Shown in pieces: positions 1 through 64,000 of a DNA stretch of 64,000 bases. Position 1 is the stretch's first letter. Each line of letters starts with the position of its first letter. Below the pieces are notes generated by a model. It was given only the letters and a program-made list of their open reading frames with translations, was not told the DNA's origin and made no database searches. Source of the stretch: Mangrovimonas cancribranchiae (lineage in GTDB: Bacteria; Bacteroidota; Bacteroidia; Flavobacteriales; Flavobacteriaceae); NCBI RefSeq assembly GCF_037126245.1, contig NZ_CP136925.1, forward strand, positions 2,806,001-2,870,000, written 5' to 3'. Both the position numbers and the translations under genes were made by a program.

Positions 1-2
1 CA

Positions 3-668
3 AAATTCTTTACCATTGCTTTGGGTATTGTCATTTGGATTCTATTTTTAAAGTCGGGCATACACCCAACATTAGCAGGAGTATTATTAGCATTTTCGGT
101 ACCTATCAGACAAAAAATAAACACCCAAGAGTTTATAAACACCTTAGTAAGCATTACCGACAATATTAAACAAGCCTCCATTTTAAACAAACCCATTCTA
201 TCAAAAGAACAAATTCAACAAATAGACGATTTAGAAGATTGGACTTATAAATACCAATCGCCATTACAACAAATTGAACACAACCTTCACGACTGGGTGG
301 CCTACTTTATAATTCCTGTTTTTGCATTTGCCAATGCTGGCGTTATTATTAATAGCTCGGCTCCATTAGCATTTAATCTCGTAACAGCCATCGTGGTTAG
401 TTTGGTTTTAGGTAAAAGTATTGGAATAACACTATTTGTTGTTTTAGCACAAAAAATTAAACTTATTAATATTCCCAATGATATTACTATATGGCACATT
501 ATCGGGGTGTCGTTTTTAGCTGGTATCGGATTCACCATGTCCATATTTATAGCAGGTTTAGCATTTGCTGGCAATCCCATAAATATCGATTCGGCTAAAA
601 TAGGCATCTTAATAGGATCCTTAATTTCGGCTGTTATTGGTTTTCTTATATTAAAATTCAAAAAATAA
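3..668 (+). CDS. nhaA: Na+/H+ antiporter NhaA, C-terminal part (5' truncated by window edge)
   Basis: The reading frame is open from base 3 to the stop, so this is the C-terminal ~221 residues of a larger protein. NhaA exchanges two protons for one sodium ion across the inner membrane and keeps internal pH and sodium in range. The visible part has several long hydrophobic helices and the late NhaA-type stretch 'GIGFTMSIFIAGLAF', preceded by the helix with 'IPVFAFANAGV'. The hydrophilic insert near residues 45-80 of the visible part is the usual central loop. Only 2 nt separate it from hemF, so the two are probably co-transcribed. A sodium antiporter fits a marine organism. The identity is a confident family-level call; the missing N-terminus cannot be checked. 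Confidence 0.9.
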   Translation, partial: KFFTIALGIVIWILFLKSGIHPTLAGVLLAFSVPIRQKINTQEFINTLVSITDNIKQASILNKPILSKEQIQQIDDLEDWTYKYQSPLQQIEHNLHDWVAYFIIPVFAFANAGVIINSSAPLAFNLVTAIVVSLVLGKSIGITLFVVLAQKIKLINIPNDITIWHIIGVSFLAGIGFTMSIFIAGLAFAGNPINIDSAKIGILIGSLISAVIGFLILKFKK

Positions 669-670
669 GC

Positions 671-1573
671 ATGAAAGATTCGTTCTATCAATACATACAA
701 GATTTACAAGACACCATTACTTCAAAATTAGAAAGTATTGATGGTAAAGCGCGATTTGAAGAAGACCTTTGGGAACGCCCAGAAGGCGGTGGCGGACGTA
801 CTCGTGTAATTCAAAACGGTAATGTCTTTGAAAAAGGCGGTGTAAATATCTCAGCCGTTCACGGGAAATTACCAGAAAGTATGCAAACCTATTTTGGTGT
901 AAAAGATGCCGATTTTTTTGCCTGCGGATTAAGCCTAGTTCTTCATCCAAAAAACCCTTTTGTACCAACAGTTCATGCCAATTGGCGCTATTTTGAGATG
1001 TATAACCAACAAGGCGAGATTGTTGATCAGTGGTTTGGTGGCGGACAAGACTTAACACCTTATTATCTTTTTGAAGAAGACGCCAAACACTTTCATAAAG
1101 TTTGTAAAACGGCTTGCGACAAGCACCACACAGAATTTTATAACACTTACAAAAAACGTTGCGACGAGTATTTTTGGAACACGCACCGAAATGAAGCCCG
1201 TGGTATTGGTGGATTGTTTTTCGATTACTGTAAAGCCAAAGACGATTTTTCAATGAAAGATTGGTACAACTTTGTTACCGAAGTAGGCGATAGCTTTTTA
1301 GAAGCCTACACACCTATCGTTGAAAAACGTAAAGACTTACCATATACTGAGGCCAACAGAAATTGGCAAGAAATTCGTCGTGGTCGCTATGTAGAATTTA
1401 ATCTAGTACACGACAAAGGCACCTTATTTGGGTTAAAAACTAACGGACGAATAGAAAGCATTTTAATGAGTTTGCCGCCTTACGTGCAATGGAAATACGA
1501 TCACCAACCAGAAACAGGCAGTGACGAAGAAAAATTAATTAAAGTTTTAAAAAAACCTAAAGATTGGGTTTAA
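671..1573 (+). CDS. hemF: Oxygen-dependent coproporphyrinogen III oxidase
   Basis: The 300-residue protein has the full length of the HemF family, which oxidatively decarboxylates coproporphyrinogen III to protoporphyrinogen IX in the cytoplasm using molecular oxygen. Recognisable family stretches are 'WERPEGGGGRTRV' near residue 35, 'HANWRYFE', 'WFGGGQDLTPYY' and, near the C-terminus, 'GRYVEFNLVHDKGTLFGL' and 'SLPPYVQW'. The ATG at 671 lies 2 nt after the nhaA stop. hemB follows in the same direction after an 83-nt gap holding a hairpin repeat, so two haem-pathway genes are grouped. Use of HemF rather than HemN alone implies aerobic haem synthesis. Confidence 0.97.
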   Translation: MKDSFYQYIQDLQDTITSKLESIDGKARFEEDLWERPEGGGGRTRVIQNGNVFEKGGVNISAVHGKLPESMQTYFGVKDADFFACGLSLVLHPKNPFVPTVHANWRYFEMYNQQGEIVDQWFGGGQDLTPYYLFEEDAKHFHKVCKTACDKHHTEFYNTYKKRCDEYFWNTHRNEARGIGGLFFDYCKAKDDFSMKDWYNFVTEVGDSFLEAYTPIVEKRKDLPYTEANRNWQEIRRGRYVEFNLVHDKGTLFGLKTNGRIESILMSLPPYVQWKYDHQPETGSDEEKLIKVLKKPKDWV

Positions 1574-1593
1574 CTTTGTAATTCAGAAGGTAA

Positions 1594-1641
1594 TAAGGAA
1601 TCTCTTAATTTAAAGATTCTTTGTTTCTCTCAGAATGACAT
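1594..1641. repeat. Dispersed hairpin repeat copy 1 (hemF-hemB gap)
   Basis: This gap carries AGGAATCTCTT at 1596-1606, then an inverted GAATCT/AGATTC pair and the tail 'tctcagaatgaca'. The same AGGAATCTCTT core and a 'tgaca' end recur at 45997-46007 and about 46060. It is therefore one member of an interspersed repeat family in this genome. It carries no credible gene. Confidence 0.65.
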
Positions 1642-1656
1642 TTAAAAAAATAGAAA

Positions 1657-2646
1657 ATGTATCCACTACAACGACATAGACGATTAAGACAAAACAGCGT
1701 CATAAGAAGTCTGGTAAGAGAAACCATCATTTCACCTAACGACTTTTTAGTACCACTTTTTGTGGTTGAAGGCAAAGGCGTAAAAGAAGAAATTGCCTCC
1801 ATGCCTAATTACTTTAGATATAGTTTAGATTTATTAGAAAAAGAAGTAAAAGAACTCTGGCAGCTAGGTTTAAAATCGGTGCTATTATTTGTAAAAGTCC
1901 CCGACAATCTTAAAGACAATGCTGGCACCGAAGCCTTAAATCCTAACGGATTAATGCAACGCGCCATAAAAACCGTAAAAAATGTTTGCCCAGAAATGTT
2001 GGTAATGACTGATGTTGCCATGGATCCATACTCCAGTTTTGGGCACGATGGCGTGGTGGCTAATGGACAAATTTTAAACGACGACACAACAGCAATTCTA
2101 TCAGAAATGGCATTAAGTCACGCCAAAGCTGGCGCCGATTTTGTAGCGCCAAGCGATATGATGGACGGCCGCATTTTTGAAATGCGAAGCCTCCTTGAAG
2201 ATGAAGGTTTTTATAACACAGGTATTATGAGTTATTCGGCTAAATATGCCTCAGCATTTTACGGCCCATTTCGTGATGCCTTGGATTCGGCGCCAGTAGA
2301 TATACAAGACATTCCAAAAAACAAAAAAACCTATCAAATGGATCCTGCCAATCGCCTGGAGGCCATTAAGGAAACCCAAACCGATATTGCCGAAGGTGCC
2401 GATATTGTTATGGTAAAACCGGGGTTATGTTATCTAGATATTGTTCGCGATATTAAAAACGTTGTCGATATTCCTGTTGCTGTATATCAAGTTTCAGGCG
2501 AATATGCTATGCTTAAAGCGGCTGCCGAAAAAGGCTGGTTAGACCACGATGCTGTTATGATGGAACAAATTACGGCCATAAAACGTGCTGGAGCCAATAT
2601 TATAGCAAGTTATTTTGCTAAAGACGTTGTAAAATTGATTTCGTAA
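1657..2646 (+). CDS. hemB: Porphobilinogen synthase (delta-aminolevulinate dehydratase)
   Basis: The 329-residue enzyme condenses two 5-aminolevulinate molecules to porphobilinogen, an early cytoplasmic step of haem synthesis. Both catalytic lysine regions are present: 'SYSAKYASAFYGPFRDA' and the Schiff-base site 'MVKPG'. The metal-site region reads 'DVAMDPYSSFGHDG', without the cysteine triad of zinc enzymes. By family knowledge this predicts the magnesium-type, plant-like class. The start MYPLQRHRRLR is the usual family start. It follows hemF after a hairpin repeat and precedes a CNNM-type gene by 29 nt. Identity is secure; the metal preference is inferred. Confidence 0.97.
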   Translation: MYPLQRHRRLRQNSVIRSLVRETIISPNDFLVPLFVVEGKGVKEEIASMPNYFRYSLDLLEKEVKELWQLGLKSVLLFVKVPDNLKDNAGTEALNPNGLMQRAIKTVKNVCPEMLVMTDVAMDPYSSFGHDGVVANGQILNDDTTAILSEMALSHAKAGADFVAPSDMMDGRIFEMRSLLEDEGFYNTGIMSYSAKYASAFYGPFRDALDSAPVDIQDIPKNKKTYQMDPANRLEAIKETQTDIAEGADIVMVKPGLCYLDIVRDIKNVVDIPVAVYQVSGEYAMLKAAAEKGWLDHDAVMMEQITAIKRAGANIIASYFAKDVVKLIS

Positions 2647-2675
2647 CTTCGCATTAATCAAACTAAAACACAATA

Positions 2676-3803
2676 ATGGGTTTACTCATTTTTTACGCAC
2701 TTATTTCTATTTTCTTTTCGTTTTTATGCTCCATTTTGGAGGCTGTTTTGCTAAGCATTACACCAACGTTTATTTCACTAAAAGAAAAAGAAGGCAAAGC
2801 TTATGCCGAAACACTTAAGCAATTAAAAACCGATGTCGACAAACCACTTATCGCCATATTAACACTTAATACCATTGCGCACACCGTTGGTGCTATTTTG
2901 GTTGGTGTGCAAGCTAAAGTTGCTTATGCCGAACTTTATGGAACCACAACACGCAAAATTTTTGGGGTAACGTTTACCGAAGATATTATGGTTGGTGTAG
3001 TTTCTACCATTATGACGATTTTAATATTAGTTGCATCAGAAATTATCCCAAAAACCATTGGTGCCACCTATTGGAAAAAATTATCCAATTTTACATCCAA
3101 AGCCCTAACTATAATGATTTGGCCTCTTCGTGTTACAGGTATTTTATGGCTACTACAACTTACCACAAAACTTATTGGTGGTAAAGGACATCACGGAAGT
3201 GTCTTAAGTCGTGAAGATTTTCACGCCATGACCGATTTGGCCGAGGAAAAAGGCGTATTCTTAGAGTCTGAAAGTAAGGTTATTAAAAACATGCTTACGT
3301 TTAAAGATGTACAAGCTAAAGATATCATGACGCCGCGAACGGTGATGAAAATTGAAGATGAAGAAATGACTATCGAGGCATTTTTCAAAAAAAATTCCAA
3401 TATTAGGTTTTCGAGAATTCCTGTTTACAAAGACGATTCCGATAACATTTCTGGTTTAGTTTTAAAAGACGAGATTTTTAAAGAAATGGCTTTTGGAAAT
3501 GGTGATAAAAAACTTACTGAAATAAAACGAAACATTATCATCATAAATCGCACAATGCCTATTCCAAGATTGTTTGAACAATTAGTAGAAAGCAAAAACC
3601 ATATGGCTTTAGTTGTTGACGAATACGGCTCAGTAAGTGGTTTAGTAACGATGGAAGATGTTATTGAAACACTACTTGGGATGGAAATTATGGACGAAAG
3701 CGATAACATTCCCGATTTGCAGCTATTGGCTAGACGTAGTTGGGAAACACGTGCCAAGCGCTTAGGCTTAATAGACGATGAAAGTGAAACCCCAGAAAAT
3801 TAA
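2676..3803 (+). CDS. CNNM (DUF21) / CBS-domain membrane protein, HlyC-CorC type
   Basis: The 375-residue protein begins with a DUF21/CNNM transmembrane region of about four helices (residues ~1-160, including 'VASEIIPKTIGATYWK'). A CBS pair follows, starting around 'VQAKDIMTPRTVM' and including 'HMALVVDEYGSVSGLVTMEDVIETLLG'. The family acts in magnesium/cobalt or other divalent-cation homeostasis, often called hemolysin-like for historical reasons. The C-terminal CorC/HlyC transporter-associated domain is missing: the protein ends ~40 residues after the second CBS motif. Its last base overlaps the start codon of the next gene by 1 nt, so translational coupling is likely. The transported ion is unknown. 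Confidence 0.9.
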   Translation: MGLLIFYALISIFFSFLCSILEAVLLSITPTFISLKEKEGKAYAETLKQLKTDVDKPLIAILTLNTIAHTVGAILVGVQAKVAYAELYGTTTRKIFGVTFTEDIMVGVVSTIMTILILVASEIIPKTIGATYWKKLSNFTSKALTIMIWPLRVTGILWLLQLTTKLIGGKGHHGSVLSREDFHAMTDLAEEKGVFLESESKVIKNMLTFKDVQAKDIMTPRTVMKIEDEEMTIEAFFKKNSNIRFSRIPVYKDDSDNISGLVLKDEIFKEMAFGNGDKKLTEIKRNIIIINRTMPIPRLFEQLVESKNHMALVVDEYGSVSGLVTMEDVIETLLGMEIMDESDNIPDLQLLARRSWETRAKRLGLIDDESETPEN

Positions 3804-4276
3804 TGGAATCGTGCATCATCAACACACCCTTGGGATATACCAAAATTAGTGGCGATAACAATGGCATCAATGCAATCACTGTTTTAAATACCGAAGAACA
3901 AGAAACCGATATTATTCCTGGGATATTGCAGGATTGTGTTTACCAACTACAAGAATATTTTGAAGGCAAACGACAAAACTTCAGTTTAAAACTCAATCCG
4001 CAAGGCACCAATTTTCAAAAAACAGTTTGGGATGCTTTAGCTGAAATTCCCTACGGAAAAACGACCTCTTATCTCAAATTGTCTCGAGAATTAGGTGATG
4101 AAAAAGCCATTCGCGCTGTTGCTAACGCTAATGGTAAAAACCCTATTTGGATTGTAATTCCTTGCCATCGTGTTATTGGAAGCGATGGCAGTTTAACAGG
4201 TTATGCTGGTGGACTTCACAGAAAAAAATGGTTGCTAGAGCACGAAAGTCCATACAAGCAACAAACATTATTTTAG
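3803..4276 (+). CDS. ogt: Methylated-DNA--protein-cysteine S-methyltransferase
   Basis: The 157-residue protein is a suicide repair enzyme that moves the alkyl group of O6-alkylguanine to its own cysteine. The acceptor motif 'IPCHRVI' is present, followed by 'GYAGGLHRKKWLLEHE', which is characteristic of the family. The helix-turn-helix DNA-binding part 'VWDALAEIPYGKTTSYLKL' precedes it. Length fits the single-domain Ogt/MGMT form without an Ada regulatory domain. ATG at 3803 shares one base with the preceding stop codon. Assignment to the family is secure; ogt rather than another symbol is a convention. Confidence 0.95.
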   Translation: MESCIINTPLGYTKISGDNNGINAITVLNTEEQETDIIPGILQDCVYQLQEYFEGKRQNFSLKLNPQGTNFQKTVWDALAEIPYGKTTSYLKLSRELGDEKAIRAVANANGKNPIWIVIPCHRVIGSDGSLTGYAGGLHRKKWLLEHESPYKQQTLF

Positions 4277-4283
4277 TTTTTAC

Positions 4284-4307
4284 TATCTTTAGTTTTTTCA
4301 AACTAAA
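4284..4307 (+). promoter_or_regulatory. Candidate -7 box with overlapping dyad upstream of the serine hydrolase
   Basis: TATCTTTA (4284-4291) resembles the TAnnTTTG box with a final A. A perfect 8-bp inverted repeat, TTTAGTTT (4288-4295) and AAACTAAA (4300-4307), starts inside the box. The transcript would begin within or beside a hairpin six bases before the ATG at 4314. A similar arrangement occurs at 31979-32006. Confidence 0.4.
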
Positions 4308-4313
4308 AACCGA

Positions 4314-5471
4314 ATGAAATACTTAAAAAAACTCGTAAAATGGGTGGCTATCCTATTGGCATTACTTATTGTTGTTCTTTATATTACTGATACAGATTAT
4401 CTTATAAAAGCTGTTAGAACCATCTATTTAAATGGCCATACAACAGCTTACCTCGAAGACTATAAGCATTTTGACAACAAACCGCTTGAGGTTGGCACAC
4501 CTCAACCTTGGCCAAATCATAAAGATTACAACACAGTAAAAGTTACCAAAAAACTACAGCAAACCAATACAAATTTAGGCACCATAGCCTACGTTATCAT
4601 TAAAAATGATAGTGTTTGGTTTGAAAAATATTACGATGGTTTTGATGAAAACTCAAAATCCAACTCATTTTCTATGGCTAAGAGTTATGTCTCGGCCATG
4701 CTAGGAAAAGCCATAATGGAAGGCCATATAGAAAGTCTAGATCAACCTGTTTGTGATTTTATCCCTGAATTTTGCGAAGGAAAAGCCGCAAAGATGACTG
4801 TTGGCGATTTATCTAGCATGTCGTCAGGCACCAATTGGGACGAACGTTACTATTCGCCTTTTTCTATCACCACAAGAGCTTATTTTGACGATGACTTAAC
4901 AAAAGTTATGACCGGATTAAAAGTGGTAAACGAACCTGGACAAGCCTTTAAATATGCCAGTGGCGACACCCAAATGTTGGCTATTGTTATAGAACGCGCC
5001 ACTGGGAAAAACCTGTATGATTATCTTACCGAAAGTTTCTGGAAACCTATGGGTAGCGAAAATCAAGCTTTGTGGCAGCTAGATAGTGAAGATCATGATT
5101 TAGTGAAGGCCTACTGCTGTATTGCGAGTAACGCTAAAGATTTTGCGCGTATGGGAAAACTTTACAAAGACCATGGTAAATGGAATGGCAAGCAATTATT
5201 AGATTCTTCTTTTATAGCTAGGTCCATTACACCACGTTTTAAAGAAAGCCCACAGTATGGTTATGGCTGGTGGTTACGTAAAATGGGGGACAAATCTTTC
5301 TTTATGATGCGTGGTCATTTAGGGCAATATGTTATTGTAGAACCTAACGATAATGTTATTATAGTACGTTTAGGACACTCTAAAGGTGCTGGCGATGCCG
5401 TAGCAACTTTTACACCAGATATTACAACTTATATTGAAGAAGCCTATAAAATGCTAGGAGATGATTTCTAA
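4314..5471 (+). CDS. Serine hydrolase of the class C beta-lactamase / esterase superfamily
   Basis: The 385-residue protein has one N-terminal membrane helix (residues ~8-24) acting as signal anchor, then a periplasmic beta-lactamase-fold domain. The catalytic SxxK motif is 'SMAK' (Ser120, Lys123). The second motif is 'YASGD', and 'HLGQ' takes the place of the KTG-like HxG. These are typical of esterase-like or peptidase-like family members rather than of proven antibiotic-degrading enzymes, so substrate and resistance role are unknown. The 3' end overlaps the next gene by 11 nt. A promoter candidate with a dyad sits just before the start. Confidence 0.85.
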   Translation: MKYLKKLVKWVAILLALLIVVLYITDTDYLIKAVRTIYLNGHTTAYLEDYKHFDNKPLEVGTPQPWPNHKDYNTVKVTKKLQQTNTNLGTIAYVIIKNDSVWFEKYYDGFDENSKSNSFSMAKSYVSAMLGKAIMEGHIESLDQPVCDFIPEFCEGKAAKMTVGDLSSMSSGTNWDERYYSPFSITTRAYFDDDLTKVMTGLKVVNEPGQAFKYASGDTQMLAIVIERATGKNLYDYLTESFWKPMGSENQALWQLDSEDHDLVKAYCCIASNAKDFARMGKLYKDHGKWNGKQLLDSSFIARSITPRFKESPQYGYGWWLRKMGDKSFFMMRGHLGQYVIVEPNDNVIIVRLGHSKGAGDAVATFTPDITTYIEEAYKMLGDDF

Positions 5472-6174
5472 ACTTAACTTAGAAAACATATTATTTTTAG
5501 ATATTGAAACCGTTCCTGAAACAGCACAATTTTCCGATTTAGACGAAACCAAACAACAACTTTGGGAAACCAAATCGCAATACCAACGTAAAGACGATTA
5601 CACTGCCGAAGAGTTTTACGAACGAGCTGGTATTTGGGCCGAATTTGGAAAAATAGTCTGTATTTCGGTGGGCTACTTTAACATTACAAACGATGTAAGA
5701 GCCTTTAGAGTGACGTCGTTTTTTGGCGATGAAGTCAAAATTTTAAAGGATTTTAAAAATCTCCTAATTTCACATTTCAGCAAAGCCAAACACTTATTAT
5801 GTGCTCATAATGGTAAGGAATTCGATTTTCCTTACATAGCCAGACGCATGGTTATTCATAACATAGAATTACCCTACAAACTAAACTTATTTGGCAAAAA
5901 ACCTTGGGAAGTTCCCCATTTAGATACTTTAGAACTATGGAAGTTTGGCGACTATAAAAATTATACATCGCTAAAATTATTAACTAATGTTTTAGGCGTT
6001 CCATCACCAAAAGATGATATAGATGGGAGTGAAGTTTATCAAGTATATTACGAAGAACAAGATGTTGATAGAATTGTTCAATATTGTGAAAAAGACACCA
6101 TAGCTGTAGCGCAAATTTTATTACGTTTACGCGGTGACGAATTGTTACATGACAATGAAATTATTCATATATAA
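5461..6174 (+). CDS. Predicted 3'-5' exonuclease, DNA polymerase B exonuclease-like
   Basis: The 237-residue protein starts near 'NILFLDIETVPE', the ExoI DxE motif of DEDD-family exonucleases. Later it shows 'CAHNGKEFDFPYIARR', an ExoII-like NxxxFDxP, and 'CEKDTIAVAQILLRL', carrying the last acidic residue. This is the stand-alone exonuclease family resembling the proofreading domain of family B polymerases (DNA_pol_B_exo2), probably a cytoplasmic DNA or RNA trimming enzyme. No polymerase domain is attached. It overlaps the serine hydrolase gene by 11 nt and abuts the ABC ATPase start with no gap. The physiological substrate is unknown. Confidence 0.85.
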   Translation: MISKLNLENILFLDIETVPETAQFSDLDETKQQLWETKSQYQRKDDYTAEEFYERAGIWAEFGKIVCISVGYFNITNDVRAFRVTSFFGDEVKILKDFKNLLISHFSKAKHLLCAHNGKEFDFPYIARRMVIHNIELPYKLNLFGKKPWEVPHLDTLELWKFGDYKNYTSLKLLTNVLGVPSPKDDIDGSEVYQVYYEEQDVDRIVQYCEKDTIAVAQILLRLRGDELLHDNEIIHI

Positions 6175-7866
6175 ATGAGTTCAAATCCTATTCTCACTGT
6201 AGAAAACCTAACCATTTCGTTTACTTCTCAAAAACAAGAAAACGAAGTTATTCATGGAATCTCATACCAACTTTTTTCTAATGAGATTTTAGGTATTGTT
6301 GGAGAATCCGGCTCGGGAAAATCTATTTCTTCATTGGCTATTATGGGATTGTTACCAAAAAAAGTTTCTAAAATTACCCATGGCCGTATTACCTTTCTTA
6401 ACAAAGAACTTATTGGTTTAACTAATAAAGAATTACAACATGTAAGAGGGCATGAAATTGCTATGATTTTTCAAGAACCCATGAGTTCTTTAAACCCTAC
6501 AATGACCTGTGGTAAACAGGTTGAAGAAATACTATTACAACATACAAACTTAAATAAACAAGAAGCCAAGGAGGAAACCTTAACGCTTTTTGATAAAGTT
6601 AAACTACCACAGTCCAATCGTGTTTATAAGGCCTATCCACACGAAATTTCTGGCGGACAAAAGCAACGCGTTATGATTGCTATGGCCATTGCCTGCAAAC
6701 CTAAAATATTAATTGCAGACGAACCCACAACAGCTCTGGATGTTACAGTACAAAAAGATATTATTCAGTTATTAAAAAGTTTACAAGAAGACACTAAAAT
6801 GAGTATCATTTTTATCTCTCACGACTTGTCTTTAGTATCTGAAATAGCTAACAGAGTGCTAGTAATGTATCAAGGCAATATTGTTGAACAAGGTGATAAA
6901 ACAAGCATTTTTAAATCACCAAAACACAAATACACCAAAGCTTTAATCGCTTCTAAACCATCGTTAAGTGTACGGTTTAAGCGGTTACCCACCATTAAAG
7001 ATGTGTTAAATAATACCGTAAACAAAGCTATTATTAGCAAAGAAGAACGCGAAAAAAAACAGGCTTCTTTATATAGTAAACAACCATTATTAGAAGTATT
7101 TAATCTTGAAAAAACCTATTTCTCAAAGTCGGGTTGGTTTTCAAAAAAGGAAGGGTTTAAGGCTGTTAACAATGTAAGCTTTAAGGTTTATGAAGGTGAA
7201 ACGTTAGGTCTTGTAGGCGAATCTGGTTGTGGAAAATCTACATTATCCAATGCTATTCTATTATTAGACAAAGCCACCAAGGGTAATATTATATATAAAG
7301 GAAAAGATATTACCAACTTAACACCAAAAGATGAACGTAAACTACGTAAGGATATACAAATTATTTTTCAAGATCCATTTGCATCTTTAAACCCAAGAAT
7401 TCCTGTAGGAAAAGCTATTATGGAACCCATGGAAGTTCATAAAATAGGGACCTCAACAAAAGACAGAAAACAACGTGTATTAGAACTATTAGAACGTGTT
7501 GGACTCTCTAAAGACGACTTTAATAAATACCCTCATGAATTTTCTGGTGGGCAACGCCAACGTATTGGTATTGCAAGAACAATTGCTTTACAACCCGAGC
7601 TAATTATTTGTGACGAATCGGTCTCTGCTTTAGATATTTCTGTTCAGGCACAAGTATTAAATTTGTTGAATGAATTAAAAGAAAATTATAACTTCACTTA
7701 TATTTTCATTTCCCACGATTTATCGGTAGTAAAATATATGTCCGATCAATTACTTGTTATGAATCAGGGTAAGATTGAAGACATTGGTGATGCTGACGAC
7801 ATCTACAACAGCCCTAAAACAGTCTATACCAAAAAATTAATTCATGCTATTCCAAAAGGATTATAG
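6175..7866 (+). CDS. Oligopeptide/dipeptide ABC transporter ATP-binding protein, fused tandem ATPases
   Basis: The 563-residue cytoplasmic protein contains two ABC ATPase domains in tandem, like a DppD-DppF or YejF-type fusion. The first has Walker A 'GESGSGKS', Q-loop '[13 protein letters not shown]', signature 'SGGQKQR' and Walker B '[12 protein letters not shown]'. The second has 'GESGCGKS', '[11 protein letters not shown]', 'SGGQRQR' and '[12 protein letters not shown]'. It would energise import of peptides or related small molecules. No permease or binding protein lies beside it in the window, so its partners are elsewhere. In the second Walker B the usual Pro is Ser (DES instead of DEP). 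It is last in the co-directional run that starts at nhaA. Confidence 0.93.
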
Positions 7867-7963
7867 CATAAATACTTTTCTAGTTAACTTAAAAACGTTT
7901 CTTAAAAATTTTAATGAATTTTGAATGCTCGTAAAAAATTTGCTTTCAAAAAAAGTAGGTTTT

Positions 7964-8075
7964 GGTAGATTTGGGGCAACATGGTTCATAAGTAAAAATT
8001 CATGGTGGATTTAGGGCAAAAATCATAAATTTAAGTTTATGATAGATTTGGTTTAATTAGTTTGATTTGGGATTA
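7964..8075. repeat. Array of four imperfect ~16-bp direct repeats
   Basis: GGTAGATTTGGGGCAA (7964-7979) is followed at 40-nt spacing by GGTGGATTTAGGGCAA (8004-8019), with 2 differences. Weaker copies are TGATAGATTTGGTTT (8040-8054) and TTTGATTTGGGATTA (8061-8075). Regularly spaced, degrading copies resemble multiple transposase-binding repeats at the end of an IS21-like element. No transposase is present, so this is only a hypothesis. Confidence 0.5.
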
Positions 8076-8181
8076 CTAATATGACAAACTTTTTAAAATT
8101 ATCAGCTAAAAAGCATTAAAAATCGATGAAACGCATGTTTTTTTAACATTTTAAATGTAATAATAAACTTTTTCCCACAAA

Positions 8182-8206
8182 AAAGCCACTTCAATGAAGT
8201 GGCTTT
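8182..8206. terminator. Bidirectional rho-independent terminator
   Basis: AAAGCCACTTCA (8182-8193) and TGAAGTGGCTTT (8195-8206) form a perfect inverted repeat. It is flanked by A-rich sequence on one side and a T-run on the other, so it can act in both directions between the convergent genes. Confidence 0.9.
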
Positions 8207-8226
8207 TTAATATGTTATAGGTCTTA

Positions 8227-8883
8227 TTATAGTTTCATTTCAGGGATATCGCCATTTACAATAAGTGTGCCTTCGGTAGCCGCTTGTATCTCTTCAACAG
8301 AAACTCCTGGAGCACGTTCTAGTAAGTGGAATGCATTGTCTTTTATTTCTATAACCGCTAAGTTTGTTACAATTTTAGTGACGCAACCTACCCCTGTAAG
8401 AGGTAAACTACAGCTTTTAAGCAGTTTGGATTCGCCACGTTTATTAGTATGCATCATAGCAACAATAATGTTTTCGGCACTAGCTACAAGGTCCATAGCG
8501 CCGCCCATACCTTTCACCATTTTTCCAGGAATTTTCCAATTGGCGATATCACCATTTTCAGCGACTTCCATAGCTCCAAGAATAGTTAAATCTACATGTT
8601 TTCCTCTAATCATAGAGAAACTCATAGACGAATCGAAAAAACTCGCGCCTGGTAATGCTGTTATGGTTTGTTTTCCTGCGTTTATTAAATCGGCATCTTC
8701 GTCACCTTCAAAAGGAAATGGTCCCATACCAAGAACGCCATTTTCGCTTTGAAACTCTACTTCTATATCATCGCGCACAAAATTGGCTACCAAAGTTGGT
8801 ATACCTATTCCAAGATTAACATAAAAGCCATCTTTTACTTCTTTAGCAATACGTTTTGCTATTCCGTTTTTATCTAGTGCCAT
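8227..8883 (-). CDS. scoB: 3-oxoacid CoA-transferase subunit B
   Basis: The 218-residue protein is the catalytic (beta) subunit of a two-subunit CoA-transferase moving CoA from succinyl-CoA to acetoacetate, or between other short acids. It carries 'GLGIPTLVANFV' near the N-terminus and 'SENGVLGMGPFP', which holds the catalytic glutamate that forms the acyl-CoA anhydride. 'GGAMDLV' and the end 'ERAPGVSVEEI' are also family-typical. It lies 2 nt downstream of subunit A on the same strand, giving the standard scoAB order. Which acid pair is used cannot be decided from sequence; atoA is an alternative name. Confidence 0.93.
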   Translation of the reverse strand: MALDKNGIAKRIAKEVKDGFYVNLGIGIPTLVANFVRDDIEVEFQSENGVLGMGPFPFEGDEDADLINAGKQTITALPGASFFDSSMSFSMIRGKHVDLTILGAMEVAENGDIANWKIPGKMVKGMGGAMDLVASAENIIVAMMHTNKRGESKLLKSCSLPLTGVGCVTKIVTNLAVIEIKDNAFHLLERAPGVSVEEIQAATEGTLIVNGDIPEMKL

Positions 8884-8885
8884 AA

Positions 8886-9587
8886 TTATTGTCTTTGTCT
8901 TACCGTTAATTGTTCTATACGCTTTTCATAGTCTTGTCCTTGGAAAATGCGTTGCACGAAAATTCCAGGGATATGTATTTGGTTAGGGTCAAGTTCGCCT
9001 ACTGGAACCAATTCTTCAACCTCGGCAACTGTTATGGTTGCAGCACCACACATACAAGGGTTAAAATTTCGTGCTGTGCCTTTAAAAATAAGATTTCCAG
9101 CTTCATCTCCTTTCCAAGCTTTTACAAAAGCAAAATCGGCTTTGAAAGCTTCTTCAAGAACATACATTTTGCCATTAAATTCACGTGTTTCTTTACCTTC
9201 GGCTACTTCGGTACCATAACCTGCTGGTGTGTAAAATGCCGGAAAACCAGATTGAGCGGCTTTGCATCTTTCGGCTAAAGTGCCTTGCGGAACAAGCTCT
9301 ACATCTAACTCACCTGATAACATTTGACGTTCAAATTCATCATTTTCACCCACATAAGAGGAAATCATTTTATTAATTTGATGCTTTTGAAGTAATAACC
9401 CTAAGCCAAAATCGTCTACACCAGCATTGTTTGATATACAGGTAAGACCTGTTATATTACGTTTTACTAGCTCTGATATGGCGTTTTCAGGTATGCCACA
9501 AAGTCCAAAACCACCAAGCATAAAAGTCATGTCGTTAGAGACGCCTTCTAGAGCTTCTGCAACGTTGGATACTGTTTTATTTATCAT
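8886..9587 (-). CDS. scoA: 3-oxoacid CoA-transferase subunit A
   Basis: The 233-residue protein is the alpha subunit, which binds CoA together with subunit B. The family motif '[13 protein letters not shown]' is at residues ~26-38. '[17 protein letters not shown]' and '[25 protein letters not shown]' follow, as in SCOT and AtoD proteins. The frame is full length with an ATG start. A TATTTTTG promoter box lies 30 nt upstream of the start on the minus strand, so the pair probably forms its own two-gene operon ending at the terminator near 8190. The likely role is ketone-body or branched-chain degradation feeding acetyl-CoA to the TCA cycle. Confidence 0.93.
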
Positions 9588-9617
9588 TTTAATCGTATTT
9601 TTTCAATTCGTAAAATA

Positions 9618-9625
9618 CAAAAATA
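9618..9625 (-). promoter_or_regulatory. -7 promoter box of scoAB
   Basis: On the minus strand this reads TATTTTTG, an exact TAnnTTTG match, 30 nt before the scoA ATG. No clear TTG is seen at -33. Confidence 0.6.
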
Positions 9626-9797
9626 CGAGGAGATTTAATATGATCTAAGAAAACTTATCTGTATGACTTTTGTTCTTTTTACAAGGACCTTTGCAAAGAA
9701 GTAAGAAACATCTTAAAAATGAAGATTGTGACTTTTATTAAAATTATTAGTTGTTTCTAATATAAACGTAAAATACAACTACCAAAAAAATTACAAA

Positions 9798-12125
9798 TTA
9801 AAAATCTAACTCGTCTGGTATGTTTTCTTCAGGTAATGTATTTTCTTCTTCTTCCTGGTAAGTCTCACAATCAACATTAATAGTTAACTCTTTTGGTTTT
9901 TCAAATTCTGCTTTAGAGACATTAAGTTGGTCGTCTTCATAACAGCTTTTCATAAACATTCCCCAAATAGGTAATGCCATAGAAGCTCCTTGCCCGTAAG
10001 TAATCGTTCTAAAGTGAGCTGCACGGTCTTCGGCACCAACCCAAACACCAGTTACCAAATTAGGTACCATACCCATAAACCAACCATCACTTTGGTTTTG
10101 TGTGGTTCCTGTTTTTCCTGCAATTGGATTGGAAAGTTCGTAAGGATATCCCGTGATAATTTCTTTGTAAACGGGCACTTTAGAAGCCCAAGTGTGTCTT
10201 AATCGTTGTCCAGAACCACTTTGGGTAACACCTTCCATTAGGTTTACAGTTACATAAGCGGTTTCGGCACTTAATACATCGCGCGATTCTGGTTTAAATT
10301 GGTATAATACGGTACCGTTTTTATCTTCAATATGTGTTACCATAACAGGTTCGTTATATACTCCTGCATTAGCAAATGTGGCATAAGCTGCTACCATTTC
10401 GTAAACACTCAAGTCTGCTGCACCCAATGCTATAGATGGTACAACAGGTATTTCGGCTTCTACACCTAGTTTTTTTACAAGATCGATAACAGGTTGTGGC
10501 CCTACTTTGTTCATTAAACGAGCCGTAATTGTATTTACCGAGTTTGCCAGAGCGTTTTTTAATGTTAAGTTACCACCGTATTTACCTCCCGCATTTTTTG
10601 GTGTCCATGGTTTTGTATTCCCATATTTACCGGCTTCTATGGTAATTTGTGTGTTAGGCAATTCGTCGCATGGCGATAAATGTAATTGGTCTATGGCTGT
10701 AGCGTAAACAAATGGTTTAAATGTAGATCCTACTTGGCGTCTTCCTTGCTTGACATGGTCGTATTGAAAATGCTTATAATTCATACCACCAACCCAAACT
10801 TTAACATGTCCTGTTTGTGGGTTCATACTCATCATTCCTGGATGTAAGAATGATTTGTAATAACGCATAGAATCTAGTGGCTTCATAATGGTATCTATTT
10901 CACCTTTCCAAGAAAACACCGTCATTTGTGTTGGTTTGTTAAACGATGCTTCAATCTCTTTATCCGATTTTCCTAAATCGTATTTCATGTGTCTCCAGCG
11001 CTCAGATTGTTTCATAGAACGCTTCATTAGTCCACTTATTTCAGACTCTGTAAGTCCTAAAAACGGTGCTGTTGCATTACGTTTAGGTGTGTTTTGATGA
11101 TCAAACTCTGCTTGAAGCCTTGGCATGTGTTTTTGTATGGCCTCTTCGGCGTGTTGTTGCATACGAGAATCTATTGTGGTATACACTTTTAATCCATCGC
11201 CATAAAGATCGTATTTAGAGCCGTCTGGCTTACGGTTGTTTTCAATCCATTGCTTCATAAAATCGCGTAAATATTCTCTAAAATAAGTGGCCATTCCTTC
11301 ACGGTGCGATTCTGGTGAATAGTTTAAATCTAATTCTGTTTTTTGGAGTGAATCTTTTAATTTTTCATCGATAAACTCATATTTTTCCATTTGGCTTAAC
11401 ACCACATTACGTCTGTTTTTTGTACCAACAGGATTTCTATGTGGTCTAGGATTATATAACGACGAATTTTTAAACATACCTACCAACATGGCAGATTCTT
11501 TAATATCTAAATCTCGTGGTTCTTTGTTGAAATAAATACGCGATGCTGAACGAATGCCATCGGCATTATTACCAAAATCATAAATATTAAAATACATGGC
11601 AATAATTTCTTCTTTGGTATATTGGCGTTCTAAACGAATAGCAATTATCCACTCTTTAATTTTCTGGGTAATTCTTTCGGCTATATTGGTTGAGCCTTCG
11701 CCATGAAATAATTGTTTTGCTAATTGTTGTGAGATAGTACTAGCACCTCCGCCACTTCCCATTTTTACGACTGCTCGTAAAGTCCCCCAAGCGTCAATTC
11801 CTGAGTGACTGTAGTAACGGGCGTCTTCGGTAGCGATTAAAGCATTTACTAAATGCTGTGGCAAATCGTCGTAACCTACAGGTGTTCTGTTGTCGTTAAA
11901 GTAAAATTTACCTAGTGTTTTTCCATCTGCCGATATAATTTCGGTAGCTAAGCTTGTTTTAGGGTTTTCTAAAACGGTGTGATCTGGCATTTCGCCAAAA
12001 ACTTCAAATCGTGCCAAAACAAATAATAAGGCAACAAATAAAAGTCCGCCTAAAAAAAGCATCCAAAACCATCTTACGTATTTTGAAAAACCTTGCTCCT
12101 GTTTAACTTGTTTTTTCTTTGCCAT
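9798..12125 (-). CDS. Class A penicillin-binding protein 1A, transglycosylase-transpeptidase
   Basis: The 775-residue protein builds and cross-links peptidoglycan. It has a short basic cytoplasmic tail and one membrane helix (residues ~21-37). The GT51 transglycosylase domain has catalytic Glu100 in 'TEDARYYSHSGID' and 'GGASTISQQLAKQL' (127-139). The transpeptidase has Ser467-x-x-Lys470 (STFK), Ser529-Val-Asn531 and Lys671-Thr-Gly (KTGTT). All catalytic motifs are intact. The C-terminus ends in an acidic Glu-rich tail rather than a PASTA or FN3 domain. It is third in the ricT-gldH-PBP operon, 9 nt after gldH, a grouping that links wall synthesis with the gliding machinery gene neighbourhood. 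Confidence 0.96.
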   Translation of the reverse strand: MAKKKQVKQEQGFSKYVRWFWMLFLGGLLFVALLFVLARFEVFGEMPDHTVLENPKTSLATEIISADGKTLGKFYFNDNRTPVGYDDLPQHLVNALIATEDARYYSHSGIDAWGTLRAVVKMGSGGGASTISQQLAKQLFHGEGSTNIAERITQKIKEWIIAIRLERQYTKEEIIAMYFNIYDFGNNADGIRSASRIYFNKEPRDLDIKESAMLVGMFKNSSLYNPRPHRNPVGTKNRRNVVLSQMEKYEFIDEKLKDSLQKTELDLNYSPESHREGMATYFREYLRDFMKQWIENNRKPDGSKYDLYGDGLKVYTTIDSRMQQHAEEAIQKHMPRLQAEFDHQNTPKRNATAPFLGLTESEISGLMKRSMKQSERWRHMKYDLGKSDKEIEASFNKPTQMTVFSWKGEIDTIMKPLDSMRYYKSFLHPGMMSMNPQTGHVKVWVGGMNYKHFQYDHVKQGRRQVGSTFKPFVYATAIDQLHLSPCDELPNTQITIEAGKYGNTKPWTPKNAGGKYGGNLTLKNALANSVNTITARLMNKVGPQPVIDLVKKLGVEAEIPVVPSIALGAADLSVYEMVAAYATFANAGVYNEPVMVTHIEDKNGTVLYQFKPESRDVLSAETAYVTVNLMEGVTQSGSGQRLRHTWASKVPVYKEIITGYPYELSNPIAGKTGTTQNQSDGWFMGMVPNLVTGVWVGAEDRAAHFRTITYGQGASMALPIWGMFMKSCYEDDQLNVSKAEFEKPKELTINVDCETYQEEEENTLPEENIPDELDF

Positions 12126-12134
12126 ACCTGATTT

Positions 12135-12623
12135 TTATTTACTTGCTGGTGTTTCAACACTAAACCCAACATCTGTAACGCCTTCTAAGTTTAACACACC
12201 ATTTACCTTACCGTTTTCTCTCATAGCGTGTTGAATATTTACTTGATATTCGCCATTCTCTTTAAACACAACGTGTTCTTTATACCAAAGCTTGTTTTCT
12301 TTAATACTTGAAAAACCTGTACCTAACAACTCACCATTGGGTTTTGCCATTTTATACTCTAATGTATCTTTTATTATTTTTCCATGCGGAAAATTCATTT
12401 CAACAATAAGAAATAGGTTGTTGTACTTGTACTTATGGGTATTTCTTAAGTTGACATATAAGTTATACGGTTGTAAGGTGTCTGGCGGATGTATTTTAAA
12501 AGAAACTATAGAGTCTTTATGCCATTTTTGGTTTTGCAAAGACTTATATTCACTATAAACCATATTGTTATTACAAGACATTATGGCACAGCAAATAAGA
12601 AATAGAAAGAGGCTATTTCTCAT
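12135..12623 (-). CDS. gldH: Gliding motility lipoprotein GldH
   Basis: The protein is 162 residues when started at the ATG at 12623. A longer frame to 12710 exists, but only the shorter start gives a proper lipoprotein signal 'MRNSLFLFLICCAIMSCNNN' with the lipidated cysteine at 17. GldH is a lipoprotein needed for Flavobacterium gliding; its biochemical role is unsettled. The mature part has the family-like 'WHKDSIVSF' and 'YNLYVNLRNTHKYKYNNLFL' stretches. The start overlaps the end of ricT by 11 nt, and PBP1A follows after 9 nt, so it is co-transcribed. Identification rests on signal, length, sequence and the conserved ricT-gldH-PBP context. Confidence 0.88.
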   Translation of the reverse strand: MRNSLFLFLICCAIMSCNNNMVYSEYKSLQNQKWHKDSIVSFKIHPPDTLQPYNLYVNLRNTHKYKYNNLFLIVEMNFPHGKIIKDTLEYKMAKPNGELLGTGFSSIKENKLWYKEHVVFKENGEYQVNIQHAMRENGKVNGVLNLEGVTDVGFSVETPASK

Positions 12624-13797
12624 TGTTTTTTTTGTTTTGAGGTTTTCGGCGTTTGTTTCTACTTTTTCTGCGTTTATTATTTCGACGTTTTTTTGGTTTT
12701 TTACTATCAAACCGCGTTAAACTGTCTTGTCCTACAACGTTCTCAAAGTTAGTTTTAGTATCTTCTTCTGCAGGAACCTCAGCAGAAAATTCTTCTAAAC
12801 TAGCGACTTTTTTATTCTTCTTGTTTTGCGCTATAATTTCCTTTGCTTGGTCTTTGGTTATTTTAAACCAGTTTGCCCACTCGCCTTCGTAAGCATACCA
12901 CATAATACCTTTAAAAATATCGGTTTTCTGGCAAACAGCAAGCCCCTTTTGGGTTTCTAATTTAATATCGGTTTTAGGAAACTCGTTAATAGCTTCTAGG
13001 TAAGTATCTAGCTCATAATTTAAGCAGCATTTAAGTTTTCCGCATTGCCCAGCAAGTTTTTGTGGGTTTAAGGACAATTGCTGGTATCTTGCTGCCGAAG
13101 TACTTACCGAACGAAAATCGGTTAACCAAGTTGAGCAACAAAGCTCTCTACCACAAGAACCAATACCTCCTAAGCGTGCGGCTTCTTGACGGAAGCCTAC
13201 TTGTTTCATTTCAATTCTTGTTTTAAATTCTCTGGCAAAAATCTTGATAAGTTCTCTAAAATCTACCCGTTCTTCGGCGGTGTAATAAAACGTAGCTTTA
13301 CTAGCATCTCCTTGATATTCAATATCGGAGATTTTCATTTTTAGGTTTAAGTCTATCGCAAATTGGCGTGCCTTAACCTTCATTTTTTCTTCTTTTTCTC
13401 GTGCAGATACCCAAATATCGATATCTTTTTGTGAGGCTTTTCTGTAAACTTTAAAGACCTCATCGCCATTAAAAGGAATTTTTTTTCGTTTCATTTGAAC
13501 ACGAACCAACTCTCCTGTTAAAGTTACTGTACCCACATCGTGGCCATATTGTGCCTGAGTTGCTACAACATCGCCTATATTTAATGTTAAGTTTTCGGTG
13601 TTTTTATAGTAGTGTTTTCTACCGTTTTTATAACGAACTTCTACCCAATTAAATGGCTCTTCGCCATTTGGTAAGTTCATATTAGAAAGCCAATCAAAAA
13701 CGGTTAGTTTATTGCAACTATCCGTTCCACAAGTTCCGTTGTTCTTGCATCCTTTCGGCTGACCATCCTTTCCAGTTGAACAACTGTTACAACCCAT
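12613..13797 (-). CDS. ricT: PSP1-domain protein, RicT/YaaT homolog
   Basis: The 394-residue cytoplasmic protein starts with a Cys-rich segment ('MGCNSCSTGKDG', then 'CKNNGTCGTDSC'). It contains the PSP1 C-terminal domain around 'ELIKIFAREFKTRIEMKQVGFRQEAARLGGIGSCGRELCC'. More cysteines follow in 'GQCGKLKCCLNYE'. In Bacillus the RicA-RicF-RicT complex carries iron-sulfur clusters and affects RNA processing; the Bacteroidota role is not established. The last ~30 residues are a Lys/Arg/Asn-rich tail ('KKRRNNKRRKSRNKRRK'), suggestive of nucleic-acid contact. It is first in the ricT-gldH-PBP1A operon. The conserved cysteines support metal binding by inference. Confidence 0.88.
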   Translation of the reverse strand: MGCNSCSTGKDGQPKGCKNNGTCGTDSCNKLTVFDWLSNMNLPNGEEPFNWVEVRYKNGRKHYYKNTENLTLNIGDVVATQAQYGHDVGTVTLTGELVRVQMKRKKIPFNGDEVFKVYRKASQKDIDIWVSAREKEEKMKVKARQFAIDLNLKMKISDIEYQGDASKATFYYTAEERVDFRELIKIFAREFKTRIEMKQVGFRQEAARLGGIGSCGRELCCSTWLTDFRSVSTSAARYQQLSLNPQKLAGQCGKLKCCLNYELDTYLEAINEFPKTDIKLETQKGLAVCQKTDIFKGIMWYAYEGEWANWFKITKDQAKEIIAQNKKNKKVASLEEFSAEVPAEEDTKTNFENVVGQDSLTRFDSKKPKKRRNNKRRKSRNKRRKPQNKKNNEK

Positions 13798-13917
13798 AAA
13801 ATGTGTATATATTGATTCTGAAAAGTGTGCGAAACACCTTCAGAAGAAAATTAATAATTCTATTTAATTTAATATGTAAAGATAAGATTATTCCAGCGAC
13901 TATAAAACTTTGTTGTT

Positions 13918-14922
13918 TTAATTAAACTCAACTTCGTAATTAAGCCTGTTACTACGTGACTTTAATGCTGTTTTTGATTTAAAGATATTTGAAAATAAGG
14001 TTTTACTCCAACCTATTTTTTTAGAGTATTGGTTAAATGTCTCTGTTTGCCAATTAAAGCCTTCTTTCCAAAATTTTTGTGGGGACACATAACAAAATGT
14101 ATAGTCGAATATTAAGCTAGAGTCGTTAGTTGAATTTTTATTTGGAATGGTATCTGATGCTAATAACGTAACATTGTTTTTCTTACAATTATATCGTATT
14201 TGTTTTATAAGTTTTGGATAATCTTCGCGTAAAGACTGCAAATCGAAGTCGTTATATTCGGTATTTCCTATTTTTTGTATAGGTCTTACTTGAAGGATAT
14301 CGAAACTCTTACCATCAAAATGCTTAAAAAATTCTTGAAGCTCGTAAAAATTATCTTTGTTAAAGGTGTAATTAATACGTACTTTAAAATTATAATGCGC
14401 TTTTAGCTTGGCAAACGCTTTAAAAGCCTTATGAAATTTTTCGTAGTTCGCTTTTTTCATAAACCCCTCATAGCTTGCTTTTGTAACACCATGGAGCGAA
14501 ATGGTAAACTCGTTTAAACCAGCTTTTAAAAGGGTTTCTATTTTTTCTTCGGTTAACAAATTAGCATTGGTAGTTAACGAAATATAAGGCACGTTATAAC
14601 GTTTTCCTAAAGCCACCAATTCTGGTAATTTTTTATATAGTGTGGGTTCTGTCCCGCAACCTATTTGCAATTTTAGCGCCCGATTAAAAATGGTTTTAGC
14701 TACGCGTTGCAGTTCCTCTTCTTTAAATTGCCCTTTTAAGGTTTTTACATAATCGGCATCGGTAAAATAGCACATTTTACAACGTAAGTTACAAGCCATT
14801 ACAGGATCTAAATTTACCGCTAAATAGCGTTTGTTAAATTTATGTAACAGATAAAGCCCCAGAAACTTAATTCTGTGGCTTTTTATTTTCCTGTTTAGCT
14901 GTAAAAGCTTGTATATATTCAT
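13918..14922 (-). CDS. Radical SAM protein of unknown substrate
   Basis: The 334-residue protein has the radical SAM cluster motif Cys44-x3-Cys48-x2-Cys51 ('CNLRCKMCYF') after a basic N-terminal stretch. Behind it come the elements of a partial TIM barrel ('QIGCGTEPTLYKKLPELV' and 'YISLTTNANLLTEEKIETLL'). It would cleave S-adenosylmethionine to start a radical reaction. C-terminal cysteines are few (only one in 'FDYTFCYVSP'), so a full SPASM domain with extra clusters is not evident. It starts exactly where trhO ends, with no gap, so it is the second gene of that operon and may act in the same tRNA- or sulfur-related process. The substrate is unknown. Confidence 0.85.
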   Translation of the reverse strand: MNIYKLLQLNRKIKSHRIKFLGLYLLHKFNKRYLAVNLDPVMACNLRCKMCYFTDADYVKTLKGQFKEEELQRVAKTIFNRALKLQIGCGTEPTLYKKLPELVALGKRYNVPYISLTTNANLLTEEKIETLLKAGLNEFTISLHGVTKASYEGFMKKANYEKFHKAFKAFAKLKAHYNFKVRINYTFNKDNFYELQEFFKHFDGKSFDILQVRPIQKIGNTEYNDFDLQSLREDYPKLIKQIRYNCKKNNVTLLASDTIPNKNSTNDSSLIFDYTFCYVSPQKFWKEGFNWQTETFNQYSKKIGWSKTLFSNIFKSKTALKSRSNRLNYEVEFN

Positions 14923-15993
14923 TTAAGCATTTTTGCCCAAGGTATCAAAAATATTCCTCAAGTCTTTTTTATATGGTAAATAGTCTGCGCGTCCTTTTTT
15001 AAAGATGTCGTTGCTGTTACCTTGACCTCTTCTTAAGGCTTTTTGCTCTTCGTAAGGCAATTGTATAATCTCTTGACAGGTTGAAGAACAACAGTTTTCC
15101 ATTTTCTCTTTACAGTCATCGCATTGAATAAATAATAAATGGCAGGCTTCGTTAGCACAGTTTGTGTGGGTGTCGGCTGGTTTTCCGCATTGGTGACATT
15201 GTGCGATAATATCGTCTGAAATACGTTCGGCACGACGATCGTCAAACACAAAGTTTTTACCAATAAACTTGTTATCTAGACCTTCCTCATTTACTTGGTG
15301 TACATAGTTTATAATGCCTCCTTCTAACTGAAATACATTTTTAAATCCACGATGCTTGTAATAGGCACTGGCTTTTTCACAACGAATGCCTCCCGTACAA
15401 TACATCACCAAGTTTTTATCTTCTTTATGCTCTTTTAAATCATCTTCTATAATAGGCAGAGACTCTCTAAAAGTGTCTACATCTGGTGTTATAGCGTTTT
15501 TAAAATGACCTATTTCGGTCTCGTAGTGATTACGCATATCTACTAAAACCGTGTTGGGGTCTTCAATTAGCTCGTTAAATCTTTCTGCATTAACATGTTC
15601 GCCTTTATTGGTTACATCAAAGGTAGCATCGTTTAAACCATCGGCTAAAATCTTTGAGCGCACTTTTACCTTTAATTTTAAAAATGAAAAATTATCTTGC
15701 TCTACAGCAATATTTAATCTTACGTTTTCTAAAAAAGTAATAGTGTCTAAATGGTTTTTAAACGCATTAAAATTTTCGGCTGGCACAGATAATTGTGCAT
15801 TAATACCTTCGTTAGCAACATAAATTCTTCCTAGGACTTCAAATTCATCCCAAGCCAAGAACATATGATTTCTAAAAATTTCTGGATTTCCAATTTTGGC
15901 GTACTTGTAGAAAGAGATTGTTAAGCGGTCTTTACCAGCTTCTTCAATAAGTTTTGCTCTTTCTTTAGCGCTTAAGTTATTGTACAGTTGCAT
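14923..15993 (-). CDS. trhO: tRNA uridine(34) hydroxylase TrhO, rhodanese-like
   Basis: The 356-residue protein matches the YceA/TrhO family, which uses oxygen to hydroxylate wobble uridine of tRNAs on the way to cmo5U/mo5U. An N-terminal ferredoxin-like domain ('ISFYKYAKIGNPEIFRN') is followed by a rhodanese domain with active-site loop 'CTGGIRCEKA' (Cys199, second Cys205). The C-terminal tail is Cys-rich ('CHQCGKPADTHTNC', 'CDDCKEKMENCC'), likely a zinc site. The start codon at 15993 has a TTTG-N17-TACCTTTG promoter 44 nt upstream. The radical SAM gene follows with no spacer. The family call is strong; the specific modification in this organism is inferred. Confidence 0.93.
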   Translation of the reverse strand: MQLYNNLSAKERAKLIEEAGKDRLTISFYKYAKIGNPEIFRNHMFLAWDEFEVLGRIYVANEGINAQLSVPAENFNAFKNHLDTITFLENVRLNIAVEQDNFSFLKLKVKVRSKILADGLNDATFDVTNKGEHVNAERFNELIEDPNTVLVDMRNHYETEIGHFKNAITPDVDTFRESLPIIEDDLKEHKEDKNLVMYCTGGIRCEKASAYYKHRGFKNVFQLEGGIINYVHQVNEEGLDNKFIGKNFVFDDRRAERISDDIIAQCHQCGKPADTHTNCANEACHLLFIQCDDCKEKMENCCSSTCQEIIQLPYEEQKALRRGQGNSNDIFKKGRADYLPYKKDLRNIFDTLGKNA

Positions 15994-16037
15994 GCTATAC
16001 TAATGTTTTAAGGTTAAAGGTTTTATTTTATTTGGGG

Positions 16038-16066
16038 CAAAGGTACGTATTTTTTGTTGTTGCAAA
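16038..16066 (-). promoter_or_regulatory. Promoter of trhO (TTTG-N17-TACCTTTG)
   Basis: Minus strand: TACCTTTG at 16045-16038 with TTTG at 16066-16063, a 17-nt spacer. This matches the Bacteroidota -33/-7 pattern and predicts a leader of roughly 40 nt for trhO. Confidence 0.75.
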
Positions 16067-16069
16067 CAA

Positions 16070-16100
16070 AAAGCACTTTGTAGACTGTACAAAGTGCTTT
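16070..16100 (-). terminator. Strong minus-strand terminator of the 30-codon gene
   Basis: AAAGCACTTTGTA (16070-16082) and TACAAAGTGCTTT (16088-16100) form a perfect 13-bp stem with a 5-nt loop. Reading on the minus strand, a TTTTTGTTT tract follows; the plus strand has no T-run. It therefore ends a minus-strand transcript starting between here and recA, which points to the small gene at 16162-16254. Confidence 0.85.
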
Positions 16101-16108
16101 AAGTAGAC

Positions 16109-16164
16109 TAACTCGTTATTAATTTTTTAATTTCTTTTCTTAAATCAAAAAAGTTAACGAGTTA
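16109..16164. repeat. Long inverted repeat at the 3' end of the mini-lipoprotein gene
   Basis: TAACTCGTTA (16109-16118) and TAACGAGTTA (16155-16164) are exactly complementary. Inside them a TTTTTT run faces an AAAAAA run. The right arm overlaps the stop codon of the 30-codon gene, so the transcript would have a hairpin at its stop, followed by the terminator. Confidence 0.55.
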
Positions 16165-16254
16165 ACCCCCATCGGCTTTACAACTGCTATTTATAAGTAT
16201 AACAGCTGAAACGCCTAATATCGAATTTCTAATAATTTTTCTAAAAAATCGCAT
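16162..16254 (-). CDS. Putative 30-residue mini-lipoprotein
   Basis: This is a 30-codon minus-strand frame with ATG start and TAA stop. The N-terminus is strongly basic (MRFFRKIIRN), then hydrophobic (SILGVSAVILI), then NSSC with the cysteine at residue 25, followed only by KADGG. That is a lipoprotein signal peptide attached to a five-residue mature tail. Asn at -3 makes the lipobox imperfect. A strong terminator lies 62 nt downstream in the right direction and nothing else on that strand explains it. A TATTTTTC box 31 nt before the start (16286-16293) is a weak promoter candidate. Tiny lipoproteins of this design are known in Bacteroidota (for example the 'smalltalk' type), but I cannot assign this one. 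Confidence 0.6.
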   Translation of the reverse strand: MRFFRKIIRNSILGVSAVILINSSCKADGG

Positions 16255-16291
16255 CCGATTAAAATATTTTAAACGTTAATCAGAGGAAAAA

Positions 16292-16325
16292 TATGGTGCG
16301 AGCCTTAAAAAGGAATCACACCATA
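16292..16325. promoter_or_regulatory. Two-tier dyad upstream of recA
   Basis: Outer arms TATGGTG (16292-16298) and CACCATA (16319-16325) enclose inner arms CCTT/AAGG (16303-16306 and 16310-16313). It lies between the divergent mini-lipoprotein gene and recA, so it may be an operator for either. An RNA hairpin is possible only if recA transcription starts upstream of it. Confidence 0.4.
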
Positions 16326-16396
16326 CCGTTTTCATAGCAAATCTTCCCCATTTTATATAGTAGATGCATAAAGTAGAAAAAGGTTGCGTTGTAAAA

Positions 16397-16426
16397 TTGA
16401 AAAGATGAAAACTTATCGTATTTTAG
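16397..16426 (+). promoter_or_regulatory. Weak candidate promoter of recA
   Basis: TTG (16397-16399), a 19-nt spacer and TATTTTAG (16419-16426), which differs from TAnnTTTG at one position. It would give a ~25-nt leader. Confidence 0.4.
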
Positions 16427-16455
16427 CATGAATAATTTAACGCAAAAGACGAGTA

Positions 16456-17463
16456 ATGAGTAACGAAAAAGATGCCAAATTAAAAGCCTTAAAACTTACC
16501 TTAGATAAATTAGACAAAGCTTACGGAAAAGGTACCGTAATGAAAATGAGCGACCAAGCTATTGTAGATGTTGATGCGATTTCTACAGGATCTTTAGGTT
16601 TGGATTTAGCCTTAGGCGTAGGCGGCTACCCTAGAGGTCGTGTTATAGAAATATATGGTCCAGAATCTTCTGGTAAAACCACGTTAACGCTTCATGCTAT
16701 TGCCGAGGCACAAAAAGCCGGAGGTATTGCTGCGTTTATTGATGCCGAACATGCTTTTGATAGATTTTATGCCGAAAAACTAGGGGTGGATATTGACAAT
16801 TTAATTATTTCGCAACCAGACCATGGTGAACAAGCCCTTGAAATTGCCGATAATTTAGTACGCTCTGGCGCTATTGATATCATTGTAGTAGACTCTGTAG
16901 CAGCTTTAACACCAAAAAGCGAAATTGAAGGCGAAATGGGAGACTCTAAAATGGGATTACATGCCCGCTTAATGTCTCAAGCTTTAAGAAAGCTTACAGC
17001 TTCTATTAGCAAAACCAATTGTACTATGGTGTTTATTAATCAGCTGCGTGAAAAAATTGGTGTTATGTTTGGTAACCCAGAAACAACTACGGGTGGTAAC
17101 GCCTTAAAATTTTATGCTTCGGTACGTTTAGATATTAGACGCTCTACACAAATAAAAGACAGCAATGGTGAAGTTTCTGGTAATAAAACTAGAGTTAAAG
17201 TTGTTAAAAATAAAGTAGCACCACCATTTAAAACCGCCGAGTTTGATATTATGTATGGCGAAGGCGTTTCTAAAGTTGGTGAAATATTAGACATTGCTGT
17301 AGATTATAATGTTGTTAAAAAAAGTGGCTCATGGTTTAGTTATGGCGACACCAAATTAGGGCAAGGCCGAGATGCTGTTAAAGCATTAATAAAAGACAAC
17401 CCCGAGCTTATGGAAGAGCTTGAAGAAAAAATTAAAGAAGAAATAAAAGCTTCTAAAGAATAA
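16456..17463 (+). CDS. recA: Recombinase RecA
   Basis: The 335-residue protein polymerises on single-stranded DNA, drives strand exchange and activates LexA-type cleavage. Walker A is 'GPESSGKT' (residues 68-75). '[18 protein letters not shown]' and the L2-region '[24 protein letters not shown]' are the usual RecA signatures. The C-terminus is acidic and lysine-rich as in other RecA proteins ('[16 protein letters not shown]'). It is monocistronic: a strong terminator follows and unrelated or divergent genes flank it. Its upstream region is unusually structured (see the dyad and the mini-lipoprotein gene). I saw no recognisable LexA box. Confidence 0.99.
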
Positions 17464-17470
17464 TTTTAAA

Positions 17471-17496
17471 AATCCCGTTAATTCGGGATTTTTTAT
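17471..17496 (+). terminator. Rho-independent terminator of recA
   Basis: AATCCCG, a 6-nt loop, CGGGATT, then TTTTATTTTA; located 8 nt after the recA stop. Confidence 0.9.
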
Positions 17497-17566
17497 TTTA
17501 CTACGCAACCTTTTTCTACTTTCTGCATCTACCAATTAAAGGAAGAATTGTATTTATTTTTTTATA

Positions 17567-17971
17567 ATGAAGAAAACCCTAGCAATATTACTTATTTTAC
17601 TTACTTTTTCATGTTCTGTAGAAGATGATTCTCCAGAAACATATCATGAGATTTTACCTGTAGAATCAGCTATTGTGCCGGATGAATTTGAACTTAACGA
17701 AGTTTATGACATTCAACTAACTTATATTCGTCCTACAAATTGCCATGCGTTTTACGATATTTATTACGCCAAATCTGAAAACGAAAGAACAGTGGCTATA
17801 ATTTCAACAGTATTTCCAAACGATGCTTGCGAAACTATTGATGCCGAACTTGAAATCTCTTTCAACTTTAAACCAACAGAAACAGGATCGTATATATTTA
17901 AGTTTTGGCAAGGAGAAGATGATAATGGCGAAGACGAATATATGATTGTTGAAGTACCTGTTGTAGAATGA
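17567..17971 (+). CDS. Small putative lipoprotein of unknown function
   Basis: The 134-residue protein starts 'MKKTLAILLILLTFSCSVEDDSPE', a lipoprotein signal with cysteine at 16, followed by an acidic linker and a likely all-beta domain. Cysteines in 'TNCHAFYDIYY' and 'NDACETID' could pair. I do not recognise a named family. It lies 24 nt upstream of an ECF-type sigma factor on the same strand. It is therefore probably the first gene of a three-gene unit (lipoprotein, sigma factor, membrane-barrel protein) and could be its sensor or target. That role is inferred from position only. Confidence 0.7.
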   Translation: MKKTLAILLILLTFSCSVEDDSPETYHEILPVESAIVPDEFELNEVYDIQLTYIRPTNCHAFYDIYYAKSENERTVAIISTVFPNDACETIDAELEISFNFKPTETGSYIFKFWQGEDDNGEDEYMIVEVPVVE

Positions 17972-17995
17972 ATTTAAAAATTAATACACTTTCAT

Positions 17996-18541
17996 TTGGG
18001 TTTAAAAAAACTCATACAAAAATGTAGTAACAATGATACTAAAGCGCAAGGCGAACTTTACCATCTCTTTTCGAGAACACTGTTTTCTATTTGCTTAAAG
18101 TATTCTAGAAACTACGCTGAGGCAGAAGATAATCTGCAAGATACCTTTGTGACTATTTTTAAAAAAATATCACAATATAAAGGTAAAGGTTCTTTTGAAG
18201 GTTGGATGAAACGCATTGCTATAAACACAGCGTTGCAACGGTATAGAAAACAAGATGTTTTTGAAATTATCGATGAAGAAAATATTGAAAGTAATCAAGT
18301 TGATATAAATGATGACATTGATATTCCTTTAGACTATTTATTAGAATGTGTGCAAGAATTACCCGACAGATACAGACTGGTTTTTAACCTTTATGTGTTA
18401 GACGGGTTTTCACATAAAGACATTTCAGAAATGCTTTCCATTTCAACAGGAACATCAAAATCTAACCTTTCCAGAGCAAGAGCTATTTTAAAAGAAAAGG
18501 TGACGCATTATTTAGAAAAAACAAACTCACAATCATTATAA
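17996..18541 (+). CDS. ECF-type RNA polymerase sigma factor
   Basis: The 181-residue protein has sigma region 2 ('LYHLFSRTLFSICLKYSRNYAEAEDNLQDTFVTIFKKI', then 'FEGWMKRIAINTALQRYRK') and region 4 ('LPDRYRLVFNLYVLDGFSHKDISEMLSISTGTSKSNLSRARAILK'). The start is TTG at 17996. No in-frame ATG occurs before the Met in 'GWMKR', and a TAA at 17975 closes the frame upstream. Homologous starts of the MSLKKLIQxC type support this choice. It directs polymerase to a specific promoter set. The gene 3 nt downstream encodes an anti-sigma-like membrane protein, its probable regulator. Target genes are unknown. Confidence 0.92.
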   Translation: MGLKKLIQKCSNNDTKAQGELYHLFSRTLFSICLKYSRNYAEAEDNLQDTFVTIFKKISQYKGKGSFEGWMKRIAINTALQRYRKQDVFEIIDEENIESNQVDINDDIDIPLDYLLECVQELPDRYRLVFNLYVLDGFSHKDISEMLSISTGTSKSNLSRARAILKEKVTHYLEKTNSQSL

Positions 18542-18544
18542 TAA

Positions 18545-20095
18545 ATGAGTGATAAAAAACATATAGACAGAATTTTTCAAGAAAAATTCAAAGATTTTGA
18601 AGCCTCACCAAGCAAACAAGTTTGGGAAGGCATTCAAAATGAGCTTCATCAATCTGAGAATAATAAAACGCCAAAAGCTATTCCTTTTTGGGTTAAACTT
18701 TCTAGCGTGGCAGCTATTTTAATTTTTATACTCGCTATAAGTGGTTTACTACAAATGGATTTTAACGAGAATGAAGAAAAAAAACCTACTGTTGTTAACA
18801 CGAATACTAATAATATAAAAACAGCAGAAAACGACTCTCCTTCTAGTACAAAAACGCTTAATACAAACGCTTCCAAAAATGCATCAATAGAAGAAAGTGA
18901 TAAGCAAGAGGTTTTGTTAAAACAAAAGCAAAACATAAAAACAAAGCAATATGTTTCTACGCCTTCAAAAACAGTTTCTAATAAAGCATTAACCGAAAGC
19001 GGCAAGACAGCTTCTAACACAAGTACTGTGACAAAAAACACAGGGCGTAAAAATATGGCAAGTGCCAATAAAACTCAAAACACAACACAATTAGCTAATA
19101 CAAACCAAACACCTGTTAATACAAAAAATCGTACTAACTCTTTAAAACAAAAGAATATTTATCAAGCTTCTAATGATGAAAGTAGTATTTATTCTTATTC
19201 TTCAACAGCAAAAAATAGCATTACAGAAATAGAAAGCTATTTAAGCCCTAACTTAAAAACAACTATACCTAAAAATGGAATAACCGCAGATACCTTAATA
19301 ACAATTCATACAGAAAATGCTATAGAAAAAGCAATAGCCACAGCTAAAGAAGCCGAACAAAATAATGAAGAAGAAAACGTAACAAACAGGTGGCAAGTTA
19401 GTGCTAACATTGCCCCTGTTTATTACAACTCTTTTGGCGATGGCTCACATATTGATGAGCAATTTGTAGGAAACTCTAAAACTGGAGAAGTTAACACAAG
19501 TTATGGTGTTAATGTAAGTTATGCTTTAAATAAAAAATGGGCGCTTAGAACAGGTATAAATTCATTAAATTTAAGTTACGATACTAATGGTGTCATCTTA
19601 TACGAAAGCGCAGGAAATCAGCAAATTTCTCCTTTAAAGAATGTCTCTTTATCGTCCAGTAGTCAAAATATTGCTGCTATTAGCTCTAATACTATTCAGG
19701 CCTCTAATGTTCCTGAAATATTCTCTCAAAACTACAATGCAGCTATTAGTCAACGATTGAGCTATTTTGAAATTCCTATAGAAATAGAATACAATTTATT
19801 GGAAAGTAGATTTGGAATACAAGTTATTGGTGGTGTTAGCACCTTTTTCCTAGACGACAATCAGATTTATTCTGAATTTGATGGCTATAAAAATCATATT
19901 GGCGAAGCAAACAATATTAACGATTTAAGTTTTAGTGGTAACCTTGGGCTTGGTTTTAACTATAAATTTACCGATACGTTTAAATTTAATTTAGAACCAA
20001 CATTTAAGTATCAATTTAACGCATACGAAAACACGTCTGGTAATTTTAACCCATATATTATTGGCGTGTATTCAGGATTTAGTTTTAGGTTTTAG
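18545..20095 (+). CDS. Anti-sigma-like inner-membrane protein with C-terminal outer-membrane beta-barrel domain
   Basis: The 516-residue protein has an odd layout. Residues 1-45 are soluble and hydrophilic ('HIDRIFQEKFKDFEASPSKQVW'), as expected for a cytoplasmic sigma-binding tail. Residues ~47-69 form one membrane helix. Residues ~75-280 are low-complexity Asn/Thr/Lys/Ser-rich spacer. From about 284 ('RWQVSANIAPVYYNSFGDGS') to the end there are alternating beta strands finishing 'GVYSGFSFRF', a terminal Phe typical of outer-membrane barrels. It starts 3 nt after the sigma factor stop. The inference is a protein bridging both membranes that could hold the sigma factor and respond to envelope state; the barrel could instead be a soluble beta domain. 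Confidence 0.75.
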   Translation: MSDKKHIDRIFQEKFKDFEASPSKQVWEGIQNELHQSENNKTPKAIPFWVKLSSVAAILIFILAISGLLQMDFNENEEKKPTVVNTNTNNIKTAENDSPSSTKTLNTNASKNASIEESDKQEVLLKQKQNIKTKQYVSTPSKTVSNKALTESGKTASNTSTVTKNTGRKNMASANKTQNTTQLANTNQTPVNTKNRTNSLKQKNIYQASNDESSIYSYSSTAKNSITEIESYLSPNLKTTIPKNGITADTLITIHTENAIEKAIATAKEAEQNNEEENVTNRWQVSANIAPVYYNSFGDGSHIDEQFVGNSKTGEVNTSYGVNVSYALNKKWALRTGINSLNLSYDTNGVILYESAGNQQISPLKNVSLSSSSQNIAAISSNTIQASNVPEIFSQNYNAAISQRLSYFEIPIEIEYNLLESRFGIQVIGGVSTFFLDDNQIYSEFDGYKNHIGEANNINDLSFSGNLGLGFNYKFTDTFKFNLEPTFKYQFNAYENTSGNFNPYIIGVYSGFSFRF

Positions 20096-20149
20096 TTGGT
20101 TAAGCTAGAATTATTATTGAAAGTAACCATAAGTGCCTTCAATAATATA

Positions 20150-20183
20150 AAAAAGTCACTTAGTGCCATAGGTGGCTTTTTTT
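20150..20183. terminator. Bidirectional terminator between barrel protein and plsC
   Basis: AAAAGTCAC (20151-20159) pairs with GTGGCTTTT (20172-20180), with one G-U pair, followed by more Ts on the plus strand and As on the other side. It serves the two convergent genes. Confidence 0.75.
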
Positions 20184-20916
20184 AATTAAATACCTTTAAT
20201 TGCTTTAATATAACCTCTCTTGCTTCCAGATTAAGAGTTCTCGTATCTTTAATAGTTAATTCCTCAGTGCTTAAAAACTTATGAATTTTCACGCGCATCT
20301 TTCCAGGACTTCCACTAAAAAATGTGTAAGAAAATCGCTTTTTATTATCGGCAAAAGTTAAAGGCACAACAGGAATTTGGTGCTTTATGGCCAACCTAAA
20401 CGCACCATCTTTAAAATCGTCTAACATAATGCTTTCCTCTGGCACACCACCTTCAGGGAAAATACATATACTTAAGCCTTGCTTTAATCGTCTTTGTGCA
20501 CTTAAAAACACCGCTTTTCGGCTTTTTTCAGAACTTCTATCTACCAAAATACAGGTGCGCTTATAGAAAAAACCAAACAACGGAATTTTTGCCAACTCTT
20601 GTTTGCCAACAAAGACAAACGGATTTTTAACCGATACCAACATTAACATTATATCTGTCATCGATGTATGGTTTGCTATAAACATATAACTTTTCTTAGG
20701 CTCTGGTACTTGCTCACGTACAATTTGATATCTAAATCCCATACCTATTAAAATAAACTTAGCCCAAAATCTTGCCAACTTAAAAAAGAAGGGATACCAC
20801 GCTTCTTTTGATATAGAAATTAATAAAATAGGAAACAATACTATAATTGGTAAAGCTACCAAAATATAAAACCAGATACGGTATAACGCCCACAAAGGAT
20901 ACTTTAACACTTTCAT
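20182..20916 (-). CDS. plsC: 1-acyl-sn-glycerol-3-phosphate acyltransferase
   Basis: The 244-residue inner-membrane enzyme acylates lysophosphatidate in phospholipid synthesis. The catalytic HX4D motif is in 'ANHTSMTDIMLM'. 'VGKQELAKIPLFGFFYKRTCILVDRSS' and 'FPEGGVPEE' are the other acyltransferase blocks. Two N-terminal membrane helices precede them. An in-frame ATG at 20925 lies inside the TATTTTTG promoter box, so the ATG at 20916 is chosen; the mRNA would be leaderless or nearly so. It is convergent with the barrel-protein gene. Confidence 0.92.
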   Translation of the reverse strand: MKVLKYPLWALYRIWFYILVALPIIVLFPILLISISKEAWYPFFFKLARFWAKFILIGMGFRYQIVREQVPEPKKSYMFIANHTSMTDIMLMLVSVKNPFVFVGKQELAKIPLFGFFYKRTCILVDRSSEKSRKAVFLSAQRRLKQGLSICIFPEGGVPEESIMLDDFKDGAFRLAIKHQIPVVPLTFADNKKRFSYTFFSGSPGKMRVKIHKFLSTEELTIKDTRTLNLEAREVILKQLKVFN

Positions 20917-20922
20917 CGCGAA

Positions 20923-20930
20923 CAAAAATA
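20923..20930 (-). promoter_or_regulatory. -7 box of plsC, 6 nt from the start codon
   Basis: Minus strand TATTTTTG. Its final G is separated from the plsC ATG (20916) by only 6 nt, predicting a leaderless or near-leaderless transcript and excluding the start at 20925. Confidence 0.65.
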
Positions 20931-20983
20931 GTATTTATAAATTGATTATATTTAAAACATACTAACATTAAAAAAACACTATT

Positions 20984-21226
20984 ATGAGTTTACTTTATGC
21001 ATTATTAATTGGTGCCATTGCTGGTTGGTTAGCTGGAAAATTAATGAAAGGTGGTGGTTTTGGAGTCTTAATGAATATCATTTTAGGTATCATTGGTGGT
21101 ATTGTAGGTAATTGGGCTTTTGGCGCTTTAGGAATTTCTATTTCCGATGGTATAATTGGAGATGTAATTACTGGAGCCATTGGTGCCATCATCATTTTAT
21201 TCATCGCCGGGATTTTTAAAAAGTAA
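20984..21226 (+). CDS. GlsB/YeaQ/YmgE-type small membrane protein
   Basis: The 80-residue protein is almost entirely hydrophobic with three predicted membrane helices and glycine-rich packing ('AGWLAGKLMKGGGFGVLMNIILGIIGGIVGNWAFG'). This is the transglycosylase-associated / GlsB family pattern. Members are stress-linked inner-membrane proteins whose mechanism is unknown. It is monocistronic, with a terminator 23 nt after the stop. A TATATTTA box (20947-20954) lies 29 nt before the start as a possible promoter. The enzymatic name in databases is misleading, as no catalytic domain is present. Confidence 0.9.
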   Translation: MSLLYALLIGAIAGWLAGKLMKGGGFGVLMNIILGIIGGIVGNWAFGALGISISDGIIGDVITGAIGAIIILFIAGIFKK

Positions 21227-21249
21227 TTTACTCTTTAAAACTAAAACAT

Positions 21250-21277
21250 AAAGCGGTTCTTAGGAATCGCTTTTTTT
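21250..21277 (+). terminator. Rho-independent terminator of the GlsB-like gene
   Basis: AAAGCGGTTC (21250-21259), loop TTAG, GAATCGCTTT (21264-21273) with one G-U pair, then a T-run. Confidence 0.85.
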
Positions 21278-21293
21278 ATTAATAACATATAAC

Positions 21294-21301
21294 TACTTTT
21301 G
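21294..21301 (+). promoter_or_regulatory. -7 box of trpS
   Basis: TACTTTTG, an exact TAnnTTTG match, 56 nt before the trpS ATG. The leader would contain the hairpin at 21336-21352. Confidence 0.6.
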
Positions 21302-21335
21302 CTACTTATTTACAATCAAGTTTAACGTAACAAGA

Positions 21336-21352
21336 TTCCCGCTTATCGGGAA
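21336..21352 (+). repeat. Hairpin in the trpS leader, short member of the dispersed repeat family
   Basis: TTCCCG, loop CTTAT, CGGGAA ends 5 nt before the trpS start codon, so folding would crowd the ribosome entry site. The 'gattcccgc-ttat-cgggaa' design resembles the gattcctgc hairpins of the dispersed repeats. Confidence 0.55.
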
Positions 21353-21357
21353 GTACT

Positions 21358-22326
21358 ATGGCAAGAATACTTACAGGAATACAAAGTACAGGAATACCAC
21401 ATTTAGGCAATATTTTAGGCGCTGTTTTACCAGCAATAGAATTAGCAAACGACGACGCTAACGAATCGTTTTTATTTATTGCCAATATGCATACCCTAAC
21501 CCAAATTAAAAATGCTGAAGAATTAAGACAAAACACCTATGCTGTAGCAGCAACGTGGCTAGCTTTTGGATTAGATATTGAAAAAACAGTATTCTACAGA
21601 CAAAGCGATATTCCTCAAGTTACCGAACTCTCTTGGTACTTAAGCTGTTTCTTTCCATATCAACGTTTAACTCTGGCACATAGTTTTAAAGATAAAGCTG
21701 ATAGATTAGCCGATGTAAACACAGGACTTTTCACCTATCCAATGCTTATGGCTGCAGATATATTAGCTTACGATGCCGAGTTTGTTCCCGTTGGAAAAGA
21801 CCAACTACAACACCTTGAAATGACACGCGATGTAGCCGCTCGTTTTCATGCTAAAATGGGCGACACTTTTGTTATGCCAGAAGCCAAAATTCAAGAAAAC
21901 ACCAAATTGGTACCTGGAACCGATGGCGAAAAAATGAGTAAAAGCCGAAACAACTTTATCAATATCTTTTTGAATGACAAAAAACTACGTAAGCAGATTA
22001 TGTCTATTCAAACTGATAGTACACCTCTTGAAGATCCCAAAGATTGGAATACCTGCAACTGTTTTGCTATTTACAGTTTATTAGCTTCGGAAGAACAAAC
22101 CGCAGACATGAAAGCTAATTACGAAAATGGCGGCTATGGTTATGGGCATGCCAAACAAGCTCTTTTTGAATTGATTATTGAAAAATTTGCCGAGCCTCGT
22201 GAGAAGTTTCATTATTACATGAACAACCTTGAAGAAATTGACAAAGCACTTGCTGTTGGTGCCGAAAAAGCTAAAGTTGTTGCTAATAATGTGATTGGAA
22301 GAGTACGTGAAAAAGTGGGGTATTAA
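21358..22326 (+). CDS. trpS: Tryptophan--tRNA ligase
   Basis: The 322-residue class I synthetase charges tRNA-Trp. The HIGH-type motif appears as 'TGIPHLGNILGA' (residues ~11-22) and the KMSKS loop as 'GEKMSKSRNN'. 'MLMAADILAYDAEFVPVGKDQLQHLEMTRD' is the conserved Trp-binding region. Length matches bacterial TrpS. The start is fixed by the MARILTGIQSTG opening. The gene has its own promoter box and a leader hairpin next to the start. The stop overlaps the convergent dprA stop by 4 nt. Confidence 0.97.
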   Translation: MARILTGIQSTGIPHLGNILGAVLPAIELANDDANESFLFIANMHTLTQIKNAEELRQNTYAVAATWLAFGLDIEKTVFYRQSDIPQVTELSWYLSCFFPYQRLTLAHSFKDKADRLADVNTGLFTYPMLMAADILAYDAEFVPVGKDQLQHLEMTRDVAARFHAKMGDTFVMPEAKIQENTKLVPGTDGEKMSKSRNNFINIFLNDKKLRKQIMSIQTDSTPLEDPKDWNTCNCFAIYSLLASEEQTADMKANYENGGYGYGHAKQALFELIIEKFAEPREKFHYYMNNLEEIDKALAVGAEKAKVVANNVIGRVREKVGY

Positions 22327-23429
22327 ATTAATTCAAACTGTTTTCCTGGTAGTGGTCTAATAACACCTTTTAGCTCCATATTTAATAGAATGCTGGCCAT
22401 TTTATAAATAGGAATTTTACATTCGAGAGCGATCACATCTAAAAGCTGTTTATTGTGTTGTTTTAGGTAATTGTAGACCTTTTTTTCATCATCTCCCAAC
22501 TCAACAAACAATTGCTTTTGTATAGGTTGTTGTTTGGCGTCGTCTTCCAATTTCCAATTCAGCATTAAAGGAATATCCAACGGATTAGATAACAAATGTG
22601 CTTTTTGAAATTTAATTAAGTTATTACAACCTTCACTCATTTTATCTGTAACTCGTCCTGGTGCAGCAAATACGTCACGATTGTAAGAATTGGCAATATC
22701 TGCTGTAACAAGGCTGCCACCTTTTTCAGCCGATTCTATAACAACGGTTGCCTCACTTAATCCAGCTATAATTCGGTTCCGTTTTAAAAAGTTCTTTCTG
22801 TCAAAAACAGCTGTACTCCAAAAATCGGTAAAAAATCCTCCGTGTTTTTCAACATCGGCCACATACTTTTTATGAGTTTTAGGATAAATTTGATTAAGTC
22901 CATGCGCCAAACATCCAATGGTTTGCAAATTGTGTTTTAGAGCTGCTTTTTGCGCCGTAATATCCGTGCCATAAGCAAACCCTGATACAATAATAGGATT
23001 ATAAATTGCCATTTCTTCAATTAGTTTTTCGCAAAAAGCCATTCCATTAACCGTTATTTTTCTGGCACCCACAACACTTAATATCGGTTGGTTTTTTATG
23101 TTTATTTGCCCTCTTTGGAATAGTAAAATTGGACCATCAATACAGTGTTTTAAACGTTCGGGGTAATCTGAGTCTAAAAAATAAAGACACGTAATGTTAT
23201 TATTCTTTATATACTTTAGCTCCTCTTCGGCAGCTTTTAAATGATGTTTGCCAAAAACATCTCTAATCGTACTTGTGCCAATACCATCTATCTTTAATAG
23301 ATTTTGCTTCTTTTCGGTTAAAACAGCTTCAGGAGAACCACAATATTGAATTAATTTTTTTGCCGTAATATCACCAATATTTGGTATATGCTGTAAGGCT
23401 AACGTATAGATAAGCTGCTGTTCTGTCAT
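22323..23429 (-). CDS. dprA: DNA-processing protein DprA
   Basis: The 368-residue protein loads RecA on incoming single-stranded DNA during natural transformation. An N-terminal helix-hairpin-helix-like segment ('LQHIPNIGDITAKKLIQYCGS') precedes the Rossmann-like DprA domain. That domain contains 'LSVVGARKITVNGMAFCEKLIEEM', 'IVSGFAYGTDITAQKAAL', 'ATVVIESAEKGGSLVTADIA' and 'VFAAPGRVTDKMSEGCNNLI'. A C-terminal winged-helix-like part follows ('VYNYLKQHNKQLLDVIALECKIPIYKMASILLNMELKGVIR'), as in full-length DprA. It is divergent from the HU-CCDC81 gene and overlaps trpS tail-to-tail by 4 nt. Confidence 0.95.
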   Translation of the reverse strand: MTEQQLIYTLALQHIPNIGDITAKKLIQYCGSPEAVLTEKKQNLLKIDGIGTSTIRDVFGKHHLKAAEEELKYIKNNNITCLYFLDSDYPERLKHCIDGPILLFQRGQINIKNQPILSVVGARKITVNGMAFCEKLIEEMAIYNPIIVSGFAYGTDITAQKAALKHNLQTIGCLAHGLNQIYPKTHKKYVADVEKHGGFFTDFWSTAVFDRKNFLKRNRIIAGLSEATVVIESAEKGGSLVTADIANSYNRDVFAAPGRVTDKMSEGCNNLIKFQKAHLLSNPLDIPLMLNWKLEDDAKQQPIQKQLFVELGDDEKKVYNYLKQHNKQLLDVIALECKIPIYKMASILLNMELKGVIRPLPGKQFELI

Positions 23430-23520
23430 AGTATCTTTCTCATTTACAACCTACAAGAAACTAAATTTTAAGATGTTAATAAATAGTTAAGCCGGATTTT
23501 TATTCAACAACAAAAATTTA

Positions 23521-23528
23521 TACATTTG
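23521..23528 (+). promoter_or_regulatory. -7 box placed 4 nt before the HU-CCDC81-SPOR start codon
   Basis: TACATTTG followed by TTTT and the ATG at 23533. Such spacing leaves essentially no untranslated leader. Confidence 0.65.
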
Positions 23529-23532
23529 TTTT

Positions 23533-24471
23533 ATGCACATAGACTCTTACATAAGTGATTTATTATATCGTTACGATTGCGTGACAATTCCTGGGTTTGG
23601 AGCGTTTTTAACCACTCGTGTTTCTGCTAAGGTTCACGAAACAACTAACTCCTTTTATCCACCAAAAAAAGTGTTATCATTTAACGAGCAATTACAACAT
23701 AACGATGGATTGCTAAGCAGTTATATTGCCGAAGTTGAAAAAATCCCTTATGAGTCTGCTGTAAAAAAGCTTAACAAGCACGTTAAAGCTATTAAAGCCT
23801 ATTTAGTAGAAGGGGAAACCATTACTTTTGAAAACATTGGCGATTTAACATTAAATGAAGAAGGTAATATTATTTTCGATCCTTCATATCATATTAATTA
23901 TCTAACCGATGCGTTTGGCTTATCGCAATTTGTATCTCAAAACGTTACTCGCGAAGCTTACAAACAAGAGGTTGAAGCTATTGAGGAAACGGTACCTTTA
24001 ACAATTACTCCCGAAAAACGCCAAGCAAGACCCTATTTAAAATATGCTGCTATTGCTGTAATAGCTTTAGGTTTGGGTGGCTTTTTAGGGGCTAATTATT
24101 ACGTTAACCAAATAGAAACCCAAAATCAAATAGCCCAAGAAGAAGCCAACAAGCAACTAGAAAACAAAATACAAGAAGCCACATTTGTTATTGACAACCC
24201 GTTGCCTGCTGTTACCCTAAACGTGAAAAAGCAAACAGGTAATTATCATATTATTGCTGGAGCATTTCGTGTAGAAGAAAATAGCGATAAAAAAGTATCG
24301 CAATTAAAAGCGCTTGGATATCCTGCAAGAAAAATTGGTCAAAACCGTTATGGTTTACACGAAGTGGTTTATGCTAGCTACGAGAATCGTTTGGAAGCCT
24401 TAGACGCCTTACGTGAGGTTAAAAATAACCATAATACTGCTGCTTGGTTATTGGTTAAAGCCTTAGACTAA
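23533..24471 (+). CDS. HU-CCDC81-type and SPOR-domain membrane protein
   Basis: The 312-residue protein has an N-terminal pair of HU-like domains of the CCDC81 type ('MHIDSYISDLLYRYDCVTIPGFGAFLTTRVSA', then 'AVKKLNKHVKAIKAYLVEGETITFENIGDL'). A membrane helix follows at about residues 175-195 and a C-terminal SPOR domain from about 237 ('NYHIIAGAFRVEENSDKKVSQLKALGYPARK'). SPOR domains bind denuded glycan strands at division septa. HU-like domains bind DNA or act as assembly modules, so the protein could link cytoplasmic DNA or protein with septal wall; this is inference. A short coiled segment ('EEANKQLENKIQEA') follows the helix. It is divergent from dprA, with a promoter box almost touching the start codon. 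Confidence 0.88.
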   Translation: MHIDSYISDLLYRYDCVTIPGFGAFLTTRVSAKVHETTNSFYPPKKVLSFNEQLQHNDGLLSSYIAEVEKIPYESAVKKLNKHVKAIKAYLVEGETITFENIGDLTLNEEGNIIFDPSYHINYLTDAFGLSQFVSQNVTREAYKQEVEAIEETVPLTITPEKRQARPYLKYAAIAVIALGLGGFLGANYYVNQIETQNQIAQEEANKQLENKIQEATFVIDNPLPAVTLNVKKQTGNYHIIAGAFRVEENSDKKVSQLKALGYPARKIGQNRYGLHEVVYASYENRLEALDALREVKNNHNTAAWLLVKALD

Positions 24472-24524
24472 ACGTCCTTTTTAATTTTAATTAAAATTTA
24501 ATACGGTGTCTTTTTTATTCGCCT

Positions 24525-24532
24525 TACCTTTG
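24525..24532 (+). promoter_or_regulatory. -7 box of the thioesterase gene; fixes its start
   Basis: TACCTTTG. Transcription would begin a few bases downstream, so an in-frame ATG at 24506 upstream of the box cannot be used; the ATG at 24554 is correct. Confidence 0.65.
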
Positions 24533-24553
24533 CATTTTCAATGTTACAATGTT

Positions 24554-25063
24554 ATGGCACCTAAAACACCGGAACAATCTAAAACCACAATGACCGACTT
24601 GGTTTTACCAAGCGAAACCAACCCCTTAAACAACTTATTTGGTGGTGAATTATTAGCGCGTATGGATCGTGCTGCAAGTATTGCTGCCAGACGTCATTCC
24701 AGACGTATTGTAGTAACCGCATCGGTAAACCATGTGGCGTTTAATCGTGCTGTGCCTTTAGGAAGTGTGGTTACTGTTGAAGCTAAAGTATCGCGTGCGT
24801 TTAAAACCTCTATGGAAGTGTTTTTAGATGTTTGGATTGAAGATCGCGAGTCTGGTGTACGCACCAAAGCTAACGAAGCTATTTATACCTTTGTTGCCGT
24901 TGATGAAACGGGACGTCCTGTGGATATTCCAGAAATCACTCCTGAAAGTGAACTTGAAAAAGCCCGTTACGATGCTGCTTTACGCCGTAAGCAACTTAGT
25001 TTAGTGCTTGCTGGTAAAATGAAAGCTCACGATGCTACAGAGCTTAAAGCCTTGTTTGAATAG
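24554..25063 (+). CDS. Acyl-CoA thioesterase, hotdog fold
   Basis: The 169-residue cytoplasmic protein resembles YciA/BACH-type thioesterases that hydrolyse acyl-CoA to free acid and CoA. Conserved elements are 'TMTDLVLPSETNPLNNLFGGELLARMDRAASIAARRHSRRIVVTASV', carrying the N-x-F-G-G catalytic loop, and 'VAFNRAVPLGSVVTVEAKVSRAF'. The start was moved from 24506 to 24554: the promoter box at 24525-24532 lies between them, and the upstream 16 residues look unlike the family. The acyl chain preference is unknown. The next gene is convergent, 8 nt away, with no terminator visible. Confidence 0.9.
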   Translation: MAPKTPEQSKTTMTDLVLPSETNPLNNLFGGELLARMDRAASIAARRHSRRIVVTASVNHVAFNRAVPLGSVVTVEAKVSRAFKTSMEVFLDVWIEDRESGVRTKANEAIYTFVAVDETGRPVDIPEITPESELEKARYDAALRRKQLSLVLAGKMKAHDATELKALFE

Positions 25064-25071
25064 GGTTTAGT

Positions 25072-26304
25072 TTACATCCTATAAATCCAATGAGCTGGAT
25101 CTTGGGTTTTGGTTTCTTTAAACACACTAAATCTTAAAATGGTTTTTCCATCGGAAGGGTTAGTAAACACCTCGCCTATATCTTGCTTTGTAGATAGGTT
25201 ATCGCCCGTTTTCACAAAAACTTTAGATAAATTGGTATACGATGTAATATAGTTACCGTGTTGTACCATAACCGTTAAATTACCGTGCTTTATGGCTTGT
25301 ACACGCATAACACGACCTTTGTAAACAGCACGTACTTTGGCATGTTCCTCGGTGGCTATACGTACGCCGTTACTTTGTATCATAACCGTTGGCACAATAG
25401 GCGATGGTTGCCTACCGTAACGCAATTTAACCACACCTTTTTCTACTGGCCAAGGTAGTTTTCCTTTATTAGACACAAAACTACTGGCCAAGGCTTTGTC
25501 TTCTGGTGTTAACGAAAATGTACTTGTAGATTTAGTCGTCTTTCCAGCAGCTTTATTAGATTTTGCAATAGCCTCACGAATAATTTTTTCAATCTCACGA
25601 TCTATAGCTCTTGCTTCACGCTCTTTTTGCTTAATTTGTTGGCTATACTTGCTTAAATTTTGGTTAATAGATGCCATTAACGTTTTGTGCTGCGATAACT
25701 CTTGCTCTAGTTGGCGTTGGGCAACTCTATTTTCTTCAATTAACTTTTGTTTGTCTTGCTTTTGACGCAACAAATCTTTATTAATCTCTTGAAGTTCGGT
25801 TGTTTTTGTTTTTATGGCTTGACCTTGTTCTCGTTGATATTTAGTATATTGATTAAGGTATTGTAACCGTTTATAAGCTTGTTTAAAGTTATTAGAAGAC
25901 AATAAAAACATAATTCTGCTTTGTTCACTTTTACTTTTGTAAGAATGTACAATCATTTTAGCATAATTGTCTTTTAGTGTTTCAAGTTCGGCGCGTAACT
26001 CGGTTATTTTGTTTTGGTTTGTATTAATCTCACGTGTTAATAAATTAGCTTGCTGATTGGTAACACTAATCAAGTTTTTACGAACATTAATCTTGTAGTT
26101 AACATCTTCTATTAACGTGATTTGCGACTTTTTCTTGGTTTTATTTTTAAACAACAAGTTGTTTATCTGCTGAATTTCTTTACGGAGTTCTTGACGACGT
26201 GTTTCTAACTCTTGCTGTTTTTTACTTTGAGAGAACGATAATGTGCTGCAAAAAAGCAGCAACAATGTTAAAATAAAGTATGTTTTTTTATTGGTAATAA
26301 TCAT
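25072..26304 (-). CDS. EnvC-like murein hydrolase activator with degenerate LytM domain
   Basis: The 410-residue periplasmic protein has a signal peptide ending near 'STLSFSQ', then a long coiled coil (residues ~27-250, rich in Gln/Glu/Lys heptads). A C-terminal LytM/M23 domain starts at about 'KLPWPVEKGVVKLRYGRQ'. The zinc-binding HxxxD and HxH pattern of active M23 enzymes is not preserved: the first region reads 'SNGVRIATEEHAKVRAV' and the last 'VQHGNYITSYTNLSKV'. This matches EnvC proteins, which activate amidases rather than cut. It overlaps the upstream DUF4292 gene by 1 nt, so they are co-translated. No amidase partner lies in the window. Confidence 0.9.
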   Translation of the reverse strand: MIITNKKTYFILTLLLLFCSTLSFSQSKKQQELETRRQELRKEIQQINNLLFKNKTKKKSQITLIEDVNYKINVRKNLISVTNQQANLLTREINTNQNKITELRAELETLKDNYAKMIVHSYKSKSEQSRIMFLLSSNNFKQAYKRLQYLNQYTKYQREQGQAIKTKTTELQEINKDLLRQKQDKQKLIEENRVAQRQLEQELSQHKTLMASINQNLSKYSQQIKQKEREARAIDREIEKIIREAIAKSNKAAGKTTKSTSTFSLTPEDKALASSFVSNKGKLPWPVEKGVVKLRYGRQPSPIVPTVMIQSNGVRIATEEHAKVRAVYKGRVMRVQAIKHGNLTVMVQHGNYITSYTNLSKVFVKTGDNLSTKQDIGEVFTNPSDGKTILRFSVFKETKTQDPAHWIYRM

Positions 26305-27083
26305 TAGTCTAGTGTAATTTCGTCGTATCCTTTCGGGATTTTAAACGGGTACCTTAAATCTTGGTTCAAAGATACCGATTTGAAGTCTAGTTCTATTATA
26401 GTTTCTTGATCTCCTTCTAAAGAAATTACTTTTATGTTTTTAGGAAACGTTTGTTTCTCTATGGTTTGATATTCCAAATAGTCTATTTGTAAAAACCGTT
26501 GTGTACTAGCTTGTGCTAACTGCTGCGATTCCATATTTAAAGTGGCATTAATTAAATAGAACAACTCAAAAAGCGAAGATTGTTCATTGGGCTGAAACAT
26601 ATAATTATTATTATGTATGGACATCTTATGTGTCTCATTATCTAACCCAAATAATGGCTGACCAAGCAATAGGTTTTGTACCTTTTCAAAATTAACGTCT
26701 GTACCCAGCATATCACTAATATAGCTAAAGTCGCCTTCAAAATAAGTATTGTCTAATTTGTTATAAAACCCAACCGATTCTGGTGTTATTTTAGCCCTAA
26801 CGATATTTAATGGCGCTGTTAACCAAATAATGCCATCTTTTAACATTCTAAATGTTACGGTATGCGATTGCGTACTGTTATCCTCGGTATAACTTATACG
26901 TACTTTTGCTTGTAATGTTTTAAAACTTGGTGCTGTTTTAAGATGCTCTTTAATAACGTATTTTTCCGAAAGGTCTGGGTTAACGTTCCCATCGGTAACA
27001 ACGTGCTTTGTTTTACACCCAAAACATGTAATAAGTAACACCAGTAAAAAACCTGTAATTATTTTGTTAGGGGTTTTCTTCAT
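26304..27083 (-). CDS. DUF4292-type lipoprotein
   Basis: The 259-residue protein has a lipoprotein signal 'MKKTPNKIITGFLLVLLITCFGC' with Cys23. The mature part ('LKTAPSFKTLQAKVRISYTEDNSTQSHTVTFRMLKDGIIWLTAPLNI') suggests a half-barrel of beta strands, as in LolA/LolB-like folds. It matches in layout what is annotated DUF4292 in Flavobacteria. A LolB-like role in lipoprotein insertion is possible but not demonstrated. It sits between a TPR protein (no gap) and the EnvC-like gene (1-nt overlap), so the three form one envelope operon. Confidence 0.8.
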   Translation of the reverse strand: MKKTPNKIITGFLLVLLITCFGCKTKHVVTDGNVNPDLSEKYVIKEHLKTAPSFKTLQAKVRISYTEDNSTQSHTVTFRMLKDGIIWLTAPLNIVRAKITPESVGFYNKLDNTYFEGDFSYISDMLGTDVNFEKVQNLLLGQPLFGLDNETHKMSIHNNNYMFQPNEQSSLFELFYLINATLNMESQQLAQASTQRFLQIDYLEYQTIEKQTFPKNIKVISLEGDQETIIELDFKSVSLNQDLRYPFKIPKGYDEITLD

Positions 27084-28439
27084 TTAATTTGTAGGTTTCA
27101 GTTTTTGGGCCCTTTCACGGTACATCTTTCCTTTTGAAGCATGATTTAATTTGGTATGTGCAATGCTTAACTGTACGTAAAAATCGGACAACATTTTATC
27201 GTCTTCTATAATATAATCTAGCCCCATAGTTAACACATCTATGGCTTGGTGCGATTTATCTTGTTTATTTAATGCCACACCATTTATTAAATAGAAAATA
27301 GGTTGTGATGGATACATAATTAAAGCGTTTTCACTTTTGCTTACTACATCATCATATTGCTCTAAATCTAATTGCAGAAGCAAAATATTACGCAACACCC
27401 CAAAATTATTGCCTTCTAGATTTAAGGCTTTTTGAAAATACTCTAGGGCTTTTTCTTTATTTCCTTTTTGTAAGAAATATTGCGCCACCTCTTGATAACT
27501 TTTAGGGTCGTCTTCTTGTGCTAAGGTTGTTGCTTCTACTAAATCGGTTTCATATTCTGGGTGGTCTTTAACAAACTTTACAAAATCGGTTAAAACCATG
27601 GCTTTTGCTTGCGGTTTTATTTGTAGGCTTTTTAAAACGACTTTCATCGATGTTATAGCCTTTTCGGCCTCGCCATCTTCTAAATAAAATTTATATAGTG
27701 CTAAATGAACTAACTCGGAATTAGGCTTAATTTCTAAAAGTTTCTTGGCCGTTTCGAAAGCTTCTTCCTTTTGATTGTTCTCGCTATAACGAAATATTAA
27801 TGCCAAATAATTAGATTCTTCATCTGGATTATCCTCAACACGTTCTTCCAAGTTTTCAATTTGATCTTTTTTCTTCCCTGTAGCCTTATAAACCTGATTA
27901 CGCAAAATATCTCGACTTGGTGAAACACCATAAGTTTCATCTAGCTCATCCAACAGTTTTAAAGCATCTTTATAGTTTTCTGTTCTCACATAAAGCGCTG
28001 CTAAATCTTCTTTGTAATCTGGATGATATTCTACCAACTGTTCTACGGTTTTAATAGCGCGTTTAAAGTCCTCTTGCTGAATGTAAACATCGTAAAGCTC
28101 ATCTAAGTACCATTCATTATCTTCATCCATGGAAACTGCCTCTTTTAAAGCGTCTTCTGCGGCACCAAAATTTTTAAGCTTGTTGTAGTTTTTACCTAAT
28201 TCGTAATAAACAACAGCGACGTCACTTTTAATGTTTAGACATTTTTTTAAAGCTTCAACTGCACGGTCGTAATTTTCGATACCTTTTTGTTTTAGGGCTT
28301 CGAAAAAATGTTGCTGAAACTCGTCTTCAACATTACCAAGATCATCGTCTGGTGTTTTGTTGAAATCTACTTGCGCACTTACTGTTATAGGAAAAAATAT
28401 TCCTAAAACTAGTAATAGTATGTAGATGTGTTGTTTCAT
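27084..28439 (-). CDS. Periplasmic tetratricopeptide-repeat protein
   Basis: The 451-residue protein has a cleavable signal peptide ('MKQHIYILLLVLGIFFPITVSAQ') and then at least nine TPR-like helical pairs. Examples are 'AVVYYELGKNYNKLKNFGAAEDALKEAV', 'AALYVRTENYKDALKLLDELDE' and 'AQYFLQKGNKEKALEYFQKAL'. TPR solenoids act as protein-binding scaffolds; the partner is unknown. The gene abuts the DUF4292 lipoprotein gene and is followed by the EnvC-like gene, which suggests a shared envelope function. No enzymatic motif is visible. Confidence 0.85.
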   Translation of the reverse strand: MKQHIYILLLVLGIFFPITVSAQVDFNKTPDDDLGNVEDEFQQHFFEALKQKGIENYDRAVEALKKCLNIKSDVAVVYYELGKNYNKLKNFGAAEDALKEAVSMDEDNEWYLDELYDVYIQQEDFKRAIKTVEQLVEYHPDYKEDLAALYVRTENYKDALKLLDELDETYGVSPSRDILRNQVYKATGKKKDQIENLEERVEDNPDEESNYLALIFRYSENNQKEEAFETAKKLLEIKPNSELVHLALYKFYLEDGEAEKAITSMKVVLKSLQIKPQAKAMVLTDFVKFVKDHPEYETDLVEATTLAQEDDPKSYQEVAQYFLQKGNKEKALEYFQKALNLEGNNFGVLRNILLLQLDLEQYDDVVSKSENALIMYPSQPIFYLINGVALNKQDKSHQAIDVLTMGLDYIIEDDKMLSDFYVQLSIAHTKLNHASKGKMYRERAQKLKPTN

Positions 28440-28467
28440 TAGTTTTTTAGGAGATTGAATTCAATTA

Positions 28468-29484
28468 TTATTCCAAAACCGAATAATCGCCAATACTTAT
28501 TGATGTGAATTTGCCATTATAAGTAACATGGTTACCTATCATAGCGTTATCTAAATTAGCGTTTTTAATGCTTGTTTGGTTTTGAATTAAGCTATTTTTA
28601 ACGGTTGAATTTTCGATAATAGTGTTGTTACCTATAGAAACGTTTGGTCCTACGGTTGTATTGTTTAGCACCACATTTTCACCAATAAAACAAGGTGGAA
28701 TAACTTTAGAGTTGTTTAACGTCACCGAATCGCTAACCAGTTTCTCTCCATCCTGAGTTAAAAACTGAAGCATTTTTGAATTGGTTTCAACCGTTACGGT
28801 TTTATTACCACAGTCCATCCATTCATCCACAGTTCCGGTTTTAAAAACTTTTCCTTCGGCCATCATACGTTTAATACCATCGTTAATTTGGTATTCGCCG
28901 CCATGCATAATATTTTCATCTAACACCTCTTGAAGCTTGCTTTTTAGAATACTAATATCTTTAAAATAGTAAATACCAATAACCGCTTGATCGCTTACAA
29001 ATTGTTCTGGTTTCTCAACCAATTCGGTAATTTCGTTATTGTAATTTAAATTAACAACACCATAAGCTTCAGGGTTTTCAACACGTTTGGTCCAAATTAC
29101 AGCATCGGCTTGAGGATCTAAATCGAAATCGGCGCGAATTAGTGTATCGGCATACGCAACAACAGCCGGGCCTGACAACGACTCTTTAGCACTCATAATA
29201 GCGTGACCTGTTCCTAAAGGTTTATCTTGACGATAAATTGACGTTTTTGCATCCAGACTTTTCCCTAATTCCTGAAGACTACTCACGATATCGTCTCCAA
29301 AAAAGGCAGGATCGCCAAGCACAAAAGCAACTTCTTCTATGGGTTGCTTTAATATTTTGGCAATATCTTTTACTAAGCGATGCACAATAGGTTCGCCAGC
29401 AACCGGAATTAATGGTTTTGGAACTGTTAAGGTATGAGGGCGAAGTCGTGAACCACGACCTGCCATTGGAACAATTATTTTCAT
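28468..29484 (-). CDS. Sugar-1-phosphate nucleotidyltransferase with left-handed beta-helix tail
   Basis: The 338-residue cytoplasmic enzyme has the nucleotidyltransferase signature 'MAGRGSRLRPHTLTVPKPLIPVAGEP' (broken here at residue 7 to 32) and 'VAYADTLIRADFDL', the metal-binding loop. 'WTKRVENPEAYGVVNL' and 'EWMDCGNK' follow. From about residue 250 the chain becomes hexapeptide-like ('VIPPCFIGENVVLNNTTVG', 'NVSIGNNTIIENSTVKNSLI'), forming a beta-helix that usually mediates oligomerisation or a second activity. It resembles glucose-1-phosphate thymidylyltransferase or GlmU-like proteins, but the exact sugar is undetermined. It precedes the TPR gene by 28 nt on the same strand. Confidence 0.85.
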   Translation of the reverse strand: MKIIVPMAGRGSRLRPHTLTVPKPLIPVAGEPIVHRLVKDIAKILKQPIEEVAFVLGDPAFFGDDIVSSLQELGKSLDAKTSIYRQDKPLGTGHAIMSAKESLSGPAVVAYADTLIRADFDLDPQADAVIWTKRVENPEAYGVVNLNYNNEITELVEKPEQFVSDQAVIGIYYFKDISILKSKLQEVLDENIMHGGEYQINDGIKRMMAEGKVFKTGTVDEWMDCGNKTVTVETNSKMLQFLTQDGEKLVSDSVTLNNSKVIPPCFIGENVVLNNTTVGPNVSIGNNTIIENSTVKNSLIQNQTSIKNANLDNAMIGNHVTYNGKFTSISIGDYSVLE

Positions 29485-29485
29485 A

Positions 29486-29562
29486 TCATTGCCCGCAAAA
29501 GCGGATATCTTTTTTAATTAAACTTGATCTCTATTGATTATAAAATTCCTGTCTGCGCAGAA
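29486..29562. repeat. Pair of short hairpins between dut and the nucleotidyltransferase gene
   Basis: CCGC-aaaa-GCGG (29493-29504) and the palindrome TCTGCGCAGA (29552-29561), inside 'attcctgtctgcgcagaaat', look like shortened members of the dispersed hairpin family. No gene lies in this 80-nt gap. Confidence 0.45.
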
Positions 29563-29564
29563 AT

Positions 29565-29999
29565 TTACTTCACGCCCGTGCTTCCAAAACCACCTTCACC
29601 TCTATCGGTTTCGGTAAGCTCGGTGACTTCTTGCCATTCGGCGCGTTCGTGTTTAGCTATAACCATTTGCGCTATACGTTCGCCATTGTTAATGGTAAAT
29701 TCCTCGTTGGATAAATTCACTAAAATCACGCCTACTTCACCACGATAATCGGCATCGATAGTTCCTGGTGCATTTAATACGGTAATGCCTTTTTTTGCAG
29801 CCAACCCGCTACGTGGTCGTACTTGAGCTTCGTAACCAACTGGCAACTCCATAAACAGTCCTGTTCCGACAATCGTACGTTCTAAGGGTTTTAATGTTCT
29901 AGGTTCTGACAGACTTGCACGCAAATCCATTCCTGCCGATGCTATGGTTTCGTAATGTGGTAATTCGTGATTGGATGTATTGATGATTTTTATGGTCAT
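29565..29999 (-). CDS. dut: dUTP diphosphatase
   Basis: The 144-residue trimeric enzyme hydrolyses dUTP to dUMP, keeping uracil out of DNA and feeding thymidylate synthesis. All five family motifs are present in order: 'AGMDLRA', 'RPRSGLAAK', '[11 protein letters not shown]', 'RIAQMVI' and the C-terminal P-loop-like '[10 protein letters not shown]'. The start codon overlaps the flippase stop by 4 nt (ATGA), so translation is coupled to a polysaccharide flippase gene. That pairing recurs in flavobacteria but has no obvious metabolic logic. Confidence 0.98.
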
Positions 30000-31435
30000 T
30001 TTTTTCTATTTAATAGTTGTTTGATATCATTCTTTTCCAATAGGAAAACAACACCCAAAAATACAAAAACACAAACGGTACTAATATAATAATTGGGTTT
30101 AAATAATAGATTGGTATATGCGATTGTTGCCAAAACTACAGCTACAAATAAGTAAGTAAAAATACTAGATATATTATAAGGTACTGGATAATGTTTTCTT
30201 CCCAAGAAATATGATGTTATCATCATTACACCGTAAGCAGCCAATGTTGCCCAAGCTGAAGCCATAAAGCCAATTTTTGGAATCATATAATAATTAAAAG
30301 CAATTGTAATTAAAGCCCCAAAAACCGAAATATACATGCCATAACGTGTTTTGTCGGTTAGCTTGTACCATATGGCCAAATTAAAATACATTCCTAAAAA
30401 CAGATTGGCTAGTAACACAATAGGCACAATATCTATCGCTATCCAATAGGCTTCATCCCTAACAATAAGTTCTTTAAAAACATCTAGATAAGCAACTATA
30501 AATACCAACATAAAACTTCCGAAGATCACAAAATACTTCATAATGGCAGCGTAAGTTTGTTTGGCATTTTGTTCTTTGGCGTGATTAAAGAAAAAAGGCT
30601 CGGCCCCCAAACGAAATCCTTGAATAAAAATGGTCATAAAAACTGCAATTTTGTAACAGCCACTATAGGCGCCATTTATATTTTTACCCAATAGTTCTGG
30701 CAATAGCCATTTATCAAAATTTTCATTGATAACATAGGCTAGACCCGCTACCATAATTGGCCAACCATAGTTGAGTAATTGCTTAAATATTGTTGTGTTA
30801 AACTCTAATTTGGTCTTAAAGAAGTAGGGCGATAACAATAGTAGTGTTAATACACTAGCTGCAAGATTAGCAACGAATATGTATTGTACTAAATCGGTTT
30901 TATCATAAAATGAAAACTGCCAACCAAACTTGGGAATAGCCCATAAAAAAAAGAAGTTCAACAGCACATAAACAACAATATTAGACAACTTGATTGCTGT
31001 AAATTTAATAGGCCTTCCCGTTGCTCTTAAATAAGCAAAAGGCACTACAACCAAAGTATCTAAGGCCAAAACACCAACCAATAAATTGAAATAGGATTGT
31101 TTTAAGTTTACCCAATTTGCCAAACTTTCAGCATTAAAAAACACTATAGCAAAAAAGAGAATCGTGGTAATAGTTAAGCTTATGAATGCCGTTGAAAACA
31201 CTTTGCTTTTTTCATCACTTCTGCTAAAAAACCTAAAAAAGGCCGTTTCCATTCCATAAGTTAACAAGACATTGAAAAAAGCCGCATACACATAAAACAA
31301 TGTATTATCAGAATAGCTAGTGGTTGGCAATGTGTCTGTATGAAGCGGCACCAAAACAAAGTTCATAAGTCTTGGTAATACGGTTGCCAGGCCATAAATA
31401 GCCGTATCCTTAAAAAACGATTTTAATGCGCCCAA
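29996..31435 (-). CDS. Polysaccharide flippase, Wzx/MVF type
   Basis: The 479-residue inner-membrane protein has about 12-14 helices. Its N-terminal block '[27 protein letters not shown]' is typical of Wzx-like oligosaccharide flippases of the MOP superfamily. It would move an undecaprenyl-linked sugar unit to the periplasmic face. It lies 20 kb from the polysaccharide locus at the right end, so it may serve lipopolysaccharide, lipid II or another glycan. dut follows with a 4-nt overlap. A promoter with TTG-N20-TATCTTTA lies upstream. Confidence 0.88.
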
Positions 31436-31456
31436 AAAGTTGATTTTAACTCCGCT

Positions 31457-31487
31457 AAAGATAGGGCTTTAAAAAAGGAATTGCAAT
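31457..31487 (-). promoter_or_regulatory. Candidate promoter of the flippase-dut unit
   Basis: Minus strand TTG (31487-31485), 20-nt spacer, TATCTTTA (31464-31457). The -7 box differs from TAnnTTTG only in the last base. Confidence 0.5.
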
Positions 31488-31492
31488 GCGAA

Positions 31493-31978
31493 TTATTCCT
31501 TATTTGGTGGTGCAGAAGGATAATGCAATGGCTGTTTTTCAACAAGATCTTGTATTTTGTAGTATTTGGTTTTGCCTTTATCCTGATAACTTACAATACA
31601 TTCATTTTTAGTTAATGGAAAAGGTGGCTTAACGGTCTTTGGCAAGGTATTGCCATACTCCGCTTTTGGGTTGCTGCTCATTATCAAATCTTGCTTATTT
31701 TTCGACTGAAACCGACCTATGTAAATGGTCTTATCTACAATTTGCTTTTTAAGTTTAACCGCTTGATTTCTAAAATAGATACTATCTAAAACTATGCTCT
31801 TGGGATTATCTTTAATGGGTATATATACATTTACTCCCGAACCTCCATCTTCAATTCCAGCTACCCAATCTTGGTAATAGGCCTTGCCCAAAGTAAACGG
31901 TGGTCTTGTTTCAAGTTGCTTGGAACTTGAACATCCTAAAATTACTATGAAATAGAATATCGATGCTAATATTCTCAT
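31493..31978 (-). CDS. Putative lipoprotein of unknown function
   Basis: The 161-residue protein has the lipoprotein signal 'MRILASIFYFIVILGCSSSK' with Cys16. The mature part includes 'KAYYQDWVAGIEDGGSGVNVYIPI' and 'GNTLPKTVKPPFPLTKNECIVSY', then ends in a proline-rich tail. I recognise no functional family, though similar proteins seem common in flavobacteria. It is downstream of the atp operon terminator and upstream of the flippase promoter, so it stands alone. A dyad lies between its presumed -7 box and the start codon. Confidence 0.7.
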   Translation of the reverse strand: MRILASIFYFIVILGCSSSKQLETRPPFTLGKAYYQDWVAGIEDGGSGVNVYIPIKDNPKSIVLDSIYFRNQAVKLKKQIVDKTIYIGRFQSKNKQDLIMSSNPKAEYGNTLPKTVKPPFPLTKNECIVSYQDKGKTKYYKIQDLVEKQPLHYPSAPPNKE

Positions 31979-32006
31979 TTTAAACTTTATTTATAGTTTA
32001 AAGGTA
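31979..32006 (-). promoter_or_regulatory. -7-like box with overlapping dyad before the lipoprotein gene
   Basis: Minus strand TACCTTTA (32006-31999) runs into TTTAAACT (32002-31995), N8, AGTTTAAA (31986-31979), ending directly at the ATG (31978). The transcript would start in a hairpin that abuts the start codon. Compare the site at 4284-4307. Confidence 0.4.
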
Positions 32007-32030
32007 ATCATTCAAAATAAATGCCATAAA

Positions 32031-32059
32031 AAAACCTCACCAAAACGGTGAGGTTTTTT
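32031..32059 (-). terminator. Terminator of the atpBEFHAG operon
   Basis: AAAACCTCACC (32031-32041) and GGTGAGGTTTT (32047-32057) form an 11-bp stem with a 5-nt loop. It lies ~40 nt past the atpG stop and has T-runs on both sides. Confidence 0.9.
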
Positions 32060-32098
32060 ATTATAAGATACTGAAACAAGTTCAGTAAGCATACTTTA

Positions 32099-32959
32099 TT
32101 AGTTGTTCAAAGCTTCTGCTCCACCTACAATCTCCAAGATTTCGTTGGTAATGGCTGCTTGACGCGCTTTGTTGTAAGTCAGTTTTAACTGATCTCTTAA
32201 TTCGGTAGCGTTGTCTGTTGCTTTGTGCATAGCTGTCATACGTGCGCCATGTTCAGAAGCAAACGAATCTCTAATCGCTTTAAACAATTGTGTTTTTAAC
32301 GATTTAGGAATTAATGTTTCTACAATTTCAATTTTTGATGGTTCAAAAATGTAATCTAAGTTTACGTTTTTATCGCTTTCAACTGATACAATTGGTAAAA
32401 ATTGTTCTGTCTTTACGATTTGTGTTGCAGCATTTTTAAAGCTATTGTAAACAATCTCTACTTTATCAAACTCACCAGCTACGAACTTGTCCATAATCAT
32501 TTGAGCGATGTTGGCAACATTATCAAACGTTAAATCATCAAAAACATCACTATCATTAGATATAACATTTTGCTTTTTTTCTAAAGCGTCGTTAGCCTTT
32601 TTACCTATAGTTACAAACGATACGTTTTTACCCGTGTAAGTTTCGTTGGTTAATCGTGTAACTTCTTTAATGATGTTTGCGTTAAATGCACCACAAAGTC
32701 CTCTATTCGAGGTAATAGCTACAATTAAAACCTTGTTTACTTCACGTTGCTCTGCAAAATCACTTCCTGAATCGCCTTCTAGAGTGGCACTCAAGCTTTG
32801 TAAAAGCTCGGTTAATTTGTCGGCATAAGGACGCATAGCAGTAATAGCATCTTGGGCTTTCTTTAACTTTGCAGCCGATACCATTTTCATGGCACTAGTA
32901 ATCTGCATCGTAGAAGATACCGATGATATTCTGTTACGTATTTCTTTTAAGTTTGCCAT
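32099..32959 (-). CDS. atpG: ATP synthase F1 gamma subunit
   Basis: The 286-residue central-shaft subunit rotates inside the alpha3-beta3 hexamer to couple proton flow to ATP synthesis. The N-terminal coiled-coil part 'LKEIRNRISSVSSTMQITSAMKMVSAAKLKKAQ' and the C-terminal 'RMTAMHKATDNATELRDQLKLTYNKARQAAITNEILEIVGGAEAL' are classic gamma sequences. It is the last gene of the atpBEFHAG operon, 69 nt after atpA, and is followed by a terminator. atpD and atpC, which usually follow gamma, are absent here. Confidence 0.98.
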   Translation of the reverse strand: MANLKEIRNRISSVSSTMQITSAMKMVSAAKLKKAQDAITAMRPYADKLTELLQSLSATLEGDSGSDFAEQREVNKVLIVAITSNRGLCGAFNANIIKEVTRLTNETYTGKNVSFVTIGKKANDALEKKQNVISNDSDVFDDLTFDNVANIAQMIMDKFVAGEFDKVEIVYNSFKNAATQIVKTEQFLPIVSVESDKNVNLDYIFEPSKIEIVETLIPKSLKTQLFKAIRDSFASEHGARMTAMHKATDNATELRDQLKLTYNKARQAAITNEILEIVGGAEALNN

Positions 32960-32967
32960 ATTTCAGT

Positions 32968-33020
32968 TATTAGTATTGAGTATTCAGTAGTGAGCAAAAA
33001 CACTCACTACTCAATACTAA
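32968..33020 (-). repeat. Bulged inverted repeat and short tandem units in the atpA-atpG spacer
   Basis: The spacer reads as repeated 'agtattgagtattcagtagtgag' units, shown here as AGTATTG, AGTATTC and AGTAGTGAG, followed by the complementary CTCACTACTCAATACTAA. On the mRNA this folds into a long bulged hairpin between the two cistrons. Confidence 0.55.
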
Positions 33021-33028
33021 AATCTTTG

Positions 33029-34609
33029 TTATGCTTTATATTTAGCCGATAAGTCTTTCGCTACATTGGTTAATGTATCTGTAACTTCATCGGTTAATTT
33101 TCCTGCTTTAAGCGTATCTAAAACATCTCTGTGTTTAGCGTTTAAGAATTCTAAGAAATCTCTTTCAAATTCTTTTACTTTATCTACAGGAACGTCTTTC
33201 AGTAAGTTTTTAGAACCTGCATAGATGATAGCAACCTGATCTTCTACAGTAAATGGATCGTTTTGTGCTTGCTTTAATATCTCTACGTTACGTTTTCCTT
33301 TTTCAATTACGTTAAGCGTAGCAGCATCTAAATCTGAACCAAACTTAGCGAACGCTTCTAGTTCACGGAACTGCGCTTGGTCTAATTTTAACGTACCTGC
33401 TACTTTTTTCATGGATTTAATCTGAGCAGATCCACCTACACGAGATACCGAGATACCTACGTTAATCGCTGGACGAACACCAGAGTTAAATAAATCTGAC
33501 TCTAAGAAAATCTGGCCATCGGTAATCGAAATTACGTTGGTTGGAATATAAGCCGAAACGTCTCCTGCTTGTGTTTCAATAATTGGTAACGCTGTTAGCG
33601 ATCCACCACCTTTAACAATTGGTTTTAACGATTCTGGTAAGTCGTTCATTTCTTTTGCAATAGCATCATCAGCAATAACTTTTGCCGAACGCTCTAATAA
33701 ACGTGAGTGTAAGTAAAAAACGTCTCCAGGATACGCTTCACGTCCTGGTGGACGACGTAATAATAACGATACCTCACGATACGCTACCGCTTGTTTAGAT
33801 AAATCATCATAAATGATTAATGCTGGACGACCAGTATCTCTAAAGTACTCACCAATTGCAGCTCCTGCGAAAGGTGCATATACTTGCATAGGTGCTGGAT
33901 CTGATGCGTTTGCAGCAACAATAGTTGTGTAAGCTAAAGCGCCTTTATCTTCTAAGGTTTTAGCAATGTTTGCTACCGTAGAGGCTTTTTGACCTACAGC
34001 AACATATATACAGTATACAGGCTCGCCTGCATCGTAAAATTCTTTTTGATTTAAGATGGTATCGATACAAACGGTTGTTTTACCAGTTTGACGGTCACCA
34101 ATTACCAACTCACGTTGTCCACGACCTACAGGAATCATGGCATCGATAGATTTAATACCTGTTTGTAATGGCTCGTTTACGGGTTGACGGTAAATTACAC
34201 CTGGTGCTTTACGCTCTAATGGCATTTCGTAAGTTTCACCTTCAATAGGCCCTTTACCATCTATTGGGTTTCCTAATGAATCAACAACACGTCCAACAAT
34301 ACCTTCACCTACATTAATAGAGGCAATACGCGTGGTACGTTTTACTGTTGCGCCTTCTTTAATTTCTTTTGAAGGCCCTAATAATACAACACCTACGTTA
34401 TCTTCTTCTAGGTTTAAAACGATTCCTTCAAGGCCGCTTTCAAACTCTACCAACTCGCCGTATTGTGCATTTGATAGTCCGTAAACACGTGCAATACCAT
34501 CACCTACGGTTAGTACTGTTCCTACTTCGTCTAATGAAGCACCTGCTTCAAAACCTGATAGTTGTTGTTTTAAGATTGCTGATATTTCAGCTGGTTTAAC
34601 TTCTGCCAT
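33029..34609 (-). CDS. atpA: ATP synthase F1 alpha subunit
   Basis: The 526-residue subunit forms the non-catalytic nucleotide sites of F1. Walker A is 'GDRQTGKT', and the family pattern '[22 protein letters not shown]' is present. The N-terminal crown '[34 protein letters not shown]' is regular. It is about 15-20 residues longer than E. coli AtpA. It lies between atpH (56-nt spacer with tandem repeats) and atpG. Sequence is intact, with no frameshift. Confidence 0.99.
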
Positions 34610-34617
34610 CTTTATTT

Positions 34618-34651
34618 AGATATTAGATGTTAGATATTAGATGTTAGATCT
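34618..34651. repeat. Tandem 14-bp repeats in the atpH-atpA spacer
   Basis: AGATATTAGATGTT occurs twice head-to-tail (34618-34631, 34632-34645), with a third partial unit AGATCT after it. Each unit itself is built of AGATATT/AGATGTT half-units. Confidence 0.8.
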
Positions 34652-34665
34652 AATTCTAACCGTTT

Positions 34666-35202
34666 TTAATTTAATGTAAATTCTCTTTTTAATCTGTTTA
34701 ATTTGTTGGCGATACTTGCGTTATATTGAATGTCGCCTACACGTAAAATGAAACCACCTAAAATACTTTCATCTACAATATTTTCTATTTGAGCGTCTTT
34801 ACCTGTAAGTTCTTTTACTTTTTCTAGAACTTTACTTTCTAAGTCGCTGGTTAATGGAACCGCAGTCGTTACTTTAGCCGTTTGACTACCTTGGTATTCT
34901 GCAAAAAGTTGGGTATAACTTTTAGCTACATCGCCTAATAAGGCAATGCGCTTGTTTTCCATTAAGATTTCAACTAATTTTCCTGTAAGATCTTGAGTCC
35001 CTTTAAAAACTTCTGCTAAAGCAGCTTGTTTTACTGAAGAACGTACCACAGGATTTTGAAGAAAATCGTTTAATTCTTGACTTTCTGATATAGCTTGAGA
35101 TATGGTTAGCATATCTGTATTAATAGCTTCAGCAGCGTTTTGACTTTTTGCCAAATCTAATACTGCTTTTGCGTAACGTATTGCTGCTCTTGCTCCTGCC
35201 AT
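34666..35202 (-). CDS. atpH: ATP synthase F1 delta subunit
   Basis: The 178-residue protein joins the top of F1 to the peripheral stalk. The N-terminal 'AAIRYAKAVLDLAKSQNAAEAINTDM' and C-terminal 'VDESILGGFILRVGDIQYNASIANKLNRLKREF' are characteristic of delta/OSCP subunits. It lies 2 nt after atpF, so translation is probably coupled. The following spacer to atpA carries tandem repeats. Confidence 0.96.
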   Translation of the reverse strand: MAGARAAIRYAKAVLDLAKSQNAAEAINTDMLTISQAISESQELNDFLQNPVVRSSVKQAALAEVFKGTQDLTGKLVEILMENKRIALLGDVAKSYTQLFAEYQGSQTAKVTTAVPLTSDLESKVLEKVKELTGKDAQIENIVDESILGGFILRVGDIQYNASIANKLNRLKREFTLN

Positions 35203-35204
35203 AA

Positions 35205-35705
35205 TTAGTTTAATTTAGCGTCACCTAACATAGATTCTACCAACTCCATTTGCTTGTCTTTGCTAGACAATTCGTCTTTTACAACTTTTTCTGCAATTTC
35301 TAGAGATAGGCTTGCTACTTGACCTTTAAGCTCGGCCATAGCAGATTTCTTCTCACTTTCGATAGCTGCTTGTGCTTGCTCGATCATTTTGTTGGCTTTA
35401 GCTTGTGCATCGCCTTCTGCATCGGCAATCATTTTTGCTTTTAGCTCTCTAGCTTCTTTAAGCATTGTTTCACGCTCGGCACGTGCTTCGTTTAAAAGCT
35501 TTTCGTTGTCTGCTTGAAGATTTTGCATTTCTAGCTTAGCATTTTCTGCTGCTTGCAACGCATCTTCAATACCGCTTTCTCTTTTCTCTACAGAATCAAG
35601 AATTGGTTTCCAAGCAAATTTTCTTAACAATAGTACTAGCCCAACAAAAAGGAGTAATTGCCAAAAAAACAATCCAAACGAAAATTCATTAATTAACTTG
35701 TCCAT
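35205..35705 (-). CDS. atpF: ATP synthase Fo b subunit
   Basis: The 166-residue peripheral-stalk subunit has an N-terminal membrane helix ('FSFGLFFWQLLLFVGLVLLLRKFAWKPI'), then a long charged helix rich in Ala/Glu/Lys that dimerises ('ALQAAENAKLEMQNLQADNEKLLNEARAERE'). Only one b-type gene is present, as in non-photosynthetic bacteria. It is separated from atpE by a perfect 15-bp hairpin and from atpH by 2 nt. Confidence 0.97.
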   Translation of the reverse strand: MDKLINEFSFGLFFWQLLLFVGLVLLLRKFAWKPILDSVEKRESGIEDALQAAENAKLEMQNLQADNEKLLNEARAERETMLKEARELKAKMIADAEGDAQAKANKMIEQAQAAIESEKKSAMAELKGQVASLSLEIAEKVVKDELSSKDKQMELVESMLGDAKLN

Positions 35706-35739
35706 TTATATCTAGTTATAATCTTAATTAATCTTTTTA

Positions 35740-35774
35740 AACAACAGCTATAACCAACCGTTATAGCTGTTGTT
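35740..35774 (-). promoter_or_regulatory. Perfect 15-bp hairpin between atpE and atpF
   Basis: AACAACAGCTATAAC (35740-35754) and GTTATAGCTGTTGTT (35760-35774) are exact complements with a 5-nt loop. It lies 8 nt past the atpE stop on the operon transcript. No T-run follows, so it looks like an RNA stability or processing element rather than a full terminator. Confidence 0.75.
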
Positions 35775-35781
35775 AATTGTT

Positions 35782-35973
35782 TTACGCTGCAAATAAAGCA
35801 GCAAATCCAATACCTTCAATAAGTGCAGCTGCAATAAGCATAGCTGTTTGGATTTTTCCAGAAGCTTCTGGTTGGCGAGCGATAGCTTCCATAGCTTGTC
35901 CACCAATTCTACCGATACCTAAACCAGCACCGATTACAATTAAACCAGCTCCTACAATGTTTGGAATAGTCAT
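35782..35973 (-). CDS. atpE: ATP synthase Fo c subunit
   Basis: The 63-residue proteolipid forms the rotating membrane ring. It has two helices joined by the polar loop 'AIARQPEASGKIQ'. The ion-carrying carboxylate is the Glu in 'AALIEGIGFAALF'. Gly rather than Ser/Thr follows this Glu, and no other sodium-ligand pattern is evident, so proton coupling is the better guess. It is unusually short, lacking an N-terminal extension. A strong hairpin follows the gene, which may raise its expression relative to atpF. Confidence 0.97.
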   Translation of the reverse strand: MTIPNIVGAGLIVIGAGLGIGRIGGQAMEAIARQPEASGKIQTAMLIAAALIEGIGFAALFAA

Positions 35974-36004
35974 AATATATATATTAAAAATTAAACATTC
36001 AATT

Positions 36005-37105
36005 TTAGTGGTCGTCGTGTTCCTCTACAGCTTGACCAAAATACAGTGCTGATAGCATTGTAAAGATATAAGCTTGTAAAGCTGCTACTAACAACTCTAA
36101 TAAGGCTAGCGCAAAAGCTAAACCAAAGGATAGCGAACTTCCTATCCAGTTTTTAAATATGAACATTAAACCAATGATACTCATTAATACAATGTGACCT
36201 GCTGTAATGTTAGCGTACAGACGTATTAATAATGAAAATGGCTTAATAAAAATCCCCAACAACTCTATTGGTGCTAATACGATACGCATTAGTTTTGGCA
36301 CACCTGGCATCCAGAAAATATGCCCCCAATAACTTTTGTTGGCTGTAAAATTTGTAATTAAAAACGTTAACAAAGCTAATGCAAATGTTACCGCTATGTT
36401 GTTTGTTACGTTAACACCTAATGGTGTTAATCCTAATAAGTTGATAATCCAAATAAAGAAGAAAATGGTTAACAAGAAACTCATGTAACGTTTGTAATGT
36501 TTCTTTCCTATATTTGGAATAGCAATATCGTCACGAATATAAAGCACAATAGGCTCTAAGAAACGACCCATACCTTTTGGTAACGCACCTTTTTTGTAAG
36601 ATTTTGCCATAGAACTAAACATCCAAAGCATTAATAATCCTACAATTAATATAGTAAATACGTTTTTAGTAATTGAAAAATCTAATGGCTTTACATTAGT
36701 TGGATGGTGATGATCATCTAAATTAATATCGCCTTCGGCATTGGTTCTGTAAATCTTATTGTGGTAGCTTTTGTAGTAATTTCCACCAGCTTCAGCAACA
36801 GCTTCGCCATGATGTAATTTTGAAGAAGAGAATACTTTTAAGCCATCATCCCATAAAATTACAGGCAATGGAAAACCTACATAAACATGCTCTCCATTAT
36901 CTTTTGTATAAGAAAATAAACTGAAATCGTGAGAATCTAAAAGGTGATGATCTATATACTCCTTGATCTCTTCCTTAACACCTTGTTCACCCTCTACACC
37001 AGGGGCGATTTCTTCTAGATGCATATCTTCTTGAGCTAATACACTAAGTGGTAAAAAAGCTATTAATAAAAAGAATAGCAAACTAACAACTGGTTTTCTT
37101 TGCAT
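36005..37105 (-). CDS. atpB: ATP synthase Fo a subunit with N-terminal signal peptide
   Basis: The 366-residue subunit forms the proton channel beside the c ring. The channel part begins around 'FSITKNVFTILIVGLLMLWMF' and contains the essential Arg region 'PFSLLIRLYANITAGHIVLMSI', as well as 'FLLTIFFFIWIINLLGLTPLG'. Before it are ~150 extra residues: a signal peptide ('MQRKPVVSLLFFLLIAFLPLSVLAQ') and a His/Asp-rich periplasmic segment, far longer than in E. coli. An ATG at 37141 is excluded because it lies within the promoter box; 37105 gives a proper signal peptide. It is the first gene of atpBEFHAG. Confidence 0.96.
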   Translation of the reverse strand: MQRKPVVSLLFFLLIAFLPLSVLAQEDMHLEEIAPGVEGEQGVKEEIKEYIDHHLLDSHDFSLFSYTKDNGEHVYVGFPLPVILWDDGLKVFSSSKLHHGEAVAEAGGNYYKSYHNKIYRTNAEGDINLDDHHHPTNVKPLDFSITKNVFTILIVGLLMLWMFSSMAKSYKKGALPKGMGRFLEPIVLYIRDDIAIPNIGKKHYKRYMSFLLTIFFFIWIINLLGLTPLGVNVTNNIAVTFALALLTFLITNFTANKSYWGHIFWMPGVPKLMRIVLAPIELLGIFIKPFSLLIRLYANITAGHIVLMSIIGLMFIFKNWIGSSLSFGLAFALALLELLVAALQAYIFTMLSALYFGQAVEEHDDH

Positions 37106-37138
37106 GTTAAATGAAAATTGTATCCTTAAAAATCGGTG

Positions 37139-37167
37139 CAAAGGTATGCTTTTCTCTTAAAATCAAA
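37139..37167 (-). promoter_or_regulatory. Promoter of the atp operon (TTTG-N17-TACCTTTG)
   Basis: Minus strand TACCTTTG (37146-37139) with TTTG at 37167-37164. Same layout as the trhO promoter. It predicts a ~30-nt leader before the atpB ATG at 37105 and excludes the start at 37141. Confidence 0.8.
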
Positions 37168-37219
37168 AAACAAAAATTCACATTATTTTTTTAAGCTGTT
37201 TTCCCTATTTAAAATTTAG

Positions 37220-37609
37220 CTAATCTAAACTGTTCAAGAGTTTTATTCCGCCTAAAGTTTCTGTGAATAAACATGTTGCGTAGGGCACGAAAAATGAAGC
37301 AAATTCTAAATTAGAAATATCGCCATCTGCTCTAAACGACGGGTAAAAAAAAATGAAGAAACAAGTAAATTTTAAAAAGCTACCCACCATAAATAAAAAC
37401 CCTAATTGCTGTTTAAATTTATGCCTAAAAAAGTAGAGTGCTAACAAAATACCAATAGCTAATATGGTGTTTAAAATATAGGATAATATTATTTTATTAC
37501 CATAAGCTGGTAACTCCAACTGTTTTAAAACGTATGTATGTATAAAAAAAGCAATTACAGCTGTAATTGCTATTATAAAAATATATTTAAGTAATTGTAA
37601 GTTATTCAT
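37220..37609 (-). CDS. Small membrane protein upstream of atp operon, DUF6168-like
   Basis: The 129-residue protein has four predicted membrane helices ('YIFIIAITAVIAFFIHTYVL', 'IILSYILNTILAIGILLALYFF', 'LGFLFMVGSFLKFTCFFIFF' and a last short one). It occupies the position and topology of AtpI, the ATP synthase assembly factor, but its sequence does not look like AtpI. I believe it corresponds to the flavobacterial DUF6168 family. It overlaps atpZ by 8 nt, so the two are translated together. An ATP synthase-related role is inferred from place only. Confidence 0.7.
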   Translation of the reverse strand: MNNLQLLKYIFIIAITAVIAFFIHTYVLKQLELPAYGNKIILSYILNTILAIGILLALYFFRHKFKQQLGFLFMVGSFLKFTCFFIFFYPSFRADGDISNLEFASFFVPYATCLFTETLGGIKLLNSLD

Positions 37610-37826
37610 TTAACTTATTAACTTGCTTTAAAACAACATATAATGATATAGCAACCCCAAGTAACGTACAAATAATTAAGAATAACTTGCCTTGGGTAAA
37701 TTTAGCATCTAACCACTTACCCAATAATACAAATAGGTAGATTGTTACCCCCATTTGAATAGCTATTCCAGATAAGGTTGCTAAGTTTTTAAGCTGATTG
37801 TTCTTGTTTGGTTTTTTGTTTCCCAC
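37602..37826 (-). CDS. atpZ: AtpZ/AtpI-type small membrane protein
   Basis: The 74-residue protein has two membrane helices ('LSGIAIQMGVTIYLFVLLGKWLD' and 'LFLIICTLLGVAISLYVVLKQVN') joined by a short hydrophilic link, typical of AtpZ/AtpI proteins encoded just upstream of ATP synthase genes. They are thought to aid Fo assembly or magnesium supply. Its first 38 nt overlap the end of the bactofilin gene in another frame, an unusually long overlap. No later in-frame ATG before the helix keeps the conserved basic N-terminus. Confidence 0.82.
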   Translation of the reverse strand: MGNKKPNKNNQLKNLATLSGIAIQMGVTIYLFVLLGKWLDAKFTQGKLFLIICTLLGVAISLYVVLKQVNKLNE

Positions 37827-38205
37827 TTTGGTTAAATTCCTTTACAGCACCTTTCATAGCACATGTTACATTAAACGTGGCGCCAGGTTCTACGGCTAAT
37901 TTACCAACTACAACTTCGCCTTCCACATAAGCCGATGTTTTTAACGTTAAGGTTCCTTGCAGCGATAGTTTTCCTGAAAACTTTCCTTCAAAATGCGCAT
38001 CGGTTCCTTCTAGTGTTCCTTTTACAAATCCTGTTTTTCCTACAACAACTTTTCCGGGTGTTTTTACATTTCCCTCAATAGTGCCGTCTATTCGTAAATC
38101 GCCTTCACTCACAAAATCGCCTATCAGTTTTGTGCCTTTTGCAATAATATTTTGACTTGATGTTGTTGATTGGTTGTTTTTATCTTTTTGTTTTTCAGAA
38201 AACAT
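37789..38205 (-). CDS. Bactofilin, polymer-forming cytoskeletal protein
   Basis: The 138-residue protein has the bactofilin core of short beta-helix turns ('IIAKGTKLIGDFVSEGDLRIDGTIEGNVKTPGKVVVGKTGFVKG', continuing with 'AYVEGEVVVGKLAVEPGATF'), framed by disordered ends rich in Gln/Lys/Ser. Bactofilins polymerise without nucleotide and organise wall enzymes or surface machines. It sits 11 nt downstream of porW/sprE and overlaps atpZ by 38 nt. It may scaffold the type IX secretion or gliding apparatus, which is inference from gene order. Confidence 0.92.
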   Translation of the reverse strand: MFSEKQKDKNNQSTTSSQNIIAKGTKLIGDFVSEGDLRIDGTIEGNVKTPGKVVVGKTGFVKGTLEGTDAHFEGKFSGKLSLQGTLTLKTSAYVEGEVVVGKLAVEPGATFNVTCAMKGAVKEFNQSGKQKTKQEQSA

Positions 38206-38216
38206 GGTTAAGTTTT

Positions 38217-40802
38217 TTAATTATTATTTATTTGGAGCTCTAAATAGGTTTCTAAGTTCTTATGTATTTGAATGGTTCTATAGTTTGTTGACGAGGTAAT
38301 AAAATATTGATGTATAATTTTATTCTCTTTTTGTTCTTGCAATGATAACGCATAGCCATTGGCACCATCAAAACTGGTTAAACCATGAACAACAACAAAC
38401 GTGGTATTGCTATTATAAACATCTAACGACGTTTTTAAATTAAACACCTTAACCTCTTTTATTTGTTCGTTTAAAGCTGTTTTAAAGTTTGCAACAACCT
38501 CCTCGTCTTTAGTCTTGTTAAAGTAGTAAACCACTTTAAAACTATTCTCGTCTTCTGCATCTGTAAACGTATCATCTTTAAGTGCTGGCAACACTTCGTC
38601 TACAATGTTCTGCGCCTCTATTCCCTCGGGTGTGTTGGCATAATTTAATGCCACATAGTTAATTGCCTTGGAGTATTCTTGAAATCCGTTTAACCTTCCA
38701 ATAGCTAAAGCTTTTAGTAATTCGAACTTTGGCACCATAGGATCGCCTTGAAACAGAGTAATTTTATCGTCGCATTCATCAATTATAAATTGATAATTTT
38801 GGTTGCTTAATTCTTTATACAGATTTTGATAAATACTTTCTGGGCTGTTTTCATCTTTTAAATTTGCTTGTTCAGGGTTTAGAAGAATTTTAGCGTAGCG
38901 TGATTCTGGATAATTAGTAATAATATCGTTTTTTGCTATTGATGCTTCGTCTTGCTGATTTAAAACCTCATATATTTTGTACAAATTATATTTTGAAGGT
39001 AAGATTAACTTCTCCTCTGGATTGTTATCTAAAAGGCTTAAAAACTTATCTTTTGATAATTGATATTCTTTAAACTTCTCTTTATAAATAACACCTAATT
39101 GATAGTAGGCAAAGTTTCTTTCTTTAGCGATACTATCTATCACCTTATCATCTTGAGGTAATTGCTCGATATAGTAATTAGGATCGAAAGTTTCCGAATC
39201 TGTATCTGCTGTTGCTAATTGGCCTAAATTTGTATTATTGTTTTTGGTAGATCTTTTAGAGGACCAACGCCAATCATCTTCTAGAGGGCGATCGCCCCAT
39301 ATTCTAACAAACTCATTTTTCCCGTAAGCTACTGTAGTTGAATTGTAAAAATAAAAACTAGATTCTTTACCTGAAGGCGTCATGCCTCGAGAGGATTTCC
39401 CTTTAATGTCATTATTTACTGTAGCTAAACCCTGTTGCCTTTCTACACTTTTTTGTTTTTCTTTTTCTTCTTCGGCTTGCGCTTTAAGTTCGGTCGTAAA
39501 GGCTTCAAAATACGCTAACCTCTCATCGTCGCTCATGGCAACCAATGTTAAAATACTATCTGTAGCTTTTGCAACATCTTCGTAATAAATAACATCTTCT
39601 AAGTTATCTCTTTTACGCTTTATGATTCGATAGGGCTTTTTGTTTTTCTCCATGTTTAGCATGGTACTATCGTAATAAGCACCTGCTATTTTATAATTGG
39701 CATAATCAAACTCGTAATCTCCTAAAATTTCATAATTTCTTGCTTTAAGCTTTTTATCTCTGGAGTTGGTTCTTAACGATTTGTTATAATTGGCTAATGC
39801 TAAAGAATCTGATCCATTAATCATATGGTATTCGCCAATTTGATGATAAATTTTATCTAAAAACGGTCTATTCTCTCTGTTTTTTTCTAAGTCTGTTAGT
39901 AGCTCTAAAAATTCTAATTTATTACCATCGTCATAATTAAAGTTTTTTGCTTTTTGAATATGTGCATTAATGAGGTAAACACGTGGTGTTCGCCTGTTTA
40001 ACTCTATAATTTTATCAAACGCATAGTTGGCGCTGTCTTTTTTTCCTAATTCGTTATACAGTTGCCCTTGTATAAAACGATATCTTCCACGCTCGTCATG
40101 ACTCTTGGTGTTTTGAGCAGCAATTTCTAATTGCGTTATGGCACTATCTAAAGATTTTGTGTTAATATAAGCTTGCGCTAACATAGATGTTGCATCGGCT
40201 AAATCTTGTCCTTCTATGGCGTCTGCTTCTTCTAAAAGTTCTTTTAAATTTTCTATAGCTAGTTCGTCATTTTCTAAACGAATGTTTGTTTTTTCACGCC
40301 ATACTTTGGCTTGGTTAATTTTATCGCTTGAAGGATATCTGTAAAGGATGTAGTTAAATGCTTCTAGAGCTGGAATAAAGCGTTGATCGAAATATCGTGC
40401 TTCCCCCAATAGTAAATAAGCCTCGTCTATTTGTGGATTTTTTTCTTTACCATTAATATTCATACCGTGCATTTGTACGGCTTTGATGGCTTTTTCTTCT
40501 GCTCTTGAGAAGTTTTCGTTTTTATTTTGACCTGGAAGCATGACTTCTTCCATAATCTGCATACGTTCTATAGGAAGAATTTCCCAATAGTCGTCTTCGT
40601 AACTCTCGTTTAACGATTGACGCCCTAGCTCTAACGCATTATACCCATTAAAAAGGGTGTTGTATTCTGCTGTGACAGCATGATAATTTCGGCTTAAAAA
40701 ACGATCTTTTTTTCGTGAACAAGAACTCACGACTAATATGATGCTAAACAGAACTACTATAAGTCTAAAAGATGTCTTCAACGTTGATTGTATTTGGTTC
40801 AT
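38217..40802 (-). CDS. sprE: Type IX secretion / gliding TPR lipoprotein PorW/SprE
   Basis: The 861-residue lipoprotein has a signal ending in 'VVSSCSRKKDRF' (Cys28) and then the family hallmark 'NYHAVTAEYNTLFNGYNALELG'. TPR-like repeats follow ('EAYLLLGEARYFDQRFIPALEAFNYILYRYPSS', 'AYINTKSLDSAITQLEIAAQNTK', 'RYRFIQGQLYNELGKKDSANYAFDKII'). PorW in Porphyromonas and SprE in Flavobacterium johnsoniae are needed for type IX secretion and gliding, linking outer-membrane translocon and trans-envelope motor. The C-terminal part ('SFKVVYYFNKTKDEEVVANFKTALNEQ') is a separate alpha/beta region. Gene order porW-bactofilin-atpZ is notable. Identification is from sequence pattern, length and context. Confidence 0.88.
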   Translation of the reverse strand: MNQIQSTLKTSFRLIVVLFSIILVVSSCSRKKDRFLSRNYHAVTAEYNTLFNGYNALELGRQSLNESYEDDYWEILPIERMQIMEEVMLPGQNKNENFSRAEEKAIKAVQMHGMNINGKEKNPQIDEAYLLLGEARYFDQRFIPALEAFNYILYRYPSSDKINQAKVWREKTNIRLENDELAIENLKELLEEADAIEGQDLADATSMLAQAYINTKSLDSAITQLEIAAQNTKSHDERGRYRFIQGQLYNELGKKDSANYAFDKIIELNRRTPRVYLINAHIQKAKNFNYDDGNKLEFLELLTDLEKNRENRPFLDKIYHQIGEYHMINGSDSLALANYNKSLRTNSRDKKLKARNYEILGDYEFDYANYKIAGAYYDSTMLNMEKNKKPYRIIKRKRDNLEDVIYYEDVAKATDSILTLVAMSDDERLAYFEAFTTELKAQAEEEKEKQKSVERQQGLATVNNDIKGKSSRGMTPSGKESSFYFYNSTTVAYGKNEFVRIWGDRPLEDDWRWSSKRSTKNNNTNLGQLATADTDSETFDPNYYIEQLPQDDKVIDSIAKERNFAYYQLGVIYKEKFKEYQLSKDKFLSLLDNNPEEKLILPSKYNLYKIYEVLNQQDEASIAKNDIITNYPESRYAKILLNPEQANLKDENSPESIYQNLYKELSNQNYQFIIDECDDKITLFQGDPMVPKFELLKALAIGRLNGFQEYSKAINYVALNYANTPEGIEAQNIVDEVLPALKDDTFTDAEDENSFKVVYYFNKTKDEEVVANFKTALNEQIKEVKVFNLKTSLDVYNSNTTFVVVHGLTSFDGANGYALSLQEQKENKIIHQYFITSSTNYRTIQIHKNLETYLELQINNN

Positions 40803-40814
40803 ACATAACTAAAA

Positions 40815-40841
40815 ACAGCTACATATATTATGTGTAGCTGT
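40815..40841 (-). terminator. Hairpin between the ABC operon and porW/sprE
   Basis: ACAGCTACA (40815-40823) and TGTAGCTGT (40833-40841), then TTTTTAG on the minus strand: a likely terminator for the ABC exporter operon. A TATTTTTA motif overlaps its upstream arm (40841-40848). It could thus also lie in the 5' leader of porW/sprE. Confidence 0.6.
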
Positions 40842-40886
40842 AAAAATAAGCATCTTTTTGGATTAAGCTAAAAATAGGGACGGTTT

Positions 40887-41594
40887 TTAAACCGCTTCCG
40901 AACCAGAGAAATGCGCTTCCAATTCTTTTAAAGTAGCTTCACTAGTAGTAATGTCTTTAATAACTTCGCCTTTTTCCAAAACCACAATGCGCTCACAAAC
41001 TTCGGTAACGTGCATTAAATCGTGACTAGAAACAAGCACGGTTACACCTTTGGTTTCGGCCAAATCCTTTATAAGGCCTTTTAAGCGGATTTGCGTAGTT
41101 GGATCGAGATTAGCAAAGGGTTCATCCAGAATAACAACTTCTGGATTACCAATTAAGGCTGCCACAATACCGGCTTTCTTTTGGTTTCCTTTACTTAAAT
41201 CGCGTAAATATTTTTTCTGATTTAAAATTTCACCATTGAAGAGCTCCTCAAACTGTGTTAAAAAGGCATCGACATCGGCTTTGTTTTGTCCTCGTAACTC
41301 GCCAATAAAGTAGAAATACTCTTCGGGTGTCAAGTAACCTATCAAAAAACTTTCGTCTATAAATGCAGAGGTATGTGGTTTCCAGTCTTCGCTTTCATTA
41401 ACTTTTATGTTGTTATTCTTCACATAACCTGTTGTAGGCTTTATTAAATCCAGCAACAAGCTAAAATACGTAGTTTTACCAGCGCCATTGTTGCCCACCA
41501 AACCAAAACTTTGTCCTTTTGGAATATCTAGGTTTTCTATATTCAATACGGTTTTGCTACCGTAGGTTTTTGAAAGATTAGAAGTTGTTATCAT
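40887..41594 (-). CDS. ABC transporter ATP-binding protein (exporter type)
   Basis: The 235-residue ATPase has Walker A 'GNNGAGKTT', Walker B 'VVILDEPFANLD' and H-loop 'VLVSSHDLMH'. The signature is the variant 'LSKGNQKKAG'. It would energise export together with the membrane protein encoded 14 nt upstream. It is the last gene of a PadR-headed operon on the minus strand; substrates of such flavobacterial exporters are unknown. A terminator candidate follows at 40815-40841. Confidence 0.92.
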   Translation of the reverse strand: MITTSNLSKTYGSKTVLNIENLDIPKGQSFGLVGNNGAGKTTYFSLLLDLIKPTTGYVKNNNIKVNESEDWKPHTSAFIDESFLIGYLTPEEYFYFIGELRGQNKADVDAFLTQFEELFNGEILNQKKYLRDLSKGNQKKAGIVAALIGNPEVVILDEPFANLDPTTQIRLKGLIKDLAETKGVTVLVSSHDLMHVTEVCERIVVLEKGEVIKDITTSEATLKELEAHFSGSEAV

Positions 41595-41608
41595 TGTTTT
41601 GCGTTATT

Positions 41609-43090
41609 TTAAGAATCTTGACTAAAAGCGTCTATCATTTTATATTTTGAAGCCAGATATTTACCGACTATGCTTTTCATTAGTTTTTGGTGAAGCACAA
41701 TGCCCACAACACCAATTAAAGCCAAGGCTAAACAGGCTATTTCAAAATTAACCAACCAATTTACCACACCAAAAATGGCCAATGGCACTAACATAAGTGG
41801 AATACCAATTAGCCATTGCACAGCTCCCGTACCTTGATAGTTGAATGCAGCACGTTGGTTTAAATCTATTTTTTTTCTGTTGAAGGAACCGCCCCATAAT
41901 ATTACGTGTGTATTAACACCTATGTTGTAAATGGCGGCTGCCAAATGTGCCAGGAGAATGTTCCACCCAAAATACACATAAGGAATGCTCAACACGAACA
42001 TCACGACCACACTAAAAGCCATTAAGTTGAATTTTGACTTTAAATACTGCTTGTACTGAATATTTTGGCTCATCAACATTTTGTAATATCCACTATCCCA
42101 AGCAGGCACAAATTGCCCAAAATTAATAAGGAAAATTCCCGTCACAAAAATACCTACAAAACCAAACATAAAAGGCTTATCGGCGTAAATGGGGTTGGGG
42201 TAGAAAAACAAGCCGTACAACAACCCAATAACTAAAATAAACACTGATGAACGCGGTCGTTTGTTGCGCCAAATTAACCGCAAATCCAATTGCATAAACG
42301 GTGCCGAATCGCCAAACTTTCTGGTCCATTCCAGATTGGAAGAATTTACTTCCTTCACATGCGATTTTAAAGAGCTATCCAAGAACAGTTTCTGGCGAAG
42401 CATTTTGAAATTCATCATATACAACCCAATTAATACCAAAATTGGAATGCCGATTAATAAAGGATTGTTATAAATACTATTTATGCCGTTTGACACCAAA
42501 TCGGTAAACGAAATAATATTGAAGTAATCCAAGGCAAACAATCCGCCAGCCAATACGATAACGGGAAGAAAGGATAATTCGGTTTCAGACGAAAAGCTTT
42601 CCAGAATAAAATTCAGAAAATTAATAATAAGCGTGATGCACAATAAGGTGAGCATCCAAACCAATACCGAAACCGTTGGGTAATCGTTAATCAACAACAT
42701 CACACCAAACGGAATAATTGCAAACATTGGTAAGAAGTTAAAAAACGACAACGCTGATTTTCCCAAGACATAATTAACCACCTTGCTACGTTTTACAGGT
42801 AAGGTTAGCAAAGGTTTTACACTCATTACGGGTAACTTCTGAAAGAAAAACCGCATCAACACATCGGCAATAATCCAGTAAAACAGGTAACTGTTTACGA
42901 TTACTAGCGGATCTTGATCTGGAAATTGATCTTTTAACAAAGGATATAGAGCCACACCCAAAGCCAAAAACATCACAACAAAATACAGGGCAAAAAACAC
43001 CAAAAGGATATTGAGTGCCATACTTTTTTGCCAATACGATGACCTAAAATATTGTTTCCATTCGAGGTTGAGAAAGTGCTTTAATGTCAT
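41609..43090 (-). CDS. ABC exporter permease, DUF5687-like
   Basis: The 493-residue inner-membrane protein has 10-12 predicted helices, beginning 'MTLKHFLNLEWKQYFRSSYWQKSMALNILLVFFALYFVVMF', with the basic segment 'PVKRSKVVNYVLGKSALSFFNFLPMFAI' near the middle. It fits the DUF5687 family, which in flavobacteria pairs with a single ATPase. It precedes the ATPase by 14 nt and follows the frameshifted membrane gene by 46 nt. No substrate-defining domain can be read. Confidence 0.8.
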   Translation of the reverse strand: MTLKHFLNLEWKQYFRSSYWQKSMALNILLVFFALYFVVMFLALGVALYPLLKDQFPDQDPLVIVNSYLFYWIIADVLMRFFFQKLPVMSVKPLLTLPVKRSKVVNYVLGKSALSFFNFLPMFAIIPFGVMLLINDYPTVSVLVWMLTLLCITLIINFLNFILESFSSETELSFLPVIVLAGGLFALDYFNIISFTDLVSNGINSIYNNPLLIGIPILVLIGLYMMNFKMLRQKLFLDSSLKSHVKEVNSSNLEWTRKFGDSAPFMQLDLRLIWRNKRPRSSVFILVIGLLYGLFFYPNPIYADKPFMFGFVGIFVTGIFLINFGQFVPAWDSGYYKMLMSQNIQYKQYLKSKFNLMAFSVVVMFVLSIPYVYFGWNILLAHLAAAIYNIGVNTHVILWGGSFNRKKIDLNQRAAFNYQGTGAVQWLIGIPLMLVPLAIFGVVNWLVNFEIACLALALIGVVGIVLHQKLMKSIVGKYLASKYKMIDAFSQDS

Positions 43091-43136
43091 TTTTTAAGGA
43101 TGGTTTATTGCATTAGTACACATTTGTAGTGATTTG

Positions 43137-43827
43137 TTACATATTATATTCAGGATAGGTTTCTTTTAAGTGTTTTTGCGCGTTTTTAGGGATGACAACC
43201 GTACTGATATAAACATAGATAATGGTTAGTACATTAAGCAGTGAGAACAAAAAAGCCATTAACATTGAAAAATGTTCAGCCTCAAATACGTTAAGAACGT
43301 TATATATCTGCGGAAAGAACAGAATGGGCATCGCCAAGGCATTGCTTAAAATAACTTGCTCCAATAACCATAATTTCTTGCCTTCCTTTTTTTGACGTTT
43401 TCGTTTTAAAGAAAATTTAGTTCCCATTACAATGCTGTAAACCGAAACAATAAATAACATTACTCCCAAAATTATGCCCCCCCAATTCAGTTCTAAACAA
43501 GGTGTAAAACCCAAGCAACAAACTGATGGTCAATAAAACCTGTGGTAGCCTAAACCAATCCTTGGCATAGCTTAATAGCAGCTTAAAATACTTTTTGTGC
43601 ATGGCTTTTTCACGGGCTTCCACCACGTCCATAAAACCAAATACACCAAATTTTTTAAAAGATTTATCCCGGGCTTCTTCAAAACTTAGATGTGGATTTT
43701 CCTCCCAAATGGCTTCAATATCGTTTGCCATATGGTCTACCAATTCAGTTTGTAAATCGTAGTACTCCACATAATGTTGCCTAGTGAATTTGTATAACTG
43801 CTCGATATGTTGCTCGGTAATGGTCAC
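43137..43827 (-). pseudogene. Small membrane protein gene interrupted by a frameshift in a G7 tract
   Basis: Two overlapping frames (43827-43417 and 43514-43137) look like one protein split by a +1 shift. The first encodes a soluble acidic prefix ('ELVDHMANDIEAIWEENPHLSFEEA') and one helix up to 'TLFRTELGG'. The second continues 'IILGVMLFIVSVYSIVMGTKFSLKRKRQKKEG' with further helices. On the minus strand the junction is a run of seven Gs (plus-strand Cs 43477-43483); six Gs would restore a 229-residue protein resembling the layout of its upstream neighbour (prefix plus membrane helices). It may be sequencing error, phase variation or decay. It overlaps the upstream gene by 4 nt. Confidence 0.8.
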
Positions 43828-44480
43828 GATACGTTTTGGTATTTGTTTTTGTAATAAATGATGTGTCCTCTTAAGACTTTTATAAAGTTTATGAATAGCA
43901 TTACATAAATTACTGAAAGCACTAAAGCTGTAATATTTTTGTAACTCTCAGGAATAAACCCAATGATAATATCCAAGACAAAACTAGCACCATAATGAAG
44001 AAAAATTAAAACCCACATCAACTGTTCAATCGCAATGTAAGAATCCTTAACAATAAACTGTTTTGACACATACCAAACCAAAACCAATAGAATAACGACA
44101 ACCAATGATATGGCTTTCCAGTGTGTATATAAATTTCCTAAAGCGTTATATATTAATTCCTGCGAATAAAAGAACACCATAAAAACAAGCAAACCCAGCA
44201 ATAGCGATACAGGTTTTACCATGGCTTTGCCCAACTCCAAAAACAGACGTTTGGTGGTTTTCTTTCTAAAAACTTTAAAGTCATCCAACAACTGTTTTTT
44301 GTTTGCAACCATATAGCTTTTAAACACCTCACGAAAAGATTCGTTTGGGTGTTTTGCCCATTCTTGTTCAATGCCAGAAGCCACGTGATCTATCATTTCC
44401 AAACGTACGTCTTTGTATATTACCTCAGAATTTTGCAAATAGGTATCAATAAAATGGATTTGATCTTGATTCAGCTTCAT
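43824..44480 (-). CDS. Membrane protein with soluble prefix domain, PadR-operon component
   Basis: The 218-residue protein has an N-terminal helical prefix ('IHFIDTYLQNSEVIYKDVRLEMIDHVASGIEQEWAKHPNESF'), then four or five membrane helices from about residue 85. The same prefix-plus-helices plan appears in the downstream frameshifted gene ('ELVDHMANDIEAIW'), so the two are likely paralogs. Such proteins are often encoded between a PadR regulator and an exporter and may sense or gate it; the function is unproven. It begins 1 nt after the padR stop and overlaps the next gene by 4 nt. Confidence 0.75.
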   Translation of the reverse strand: MKLNQDQIHFIDTYLQNSEVIYKDVRLEMIDHVASGIEQEWAKHPNESFREVFKSYMVANKKQLLDDFKVFRKKTTKRLFLELGKAMVKPVSLLLGLLVFMVFFYSQELIYNALGNLYTHWKAISLVVVILLVLVWYVSKQFIVKDSYIAIEQLMWVLIFLHYGASFVLDIIIGFIPESYKNITALVLSVIYVMLFINFIKVLRGHIIYYKNKYQNVS

Positions 44481-44481
44481 A

Positions 44482-44817
44482 TTAAGTCGTCCATTTTGGA
44501 TTCAACAAGACTTGCATCGTCTCAATATAACGCTCCAATTCATTGAGCTTGCTTACGGTTTCCTTGGCGCCTTTTTCGGTGAGTTTATAATATTTTCGCA
44601 ATCTATTATCCACACGTCGCACCTCAACTTCTAGCAAACCGTCAGCCTCCAATTTATGCAAGGCTGGATATAGGGCGCCTTCAGTAATTTTTAATTCGCC
44701 ATCGGTAAGCGCCTTTACCTTTTGGGTGATTTCGTAACCATACATTTTAGGATGCTCCGACAAAAGCCTTAAAATAATGGTCGTTAAACTACCTTTATAC
44801 AATTTTGAATTTGACAT
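44482..44817 (-). CDS. PadR-family transcriptional regulator
   Basis: The 111-residue repressor has a winged helix-turn-helix ('LYKGSLTTIILRLLSEHPKMYGYEITQKVKALTDGELKITEGALYPALHKLEADGLL', broken in function at the wing 'RRVDNRLRKYYKLTEKGAK'). A short C-terminal dimerisation helix follows. The ATG at 44817 is preferred over 44895: the promoter box 44822-44829 lies between them, and the upstream 26 residues include basic, non-conserved sequence. It heads the exporter operon and probably represses it by binding the palindrome 44827-44862, relieved by a small ligand. The ligand is unknown. Confidence 0.9.
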   Translation of the reverse strand: MSNSKLYKGSLTTIILRLLSEHPKMYGYEITQKVKALTDGELKITEGALYPALHKLEADGLLEVEVRRVDNRLRKYYKLTEKGAKETVSKLNELERYIETMQVLLNPKWTT

Positions 44818-44821
44818 AAAA

Positions 44822-44862
44822 CAAATATACCTAAAATTCTTATGTATAAAATACTTAGGTAT
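44822..44862 (-). promoter_or_regulatory. padR promoter box and overlapping palindromic operator
   Basis: Minus strand TATATTTG (44829-44822) ends 4 nt before the padR ATG. ATACCTAA (44827-44834) and TTAGGTAT (44855-44862) are exact inverted arms, spacing 20 nt, covering the region between the -7 and -33 positions. This is a good candidate for autorepression. Confidence 0.6.
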
Positions 44863-44903
44863 TATTTTTTTCTTAATTTCAACGGTATAAGTCAACGCTT
44901 CCT

Positions 44904-44911
44904 TATTTTTG
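44904..44911 (+). promoter_or_regulatory. -7 box of the flavin/2Fe-2S reductase gene
   Basis: TATTTTTG, 15 nt before the ATG at 44927. An in-frame ATG at 44909 falls inside the box and is excluded as the start. It is divergent from the padR promoter. Confidence 0.6.
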
Positions 44912-44926
44912 CCAAAAATTTATTCT

Positions 44927-45982
44927 ATGGCAACGTTTCATAAACTCACTATAAAACATATTATTAGAGAAACTTCTAAAGCAGTAAGTATTGCTTTTGA
45001 AGTTCCCGACGAATTAAAATCTGAATTTCTATTTAAAGCGGGACAATACATTACCTTAAAAACCACTTTAAACGGTGAAGAAATCCGCCGTGATTATTCC
45101 ATTTGTTCAACACCGCAAAGTGGCGACCTAAAAGTAGCCGTAAAAGCTGTTGAAAATGGGACGTTTTCGCAATATGCCAATACACAATTACAAGAAGGCG
45201 ATACGCTAGATGTTGCGCCACCAAATGGTCGTTTTACGTTTGAGCCTGATACATCGGCCAACAGAACCATTATGGCTTTTGCTGCCGGTAGCGGAATTAC
45301 ACCTGTTATTGGCATTATAAAAACCCTTTTAACTGAAGAGCCTAATAGCAAAGCGGTTTTAGTTTATGGCAACAAAACCCCCGAAGAAGCCATTTTCTTG
45401 CAAGAATTAATCGCATTGCAATCGCAATACAGTGATCGGTTTTCCTTGCAATTGGTGTTTAGTCAAACGCAAGAAGACGATGCACTTTTTGGACGTATTG
45501 AAAAAAGCTCTATCAATTTCAGCATAAAGAGACATATAAAAGACGCTGATGTTGACGCCTACTATTTATGTGGTCCAGAAGGTATGATTACCACAGTAAG
45601 CGACGTCCTAACAGAAAGTGGTATTGCCAAGGACAAGATTAAGTTTGAACTGTTCCAAGCCTCAACTCCAGAGCCTTCTAACGGAACTGATATTTCTGAA
45701 GGGCAAACCCAAGTCACGGTTATTTTAGATGATGAGGAAACCACCTTTGTGATGGACAACAAAAAATCGGTTTTGGAAGCAGCGTTAGCCGAAGATCTCG
45801 ATGCACCATATTCTTGCCAAGGCGGCATTTGTAGTAGTTGTTTGGCACGACTTAAAGAAGGTGAAGTAGATATGCGCCAGAACAATATTTTAACCGATAA
45901 TGAGGTTGCTGAAGGCTTGGTACTAACCTGTCAATCACACCCAAAAACACCTAAGATTATCGTAGATTATGATGATATTTAG
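44927..45982 (+). CDS. Ferredoxin--NAD(P)H reductase-like protein, PaaE type
   Basis: The 351-residue protein has an N-terminal FAD/NAD(P)-binding reductase ('EIRRDYSICSTPQSGDLKVAVKAV', 'AAGSGITPVIGIIKTLL', 'YYLCGPEGMITTV'). A C-terminal plant-type [2Fe-2S] ferredoxin domain carries cysteines in 'CQGGICSSCLARLKEG' and a later 'LTCQSHP'. This order is that of PaaE, the reductase of phenylacetyl-CoA epoxidase, and of related electron-transfer partners. No other paa genes are near, so the partner oxygenase or hydroxylase is unknown. The start follows from the promoter box (44904-44911), which excludes an upstream ATG. Confidence 0.9.
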   Translation: MATFHKLTIKHIIRETSKAVSIAFEVPDELKSEFLFKAGQYITLKTTLNGEEIRRDYSICSTPQSGDLKVAVKAVENGTFSQYANTQLQEGDTLDVAPPNGRFTFEPDTSANRTIMAFAAGSGITPVIGIIKTLLTEEPNSKAVLVYGNKTPEEAIFLQELIALQSQYSDRFSLQLVFSQTQEDDALFGRIEKSSINFSIKRHIKDADVDAYYLCGPEGMITTVSDVLTESGIAKDKIKFELFQASTPEPSNGTDISEGQTQVTVILDDEETTFVMDNKKSVLEAALAEDLDAPYSCQGGICSSCLARLKEGEVDMRQNNILTDNEVAEGLVLTCQSHPKTPKIIVDYDDI

Positions 45983-46063
45983 AATTCCTGAAAAGCAGGA
46001 ATCTCTTAAAAAGAGACACTGAAATCGAAAAGTCGATGAGTCTATCTCGCTTCACTTGAAATG
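45981..46063. repeat. Dispersed hairpin repeat copy, overlapping the 3' end of the GT9 gene
   Basis: Two tandem hairpins, ATTCCTG/CAGGAAT (45984-45990, 45996-46002) and TCTCTT/AAGAGA (46002-46016), then 'ctcgcttcacttgaaatgaca'. The AGGAATCTCTT core is shared with the copy at 1596-1606. The minus-strand reading 'VISSEAR' plus stop of this element forms the last residues of the glycosyltransferase gene. Confidence 0.7.
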
Positions 46064-47067
46064 ACAACCTGTACTTTATCTACAACCCTTTCAACTGGAA
46101 TACTTCCGGCTGCATTTTCATAACCTTCAGGAAGTTTATCACCATAAACCGAGGTTGGTATTTTTGGATATTGGTTCCTATCGGCTAGTAAACAATAATC
46201 TTCTGGTTGGTTAAATGGTGCAAAACCAGCATACGGATGCGTCACGCCCCAAATGGTAACCGTTTTTATACCTAACATAGCTGCTAAATGTGCGTTACCC
46301 GAATCCATAGAGAGCATCACATCAAGATTGGAAATCACATCTAATTCTTCTTTGAACAGTAATCGACCGGCAAGGTTAACTAGATTTTTATTATCGCACC
46401 AAGACTCTAAAATTTCGGCTTCGGCTTGGCTACCAAAAAGAATGACTTTATACGTTTTTGAAAGTGTTTTAACGACTTGTTGCATCATTCCCAACGGATA
46501 CATTTTACTCTCGTGAGCCGCAAATGGCGCCACGCCAATCCATTGTAAATGATCTTGTCCGAGCAATTTTTTGGAAGCTTCAGAAAGTTGCCTGCGTTCT
46601 GGAAATTCTGGATTTGATAAATCAACAGGAAACCCTAAGTTTTTAAATACATCGGCATACCGCTGATAGGTTGTTTTAAGTTGCTGAAAACTTTCCCCTA
46701 AAACCAAGGCTTTCTTCTCGGCGCGACCTTTATCTATTTGAGTGGTTTTTATTCCGAATAGAAACGTTTTTAAGATTTTTGATCGTAAGACATTATGCAA
46801 ATCTGCAATGGCGTCAATTTGTAGGGTTTTAAGTGCTTTGGATAGTTTCCAAAGACCTAAAACACCTTTATGTTTTCCTTTTACATCAGCGATATAAACC
46901 GTAACATTAGGAATGTCTTCAAAAAAAGGCGCAAAAAAACCGCGCGTAAGCACGGTTACTTTTATATTAGGGTATTGTTTAGTAAAAGCTCTCAACACAG
47001 GAACTGTCATCGCTACGTCACCCATTGCGGAAAGACGAATAACAATTATGTGACTGGGCTTTAACAT
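46042..47067 (-). CDS. Glycosyltransferase family 9 (heptosyltransferase-like)
   Basis: The 341-residue GT-B enzyme starts 'HIIVIRLSAMGDVAMTVPVLRAF', the acceptor-side motif of heptosyltransferases. It contains 'GVAPFAAHESKMYPLGMMQQVV' and the nucleotide-sugar site 'LSMDSGNAHLAAMLGIKTVTIWG'. It would add a heptose-like sugar to lipopolysaccharide core on the cytoplasmic side of the membrane. Its final seven residues (VISSEAR) come from an invading repeat, so the ancestral C-terminus was probably shorter or different. It is downstream of the DUF4254 gene with a hairpin repeat in the 37-nt gap. Confidence 0.9.
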   Translation of the reverse strand: MLKPSHIIVIRLSAMGDVAMTVPVLRAFTKQYPNIKVTVLTRGFFAPFFEDIPNVTVYIADVKGKHKGVLGLWKLSKALKTLQIDAIADLHNVLRSKILKTFLFGIKTTQIDKGRAEKKALVLGESFQQLKTTYQRYADVFKNLGFPVDLSNPEFPERRQLSEASKKLLGQDHLQWIGVAPFAAHESKMYPLGMMQQVVKTLSKTYKVILFGSQAEAEILESWCDNKNLVNLAGRLLFKEELDVISNLDVMLSMDSGNAHLAAMLGIKTVTIWGVTHPYAGFAPFNQPEDYCLLADRNQYPKIPTSVYGDKLPEGYENAAGSIPVERVVDKVQVVISSEAR

Positions 47068-47069
47068 CT

Positions 47070-47100
47070 ATTCCTTAAAGAGATCCTGCTTCTGCAGGGC
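47070..47100. repeat. Dispersed hairpin repeat copy between DUF4254 and GT9 genes
   Basis: CCTGC-ttct-GCAGG (47085-47098) preceded by 'ttccttaaagagat'. It resembles the core of the copies at 1594 and 45981 in the reverse orientation. Confidence 0.55.
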
Positions 47101-47104
47101 GTTT

Positions 47105-47713
47105 TTACTTTCTAGCACGAAGTACTGGGTTAAGCTCGTCGTCGTTGTACATTTTCATTTGCTTGTACACTTTCATATACTTATCGCCATTGGCAATATC
47201 GTTAAGCAAATCGTCGATAGCAGTCGATAAATCTACGCGTTGTTCAAGCAACACGTCTAATTTTTTCTGGCAAGCGTCTCGATGGTCTTGAGAAGCATCT
47301 TCACGAGTTGCCTCCACATTCATATGATAAATTTTCAAGGCTAAAATAGATAATCTATCGATGGCCCAAGCTGGGCTTTCGGAATTTATTTTAGCATCTG
47401 GCTTTACGGTAACGTCTTTATATTTATCTAAAAAATAACTATCAATAAACTCTACCGTATCGGTTCTATCTTGATTAGAAGCATCAATTTTTCGTTTCAG
47501 AGCCAAGGCATCAACGGGGTCGATATTTGGGTCTCTAATAATATCTTCGTAAGCCCATTGTACTGTGTCTATCCAACATTTTCTGTATAACAAATGTGCG
47601 ATTAAATCCTCGTTTTTGTCATATTTATTATGGAAAGGTTGCTCTACGGTATTTTTGATTTTGTACGTGTTTATAGCCTCTTGAAAAATGCGATTGGCTT
47701 TGTCTGAAAACAT
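47105..47713 (-). CDS. DUF4254-type protein
   Basis: The 202-residue soluble protein is mostly alpha-helical. It has a conserved-looking middle ('LLYRKCWIDTVQWAYEDIIRDPNIDPVDALALKRKIDASNQDRTDTVEFID') and a C-terminal 'LLNDIANGDKYMKVYKQMKMYNDDELNP'. I recognise it as the DUF4254 family, frequently next to GT9 genes in flavobacteria. No function is known, though context suggests lipopolysaccharide synthesis. It is probably co-transcribed with the GT9 gene 37 nt downstream, from a TATATTTG promoter 20 nt before its start. Confidence 0.82.
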   Translation of the reverse strand: MFSDKANRIFQEAINTYKIKNTVEQPFHNKYDKNEDLIAHLLYRKCWIDTVQWAYEDIIRDPNIDPVDALALKRKIDASNQDRTDTVEFIDSYFLDKYKDVTVKPDAKINSESPAWAIDRLSILALKIYHMNVEATREDASQDHRDACQKKLDVLLEQRVDLSTAIDDLLNDIANGDKYMKVYKQMKMYNDDELNPVLRARK

Positions 47714-47733
47714 ATCTTTTTAATTTTGAAGTA

Positions 47734-47741
47734 CAAATATA
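47734..47741 (-). promoter_or_regulatory. -7 box of the DUF4254-GT9 unit
   Basis: Minus strand TATATTTG, exact TAnnTTTG, 20 nt before the ATG at 47713. Confidence 0.6.
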
Positions 47742-47816
47742 GGTGTATTTCTTAACTTTACTCGATAATCGAGATTTGAATATTACAAAACTGTTTGCTA
47801 AATAAATATATTACAT

Positions 47817-48476
47817 ATGCACCTACATAACCTTGCCGAAACCAATTCTATTTTAAACACATTTATTGCCGAAATGCGCGATGTAAATATCCAAAAAGAC
47901 ACGATGCGCTTTCGACGAAACATAGAACGTACTGGCGAAATTTTAGGGTATGAATTAAGCAAGTCTCTTAACTTTTCAAACAAGGAAATCACGACTCCTT
48001 TAGGCTCTGCAAACTCTAATCTTATTAGTGATGATATTGTGTTGTGTTCCATTTTGCGTGCTGGAGTCCCGCTTCATAATGGGTTGTTAAATTATTTTGA
48101 CAATGCTGAAAATGCGTTTATTTCAGCCTATAGGCATCATAAAGACAATCCTGAAAGTTTTGAGATTATTGTAGAGTATTTGGCTTGCCCAGACTTGAAC
48201 AACAAAACCTTAATTCTAGCCGACCCCATGTTGGCCACCGGCCAATCTATGGTTTCTACTTTCGAGGCTTTAAAACCTTTTGGCACACCTAAAAATATTC
48301 ATTTGGTTAGCGTTATTGGAGCTCAAGAAGGGGTTGATTTTGTCTCAAAACATTTTGATACCAATACCCATTTATGGATTGCCACAGTTGATGAAGCATT
48401 AAATGAAAAAGGCTATATTGTTCCAGGTTTAGGTGATGCTGGCGATTTAGCTTTTGGGCAAAAATTACAGCACTAA
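47817..48476 (+). CDS. upp: Uracil phosphoribosyltransferase
   Basis: The 219-residue salvage enzyme makes UMP from uracil and PRPP. The PRPP-binding loop is 'LILADPMLATGQSM', and 'CSILRAGVPLHNGLLNYF' and 'IVPGLGDAGDLAFG' are UPRT signatures. The long N-terminal segment ('SILNTFIAEMRDVNIQKDTMRFRRN') is usual. The 3' end overlaps the convergent DUF6427-like gene by 12 nt. I see no clear promoter box directly upstream, although the 100-nt gap is AT-rich. Confidence 0.96.
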   Translation: MHLHNLAETNSILNTFIAEMRDVNIQKDTMRFRRNIERTGEILGYELSKSLNFSNKEITTPLGSANSNLISDDIVLCSILRAGVPLHNGLLNYFDNAENAFISAYRHHKDNPESFEIIVEYLACPDLNNKTLILADPMLATGQSMVSTFEALKPFGTPKNIHLVSVIGAQEGVDFVSKHFDTNTHLWIATVDEALNEKGYIVPGLGDAGDLAFGQKLQH

Positions 48477-49391
48477 ACTAGCCAAAGGTGTTAAAATTAA
48501 TAGCCAAAGAAGAACTTCTTTAAACCATTTTTCCGAAGCTATTTCAATATAATTTGTTAGAATAATGGATAATGGTGCAAACAAAAAAATGAATTCAGCA
48601 CCAGACTTTTCGGGTGCAATCACTAAAATTCCCGCTGCTATTAATACAGCAATTAACACCAATATATAAGAAGGTTTGTAACTTTTAGATTTTGCTTTTA
48701 AATTTTTTAGGTAATAGAATAACGACCAAATAAAATAGGATAGAATAATGGTTGTTGAAATAATAATTTGCCTAGAGTTTAGGTTAGTAAAGTCAAGACT
48801 TATGCTGTAATTAAACTGTTTGAAATAAGAGTTTAAATCATTTCCTAAAACAATTTGAATACACACCGCAATAATGGCGACGGTTAAGATACCCAAAAAA
48901 GGAATAACCCAGTTTTTTACATCTACAATTTTAAAAAGTAAAAGTGCAGCAAAAATCAACACAAAAAACAAGCAAGACCAAAAGTACAGTAAAGTCGCCA
49001 AGCTTATCCAAAACGCGGCATCAAAGAGTTTTTTCTTTAACTCTTTTTTAGATCGTAGACTTATAATACGTCGCATAGCAAGTAACACAAAAAGATTTGC
49101 TATAAGAATTTTAGAGTTTAAAAATGATTGCGGAATCATTATTAAAAACAATGTAAAAAACAGAATACGATAGCTGTTTTTCTTGGTAAGATTGTTTTTT
49201 CCTGTTACAAAATCGAACACAAATACCGAAAACAAACACACCCCAAACAACCCCATTTGTTTTAAAATTGAAACGGTATTTAGCTCAACCGTAACTAACG
49301 TTGTTTTAGCCCATATAAAAGCCACCAATAGCATTAGGCTAACTACCAAAAAATGAATGGGCTTTGCTTTGCTAAAAAAACTTGAAATCAT
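48465..49391 (-). CDS. Multi-span membrane protein, DUF6427-like
   Basis: The 308-residue inner-membrane protein has 8-9 hydrophobic helices. These include 'PIHFLVVSLMLLVAFIWAKT', 'MGLFGVCLFSVFVFDFV', 'ILIANLFVLLAMRRIISL' and 'YSISLDFTNLNSRQIIISTTIILSYFIWSLFYYL'. It resembles the flavobacterial DUF6427 family found beside upp and purD; no function is known. The sequence has no enzymatic motif, and 'APEKSGAEFIFLFAPLSIIL' near the end is conserved-looking. It overlaps upp by 12 nt tail to tail. The start at 49391 is divergent from the small DUF6341-like gene. Confidence 0.7.
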   Translation of the reverse strand: MISSFFSKAKPIHFLVVSLMLLVAFIWAKTTLVTVELNTVSILKQMGLFGVCLFSVFVFDFVTGKNNLTKKNSYRILFFTLFLIMIPQSFLNSKILIANLFVLLAMRRIISLRSKKELKKKLFDAAFWISLATLLYFWSCLFFVLIFAALLLFKIVDVKNWVIPFLGILTVAIIAVCIQIVLGNDLNSYFKQFNYSISLDFTNLNSRQIIISTTIILSYFIWSLFYYLKNLKAKSKSYKPSYILVLIAVLIAAGILVIAPEKSGAEFIFLFAPLSIILTNYIEIASEKWFKEVLLWLLILTPLASLVL

Positions 49392-49411
49392 TGATATTGT
49401 TCGTATATTTG
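49382..49411 (+). promoter_or_regulatory. Promoter of the DUF6341-like gene (TTG-N19-TATATTTG)
   Basis: TTG (49382-49384), 19-nt spacer, TATATTTG (49404-49411). The ~55-nt leader contains a GCTC/GAGC hairpin (49441-49453) with flanking TTTAA/TTAAA arms. Confidence 0.65.
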
Positions 49412-49470
49412 CTCTGTAAATATATAGATAAACCCTTTAAGCTCGTAAAGAGCACCTTAAATTATATACA

Positions 49471-49698
49471 ATGAAAGATTTTTTCTACGCTATTCAAGAC
49501 CTTTTTGTAAATGTATTATTTACACCACTTGACGCTTTAAGAGCATTAGAACTAGACAATTGGTTTGCCGCTAATGGCCTTAACTGGATTTTTATGGCAG
49601 TTGGTTTTGTAGCTTTTATTTATTGGATGGGTCAGTTGAAAAAATTCAACGACAACAACGAAGAAAATAAAAGTATTACAGCGCATAAATACTTATAA
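49471..49698 (+). CDS. Small membrane protein, DUF6341-like
   Basis: The 75-residue protein has an amphipathic N-terminus ('MKDFFYAIQDLFVNVLFTPLDALRALELD') followed by one membrane helix ('GLNWIFMAVGFVAFIYWMGQL') and a charged tail. It matches the DUF6341 pattern of flavobacteria, with unknown function. It has its own promoter with a hairpin in the leader, and its 3' end overlaps the convergent purD stop by 6 nt. Confidence 0.7.
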   Translation: MKDFFYAIQDLFVNVLFTPLDALRALELDNWFAANGLNWIFMAVGFVAFIYWMGQLKKFNDNNEENKSITAHKYL

Positions 49699-50964
49699 GT
49701 CGAAACCAATATCTTTACGATAATACATCTTATCAAAATGTAGTTTTTCTATATTTTGATAAGATTTTTTTAGTGCTTCTTTGTAAGTTTTACCATAACT
49801 AGTCATAGCTAAAACACGTCCACCAGAAGTTACAATTTTTCCATCTTTTACTACAGCTCCAGCATGAAATGGTATAGAACTTTCTATATCTTCTAATCCG
49901 GTGATTTCTTTACCTTTTTCGTAAGCTTCTGGATAGCCGCCTGAAACCATCATAACCGTAGTTGCAGCACGGTCGTCAATCTCAACATTAATTGTATTTA
50001 ATGTTTGATTAGAAATAGCTTCAAAAATATCGACTAAATCATTTTTTAATCTTGGTAAGACCACTTCGGTTTCTGGGTCGCCCATTCTTACATTATATTC
50101 TATAACTTTTGGATCGTCTCCTACTTTTATTAAACCAATAAAAATAAACCCTTTATAAGGTAAGTTGTCTTTTTGAAGTCCTAAAACCGTTGGTTTTACT
50201 ATGCGTTCTTCAATTTTATTAAGAAAGTCTTTAGTTGCAAACGGCACTGGGGAAACGGCTCCCATGCCACCAGTATTTAGGCCTGTGTCGCCTTCGCCAA
50301 TACGTTTGTAATCTTTGGCTGTTGGCAGTACTTTATAATTCTTCCCATCGGTTAACACAAAACAACTCAACTCAATACCATCTAAAAATTCTTCTATAAC
50401 AACTTTAGAACTTGCGTTTCCAAACTTCGCATCAACAAGCATATTTTTAAGTTCGGCTTTGGCGTCTTCCAAATCGTTTATAATTAAAACGCCTTTTCCT
50501 GCTGCTAATCCATCGGCTTTTAATACATAAGGAGGATTTAAAGTTTCTAAAAATTGATAACCTTCTTCTACAGTCTCCTTATTAAAGCTTTGGTATGCCG
50601 CCGTTGGTATATTATGACGACTCATAAATTCCTTGGCAAACTCCTTACTTCCTTCTAATTCTGCAGCGGCTTTTTGTGGACCAATTACAGCAACGTGTTT
50701 TAGCGCGTCATCATTTAAAAACATATCGTGAATACCTTGCACCAATGGGTCTTCTGGACCAACAACAACCATATCGATGTTCTTATCGAGAACCAGTTGT
50801 TTAATCGCTTTAAAATCGGTTACACCAATGTTTACATTTTCTGCAATTGCGGCAGTACCTGAATTTCCTGGTGCGACATAAAGCTTAGTACATTTTGAGC
50901 TTTGGGCCGTTTTCCAAGCAAATGTATGTTCTCTTCCTCCAGAACCTAAAATAAGAATTGTCAT
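49693..50964 (-). CDS. purD: Phosphoribosylamine--glycine ligase
   Basis: The 423-residue ATP-grasp enzyme joins glycine to phosphoribosylamine in de novo purine synthesis. The N-terminal 'MTILILGSGGREHTFAWKTAQS' and the ATP-grasp core ('VLKADGLAAGKGVLIINDLEDAK', 'IEEFLDGIELSCFVLTDG', 'NTGGMGAVSPVP', 'NVRMGDPETEVVLPRL') are the PurD signatures. A TATTTTTG promoter box lies 17 nt upstream, arranged divergently with the promoter of the CapK-like gene. The other purine genes are not in the window. Confidence 0.98.
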   Translation of the reverse strand: MTILILGSGGREHTFAWKTAQSSKCTKLYVAPGNSGTAAIAENVNIGVTDFKAIKQLVLDKNIDMVVVGPEDPLVQGIHDMFLNDDALKHVAVIGPQKAAAELEGSKEFAKEFMSRHNIPTAAYQSFNKETVEEGYQFLETLNPPYVLKADGLAAGKGVLIINDLEDAKAELKNMLVDAKFGNASSKVVIEEFLDGIELSCFVLTDGKNYKVLPTAKDYKRIGEGDTGLNTGGMGAVSPVPFATKDFLNKIEERIVKPTVLGLQKDNLPYKGFIFIGLIKVGDDPKVIEYNVRMGDPETEVVLPRLKNDLVDIFEAISNQTLNTINVEIDDRAATTVMMVSGGYPEAYEKGKEITGLEDIESSIPFHAGAVVKDGKIVTSGGRVLAMTSYGKTYKEALKKSYQNIEKLHFDKMYYRKDIGFDL

Positions 50965-50981
50965 AGTTGTGTTGTTTGCCG

Positions 50982-50989
50982 CAAAAATA
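50982..50989 (-). promoter_or_regulatory. -7 box of purD
   Basis: Minus strand TATTTTTG, 17 nt before the purD ATG. Confidence 0.6.
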
Positions 50990-50990
50990 A

Positions 50991-51022
50991 TTGCTTTTAC
51001 GCTTAAAAAATAATTAGATTTG
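50991..51022 (+). promoter_or_regulatory. Promoter of the CapK-like gene (TTG-N21-TAGATTTG)
   Basis: TTG (50991-50993), 21-nt spacer, TAGATTTG (51015-51022), 12 nt before the ATG at 51035. It excludes an in-frame TTG start at 51020. First promoter of the polysaccharide locus. Confidence 0.65.
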
Positions 51023-51034
51023 AAAAAAGATACG

Positions 51035-52351
51035 ATGGCTATTTACAAATTGCTTCTTAAATACATGATTTTGCCTATTGGCAATGTGTTTTATGGTGGT
51101 CATTATCTTAATTTTTTGACGCAGTGGGATGATTATGATGCCATGTCGGAAGATGAATTGGAACACATTCAAAAGAAAAATCTTGACAGCATTTTAAGCC
51201 ATGCCGCGAAAACGGTGCCTTATTATAAATCATTATCGTATTCCTCGCTTGCAGACTTTCCTATTTTAACAAAAGATATTTTAAGGAGTCATAAAAATGA
51301 TTTGGTTTCAAGTGATTTTGATATTACATCGTTAGACAAACATCATAGTAGCGGTAGTACAGGTATACAATCGTTTACTTATATGACCCAAGAACACACC
51401 TTTTATTTAAGAGCCTTACAAACACACTGGTGGCGTTGGAGTGGTTATAATTTTGGAGATTATTTACTACAGTTTGGTATTTCACAAAAACGCCCATTGC
51501 TTAAAAAATTAAAAGACTTTTTTTATAGATGTTACTACAACAAGGCCTTTGGAATATCTGAAACAACTTTGAGACACATCCTAAAAAACATTAGCAAAAA
51601 AAAAGGCATTTACATTGCTGGTTATCCTTCGGTTATTAATCAATTGGCAATGGTTGAAAACAATCTTAAATTAACGCCTAATGTTTCTGGTATTATTTGT
51701 TTTGGCGATAAATTATTTAATCATTATACAACCAATATTAAGCAAGCTTTTGGTGACTCGGTTACTATAATAGACACTTATGGTTGTGCCGAAGGTTTGC
51801 TTATGGCCTGTAAATATGATTTAGAGCATTACTACATTATGTCGCCTCATGTTGTTTTAGAAGTTGTTGATGATAACGGAACCCCTGTAAAAGATGGTGA
51901 AATGGGACATGTTTTGGTGACTTGCTTAACTAACAAAGCAATGCCTTTAATACGATACAAACTTGGAGATTTAGCCATTAAATTACCTAAAGAGCATTAT
52001 CCAAAAAACCGAAAACTAAACTATCCGTTATTACAAAAGGTTGTCGGTCGGGAAACCGATATTATAAAAACCACAAAAAACATCACCCTTAATATACATA
52101 GTTTTACAGGTGTTTTGGAATATTATCAAGAGATTAAACAGTATAAGGTTATTCAAAATAGTTTAGAGTCTATTACAATTCAATATATCGCCGACTCCAA
52201 TTTTAATGAAGCTTGTTTAGATGAGATTAAAACAAAACTAAATACATTAACCCAACAATGTTTAAATATCTATTTTGAAAAAGTCCCTTATATTGCTCCA
52301 ACCAAATCTGGTAAACCTCAAATTATTGAATCTAATTTAAATAAATCATAA
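51035..52351 (+). CDS. CapK/phenylacetate--CoA ligase-like adenylating enzyme
   Basis: The 438-residue protein belongs to the adenylate-forming family that includes phenylacetate-CoA ligase and CapK. An AMP-binding loop is seen in 'HHSSGSTGIQSFTYM', and 'DTYGCAEGLLMACKYDLEHYYIMSPHVVLEVVDDNG' and 'LIRYKLGDLAI' follow. CapK-like members occur in capsule and exopolysaccharide loci, where they may activate an acyl or amino-acid decoration. This copy stands at the left end of the polysaccharide region. The acid activated is unknown. A wecB vestige lies directly after its stop. Confidence 0.85.
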   Translation: MAIYKLLLKYMILPIGNVFYGGHYLNFLTQWDDYDAMSEDELEHIQKKNLDSILSHAAKTVPYYKSLSYSSLADFPILTKDILRSHKNDLVSSDFDITSLDKHHSSGSTGIQSFTYMTQEHTFYLRALQTHWWRWSGYNFGDYLLQFGISQKRPLLKKLKDFFYRCYYNKAFGISETTLRHILKNISKKKGIYIAGYPSVINQLAMVENNLKLTPNVSGIICFGDKLFNHYTTNIKQAFGDSVTIIDTYGCAEGLLMACKYDLEHYYIMSPHVVLEVVDDNGTPVKDGEMGHVLVTCLTNKAMPLIRYKLGDLAIKLPKEHYPKNRKLNYPLLQKVVGRETDIIKTTKNITLNIHSFTGVLEYYQEIKQYKVIQNSLESITIQYIADSNFNEACLDEIKTKLNTLTQQCLNIYFEKVPYIAPTKSGKPQIIESNLNKS

Positions 52352-52419
52352 ACATTACTATAGTTGCTGGAGCTCGACCAAATTTTAGAAAAACAGTTTC
52401 TAATGTGCTTAAAAAATAG
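52348..52419 (+). pseudogene. Vestige of UDP-N-acetylglucosamine 2-epimerase (wecB) N-terminus
   Basis: Reading from 52348 gives 'INITIVAGARPNF' followed by 'RKTVSNVLKK' and a stop at 52417-52419. 'ITIVAGARPNF' is the characteristic N-terminal nucleotide-binding strand and loop of WecB-type epimerases. There is no start codon (ATC/ATA codons precede it and a TAA lies just upstream), and the remaining ~340 residues of the enzyme are absent. It is therefore a 5' gene remnant left between the CapK-like and glycosyltransferase genes, suggesting that an epimerase gene was once here. Short length means some chance of coincidence. Confidence 0.6.
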
Positions 52420-52432
52420 TGTGATATTATAA

Positions 52433-53596
52433 ATGAAAACCATCTGTATTTTAACCAGTTATTTTCCACCAGAAACAGGTGCTGCATCAAACCGTATAGC
52501 TCATATGGCTCATGGTTTAACAAAACAAGGCTATAATGTTACAGTAATTACACCGTTGCCTAACTATCCTACTGGCAAAGTGTTTAAACCGTTTAAAGGA
52601 CGGTTTAAACACACTTCTATAGAAAATAATATCACCATTCATAGACTTTGGATATATGCAAGTAATTCTAAAAATAAAATAAAACGTCTTATAGCCATGC
52701 TTTCTTATAGTTTTAGTCTAGTGTGGTTTTTTCTTTTTAATAAACTTCCGCATAAAATCATTATACAATCACCACCGCTTTTAGTGGCTTTTACTTGTAT
52801 GTTGTTTTTAAGAAAAAGCAAACATAAACTTATATTAAATGTAAGTGATTTATGGCCTATAGCTGGTTTGGAATTAGGAACTTTTAAAAAGAATTTGAGC
52901 TATCATATTCTAGAGAAAATCGAACATTATAACTACAAAAAAGCTGATTTAATTTTAGGTCAAAGCAATGAGATTTTATCACATATAACATCTATTCAGG
53001 CCAAAAAGGAAACCATTTTATATAGAAATTATCCCGATTTTGAACCACCTAAAATTGATAAAAAACACGTATCAAAAGGGAAAATAAAAATAGTATATGC
53101 TGGCTTATTGGGTCACGCTCAAGGCATATATAAACTGTGTCAGAAACTAGATTATACTAACATTGAATTCCATATTTACGGTATGGGTGCTGAACAACAA
53201 AAGATTGAAGCTTATATTTCAAAGCATAAGGAGTTATCTATTTTTTATCACGGTGGCGTTTCTCGTGAAGAGCTTCATGTGGCTTTAAAGACATATGATC
53301 TCACTATTATTCCTCTATTAAATAGAATTTATGGTTCTGTGCCTTCAAAAATATTCGAGTATGCGAGACTTGGCTTACCTATGATTTATTTTGGTGGCGG
53401 CGAAGGTGAAACTGTTATTAAAAAATATGCTTTAGGCTGGATTGCAGAATCTGGTAATTACAACCATTTAAATCGTGTTATTAATTCAATATCCTTATCG
53501 CAAATAAACTCAAACGTTAAAAGTGATATCCAAAAACAGGCATTAACACATTTTGATTTTAAACAGCAGCTTAAAAAGCTCTCCAAAGCTCTTTAA
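52433..53596 (+). CDS. Glycosyltransferase family 4, WbuB-like
   Basis: The 387-residue GT-B enzyme starts 'MKTICILTSYFPPETGAASNRIAHMAHGLTKQGYNVTVITPLPNYPTGK', a pattern of WbuB-type transferases which add N-acetylfucosamine-like or related sugars. The donor side has 'HGGVSREELHVALKTYDLTIIPL' and 'VPSKIFEYARLGLPMIYFGGGEGE', with the EX7E-like region. It stands 13 nt after the vestigial epimerase frame and runs towards the convergent glycosylphosphotransferase gene, with a 4-nt overlap. Sugar specificity is unknown. Confidence 0.85.
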   Translation: MKTICILTSYFPPETGAASNRIAHMAHGLTKQGYNVTVITPLPNYPTGKVFKPFKGRFKHTSIENNITIHRLWIYASNSKNKIKRLIAMLSYSFSLVWFFLFNKLPHKIIIQSPPLLVAFTCMLFLRKSKHKLILNVSDLWPIAGLELGTFKKNLSYHILEKIEHYNYKKADLILGQSNEILSHITSIQAKKETILYRNYPDFEPPKIDKKHVSKGKIKIVYAGLLGHAQGIYKLCQKLDYTNIEFHIYGMGAEQQKIEAYISKHKELSIFYHGGVSREELHVALKTYDLTIIPLLNRIYGSVPSKIFEYARLGLPMIYFGGGEGETVIKKYALGWIAESGNYNHLNRVINSISLSQINSNVKSDIQKQALTHFDFKQQLKKLSKAL

Positions 53597-54951
53597 TAAG
53601 CTTTTTCTTCTCCTTTAATCGCGTTTATAAAGGTTTTGTAAATAATTTTTAAATCAAGGAAAATTGACCAGTTTTCTATGTAAAAAATATCAAACTTTAC
53701 ACGACCTATTATGTCTTTTTCAGTTTCAACCTCTCCTCGAAAACCACTTATCTGTGCTAAGCCTGTAATACCTGGTTTAACAAAATGGCGCACCATAAAC
53801 TTATCTATTTTCTTGGCATACATATTTGTATGACTTACCATATGAGGTCTTGGCCCAACAACCGACATGTCGCCAAACAACACATTAAAAAATTGTGGTA
53901 ATTCATCAATACTAGTTTTTCTAATAAAACGACCAACCTTAGTAACACGTTGATCCCCTCTAGTAGCTTGGTGTAAATGAGCATCTTTATTAGGTGTCAT
54001 TGATCGAAATTTATAGCAATCGAACTCCTTATAATTAAACCCATTACGAGATTGCTTAAAAAACACAGGGCCTTTAGATTCTAATTTAATTAAAATAGCT
54101 ATTATCGGTGTTAACCACGATAGAATAAAAATAATAACCATACTAGAAAATAGAATATCAAAGCCTCGTTTAATAACCAAATTGATAGAATCCTCTAGTG
54201 GTATATTCCTTAAAGACAATATTGGAATATAATCGTAATATTCATACTTAAGTTTTTTAGAATAAATCTCTTTATTATCAGGTAAAAACTTAAGAATTTT
54301 CAAGTTATTATCTGCAAAATCAACAACTTCGCTTATTTGGGAGTTTGACAATTCTGAAATAGAGCAATAAATTTCATCGATATCTTCCTCTTTAATATAA
54401 TTAAAATAACCGCTTAAATCGACATTTTTTTTATCGCTAAAACTAAAGGTTTTTTTATGCACATACCCATATTCAGGGTTTTTATTAAAAAAATCTTGTA
54501 GTGCCAACGTTTTTTTATTCTCTCCAAAAATTACTGTACGTCTATAATTACCACCAAAAGCTGTTCGATACTTTTGGAGTAAATAATATAATGTGAATTT
54601 AAAAATTGTTATTAATAAAAATGAAGCAAAGACATATTTAAAAACCATATTGGGTTTAATCTCTAAATCGGTAAATAACCCAGAAAAAGCAAACACAATT
54701 AAGGTGAATAACACAAGCTGCCTAATAATTAAAGATAATATGGTAACCTCTCTCGTGTAACGATAAACTTCATAAAATTTAGAGGGAAAAGAAAGAACAA
54801 TCCATGCTAAAGAAAAAAACAAAATAAACAACAAAGGGTTTATTTCTTTAAAAAAATACAATAACCCCAAACCATGAATAATACTTAAATCTATTAAGTA
54901 TGATATAGGTCTTATATATCCTGAGTACCTTCCGTGTTTTAATCCTGGCAT
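53593..54951 (-). CDS. Initiating polyprenyl glycosylphosphotransferase (UDP-sugar to undecaprenyl phosphate)
   Basis: The 452-residue inner-membrane protein has four N-terminal helices and a CoA-binding-like central part ('RRTVIFGENKKTLALQDFFNKNPEYGYV'). The catalytic C-terminal domain has the block 'ILIKLESKGPVFFKQSRNGFNYKEFDCYKFRSM', then 'RKTSIDELPQFFNVLFGDMSVVGPRPHM' and 'KPGITGLAQISGFRGE'. It transfers hexose-1-phosphate from a UDP-sugar to undecaprenyl phosphate, starting a repeat unit. It is third in the ugd-uxs unit, 5 nt after uxs. The exact hexose cannot be read from sequence. Confidence 0.92.
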   Translation of the reverse strand: MPGLKHGRYSGYIRPISYLIDLSIIHGLGLLYFFKEINPLLFILFFSLAWIVLSFPSKFYEVYRYTREVTILSLIIRQLVLFTLIVFAFSGLFTDLEIKPNMVFKYVFASFLLITIFKFTLYYLLQKYRTAFGGNYRRTVIFGENKKTLALQDFFNKNPEYGYVHKKTFSFSDKKNVDLSGYFNYIKEEDIDEIYCSISELSNSQISEVVDFADNNLKILKFLPDNKEIYSKKLKYEYYDYIPILSLRNIPLEDSINLVIKRGFDILFSSMVIIFILSWLTPIIAILIKLESKGPVFFKQSRNGFNYKEFDCYKFRSMTPNKDAHLHQATRGDQRVTKVGRFIRKTSIDELPQFFNVLFGDMSVVGPRPHMVSHTNMYAKKIDKFMVRHFVKPGITGLAQISGFRGEVETEKDIIGRVKFDIFYIENWSIFLDLKIIYKTFINAIKGEEKAY

Positions 54952-54956
54952 ATAGA

Positions 54957-55943
54957 CTACTTAATAATATGTTTGGTAAAGTCTTTGTGTTCGCTTCTAA
55001 ACAATTCTTCTTCGTTTAGCTCTTTAAAATAATCAAACGTTTTTTTCATGCCCTCTTGACGCTGAACTTGTGGCTCCCAACCCAATAGGTTTTTGGCTAA
55101 ATCTATATTGGGTTGACGTTGCATAGGATCATCTTTGGGCAACTCTTTGTATATAATTTTTTGATCTGTTCCAGTTAATTTAATAATCTCTTCGGCAAAA
55201 TCTTTAATTGAAATTTCGTTAGGGTTACCAATATTAACAGGTGATGCATAATCGCTAAACAATAGTCTATAAATGCCTTCTACTTGATCATCGACATAAC
55301 AAAAAGATCGTGTTTGAGAACCATCGCCAAAAACAGTTAAATCCTCGCCACGAAGTGCTTGCCCCATAAAAGCAGGTATAACACGACCGTCGTTTAATCG
55401 CATTCTTGGACCATAGGTATTAAAAATACGTACAATTCTAGTTTCCAAACCATGAAACCTATGATAAGCCATAGTAATAGACTCTTGAAAACGCTTCGCT
55501 TCATCATAAACCCCTCTTGGCCCTATAGTATTAACATTACCATAATAGTCTTCGGTTTGTGGATGCACTAAAGGGTCTCCATATACTTCAGAAGTTGAAG
55601 CAATAAGTATTCTTGCTTTTTTAGCTTTAGCTAAACCTAAAAGGTTGTGGGTTCCTAAAGAGCCTACTTTTAAGGTTTGTATAGGAATTTTTAAATAATC
55701 TATAGGGCTAGCAGGCGATGCAAAGTGTAATATATAATCTAACTTACCAGAAACATGGACAAACTTAGAAACATCATGATGATAAAACTCAAAATGTTCT
55801 AATTTGAATAAATGTTCTATGTTTTTTAAATCGCCTGTAATTAGGTTATCCATACCAATTACATGGAAACCTTCTTTGATAAAGCGGTCGCATAAATGCG
55901 ATCCTAAAAAACCAGCTGCGCCAGTAATTAAAACTCTTTTCAT
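54957..55943 (-). CDS. uxs: UDP-glucuronate decarboxylase (UDP-xylose synthase)
   Basis: The 328-residue extended SDR binds NAD through '[10 protein letters not shown]' (residues 8-17) and has the catalytic 'YDEAK' Tyr/Lys pair. Family-specific blocks are '[34 protein letters not shown]', '[35 protein letters not shown]' and '[24 protein letters not shown]'. It converts UDP-glucuronate to UDP-xylose. Its start overlaps the ugd stop by 1 nt, so substrate supply and use are genetically coupled. The alternative, a related UDP-glucuronate epimerase, is less likely because of the UXS-type blocks. Confidence 0.92.
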
Positions 55944-57253
55944 TAACCTATAATTTTTCTACCAATGGAGCTGTAATAGAATCCTTGGTTTTTAATATCT
56001 TCTAAATCATACAGATTTCTGCCATCAAAGATAATAGGTTTGTTCATATTTTCTTTCAGTTTATTAAAATCTGGTGTTCTAAAGATACTCCATTCTGTAC
56101 AGATAATCAAAGCATCCGCCTGTTTAGTAGCTGCGTACATATTATCTATATATTGTAAGGTGTTTCCAAATCGCTTTTTAATATTTGGCATGGCTTCAGG
56201 ATCGAAAACCTGCAATTTTGCACCTTTTTTTAGCAAATGCTCCATAATATAAATAGATGGTGCTTCTCTAATATCATCGGTTTCTGGTTTAAAGGCTAAG
56301 CCCCAAATAGCAAAGGTTTTTCCTTTTAAATCACCATTAAAATAAGATTCGATTCTTGGTAATAAAATGGTTTTTTGCTTATTGTTGATTTGAATTACCG
56401 AATCCAGAATTTGAAAGTTGTAATCGTTGTCTTTTCCTGATTTATGTAATGCTTTAACATCTTTTGGAAAACACGACCCACCATAACCAATACCTGGAAA
56501 AAGGAAGCGTTTGCCAATACGAGAGTCGGTTCCCATACCGCGTCTTACCTTATCAACATCTGCACCAACTTTTTCGCAAAAGTTAGCAATTTCGTTCATA
56601 AAGGTAATCTTGGTTGCTAAAAAGGAGTTTGCAGCATATTTTGTAAGCTCAGCCGATTTCTCGTCCATAACAATAATAGGGTTACCTGATCTTACAAAAG
56701 GTTTGTAAAGCTTTTGCATTAAAGCTGTTGCTCTTTCAGAGCTTAATCCAATAACAATGCGTTCTGGTTTTAAAAAATCATCTACTGCGAAACCTTCTCT
56801 TAAAAATTCTGGGTTGGATACCACATCAAAATCGACATTGGTTTCTTTAGAGATGACTTCGGTCACCTTATTGGCTGTTCCTACTGGCACGGTACTTTTG
56901 TCTACAATAACTTTGTAGTCGTTTATTAATTGACCGATGTCTTTAGCGGCTCCTAAAACATACGATAAATCGGCAGAACCGTCTTCATCTTCAGGTGTTG
57001 GTAACGCTAAAAAGATAATATCGCCATGGTTAACACCTTCTTGTAAGGAAGTTGAAAACTTCAAGCGATTTGCTTTAATATTTCGGTCAAATAGTACATC
57101 TAGGTGTGGTTCGTAAATAGGCACCACTCCGTTTTGCATTTGTTTAACTTTATCTTCATTGATATCTATACAAAGGACATCGTTTCCTGTTTCTGCTAAA
57201 CAAGTTCCTGTTACCAAGCCTACATAGCCTGTTCCTATTACTGATATGTTCAT
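55943..57253 (-). CDS. ugd: UDP-glucose 6-dehydrogenase
   Basis: The 436-residue enzyme oxidises UDP-glucose to UDP-glucuronate with two NAD+. It has the N-terminal NAD loop '[20 protein letters not shown]'. The active-site cysteine stands in '[16 protein letters not shown]', and '[24 protein letters not shown]' and '[17 protein letters not shown]' follow. It is the first gene of the ugd-uxs-glycosylphosphotransferase unit, with a TACTTTTG promoter box 20 nt upstream. A lipoprotein gene lies upstream on the same strand, 84 nt away. Confidence 0.95.
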
Positions 57254-57273
57254 TTATTTTGTTTTAATTGTAG

Positions 57274-57281
57274 CAAAAGTA
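57274..57281 (-). promoter_or_regulatory. -7 box of the ugd-uxs unit
   Basis: Minus strand TACTTTTG, exact TAnnTTTG, 20 nt before the ugd ATG. Confidence 0.6.
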
Positions 57282-57337
57282 GGGAATATTTAATATGATA
57301 TAATGTTTGAAAGCTTAATAAATTTATATGAAACCCG

Positions 57338-57829
57338 TTATGGCTTTAGCCTTTTTTTAAGTCTAGCTTTCATACTGCTGCGAGAAATCAACAAGGGGGT
57401 AATGCTTTTGTTGTTTAGTTTAACTAGCGTATAGTTACTTTCTTTGGAGTTGTATATAAGTTTTTTGTTGTTTTTAAAATATAAGTAAAAATCACGATTT
57501 TCAATGAACATTTGGTTTTCTGAGTTTTCAAGCAACATACTTTTAATTGTTAAGGTATTATCAATAATGTTCTCGCCTAGGTCAATTTGCATGTCAATAG
57601 GTTCTTGTTCAAGGCAAAATTCGATAAACCGCCCTTCTAAAACGCCTTTTACTGTATCTCTTATTTGGTTTTTGGTTCTGTAAATTAACTCTGTTTTGTT
57701 GTTTTGATTCATTTGCGTTTCAATCCTAACTCTGAATTTATACTCCTTTCCATTACAACATTCATAACAGGATGTAGTAACAAGTGGGAGAAAGCACAAA
57801 ACCAGATAAATATTCAAAAATTTTCTCAT
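57338..57829 (-). CDS. Putative small lipoprotein in the polysaccharide locus
   Basis: The 163-residue protein begins 'MRKFLNIYLVLCFLPLVTTSCYECC', a lipoprotein signal with Cys21 as the probable lipidation site and two more cysteines close behind. The rest is beta-rich ('FRVRIETQMNQNNKTELIYRTKNQIRDTVKG') and ends in a strongly basic tail ('MKARLKKRLKP'). I recognise no family. It stands between ugd and a divergent glycosyltransferase and may serve polysaccharide export or be unrelated. Confidence 0.6.
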   Translation of the reverse strand: MRKFLNIYLVLCFLPLVTTSCYECCNGKEYKFRVRIETQMNQNNKTELIYRTKNQIRDTVKGVLEGRFIEFCLEQEPIDMQIDLGENIIDNTLTIKSMLLENSENQMFIENRDFYLYFKNNKKLIYNSKESNYTLVKLNNKSITPLLISRSSMKARLKKRLKP

Positions 57830-57928
57830 TTGATAAAAATAATCAAAATATAAATTAAAGATGCTTATTGTTTATCGTATACGATTAATATTGTTAATTT
57901 AGATGTTAAATTAATTTGATTGAAATCA

Positions 57929-59017
57929 ATGAAAATTGGAATAGACGCCAAATGGTATTTTAATGGTCACCCAAGTGGCAAAGTTGTTGTAGAAAATCTT
58001 GTTAATAAGCTTATTGAAGCAGATTTCTCTAATGATTATTACATTTTTTTAGATAAAAAAGACAAGAATCTTGTTTTTCCGTATAAACAAAGCAATGTTT
58101 ATTTAATATATGTGCCAAACAGGGTTAATGCTTTTACAAATTTTTTCATTCTTCCCTTTTATACATCCAAGTATGGTTTAGATGTTTGCCTCTATCAAAA
58201 TTATGCCCCGTTATTTGGCGCAAAAAAAAGAGTCAACTATGTTCACGATGCTTTGTTCATAGATTTCCCAGAATATTTTTCTCTTTCTGAAAGAATCTAT
58301 TTTTGGCCAATGAAATATTTGTCTAAATTTTCTGATCACGTTATAACTATTTCTCATTCTGAAAAGGAAAGAATGGCAACTCATAGGTTTTCAAAAAAAG
58401 ATAAAATAAGTGTTGTTCATCATGGTTTAGGCTTAACTAAAGAGCCTAATAGTGCTACTAATAATTTAGATATATTTAAAAAATATAATCTCCCAAAAAG
58501 TTATATTTTATACCTTGGTCGATTAAATATTCGAAAAAACATACAGTCGCTTTTAAAAGCTATGCCTAACATTGATGATGCCACTAGTTTGGTAATTGTT
58601 GGTAAAGACGACCATAAAACCATGGATTGGGATTCGCTTATAAAACAATTAAACATAACAACCCGTGTTTATAGGTTAGGTTTCGTTCCTGAAGAAGACA
58701 TTTCGTTTTTGTATAAAAAGGCTTGTGTTTTTTGTTTCCCTTCTTTTGCTGAGGGTTTTGGTCTACCTCCACTAGAAGCTATGTCTTATGGCGTGCCAAC
58801 AGTTGTTTCAAACACTACTTCTCTGCCTGAGGTGTGTGGTGATGCCAGTTTGTACATAGACCCCAACAACGAAAAGGACATTGCTTTACAGATTAACACT
58901 ATTTTATCAGATGATAACCTCAAAGAAACTTTAATAAAAAAAGGTAGATTAAGAGCAAAGTCCTTTAGTTGGGAAAAGGCAGCTCGGCAGGTTTTAACCA
59001 TTTTAGAATCATTATAA
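57929..59017 (+). CDS. Glycosyltransferase family 4, mannosyl/group-1 type
   Basis: The 362-residue GT-B enzyme (start ATG 57929; a TTG at 57920 is the alternative) contains 'YILYLGRLNIRKNIQSLLKAM' and 'RLGFVPEEDISFLYKKACVFCFPSFAEGFGLPPLEAMSYGVPTVVSNTTSLPEVCGDASLYIDPNN', the EX7E donor site of GT4 proteins. It probably adds one sugar of the repeat unit in the cytoplasm. It begins a three-gene plus-strand unit (GT4, GT2, acyltransferase) inserted between minus-strand blocks. The acceptor is unknown. Confidence 0.92.
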   Translation: MKIGIDAKWYFNGHPSGKVVVENLVNKLIEADFSNDYYIFLDKKDKNLVFPYKQSNVYLIYVPNRVNAFTNFFILPFYTSKYGLDVCLYQNYAPLFGAKKRVNYVHDALFIDFPEYFSLSERIYFWPMKYLSKFSDHVITISHSEKERMATHRFSKKDKISVVHHGLGLTKEPNSATNNLDIFKKYNLPKSYILYLGRLNIRKNIQSLLKAMPNIDDATSLVIVGKDDHKTMDWDSLIKQLNITTRVYRLGFVPEEDISFLYKKACVFCFPSFAEGFGLPPLEAMSYGVPTVVSNTTSLPEVCGDASLYIDPNNEKDIALQINTILSDDNLKETLIKKGRLRAKSFSWEKAARQVLTILESL

Positions 59018-59027
59018 CTATTAGTTT

Positions 59028-59843
59028 ATGGACTTATCTATCATTATTGTCAATTATAACGGAGAAAAATATTTATCTGATTGTTTGGATTCTATTGAAA
59101 AACAATGCCAAAATGTTTCGTATGAGATTATAATTTGGGACAATGCTTCTAAAGATAATTCTATACAATTACTCAAAGACAATTATGGCAATAAAATAAA
59201 GCTTTTTGTGTCTAATGATAATTTAGGGTTTGCTGGAGGTAACAATGCGGCTGCAAAACACGCTAAAGGAAAATATTTACTATTGTTAAACAATGATACT
59301 ATTTTACTAAAGTCTCCTAAGCTTGCAATAAAATTGATGGAAAAAGAAAGCAATGTTGGGGTCGTGGGAATGAAAATGTTAGGCAGTGAAAAAGAATATA
59401 GGTATTCTGCAGGAAGGTATCCTAACCCAATAAGATTATTAAAGTTGTCTCTTTTGTTTGAAAAAAGAGGGAGTTTTAAAACTGGGCGTTTTAAAACTAA
59501 AACACCGAAAACAATCGATTGGATTGAAGGTTCTTTTTTATTAACTAAAATAGATATTTGGAAGAAATTAAAAGGGCTAGACGAAAGGTTCTTTATGTAC
59601 GCTGAGGATATTGACTATTGCAAAAGAGTAAATGATCTAGGTTATTTATTAAAATACATTCCTATAAGTGGTTATATTCACTATGGAGGATATGGGGACA
59701 GTAGGCAACATATGCTAAAAAAAAGCTTAAACCTTTATGTGGATATACATATAAATGGAATAAGTAAAATTTTATCTAAATTAGCATTAATTATTAATTT
59801 TAAGTTCAAAGATGCTAAAAGGTCTTTTAAAAAAAATTCTTGA
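59028..59843 (+). CDS. Glycosyltransferase family 2
   Basis: The 271-residue GT-A enzyme opens 'DLSIIIVNYNGEKYLSDCLDSIEKQ' and has 'IIWDNASKDNSIQLLKDNYG' and 'NLGFAGGNNAAAKHAKGKYLLLLNNDTILL', which contains the DxD-like metal site as NND. 'VVGMKMLGSEKEYRYSAGRYPNPIRLL' and 'FMYAEDIDYCKRV' complete a rhamnosyltransferase-like pattern. It lies 10 nt after the GT4 gene and overlaps the following acyltransferase gene by 32 nt. Sugar specificity is undetermined. Confidence 0.92.
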   Translation: MDLSIIIVNYNGEKYLSDCLDSIEKQCQNVSYEIIIWDNASKDNSIQLLKDNYGNKIKLFVSNDNLGFAGGNNAAAKHAKGKYLLLLNNDTILLKSPKLAIKLMEKESNVGVVGMKMLGSEKEYRYSAGRYPNPIRLLKLSLLFEKRGSFKTGRFKTKTPKTIDWIEGSFLLTKIDIWKKLKGLDERFFMYAEDIDYCKRVNDLGYLLKYIPISGYIHYGGYGDSRQHMLKKSLNLYVDIHINGISKILSKLALIINFKFKDAKRSFKKNS

Positions 59844-60486
59844 GAAAAACGGTAAAAATTATACACCAGATCCTAATCTATCAGATAAATTTATTCTACA
59901 AGTGTTTAAATCACGTTTTATAATGCTTGTAAGAGGTCTTTACTTTTTTCAACGTAAGATTTTTATTGGTAAAGCTGTAAAAATAAAAAATAAAAGGAAC
60001 TTTAAATTTGGGGCAAATTGTACACTAGAGAAATATGTTTCAATTGATTGCTATGCTAAAAATAGTGTTGTTTTCGGAGATACAGTTAAAATAGGAGCTT
60101 ACTCTACAATAGGTGTTACTAGCCATATGTCCAAATATGGTTTAGGCTTGAAGATAGGTAACAATAGTGGTGTGGGTGAATATTCTTTTTTTGGTTGTTC
60201 AGGAGGTGTTGTAATTGGAAACGATGTTATTATGGGTCCTTATGTAAGTTTTCACTCAGAAAATCACAACTTTTCAGATAATTCTAAACTTATTCGAGAA
60301 CAAGGTGTAACTTCTGAAGGGATTGTACTTGGTAATAACATTTGGGTAGGAGCAAAGTCTACTTTTTTAGATGGTTGTGAGATTGGCGACAATTGTGTTG
60401 TTGCTGCAGGCTCTGTTGTAAGAGGCTCTTTCCCAAAAAATGTAGTTATTGGTGGTGTTCCTGCTAAAGTTTTGAAATCAATATAA
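59812..60486 (+). CDS. Left-handed beta-helix acyltransferase, WbbJ-like
   Basis: The 224-residue protein is built of hexapeptide repeats from about residue 65 ('FKFGANCTLEKYVSIDCYAKNSVVFGDTVKIGAYSTIGV'). It has the catalytic-type His block 'VSFHSENHNFSDNSKLIREQGV' and the end 'VIGGVPAKVLKSI'. These features fit an O- or N-acetyltransferase acting on a polysaccharide unit. The ATG at 59812 lies inside the GT2 gene (32-nt overlap) and keeps a hydrophilic N-terminal region. The sugar position acylated is unknown. Confidence 0.9.
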   Translation: MLKGLLKKILEKNGKNYTPDPNLSDKFILQVFKSRFIMLVRGLYFFQRKIFIGKAVKIKNKRNFKFGANCTLEKYVSIDCYAKNSVVFGDTVKIGAYSTIGVTSHMSKYGLGLKIGNNSGVGEYSFFGCSGGVVIGNDVIMGPYVSFHSENHNFSDNSKLIREQGVTSEGIVLGNNIWVGAKSTFLDGCEIGDNCVVAAGSVVRGSFPKNVVIGGVPAKVLKSI

Positions 60487-60504
60487 TATGTGTTTATAGC
60501 CTAT

Positions 60505-61332
60505 CTAGTCGTAGCCATAATTCTTTATTTGAGCCTTAATAGAAGTATTAAGCCACTCTTTTTCTTCATCATTCAAAACATTTTTCCAATTTCCTATTTT
60601 TCCTTTGTTAAACGTCGAGCTTTTTGAAGAGAAAATATTGTCACAAATGTTATTTAGTTCTTTATCTTCAATTTCAACTGAAATGAATTGAGATATTTTA
60701 TTTACAGCCTCTATTTGTTTTTGTTTGTCCCCACCTCCATTAGGTCCAATAAGATGCTCGAATTTTACACACAAAACTTCTTGTTGATCCTTCCAAGTTT
60801 GAAACTTATTTAACACTTCAGGAAAAGGTTCTAATACGTCTTTATTTCCTTCAATCATTGCTTTTAGCTTATCTAACCTGGTATCATATTGCTTAATAAA
60901 TTTGTGAGACTTTTGTGTCGTATCCATTTTTTCTATGTAGTTCAAATGAGATAAAAGTACATCTCTTGGGTCTCGTACAAGGTGAATTATTTTTACATCA
61001 TTGTTGTTTGCTGTTTTTAATATAGAATCATGATATTGCATATGAGACAGCAAAAATTGTCCTTTTTTTAATGATGATATAGTTGGTAGTTTAGACTCTA
61101 TTGGATTTTGTGTTTCTATTTTAAGTGTTCTTTTTCCACAATGCCTCATTAATGGTAATTGGAAAAACAAACTCTCTAGAAGGTGTGTTCCTGACTTAGG
61201 TAATGAATTTAATACAACTTTAGGTCCAATTTCTCTTCCTAATTTTTGAGATTTTTGTAATCCATGTAAAAAGATTTCCTTTTTCTTTAAAATATAATAT
61301 TTATATTTTTGATATTTGTTGCTTGCCTTCAT
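60505..61332 (-). CDS. PAPS-dependent sulfotransferase-like protein
   Basis: The 275-residue protein has the 5'-phosphosulfate loop 'NSLPKSGTHLLESLFFQLP' and the 3'-phosphate loop 'IIHLVRDPRDVLLSHLNYIEKM' of PAPS sulfotransferases. 'KFEHLIGP' and 'IGNWKNVLNDEEKEWL' near the C-terminus also fit. It would transfer sulfate to a hydroxyl of a sugar or lipid-linked intermediate. Its start overlaps the polymerase-like gene by 32 nt. Within this locus it points to a sulfated glycan, unusual in bacterial O-antigens. PAPS synthesis genes are not in the window. Confidence 0.85.
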   Translation of the reverse strand: MKASNKYQKYKYYILKKKEIFLHGLQKSQKLGREIGPKVVLNSLPKSGTHLLESLFFQLPLMRHCGKRTLKIETQNPIESKLPTISSLKKGQFLLSHMQYHDSILKTANNNDVKIIHLVRDPRDVLLSHLNYIEKMDTTQKSHKFIKQYDTRLDKLKAMIEGNKDVLEPFPEVLNKFQTWKDQQEVLCVKFEHLIGPNGGGDKQKQIEAVNKISQFISVEIEDKELNNICDNIFSSKSSTFNKGKIGNWKNVLNDEEKEWLNTSIKAQIKNYGYD

Positions 61333-62527
61333 TACAATTATTTATTGACATTATTAAAATATACATTAATCCAAAAAACATAATTCCTCTTTGCCTCCAT
61401 AATACAGACTCTGTAAAAAACAAAGCTATAGTAATAACGGTAAACGGAAAAACAAAATTAAAGTATGCGCTTTTTTTTACTAAAATTATCAAAACTAATG
61501 CAAACAAAATAAACCCTATTAAGCCTAATTCTGTTAAAACCTGTATATATTGATTGTGAAAATTATAAGATTGAAAAACTTCAGGTGTATTTAGGCGTTT
61601 ATGTATTACTTCTATCTCTTTTTCTGAAGCATCAAGACCAACACCAAATACATATTCAAAAGGCTTATTAACAATTTCTTTGAACACTCTAATTTGAAGG
61701 AGCCTAGCTTCAAGCCCTGTATATACTCGTCCTTTTTTAAATGATTCATTTTTGAAAATCTCGATATACGAAGTATCAAACTCACTCGTAAATCTATTTT
61801 GAAGTGGCTTAACAAAAACAAGAGCGCTTAAAGTTAAAAGCACTACCACCAAGAAACTCAAAGCTTTTAAAAACTTACTTTTTATTCTAAAAAAAATAAT
61901 TCCCAAACTGGTCAAAATAGTAGTGAAAAGTATCGTTTTTGAACTTAAAAAAACCAAGAAAATAAATAAAAAAGATACGATAGTAAGATCTTTAATGCCT
62001 TTTCTTAATGTATTTAATTTAAACAAAAAAAATGAAGAAATAATATATGAAACATAGATGGCGTTTAAATTTAAAGGAGATACCAAATCATGATAAAATA
62101 GGAAATTTCTATATTGGTATTTTTGGTACTTTAGTATGGCCATTAAGAACAGTATAACTCCTAAAACACATAATAAAACAGCATATTTTTTAAGCATTAA
62201 TCGAAATTTTTGTTCTGATATCTCAGGTAAAAAAACACCAACAAGGGCAAACACAAATAAAGGAAGTTGCCTGCCAATACCATGCAATGTTGAGCTCAAA
62301 TCTTGAGACCACAACAAAGAGATAAAAAAGAGAACAGAAAAAAACAACAAAGGTAAAGCTAGCTTATTAAGCTTAAACTTTTTTTCTTTTATAATCCAAA
62401 CAAAAGAATATATGGCCCAAATAACAAAAGTTAGGCTACTAAAAAAATACCCAAATGGAATAGAAACAAGCAATAACAAACTCACTCCAAAAAACCCTGA
62501 ATCCCAAGATTTAGTTATGTTGATCAT
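61301..62527 (-). CDS. O-antigen polymerase/ligase-like membrane protein
   Basis: The 408-residue inner-membrane protein has about 10-12 helices and a large periplasmic loop around 'YTGLEARLLQIRVFKEIVNKPFEYVFGVGLDASEKEIEVI'. This is followed by 'NFHNQYIQVLTELGLIGFILFALVLIIL', the His-Asn-Gln pattern typical of the Wzy/WaaL superfamily. It would polymerise repeat units or ligate them to a carrier. The start overlaps the glycosyltransferase gene by 17 nt. Whether it is polymerase or ligase cannot be told. Confidence 0.88.
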   Translation of the reverse strand: MINITKSWDSGFFGVSLLLLVSIPFGYFFSSLTFVIWAIYSFVWIIKEKKFKLNKLALPLLFFSVLFFISLLWSQDLSSTLHGIGRQLPLFVFALVGVFLPEISEQKFRLMLKKYAVLLCVLGVILFLMAILKYQKYQYRNFLFYHDLVSPLNLNAIYVSYIISSFFLFKLNTLRKGIKDLTIVSFLFIFLVFLSSKTILFTTILTSLGIIFFRIKSKFLKALSFLVVVLLTLSALVFVKPLQNRFTSEFDTSYIEIFKNESFKKGRVYTGLEARLLQIRVFKEIVNKPFEYVFGVGLDASEKEIEVIHKRLNTPEVFQSYNFHNQYIQVLTELGLIGFILFALVLIILVKKSAYFNFVFPFTVITIALFFTESVLWRQRGIMFFGLMYILIMSINNCNEGKQQISKI

Positions 62528-63614
62528 TACGACACTGAATTAAATAGTCTAAATACTGCTCATTTATTATTGGCCAATTATATTTTTCTCTAATTTTAGA
62601 AATATTGTTCTCTATTTTAATTAGATTATCTTGTTTGTTAATTGATATCATTAAATTTGATACCTCATCTACAGATTTAAAATAGAATGCGTCTTCTTCT
62701 AAAATAGCTTTGTTGAATACATTTTTATGTGCAGCAATTAAAGCTCTAGAACCCATAGCCTCTAATAAAGATGGGTTTGTCCCTCCAACTGAATGGCCAT
62801 GAAAATACAACTGACAGTAACACCTTAAATGATTTAAAAAATTTAAATCATATACAGCTCCTATAAAACGAATGTTTTTGTTTTTAGAAAACTTCTCTTT
62901 TAAATATCTTCCAAAAATAGTTGTTTCGGCATTACCTACTACACAAAAGGTTTTTTTAGAATTGCTTTTCACAAAACCATCCAATATCATTTCTATATTG
63001 TTTTCAGGTTCCATTCTTGCTATTAACACAAAATATTCATTAGGAATCAAATCATAATTAGCAATAATTTTTTCATTTGAAGGCGAAAAGATACTAGAAC
63101 CGTAGGCTATAAATTTAGATGTTACATCATACTTTGTCTTTATATAATCTTGAATTCCTATTGAGTCTGAAATTAAATAGTCACTTGTTTTAATAGCCCA
63201 TTTTTCAGCATACATTAAAAACTTTTGAACTTTTTTAGAATATTTGCTTCTTTTCCATTCCAAACCATCCATATTTGTAACTATTGTTGCTTTTTTAGGA
63301 AGAAACCTTCCCCAAACCGAACTACTCGTATACCCTAATTGCAATATAATGTCAAAGTTTCTTTTTCTTGCATCTTTTATGCAGTTTAAGTCATAAATAA
63401 ACTGTCCTACTGTTCCTATTTTGTTTTCTGGATCATAACAATGAATTAAGGTAACGTCCTTATATTTTTTTTCTTGATACGGATGGTTATGAGAGTTATA
63501 TACAAATACATCATGGCCTTCTGTTTGAGCATGAACAGCAAAAAACTCCGCAAACTGTTCAAAGCCACCATGATGATTAGGTATCCCTCTTGTCCCTAAA
63601 ATCCCTATTTTCAT
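62511..63614 (-). CDS. Glycosyltransferase with DUF1972 N-terminus
   Basis: The 367-residue GT-B protein opens 'MKIGILGTRGIPNHHGGFEQFAEFFAVHAQTEGHDVFVYNSHNHPY', the DUF1972 signature of a group found in rhamnosyl- and related transferases. The central part has 'TIVTNMDGLEWKRSKYSKKVQKFLMYAEKWA'. The donor side contains 'GGTNPSLLEAMGSRALIAAHKNVFNKAILEEDAFYFKSVDE'. It overlaps its downstream neighbour by 17 nt and the partial gene upstream by 4 nt, so it is embedded in a tight minus-strand unit. Sugar specificity is unknown. Confidence 0.9.
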   Translation of the reverse strand: MKIGILGTRGIPNHHGGFEQFAEFFAVHAQTEGHDVFVYNSHNHPYQEKKYKDVTLIHCYDPENKIGTVGQFIYDLNCIKDARKRNFDIILQLGYTSSSVWGRFLPKKATIVTNMDGLEWKRSKYSKKVQKFLMYAEKWAIKTSDYLISDSIGIQDYIKTKYDVTSKFIAYGSSIFSPSNEKIIANYDLIPNEYFVLIARMEPENNIEMILDGFVKSNSKKTFCVVGNAETTIFGRYLKEKFSKNKNIRFIGAVYDLNFLNHLRCYCQLYFHGHSVGGTNPSLLEAMGSRALIAAHKNVFNKAILEEDAFYFKSVDEVSNLMISINKQDNLIKIENNISKIREKYNWPIINEQYLDYLIQCRNDQHN

Positions 63615-64000
63615 ATATGCTTATTCTTTAAAAGTAAACTTTCCTTTTTAATCTTTAACCCAAGCATTAAACCTAATAAAATGGCTAAGGTATAACCCAT
63701 ATTATAAATTCCTGTTATTACTAACGTAGAAAAAGTAAGATACATACCCAATCCTGAAATTATCCTATTAAACATTATACTCTCATAAGCAGGTGTGCTT
63801 TTATAAATACCTGCATATAATGAATGTAACCAGAACAACAAAAATAAAAGACCTAATACACCTGATTTAAAAATCACATATACATAGCCATTATGGATAT
63901 GAGGAATAAATTGTAAATCCGATTCTCCTAATGGAGCTTCAAACCCTAAATCTACTAATCCTCCTAGACCCATTCCGGAAATGTAAGGTAACAGGCTACC
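63611..64000 (-). CDS. O-antigen polymerase/ligase-like membrane protein, C-terminal part (cut by window edge)
   Basis: The frame is open from the right window edge to the stop at 63611, so the N-terminus is missing; an internal Met at 63973 is not the true start. The visible ~129 residues have 'LQFIPHIHNGYVYVIFKSGVLGLLFLLFWLHSLY' and two to three more membrane helices. The His-Asn-Gly-Tyr motif after a periplasmic loop is typical of the Wzy/ligase superfamily. It would make a second protein of this type in the same locus, next to the one at 61301-62527. Its 3' end overlaps the DUF1972 gene by 4 nt. Confidence 0.75.
   Translation of the reverse strand, partial: GSLLPYISGMGLGGLVDLGFEAPLGESDLQFIPHIHNGYVYVIFKSGVLGLLFLLFWLHSLYAGIYKSTPAYESIMFNRIISGLGMYLTFSTLVITGIYNMGYTLAILLGLMLGLKIKKESLLLKNKHI

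Follow-up and report, generated by a model that had tools for sequence, protein, structure and literature searches.

The gap between recA and trhO in Mangrovimonas cancribranchiae raises the question of whether a very short gene on its minus strand acts through the peptide that it encodes, through its RNA, or through both. The window, that is the whole stretch of 64,000 nucleotides that was analysed (contig NZ_CP136925.1), carries recA at 16456..17463 on the plus strand and trhO, the gene for a tRNA uridine-34 hydroxylase (NCBIfam TrhO), at 14923..15993 on the minus strand. A first-pass annotation of this DNA had placed a hidden 30-codon gene on the minus strand, divergent from recA and sharing with it an intergenic region of 462 nt. 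Both the setting (recA/trhO gap, 15994-16455) and the gene are borne out: the reading frame runs from an ATG at 16254 to a TAA at 16162 (minus strand, 16162..16254), encodes MRFFRKIIRNSILGVSAVILINSSCKADGG, and is considered real by its conservation and substitution pattern. The reading that is on balance favoured here, from comparisons of sequence, is that of an ECF-sigma-dependent envelope-stress RNA gene that in a large clade would be bifunctional, specifying a microprotein and a regulatory RNA at once.

A 30-codon ORF is by itself unremarkable, and the significance of this one comes from its being conserved in place and length. The search of the family for the peptide beside recA, proposed with the first-pass annotation, was carried out with the whole-length protein and without any motif; about 35 of 199 family genomes match (E<1e-3), all matches spanning residues 1-30, and in 20 of 20 loci examined the ORF adjoins the divergent recA at the same place, with trhO co-directional on its 3' side in all except L026, where no trhO is seen. 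Scanning GTDB genomes with a pattern yielded 93 relatives, the genera including Mangrovimonas, Psychroserpens, Lacinutrix, Olleya, Gelidibacter, Algibacter, Bizionia, Winogradskyella, Formosa and Xanthomarina, and the ORF is kept between recA and trhO in dozens of Flavobacteriaceae genera. Its length is almost always 28-31 codons, its C-terminal end reads C-[KR]-x-D-G-G-stop, and M1, G14, N22, C25, D28, G29 and G30 are invariant among the 20 rows that were collected motif-free. Across 78 distinct orthologs, an uncorrected dN/dS-like ratio of 0.41 was obtained in frame versus 0.76-0.93 in the other frames (0.30 in frame for close pairs), third codon positions take 49% of the substitutions, and length changes occur in frame, 6-nt deletions among them; the C-terminal value of 0.07 is inflated, the rows having been selected on their C-terminus. 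Stop codons in this core set are TAA (50) and TAG (28) with no TGA, which does appear among diverged members. It could be argued that the ORF has arisen by chance inside a conserved non-coding RNA, given that the RNA is conserved without it in many genera (see below); the fixed length and frame, the third-position bias, the in-frame indels and the gap between 0.41 and 0.76-0.93 speak against this, and the substitution pattern already contradicts such a reading, which retains hardly any credibility.

The peptide has a basic start, a short hydrophobic helix and the C-[KR]-x-D-G-G end, and is without any Pfam or NCBIfam match. An order-wide profile search of 246 genomes gave no peptide match outside the family, so short a profile having little reach. 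The NCBIfam 'smalltalk protein' groups Bacteroidota peptides of about 30 residues with a basic start, a hydrophobic middle and a Cys near the end, features that the present peptide shares; it differs from them in lacking an NCBIfam or Pfam match, in its ending and in its genome context. A structure model consists of a single helix over residues 2-26 (pLDDT 75, pTM 0.29), which carries little information and would be compatible with a small membrane-associated helix.

The first-pass annotation had interpreted the product as a tiny lipoprotein, with signal-peptidase-II cleavage before Cys25 leaving a mature CKADGG in the envelope. The basic start, the hydrophobic stretch, the modelled helix 2-26 and the presence of Cys in all close orthologs agree with this, and an envelope-type sigma factor would fit as well. 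The sequence preceding the Cys does not conform to a lipobox, where -3 is aliphatic or small and -1 is G, A or S: of the 78 distinct orthologs of 30 codons, 77 have Asn at -3, and at -1 there is Asn in 44, Ser in 33 and Gly in one, whereas in lipoproteins of the adjacent sigma operon L, F or I predominate at -3 and S at -1, Asn not being common there. In the run that compared the peptides with these lipoproteins, eight 28-residue peptides were out of register, which makes the tally over the 78 orthologs the more reliable one. The 10-residue Kyte-Doolittle maximum is also lower, 2.1 for the peptide versus 2.8 for those lipoproteins. Nor is the Cys invariant, being absent from diverged orthologs at the same site (L190, L205, L211, L219 and L154), which retain M[KR]F..[KR] and [DE]GG-stop with endings such as NGSFKSDGG, NGSSRVDGG, YMSYRLDGG and STFTLEGG; examples are MKFFKRTLLTSQLGFKITLSINGSFKSDGG (L190), MRFLKTSFILNKFGATTTVVLNGSSRVDGG (L205) and MRFFVKTFFSRLLNIQVSVYMSYRLDGG (L219), and MKFKKCTIHLKDGAGSTTLGASSTFTLEGG (L211) has no Cys near its end. 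The peptide is thus probably not a lipoprotein, and the original interpretation has become improbable.

Three features absent from the first-pass annotation, namely the co-directional trhO just 3' of the gene, an upstream ECF promoter and a hairpin around the stop codon, bear on how the gene is expressed. The sequence GCAACCTTTTTCTACTTTATGCATCTA (16387-16361, minus strand), 5' of the ORF, fits GCAACCTTT-N12-CATCTA, an ECF-type promoter (GCAACC-TTT-N12-CATCTA) that is matched exactly at two places, and no more, in the 3.1-Mb genome. These flank recA, the second lying at 17505-17531 on the plus strand, 5' of an operon that comprises a 134-aa lipoprotein gene (17567..17971, plus strand; no Pfam or NCBIfam family), an ECF sigma factor gene (17996..18541, plus strand; Sigma70_r2 and r4, sigma70-ECF), whose product is the presumed activator of both promoters, and a gene for a probable Dma-type anti-sigma (18545..20095, plus strand). 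The latter assignment follows from sequence and layout, with N-terminal helices, one transmembrane helix, a tether and a C-terminal barrel-like region; the OMP_b-brl match of this last region is weak (E 0.015, under the cut-off), and a single-sequence model (pLDDT 34) places helices at 3-19, 22-39 and 48-74 with low confidence. The sigma and anti-sigma-like pair (17996-20095) is fixed downstream of recA across Flavobacteriaceae.

The divergent promoter pair likewise flanks recA across the family, the upstream copy being conserved in most Flavobacteriaceae examined and the downstream copy in nearly all sampled loci. Among 80 sampled loci, with kinship uncorrected, the upstream copy is found in 61 of 73 with a lipoprotein-containing sigma operon versus 0 of 7 without one, these seven probably representing one or a few clades; the RNA promoter is missing where the 134-aa lipoprotein gene is missing. 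Two genomes (L089 and L204) keep the full ORF, and no ECF promoter can be recognised 5' of it. The SM6 ECF motif was considered as a counterpart and set aside, its -10 box, CGT, being unlike CATCTA and probably belonging to another sigma (PMC9723704). As in ECF-sigma-dependent envelope sRNAs, one promoter type is shared by the RNA and the sigma's own operon, and position and motif together make it likely that the recA-linked ECF sigma controls the sORF RNA, which it would transcribe from a start placed near 16354. In other genomes, further exact promoter sites precede an outer-membrane protein gene (L234) and, in three genera (L231, L235 and L237), a small lipoprotein gene (CKYIAFGSKPCGGP motif) followed by one for a PlsC-like acyltransferase, the lipoprotein-plsC pair being a candidate conserved regulon operon. 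With such sites before envelope genes, the regulon points to envelope stress, the role that would then fall to the sORF unit.

The 3' limit of the unit is given by a perfect 13-bp stem with a 5-nt loop (16070..16100, minus strand), which the first-pass annotation had described as a terminator acting on the minus strand; a T-rich tail is present in that direction alone, and the stem is conserved among relatives with compensating changes. A self-contained unit of about 290 nt, from near 16354 to near 16070, would be ended by its own terminator, and it is very likely a transcription unit in its own right with a translated, conserved ORF. The terminator stands as the gene's 3' structure but is not the only one, since a second hairpin (16106..16168, minus strand) holds the stop codon: its 5' arm consists of the last Gly codon, the stop codon and CTCG, and its 3' arm is CGAGTTAGTC. 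Where the ORF is present, its stop codon begins a conserved CUAACUC element (UA[AG]CUCG), which CGAGUUAGUC closes into the hairpin. The arms covary, pairing at 8.6 of 10 positions versus a mean of 7.0 and a maximum of 7.6 when arms are shuffled among species, and the 246 nt around the ORF fold with a z of -7.8 on the minus strand and -3.5 on the plus strand relative to shuffles. The folded window transcript has the CUAACUC element fully paired, and the hairpin opens once the stop region is blocked in imitation of a ribosome. An Rfam covariance-model scan of the window gave no match above the gathering threshold, the hits being at chance level.

An ORF and a terminator 5' of a co-directional trhO in nearly all loci could also denote a leader peptide and attenuator, in which translation of the ORF would set terminator formation. 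Such a reading was rejected and is very improbable: trhO has its own TAnnTTTG box, TACCTTTG (16045-16038, minus strand), past the terminator and conserved among relatives; the two hairpins are independent, no competing or alternative pairing being seen in the folds; and in Mangrovimonas sp. ST2L15 (L005/L149) the unit is intact although about 5 kb separate the terminator from trhO.

The regulatory part of the favoured reading is suggested by relatives in which the ORF is lost. Besides the form with the ORF at the recA site (form I), two others can be told apart, and many relatives keep the promoter and the terminator without the ORF, giving an RNA of about 110 nt with the conserved CUAACUC element. 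In form II, of about 110 nt, GCTATGAAA stands at the 5' end, followed by a hairpin with GACUAAC in its loop and by the terminator; form III, of genera further removed, carries ACTAACTCA close to its 5' end and GCTATGAAAAAG beyond it. Among 52 ORF-less RNAs, GCTATGAAA is found in 26 (0.08 expected) and ACTAACTCA in 18 (0.03 expected). The former element is retained 5' of the sORF in long-leader loci and lies at 16330..16338 (minus strand) in M. cancribranchiae, where its ATG is not the sORF start. Decayed ORFs are seen beside an intact promoter and terminator (L151, L157, L170, L176 and L201). The third form, with GGTGGTCATTTCC, GCTATGAAAAAG and TGGCC elements, was observed in L216, L217, L220 and L243-L252 and is apparently able to adopt a different structure. 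A large genus (g127), perhaps Flavobacterium, is without this unit at recA. Rfp18, a structured sRNA of Flavobacterium psychrophilum with predicted targets among secreted metalloproteases and an adhesin, was compared by its description (PMC9723704); its identity with the present RNA found no support.

A simpler alternative is that the unit is a plain mRNA, the ECF sigma driving a 30-aa membrane-associated or cytosolic peptide, with the hairpin and the terminator stabilising and ending the message, and with ORF-less relatives carrying a remnant or an unrelated RNA. The coding signature and the intramolecular pairing of the CUAACUC element suit this alternative, as does the finding that the ORF-bearing genomes searched are not enriched in complementary sites. 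It does not account for the promoter, the 5' element, CUAACUC and the terminator persisting in many genera that lack the ORF, a pattern that a remnant would leave unexplained, and it is regarded as a real but rather unlikely possibility. In four ORF-bearing genomes, M. cancribranchiae included, complements of the form WYGAGTTAGTC are not enriched, those besides the RNA itself being, with one or two exceptions, chance matches inside coding sequences.

Candidate pairing sites come from the short form. Exact matches to TTTGAGTTAGTC number 4-7 per genome where listed, the RNA itself included, in six form-II genomes, compared with about 0.75 per genome estimated in this analysis from base composition, and all matches examined in these genomes lie outside coding sequences or over a stop codon. 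Sites are found at the 3' ends of leuB (four genomes) and of genes for secreted and SusD-like proteins, and opposite-orientation sites at the 3' ends of secDF and of a gene for an acyl-CoA dehydrogenase, as well as between rplI and the gene of an outer-membrane protein; the 12-mer (TTTGAGTTAGTC / GACTAACTCAAA) overlies the secDF stop codon and follows the leuB and acyl-CoA dehydrogenase genes, target names having been read from translated sequences, with Pfam run for leuB alone. Recurrences were recorded at L265, L266, L268, L270, L269, L272, L274, L278, L279, L275 and L283 (match near position 1500). Occurring in both orientations, these complements could be a general UTR (3'-UTR) element rather than sRNA targets, and base-pairing with envelope mRNAs is a lead that they provide.

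Returning to the bifunctional reading, the recA-linked sigma, which with its anti-sigma would form a Das/Dma-like, ECF21-type envelope-stress pair, would transcribe the sORF unit, which in a large Flavobacteriaceae clade would encode a microprotein of about 30 residues and carry the CUAACUC element and the terminator, the same regulatory module existing alone as the RNA of about 110 nt in other genera. A regulatory function of this RNA in trans is plausible, and for M. cancribranchiae itself a candidate. Since the element closed by CGAGUUAGUC starts with the stop codon, a ribosome that ends translation of the ORF would have to open the hairpin, and a translation-gated RNA may be envisaged, in which ribosomes that terminate, and that may pause at the conserved D-G-G-stop, free the hairpin-locked pairing element and expose the regulatory sequence. 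This gating of RNA function by translation is speculative and, as an account of the unit, doubtful.

The layout of the sigma operon matches that of Das/Dma, an ECF21 sigma with a dual membrane-spanning anti-sigma known from Bacteroides, to judge from the portion of that work drawn on here (PMC13088901). Common to both would be an ECF sigma beside an N-terminal anti-sigma-like part, a transmembrane helix, a long tether, a C-terminal barrel and an associated lipoprotein, the barrel being weakly supported here and the ECF21 subgroup presumed; the present pair differs in being located at recA in Flavobacteriaceae, and the same portion describes no RNA or microprotein gene under a Das/Dma promoter. 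Envelope-stress sigma factors of Proteobacteria and Fusobacteria act partly via small RNAs (for Fusobacterium, PMC11005410), and the literature searched contained no small-RNA arm of the Das/Dma systems, which are peculiar to Bacteroidota. The locus offers a concrete and widely conserved candidate for such an arm, whose promoter, RNA and peptide are all defined, in culturable marine flavobacteria; the gated reading, if true, would give the Das/Dma envelope-stress response of Bacteroidota its first non-coding arm. The origin and decay of bifunctional RNAs may also be illuminated by this locus, where a conserved RNA element is joined to a stop codon and where, in ORF-less relatives, the RNA has outlasted the microprotein.

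SgrS/SgrT is a dual-function sRNA in which, as here, one RNA carries a small ORF 5' of a presumed pairing element and the terminator; the present RNA differs in that its pairing element begins with the stop codon of the ORF, which a hairpin encloses. The conserved ORF within the RNA that characterises this class is indicated by the signs of coding selection. The sigmaE-dependent envelope sRNAs (FoxI/FoxJ of Fusobacterium, PMC11005410; MicA, RybB and MicL of E. coli) resemble the unit as short RNAs made from a promoter shared with an ECF sigma operon, with a terminator, a conserved presumed pairing element and an envelope-looking regulon. The phylum and the sigma family are different here, an ORF is conserved in one clade, and there is no sequence relation (the Rfam scan being negative), pairing in the present case being presumed from sequence alone. 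By analogy, the closest functional counterparts of the unit would be the sigmaE-dependent sRNAs of Proteobacteria and Fusobacterium, together with dual-function RNAs.
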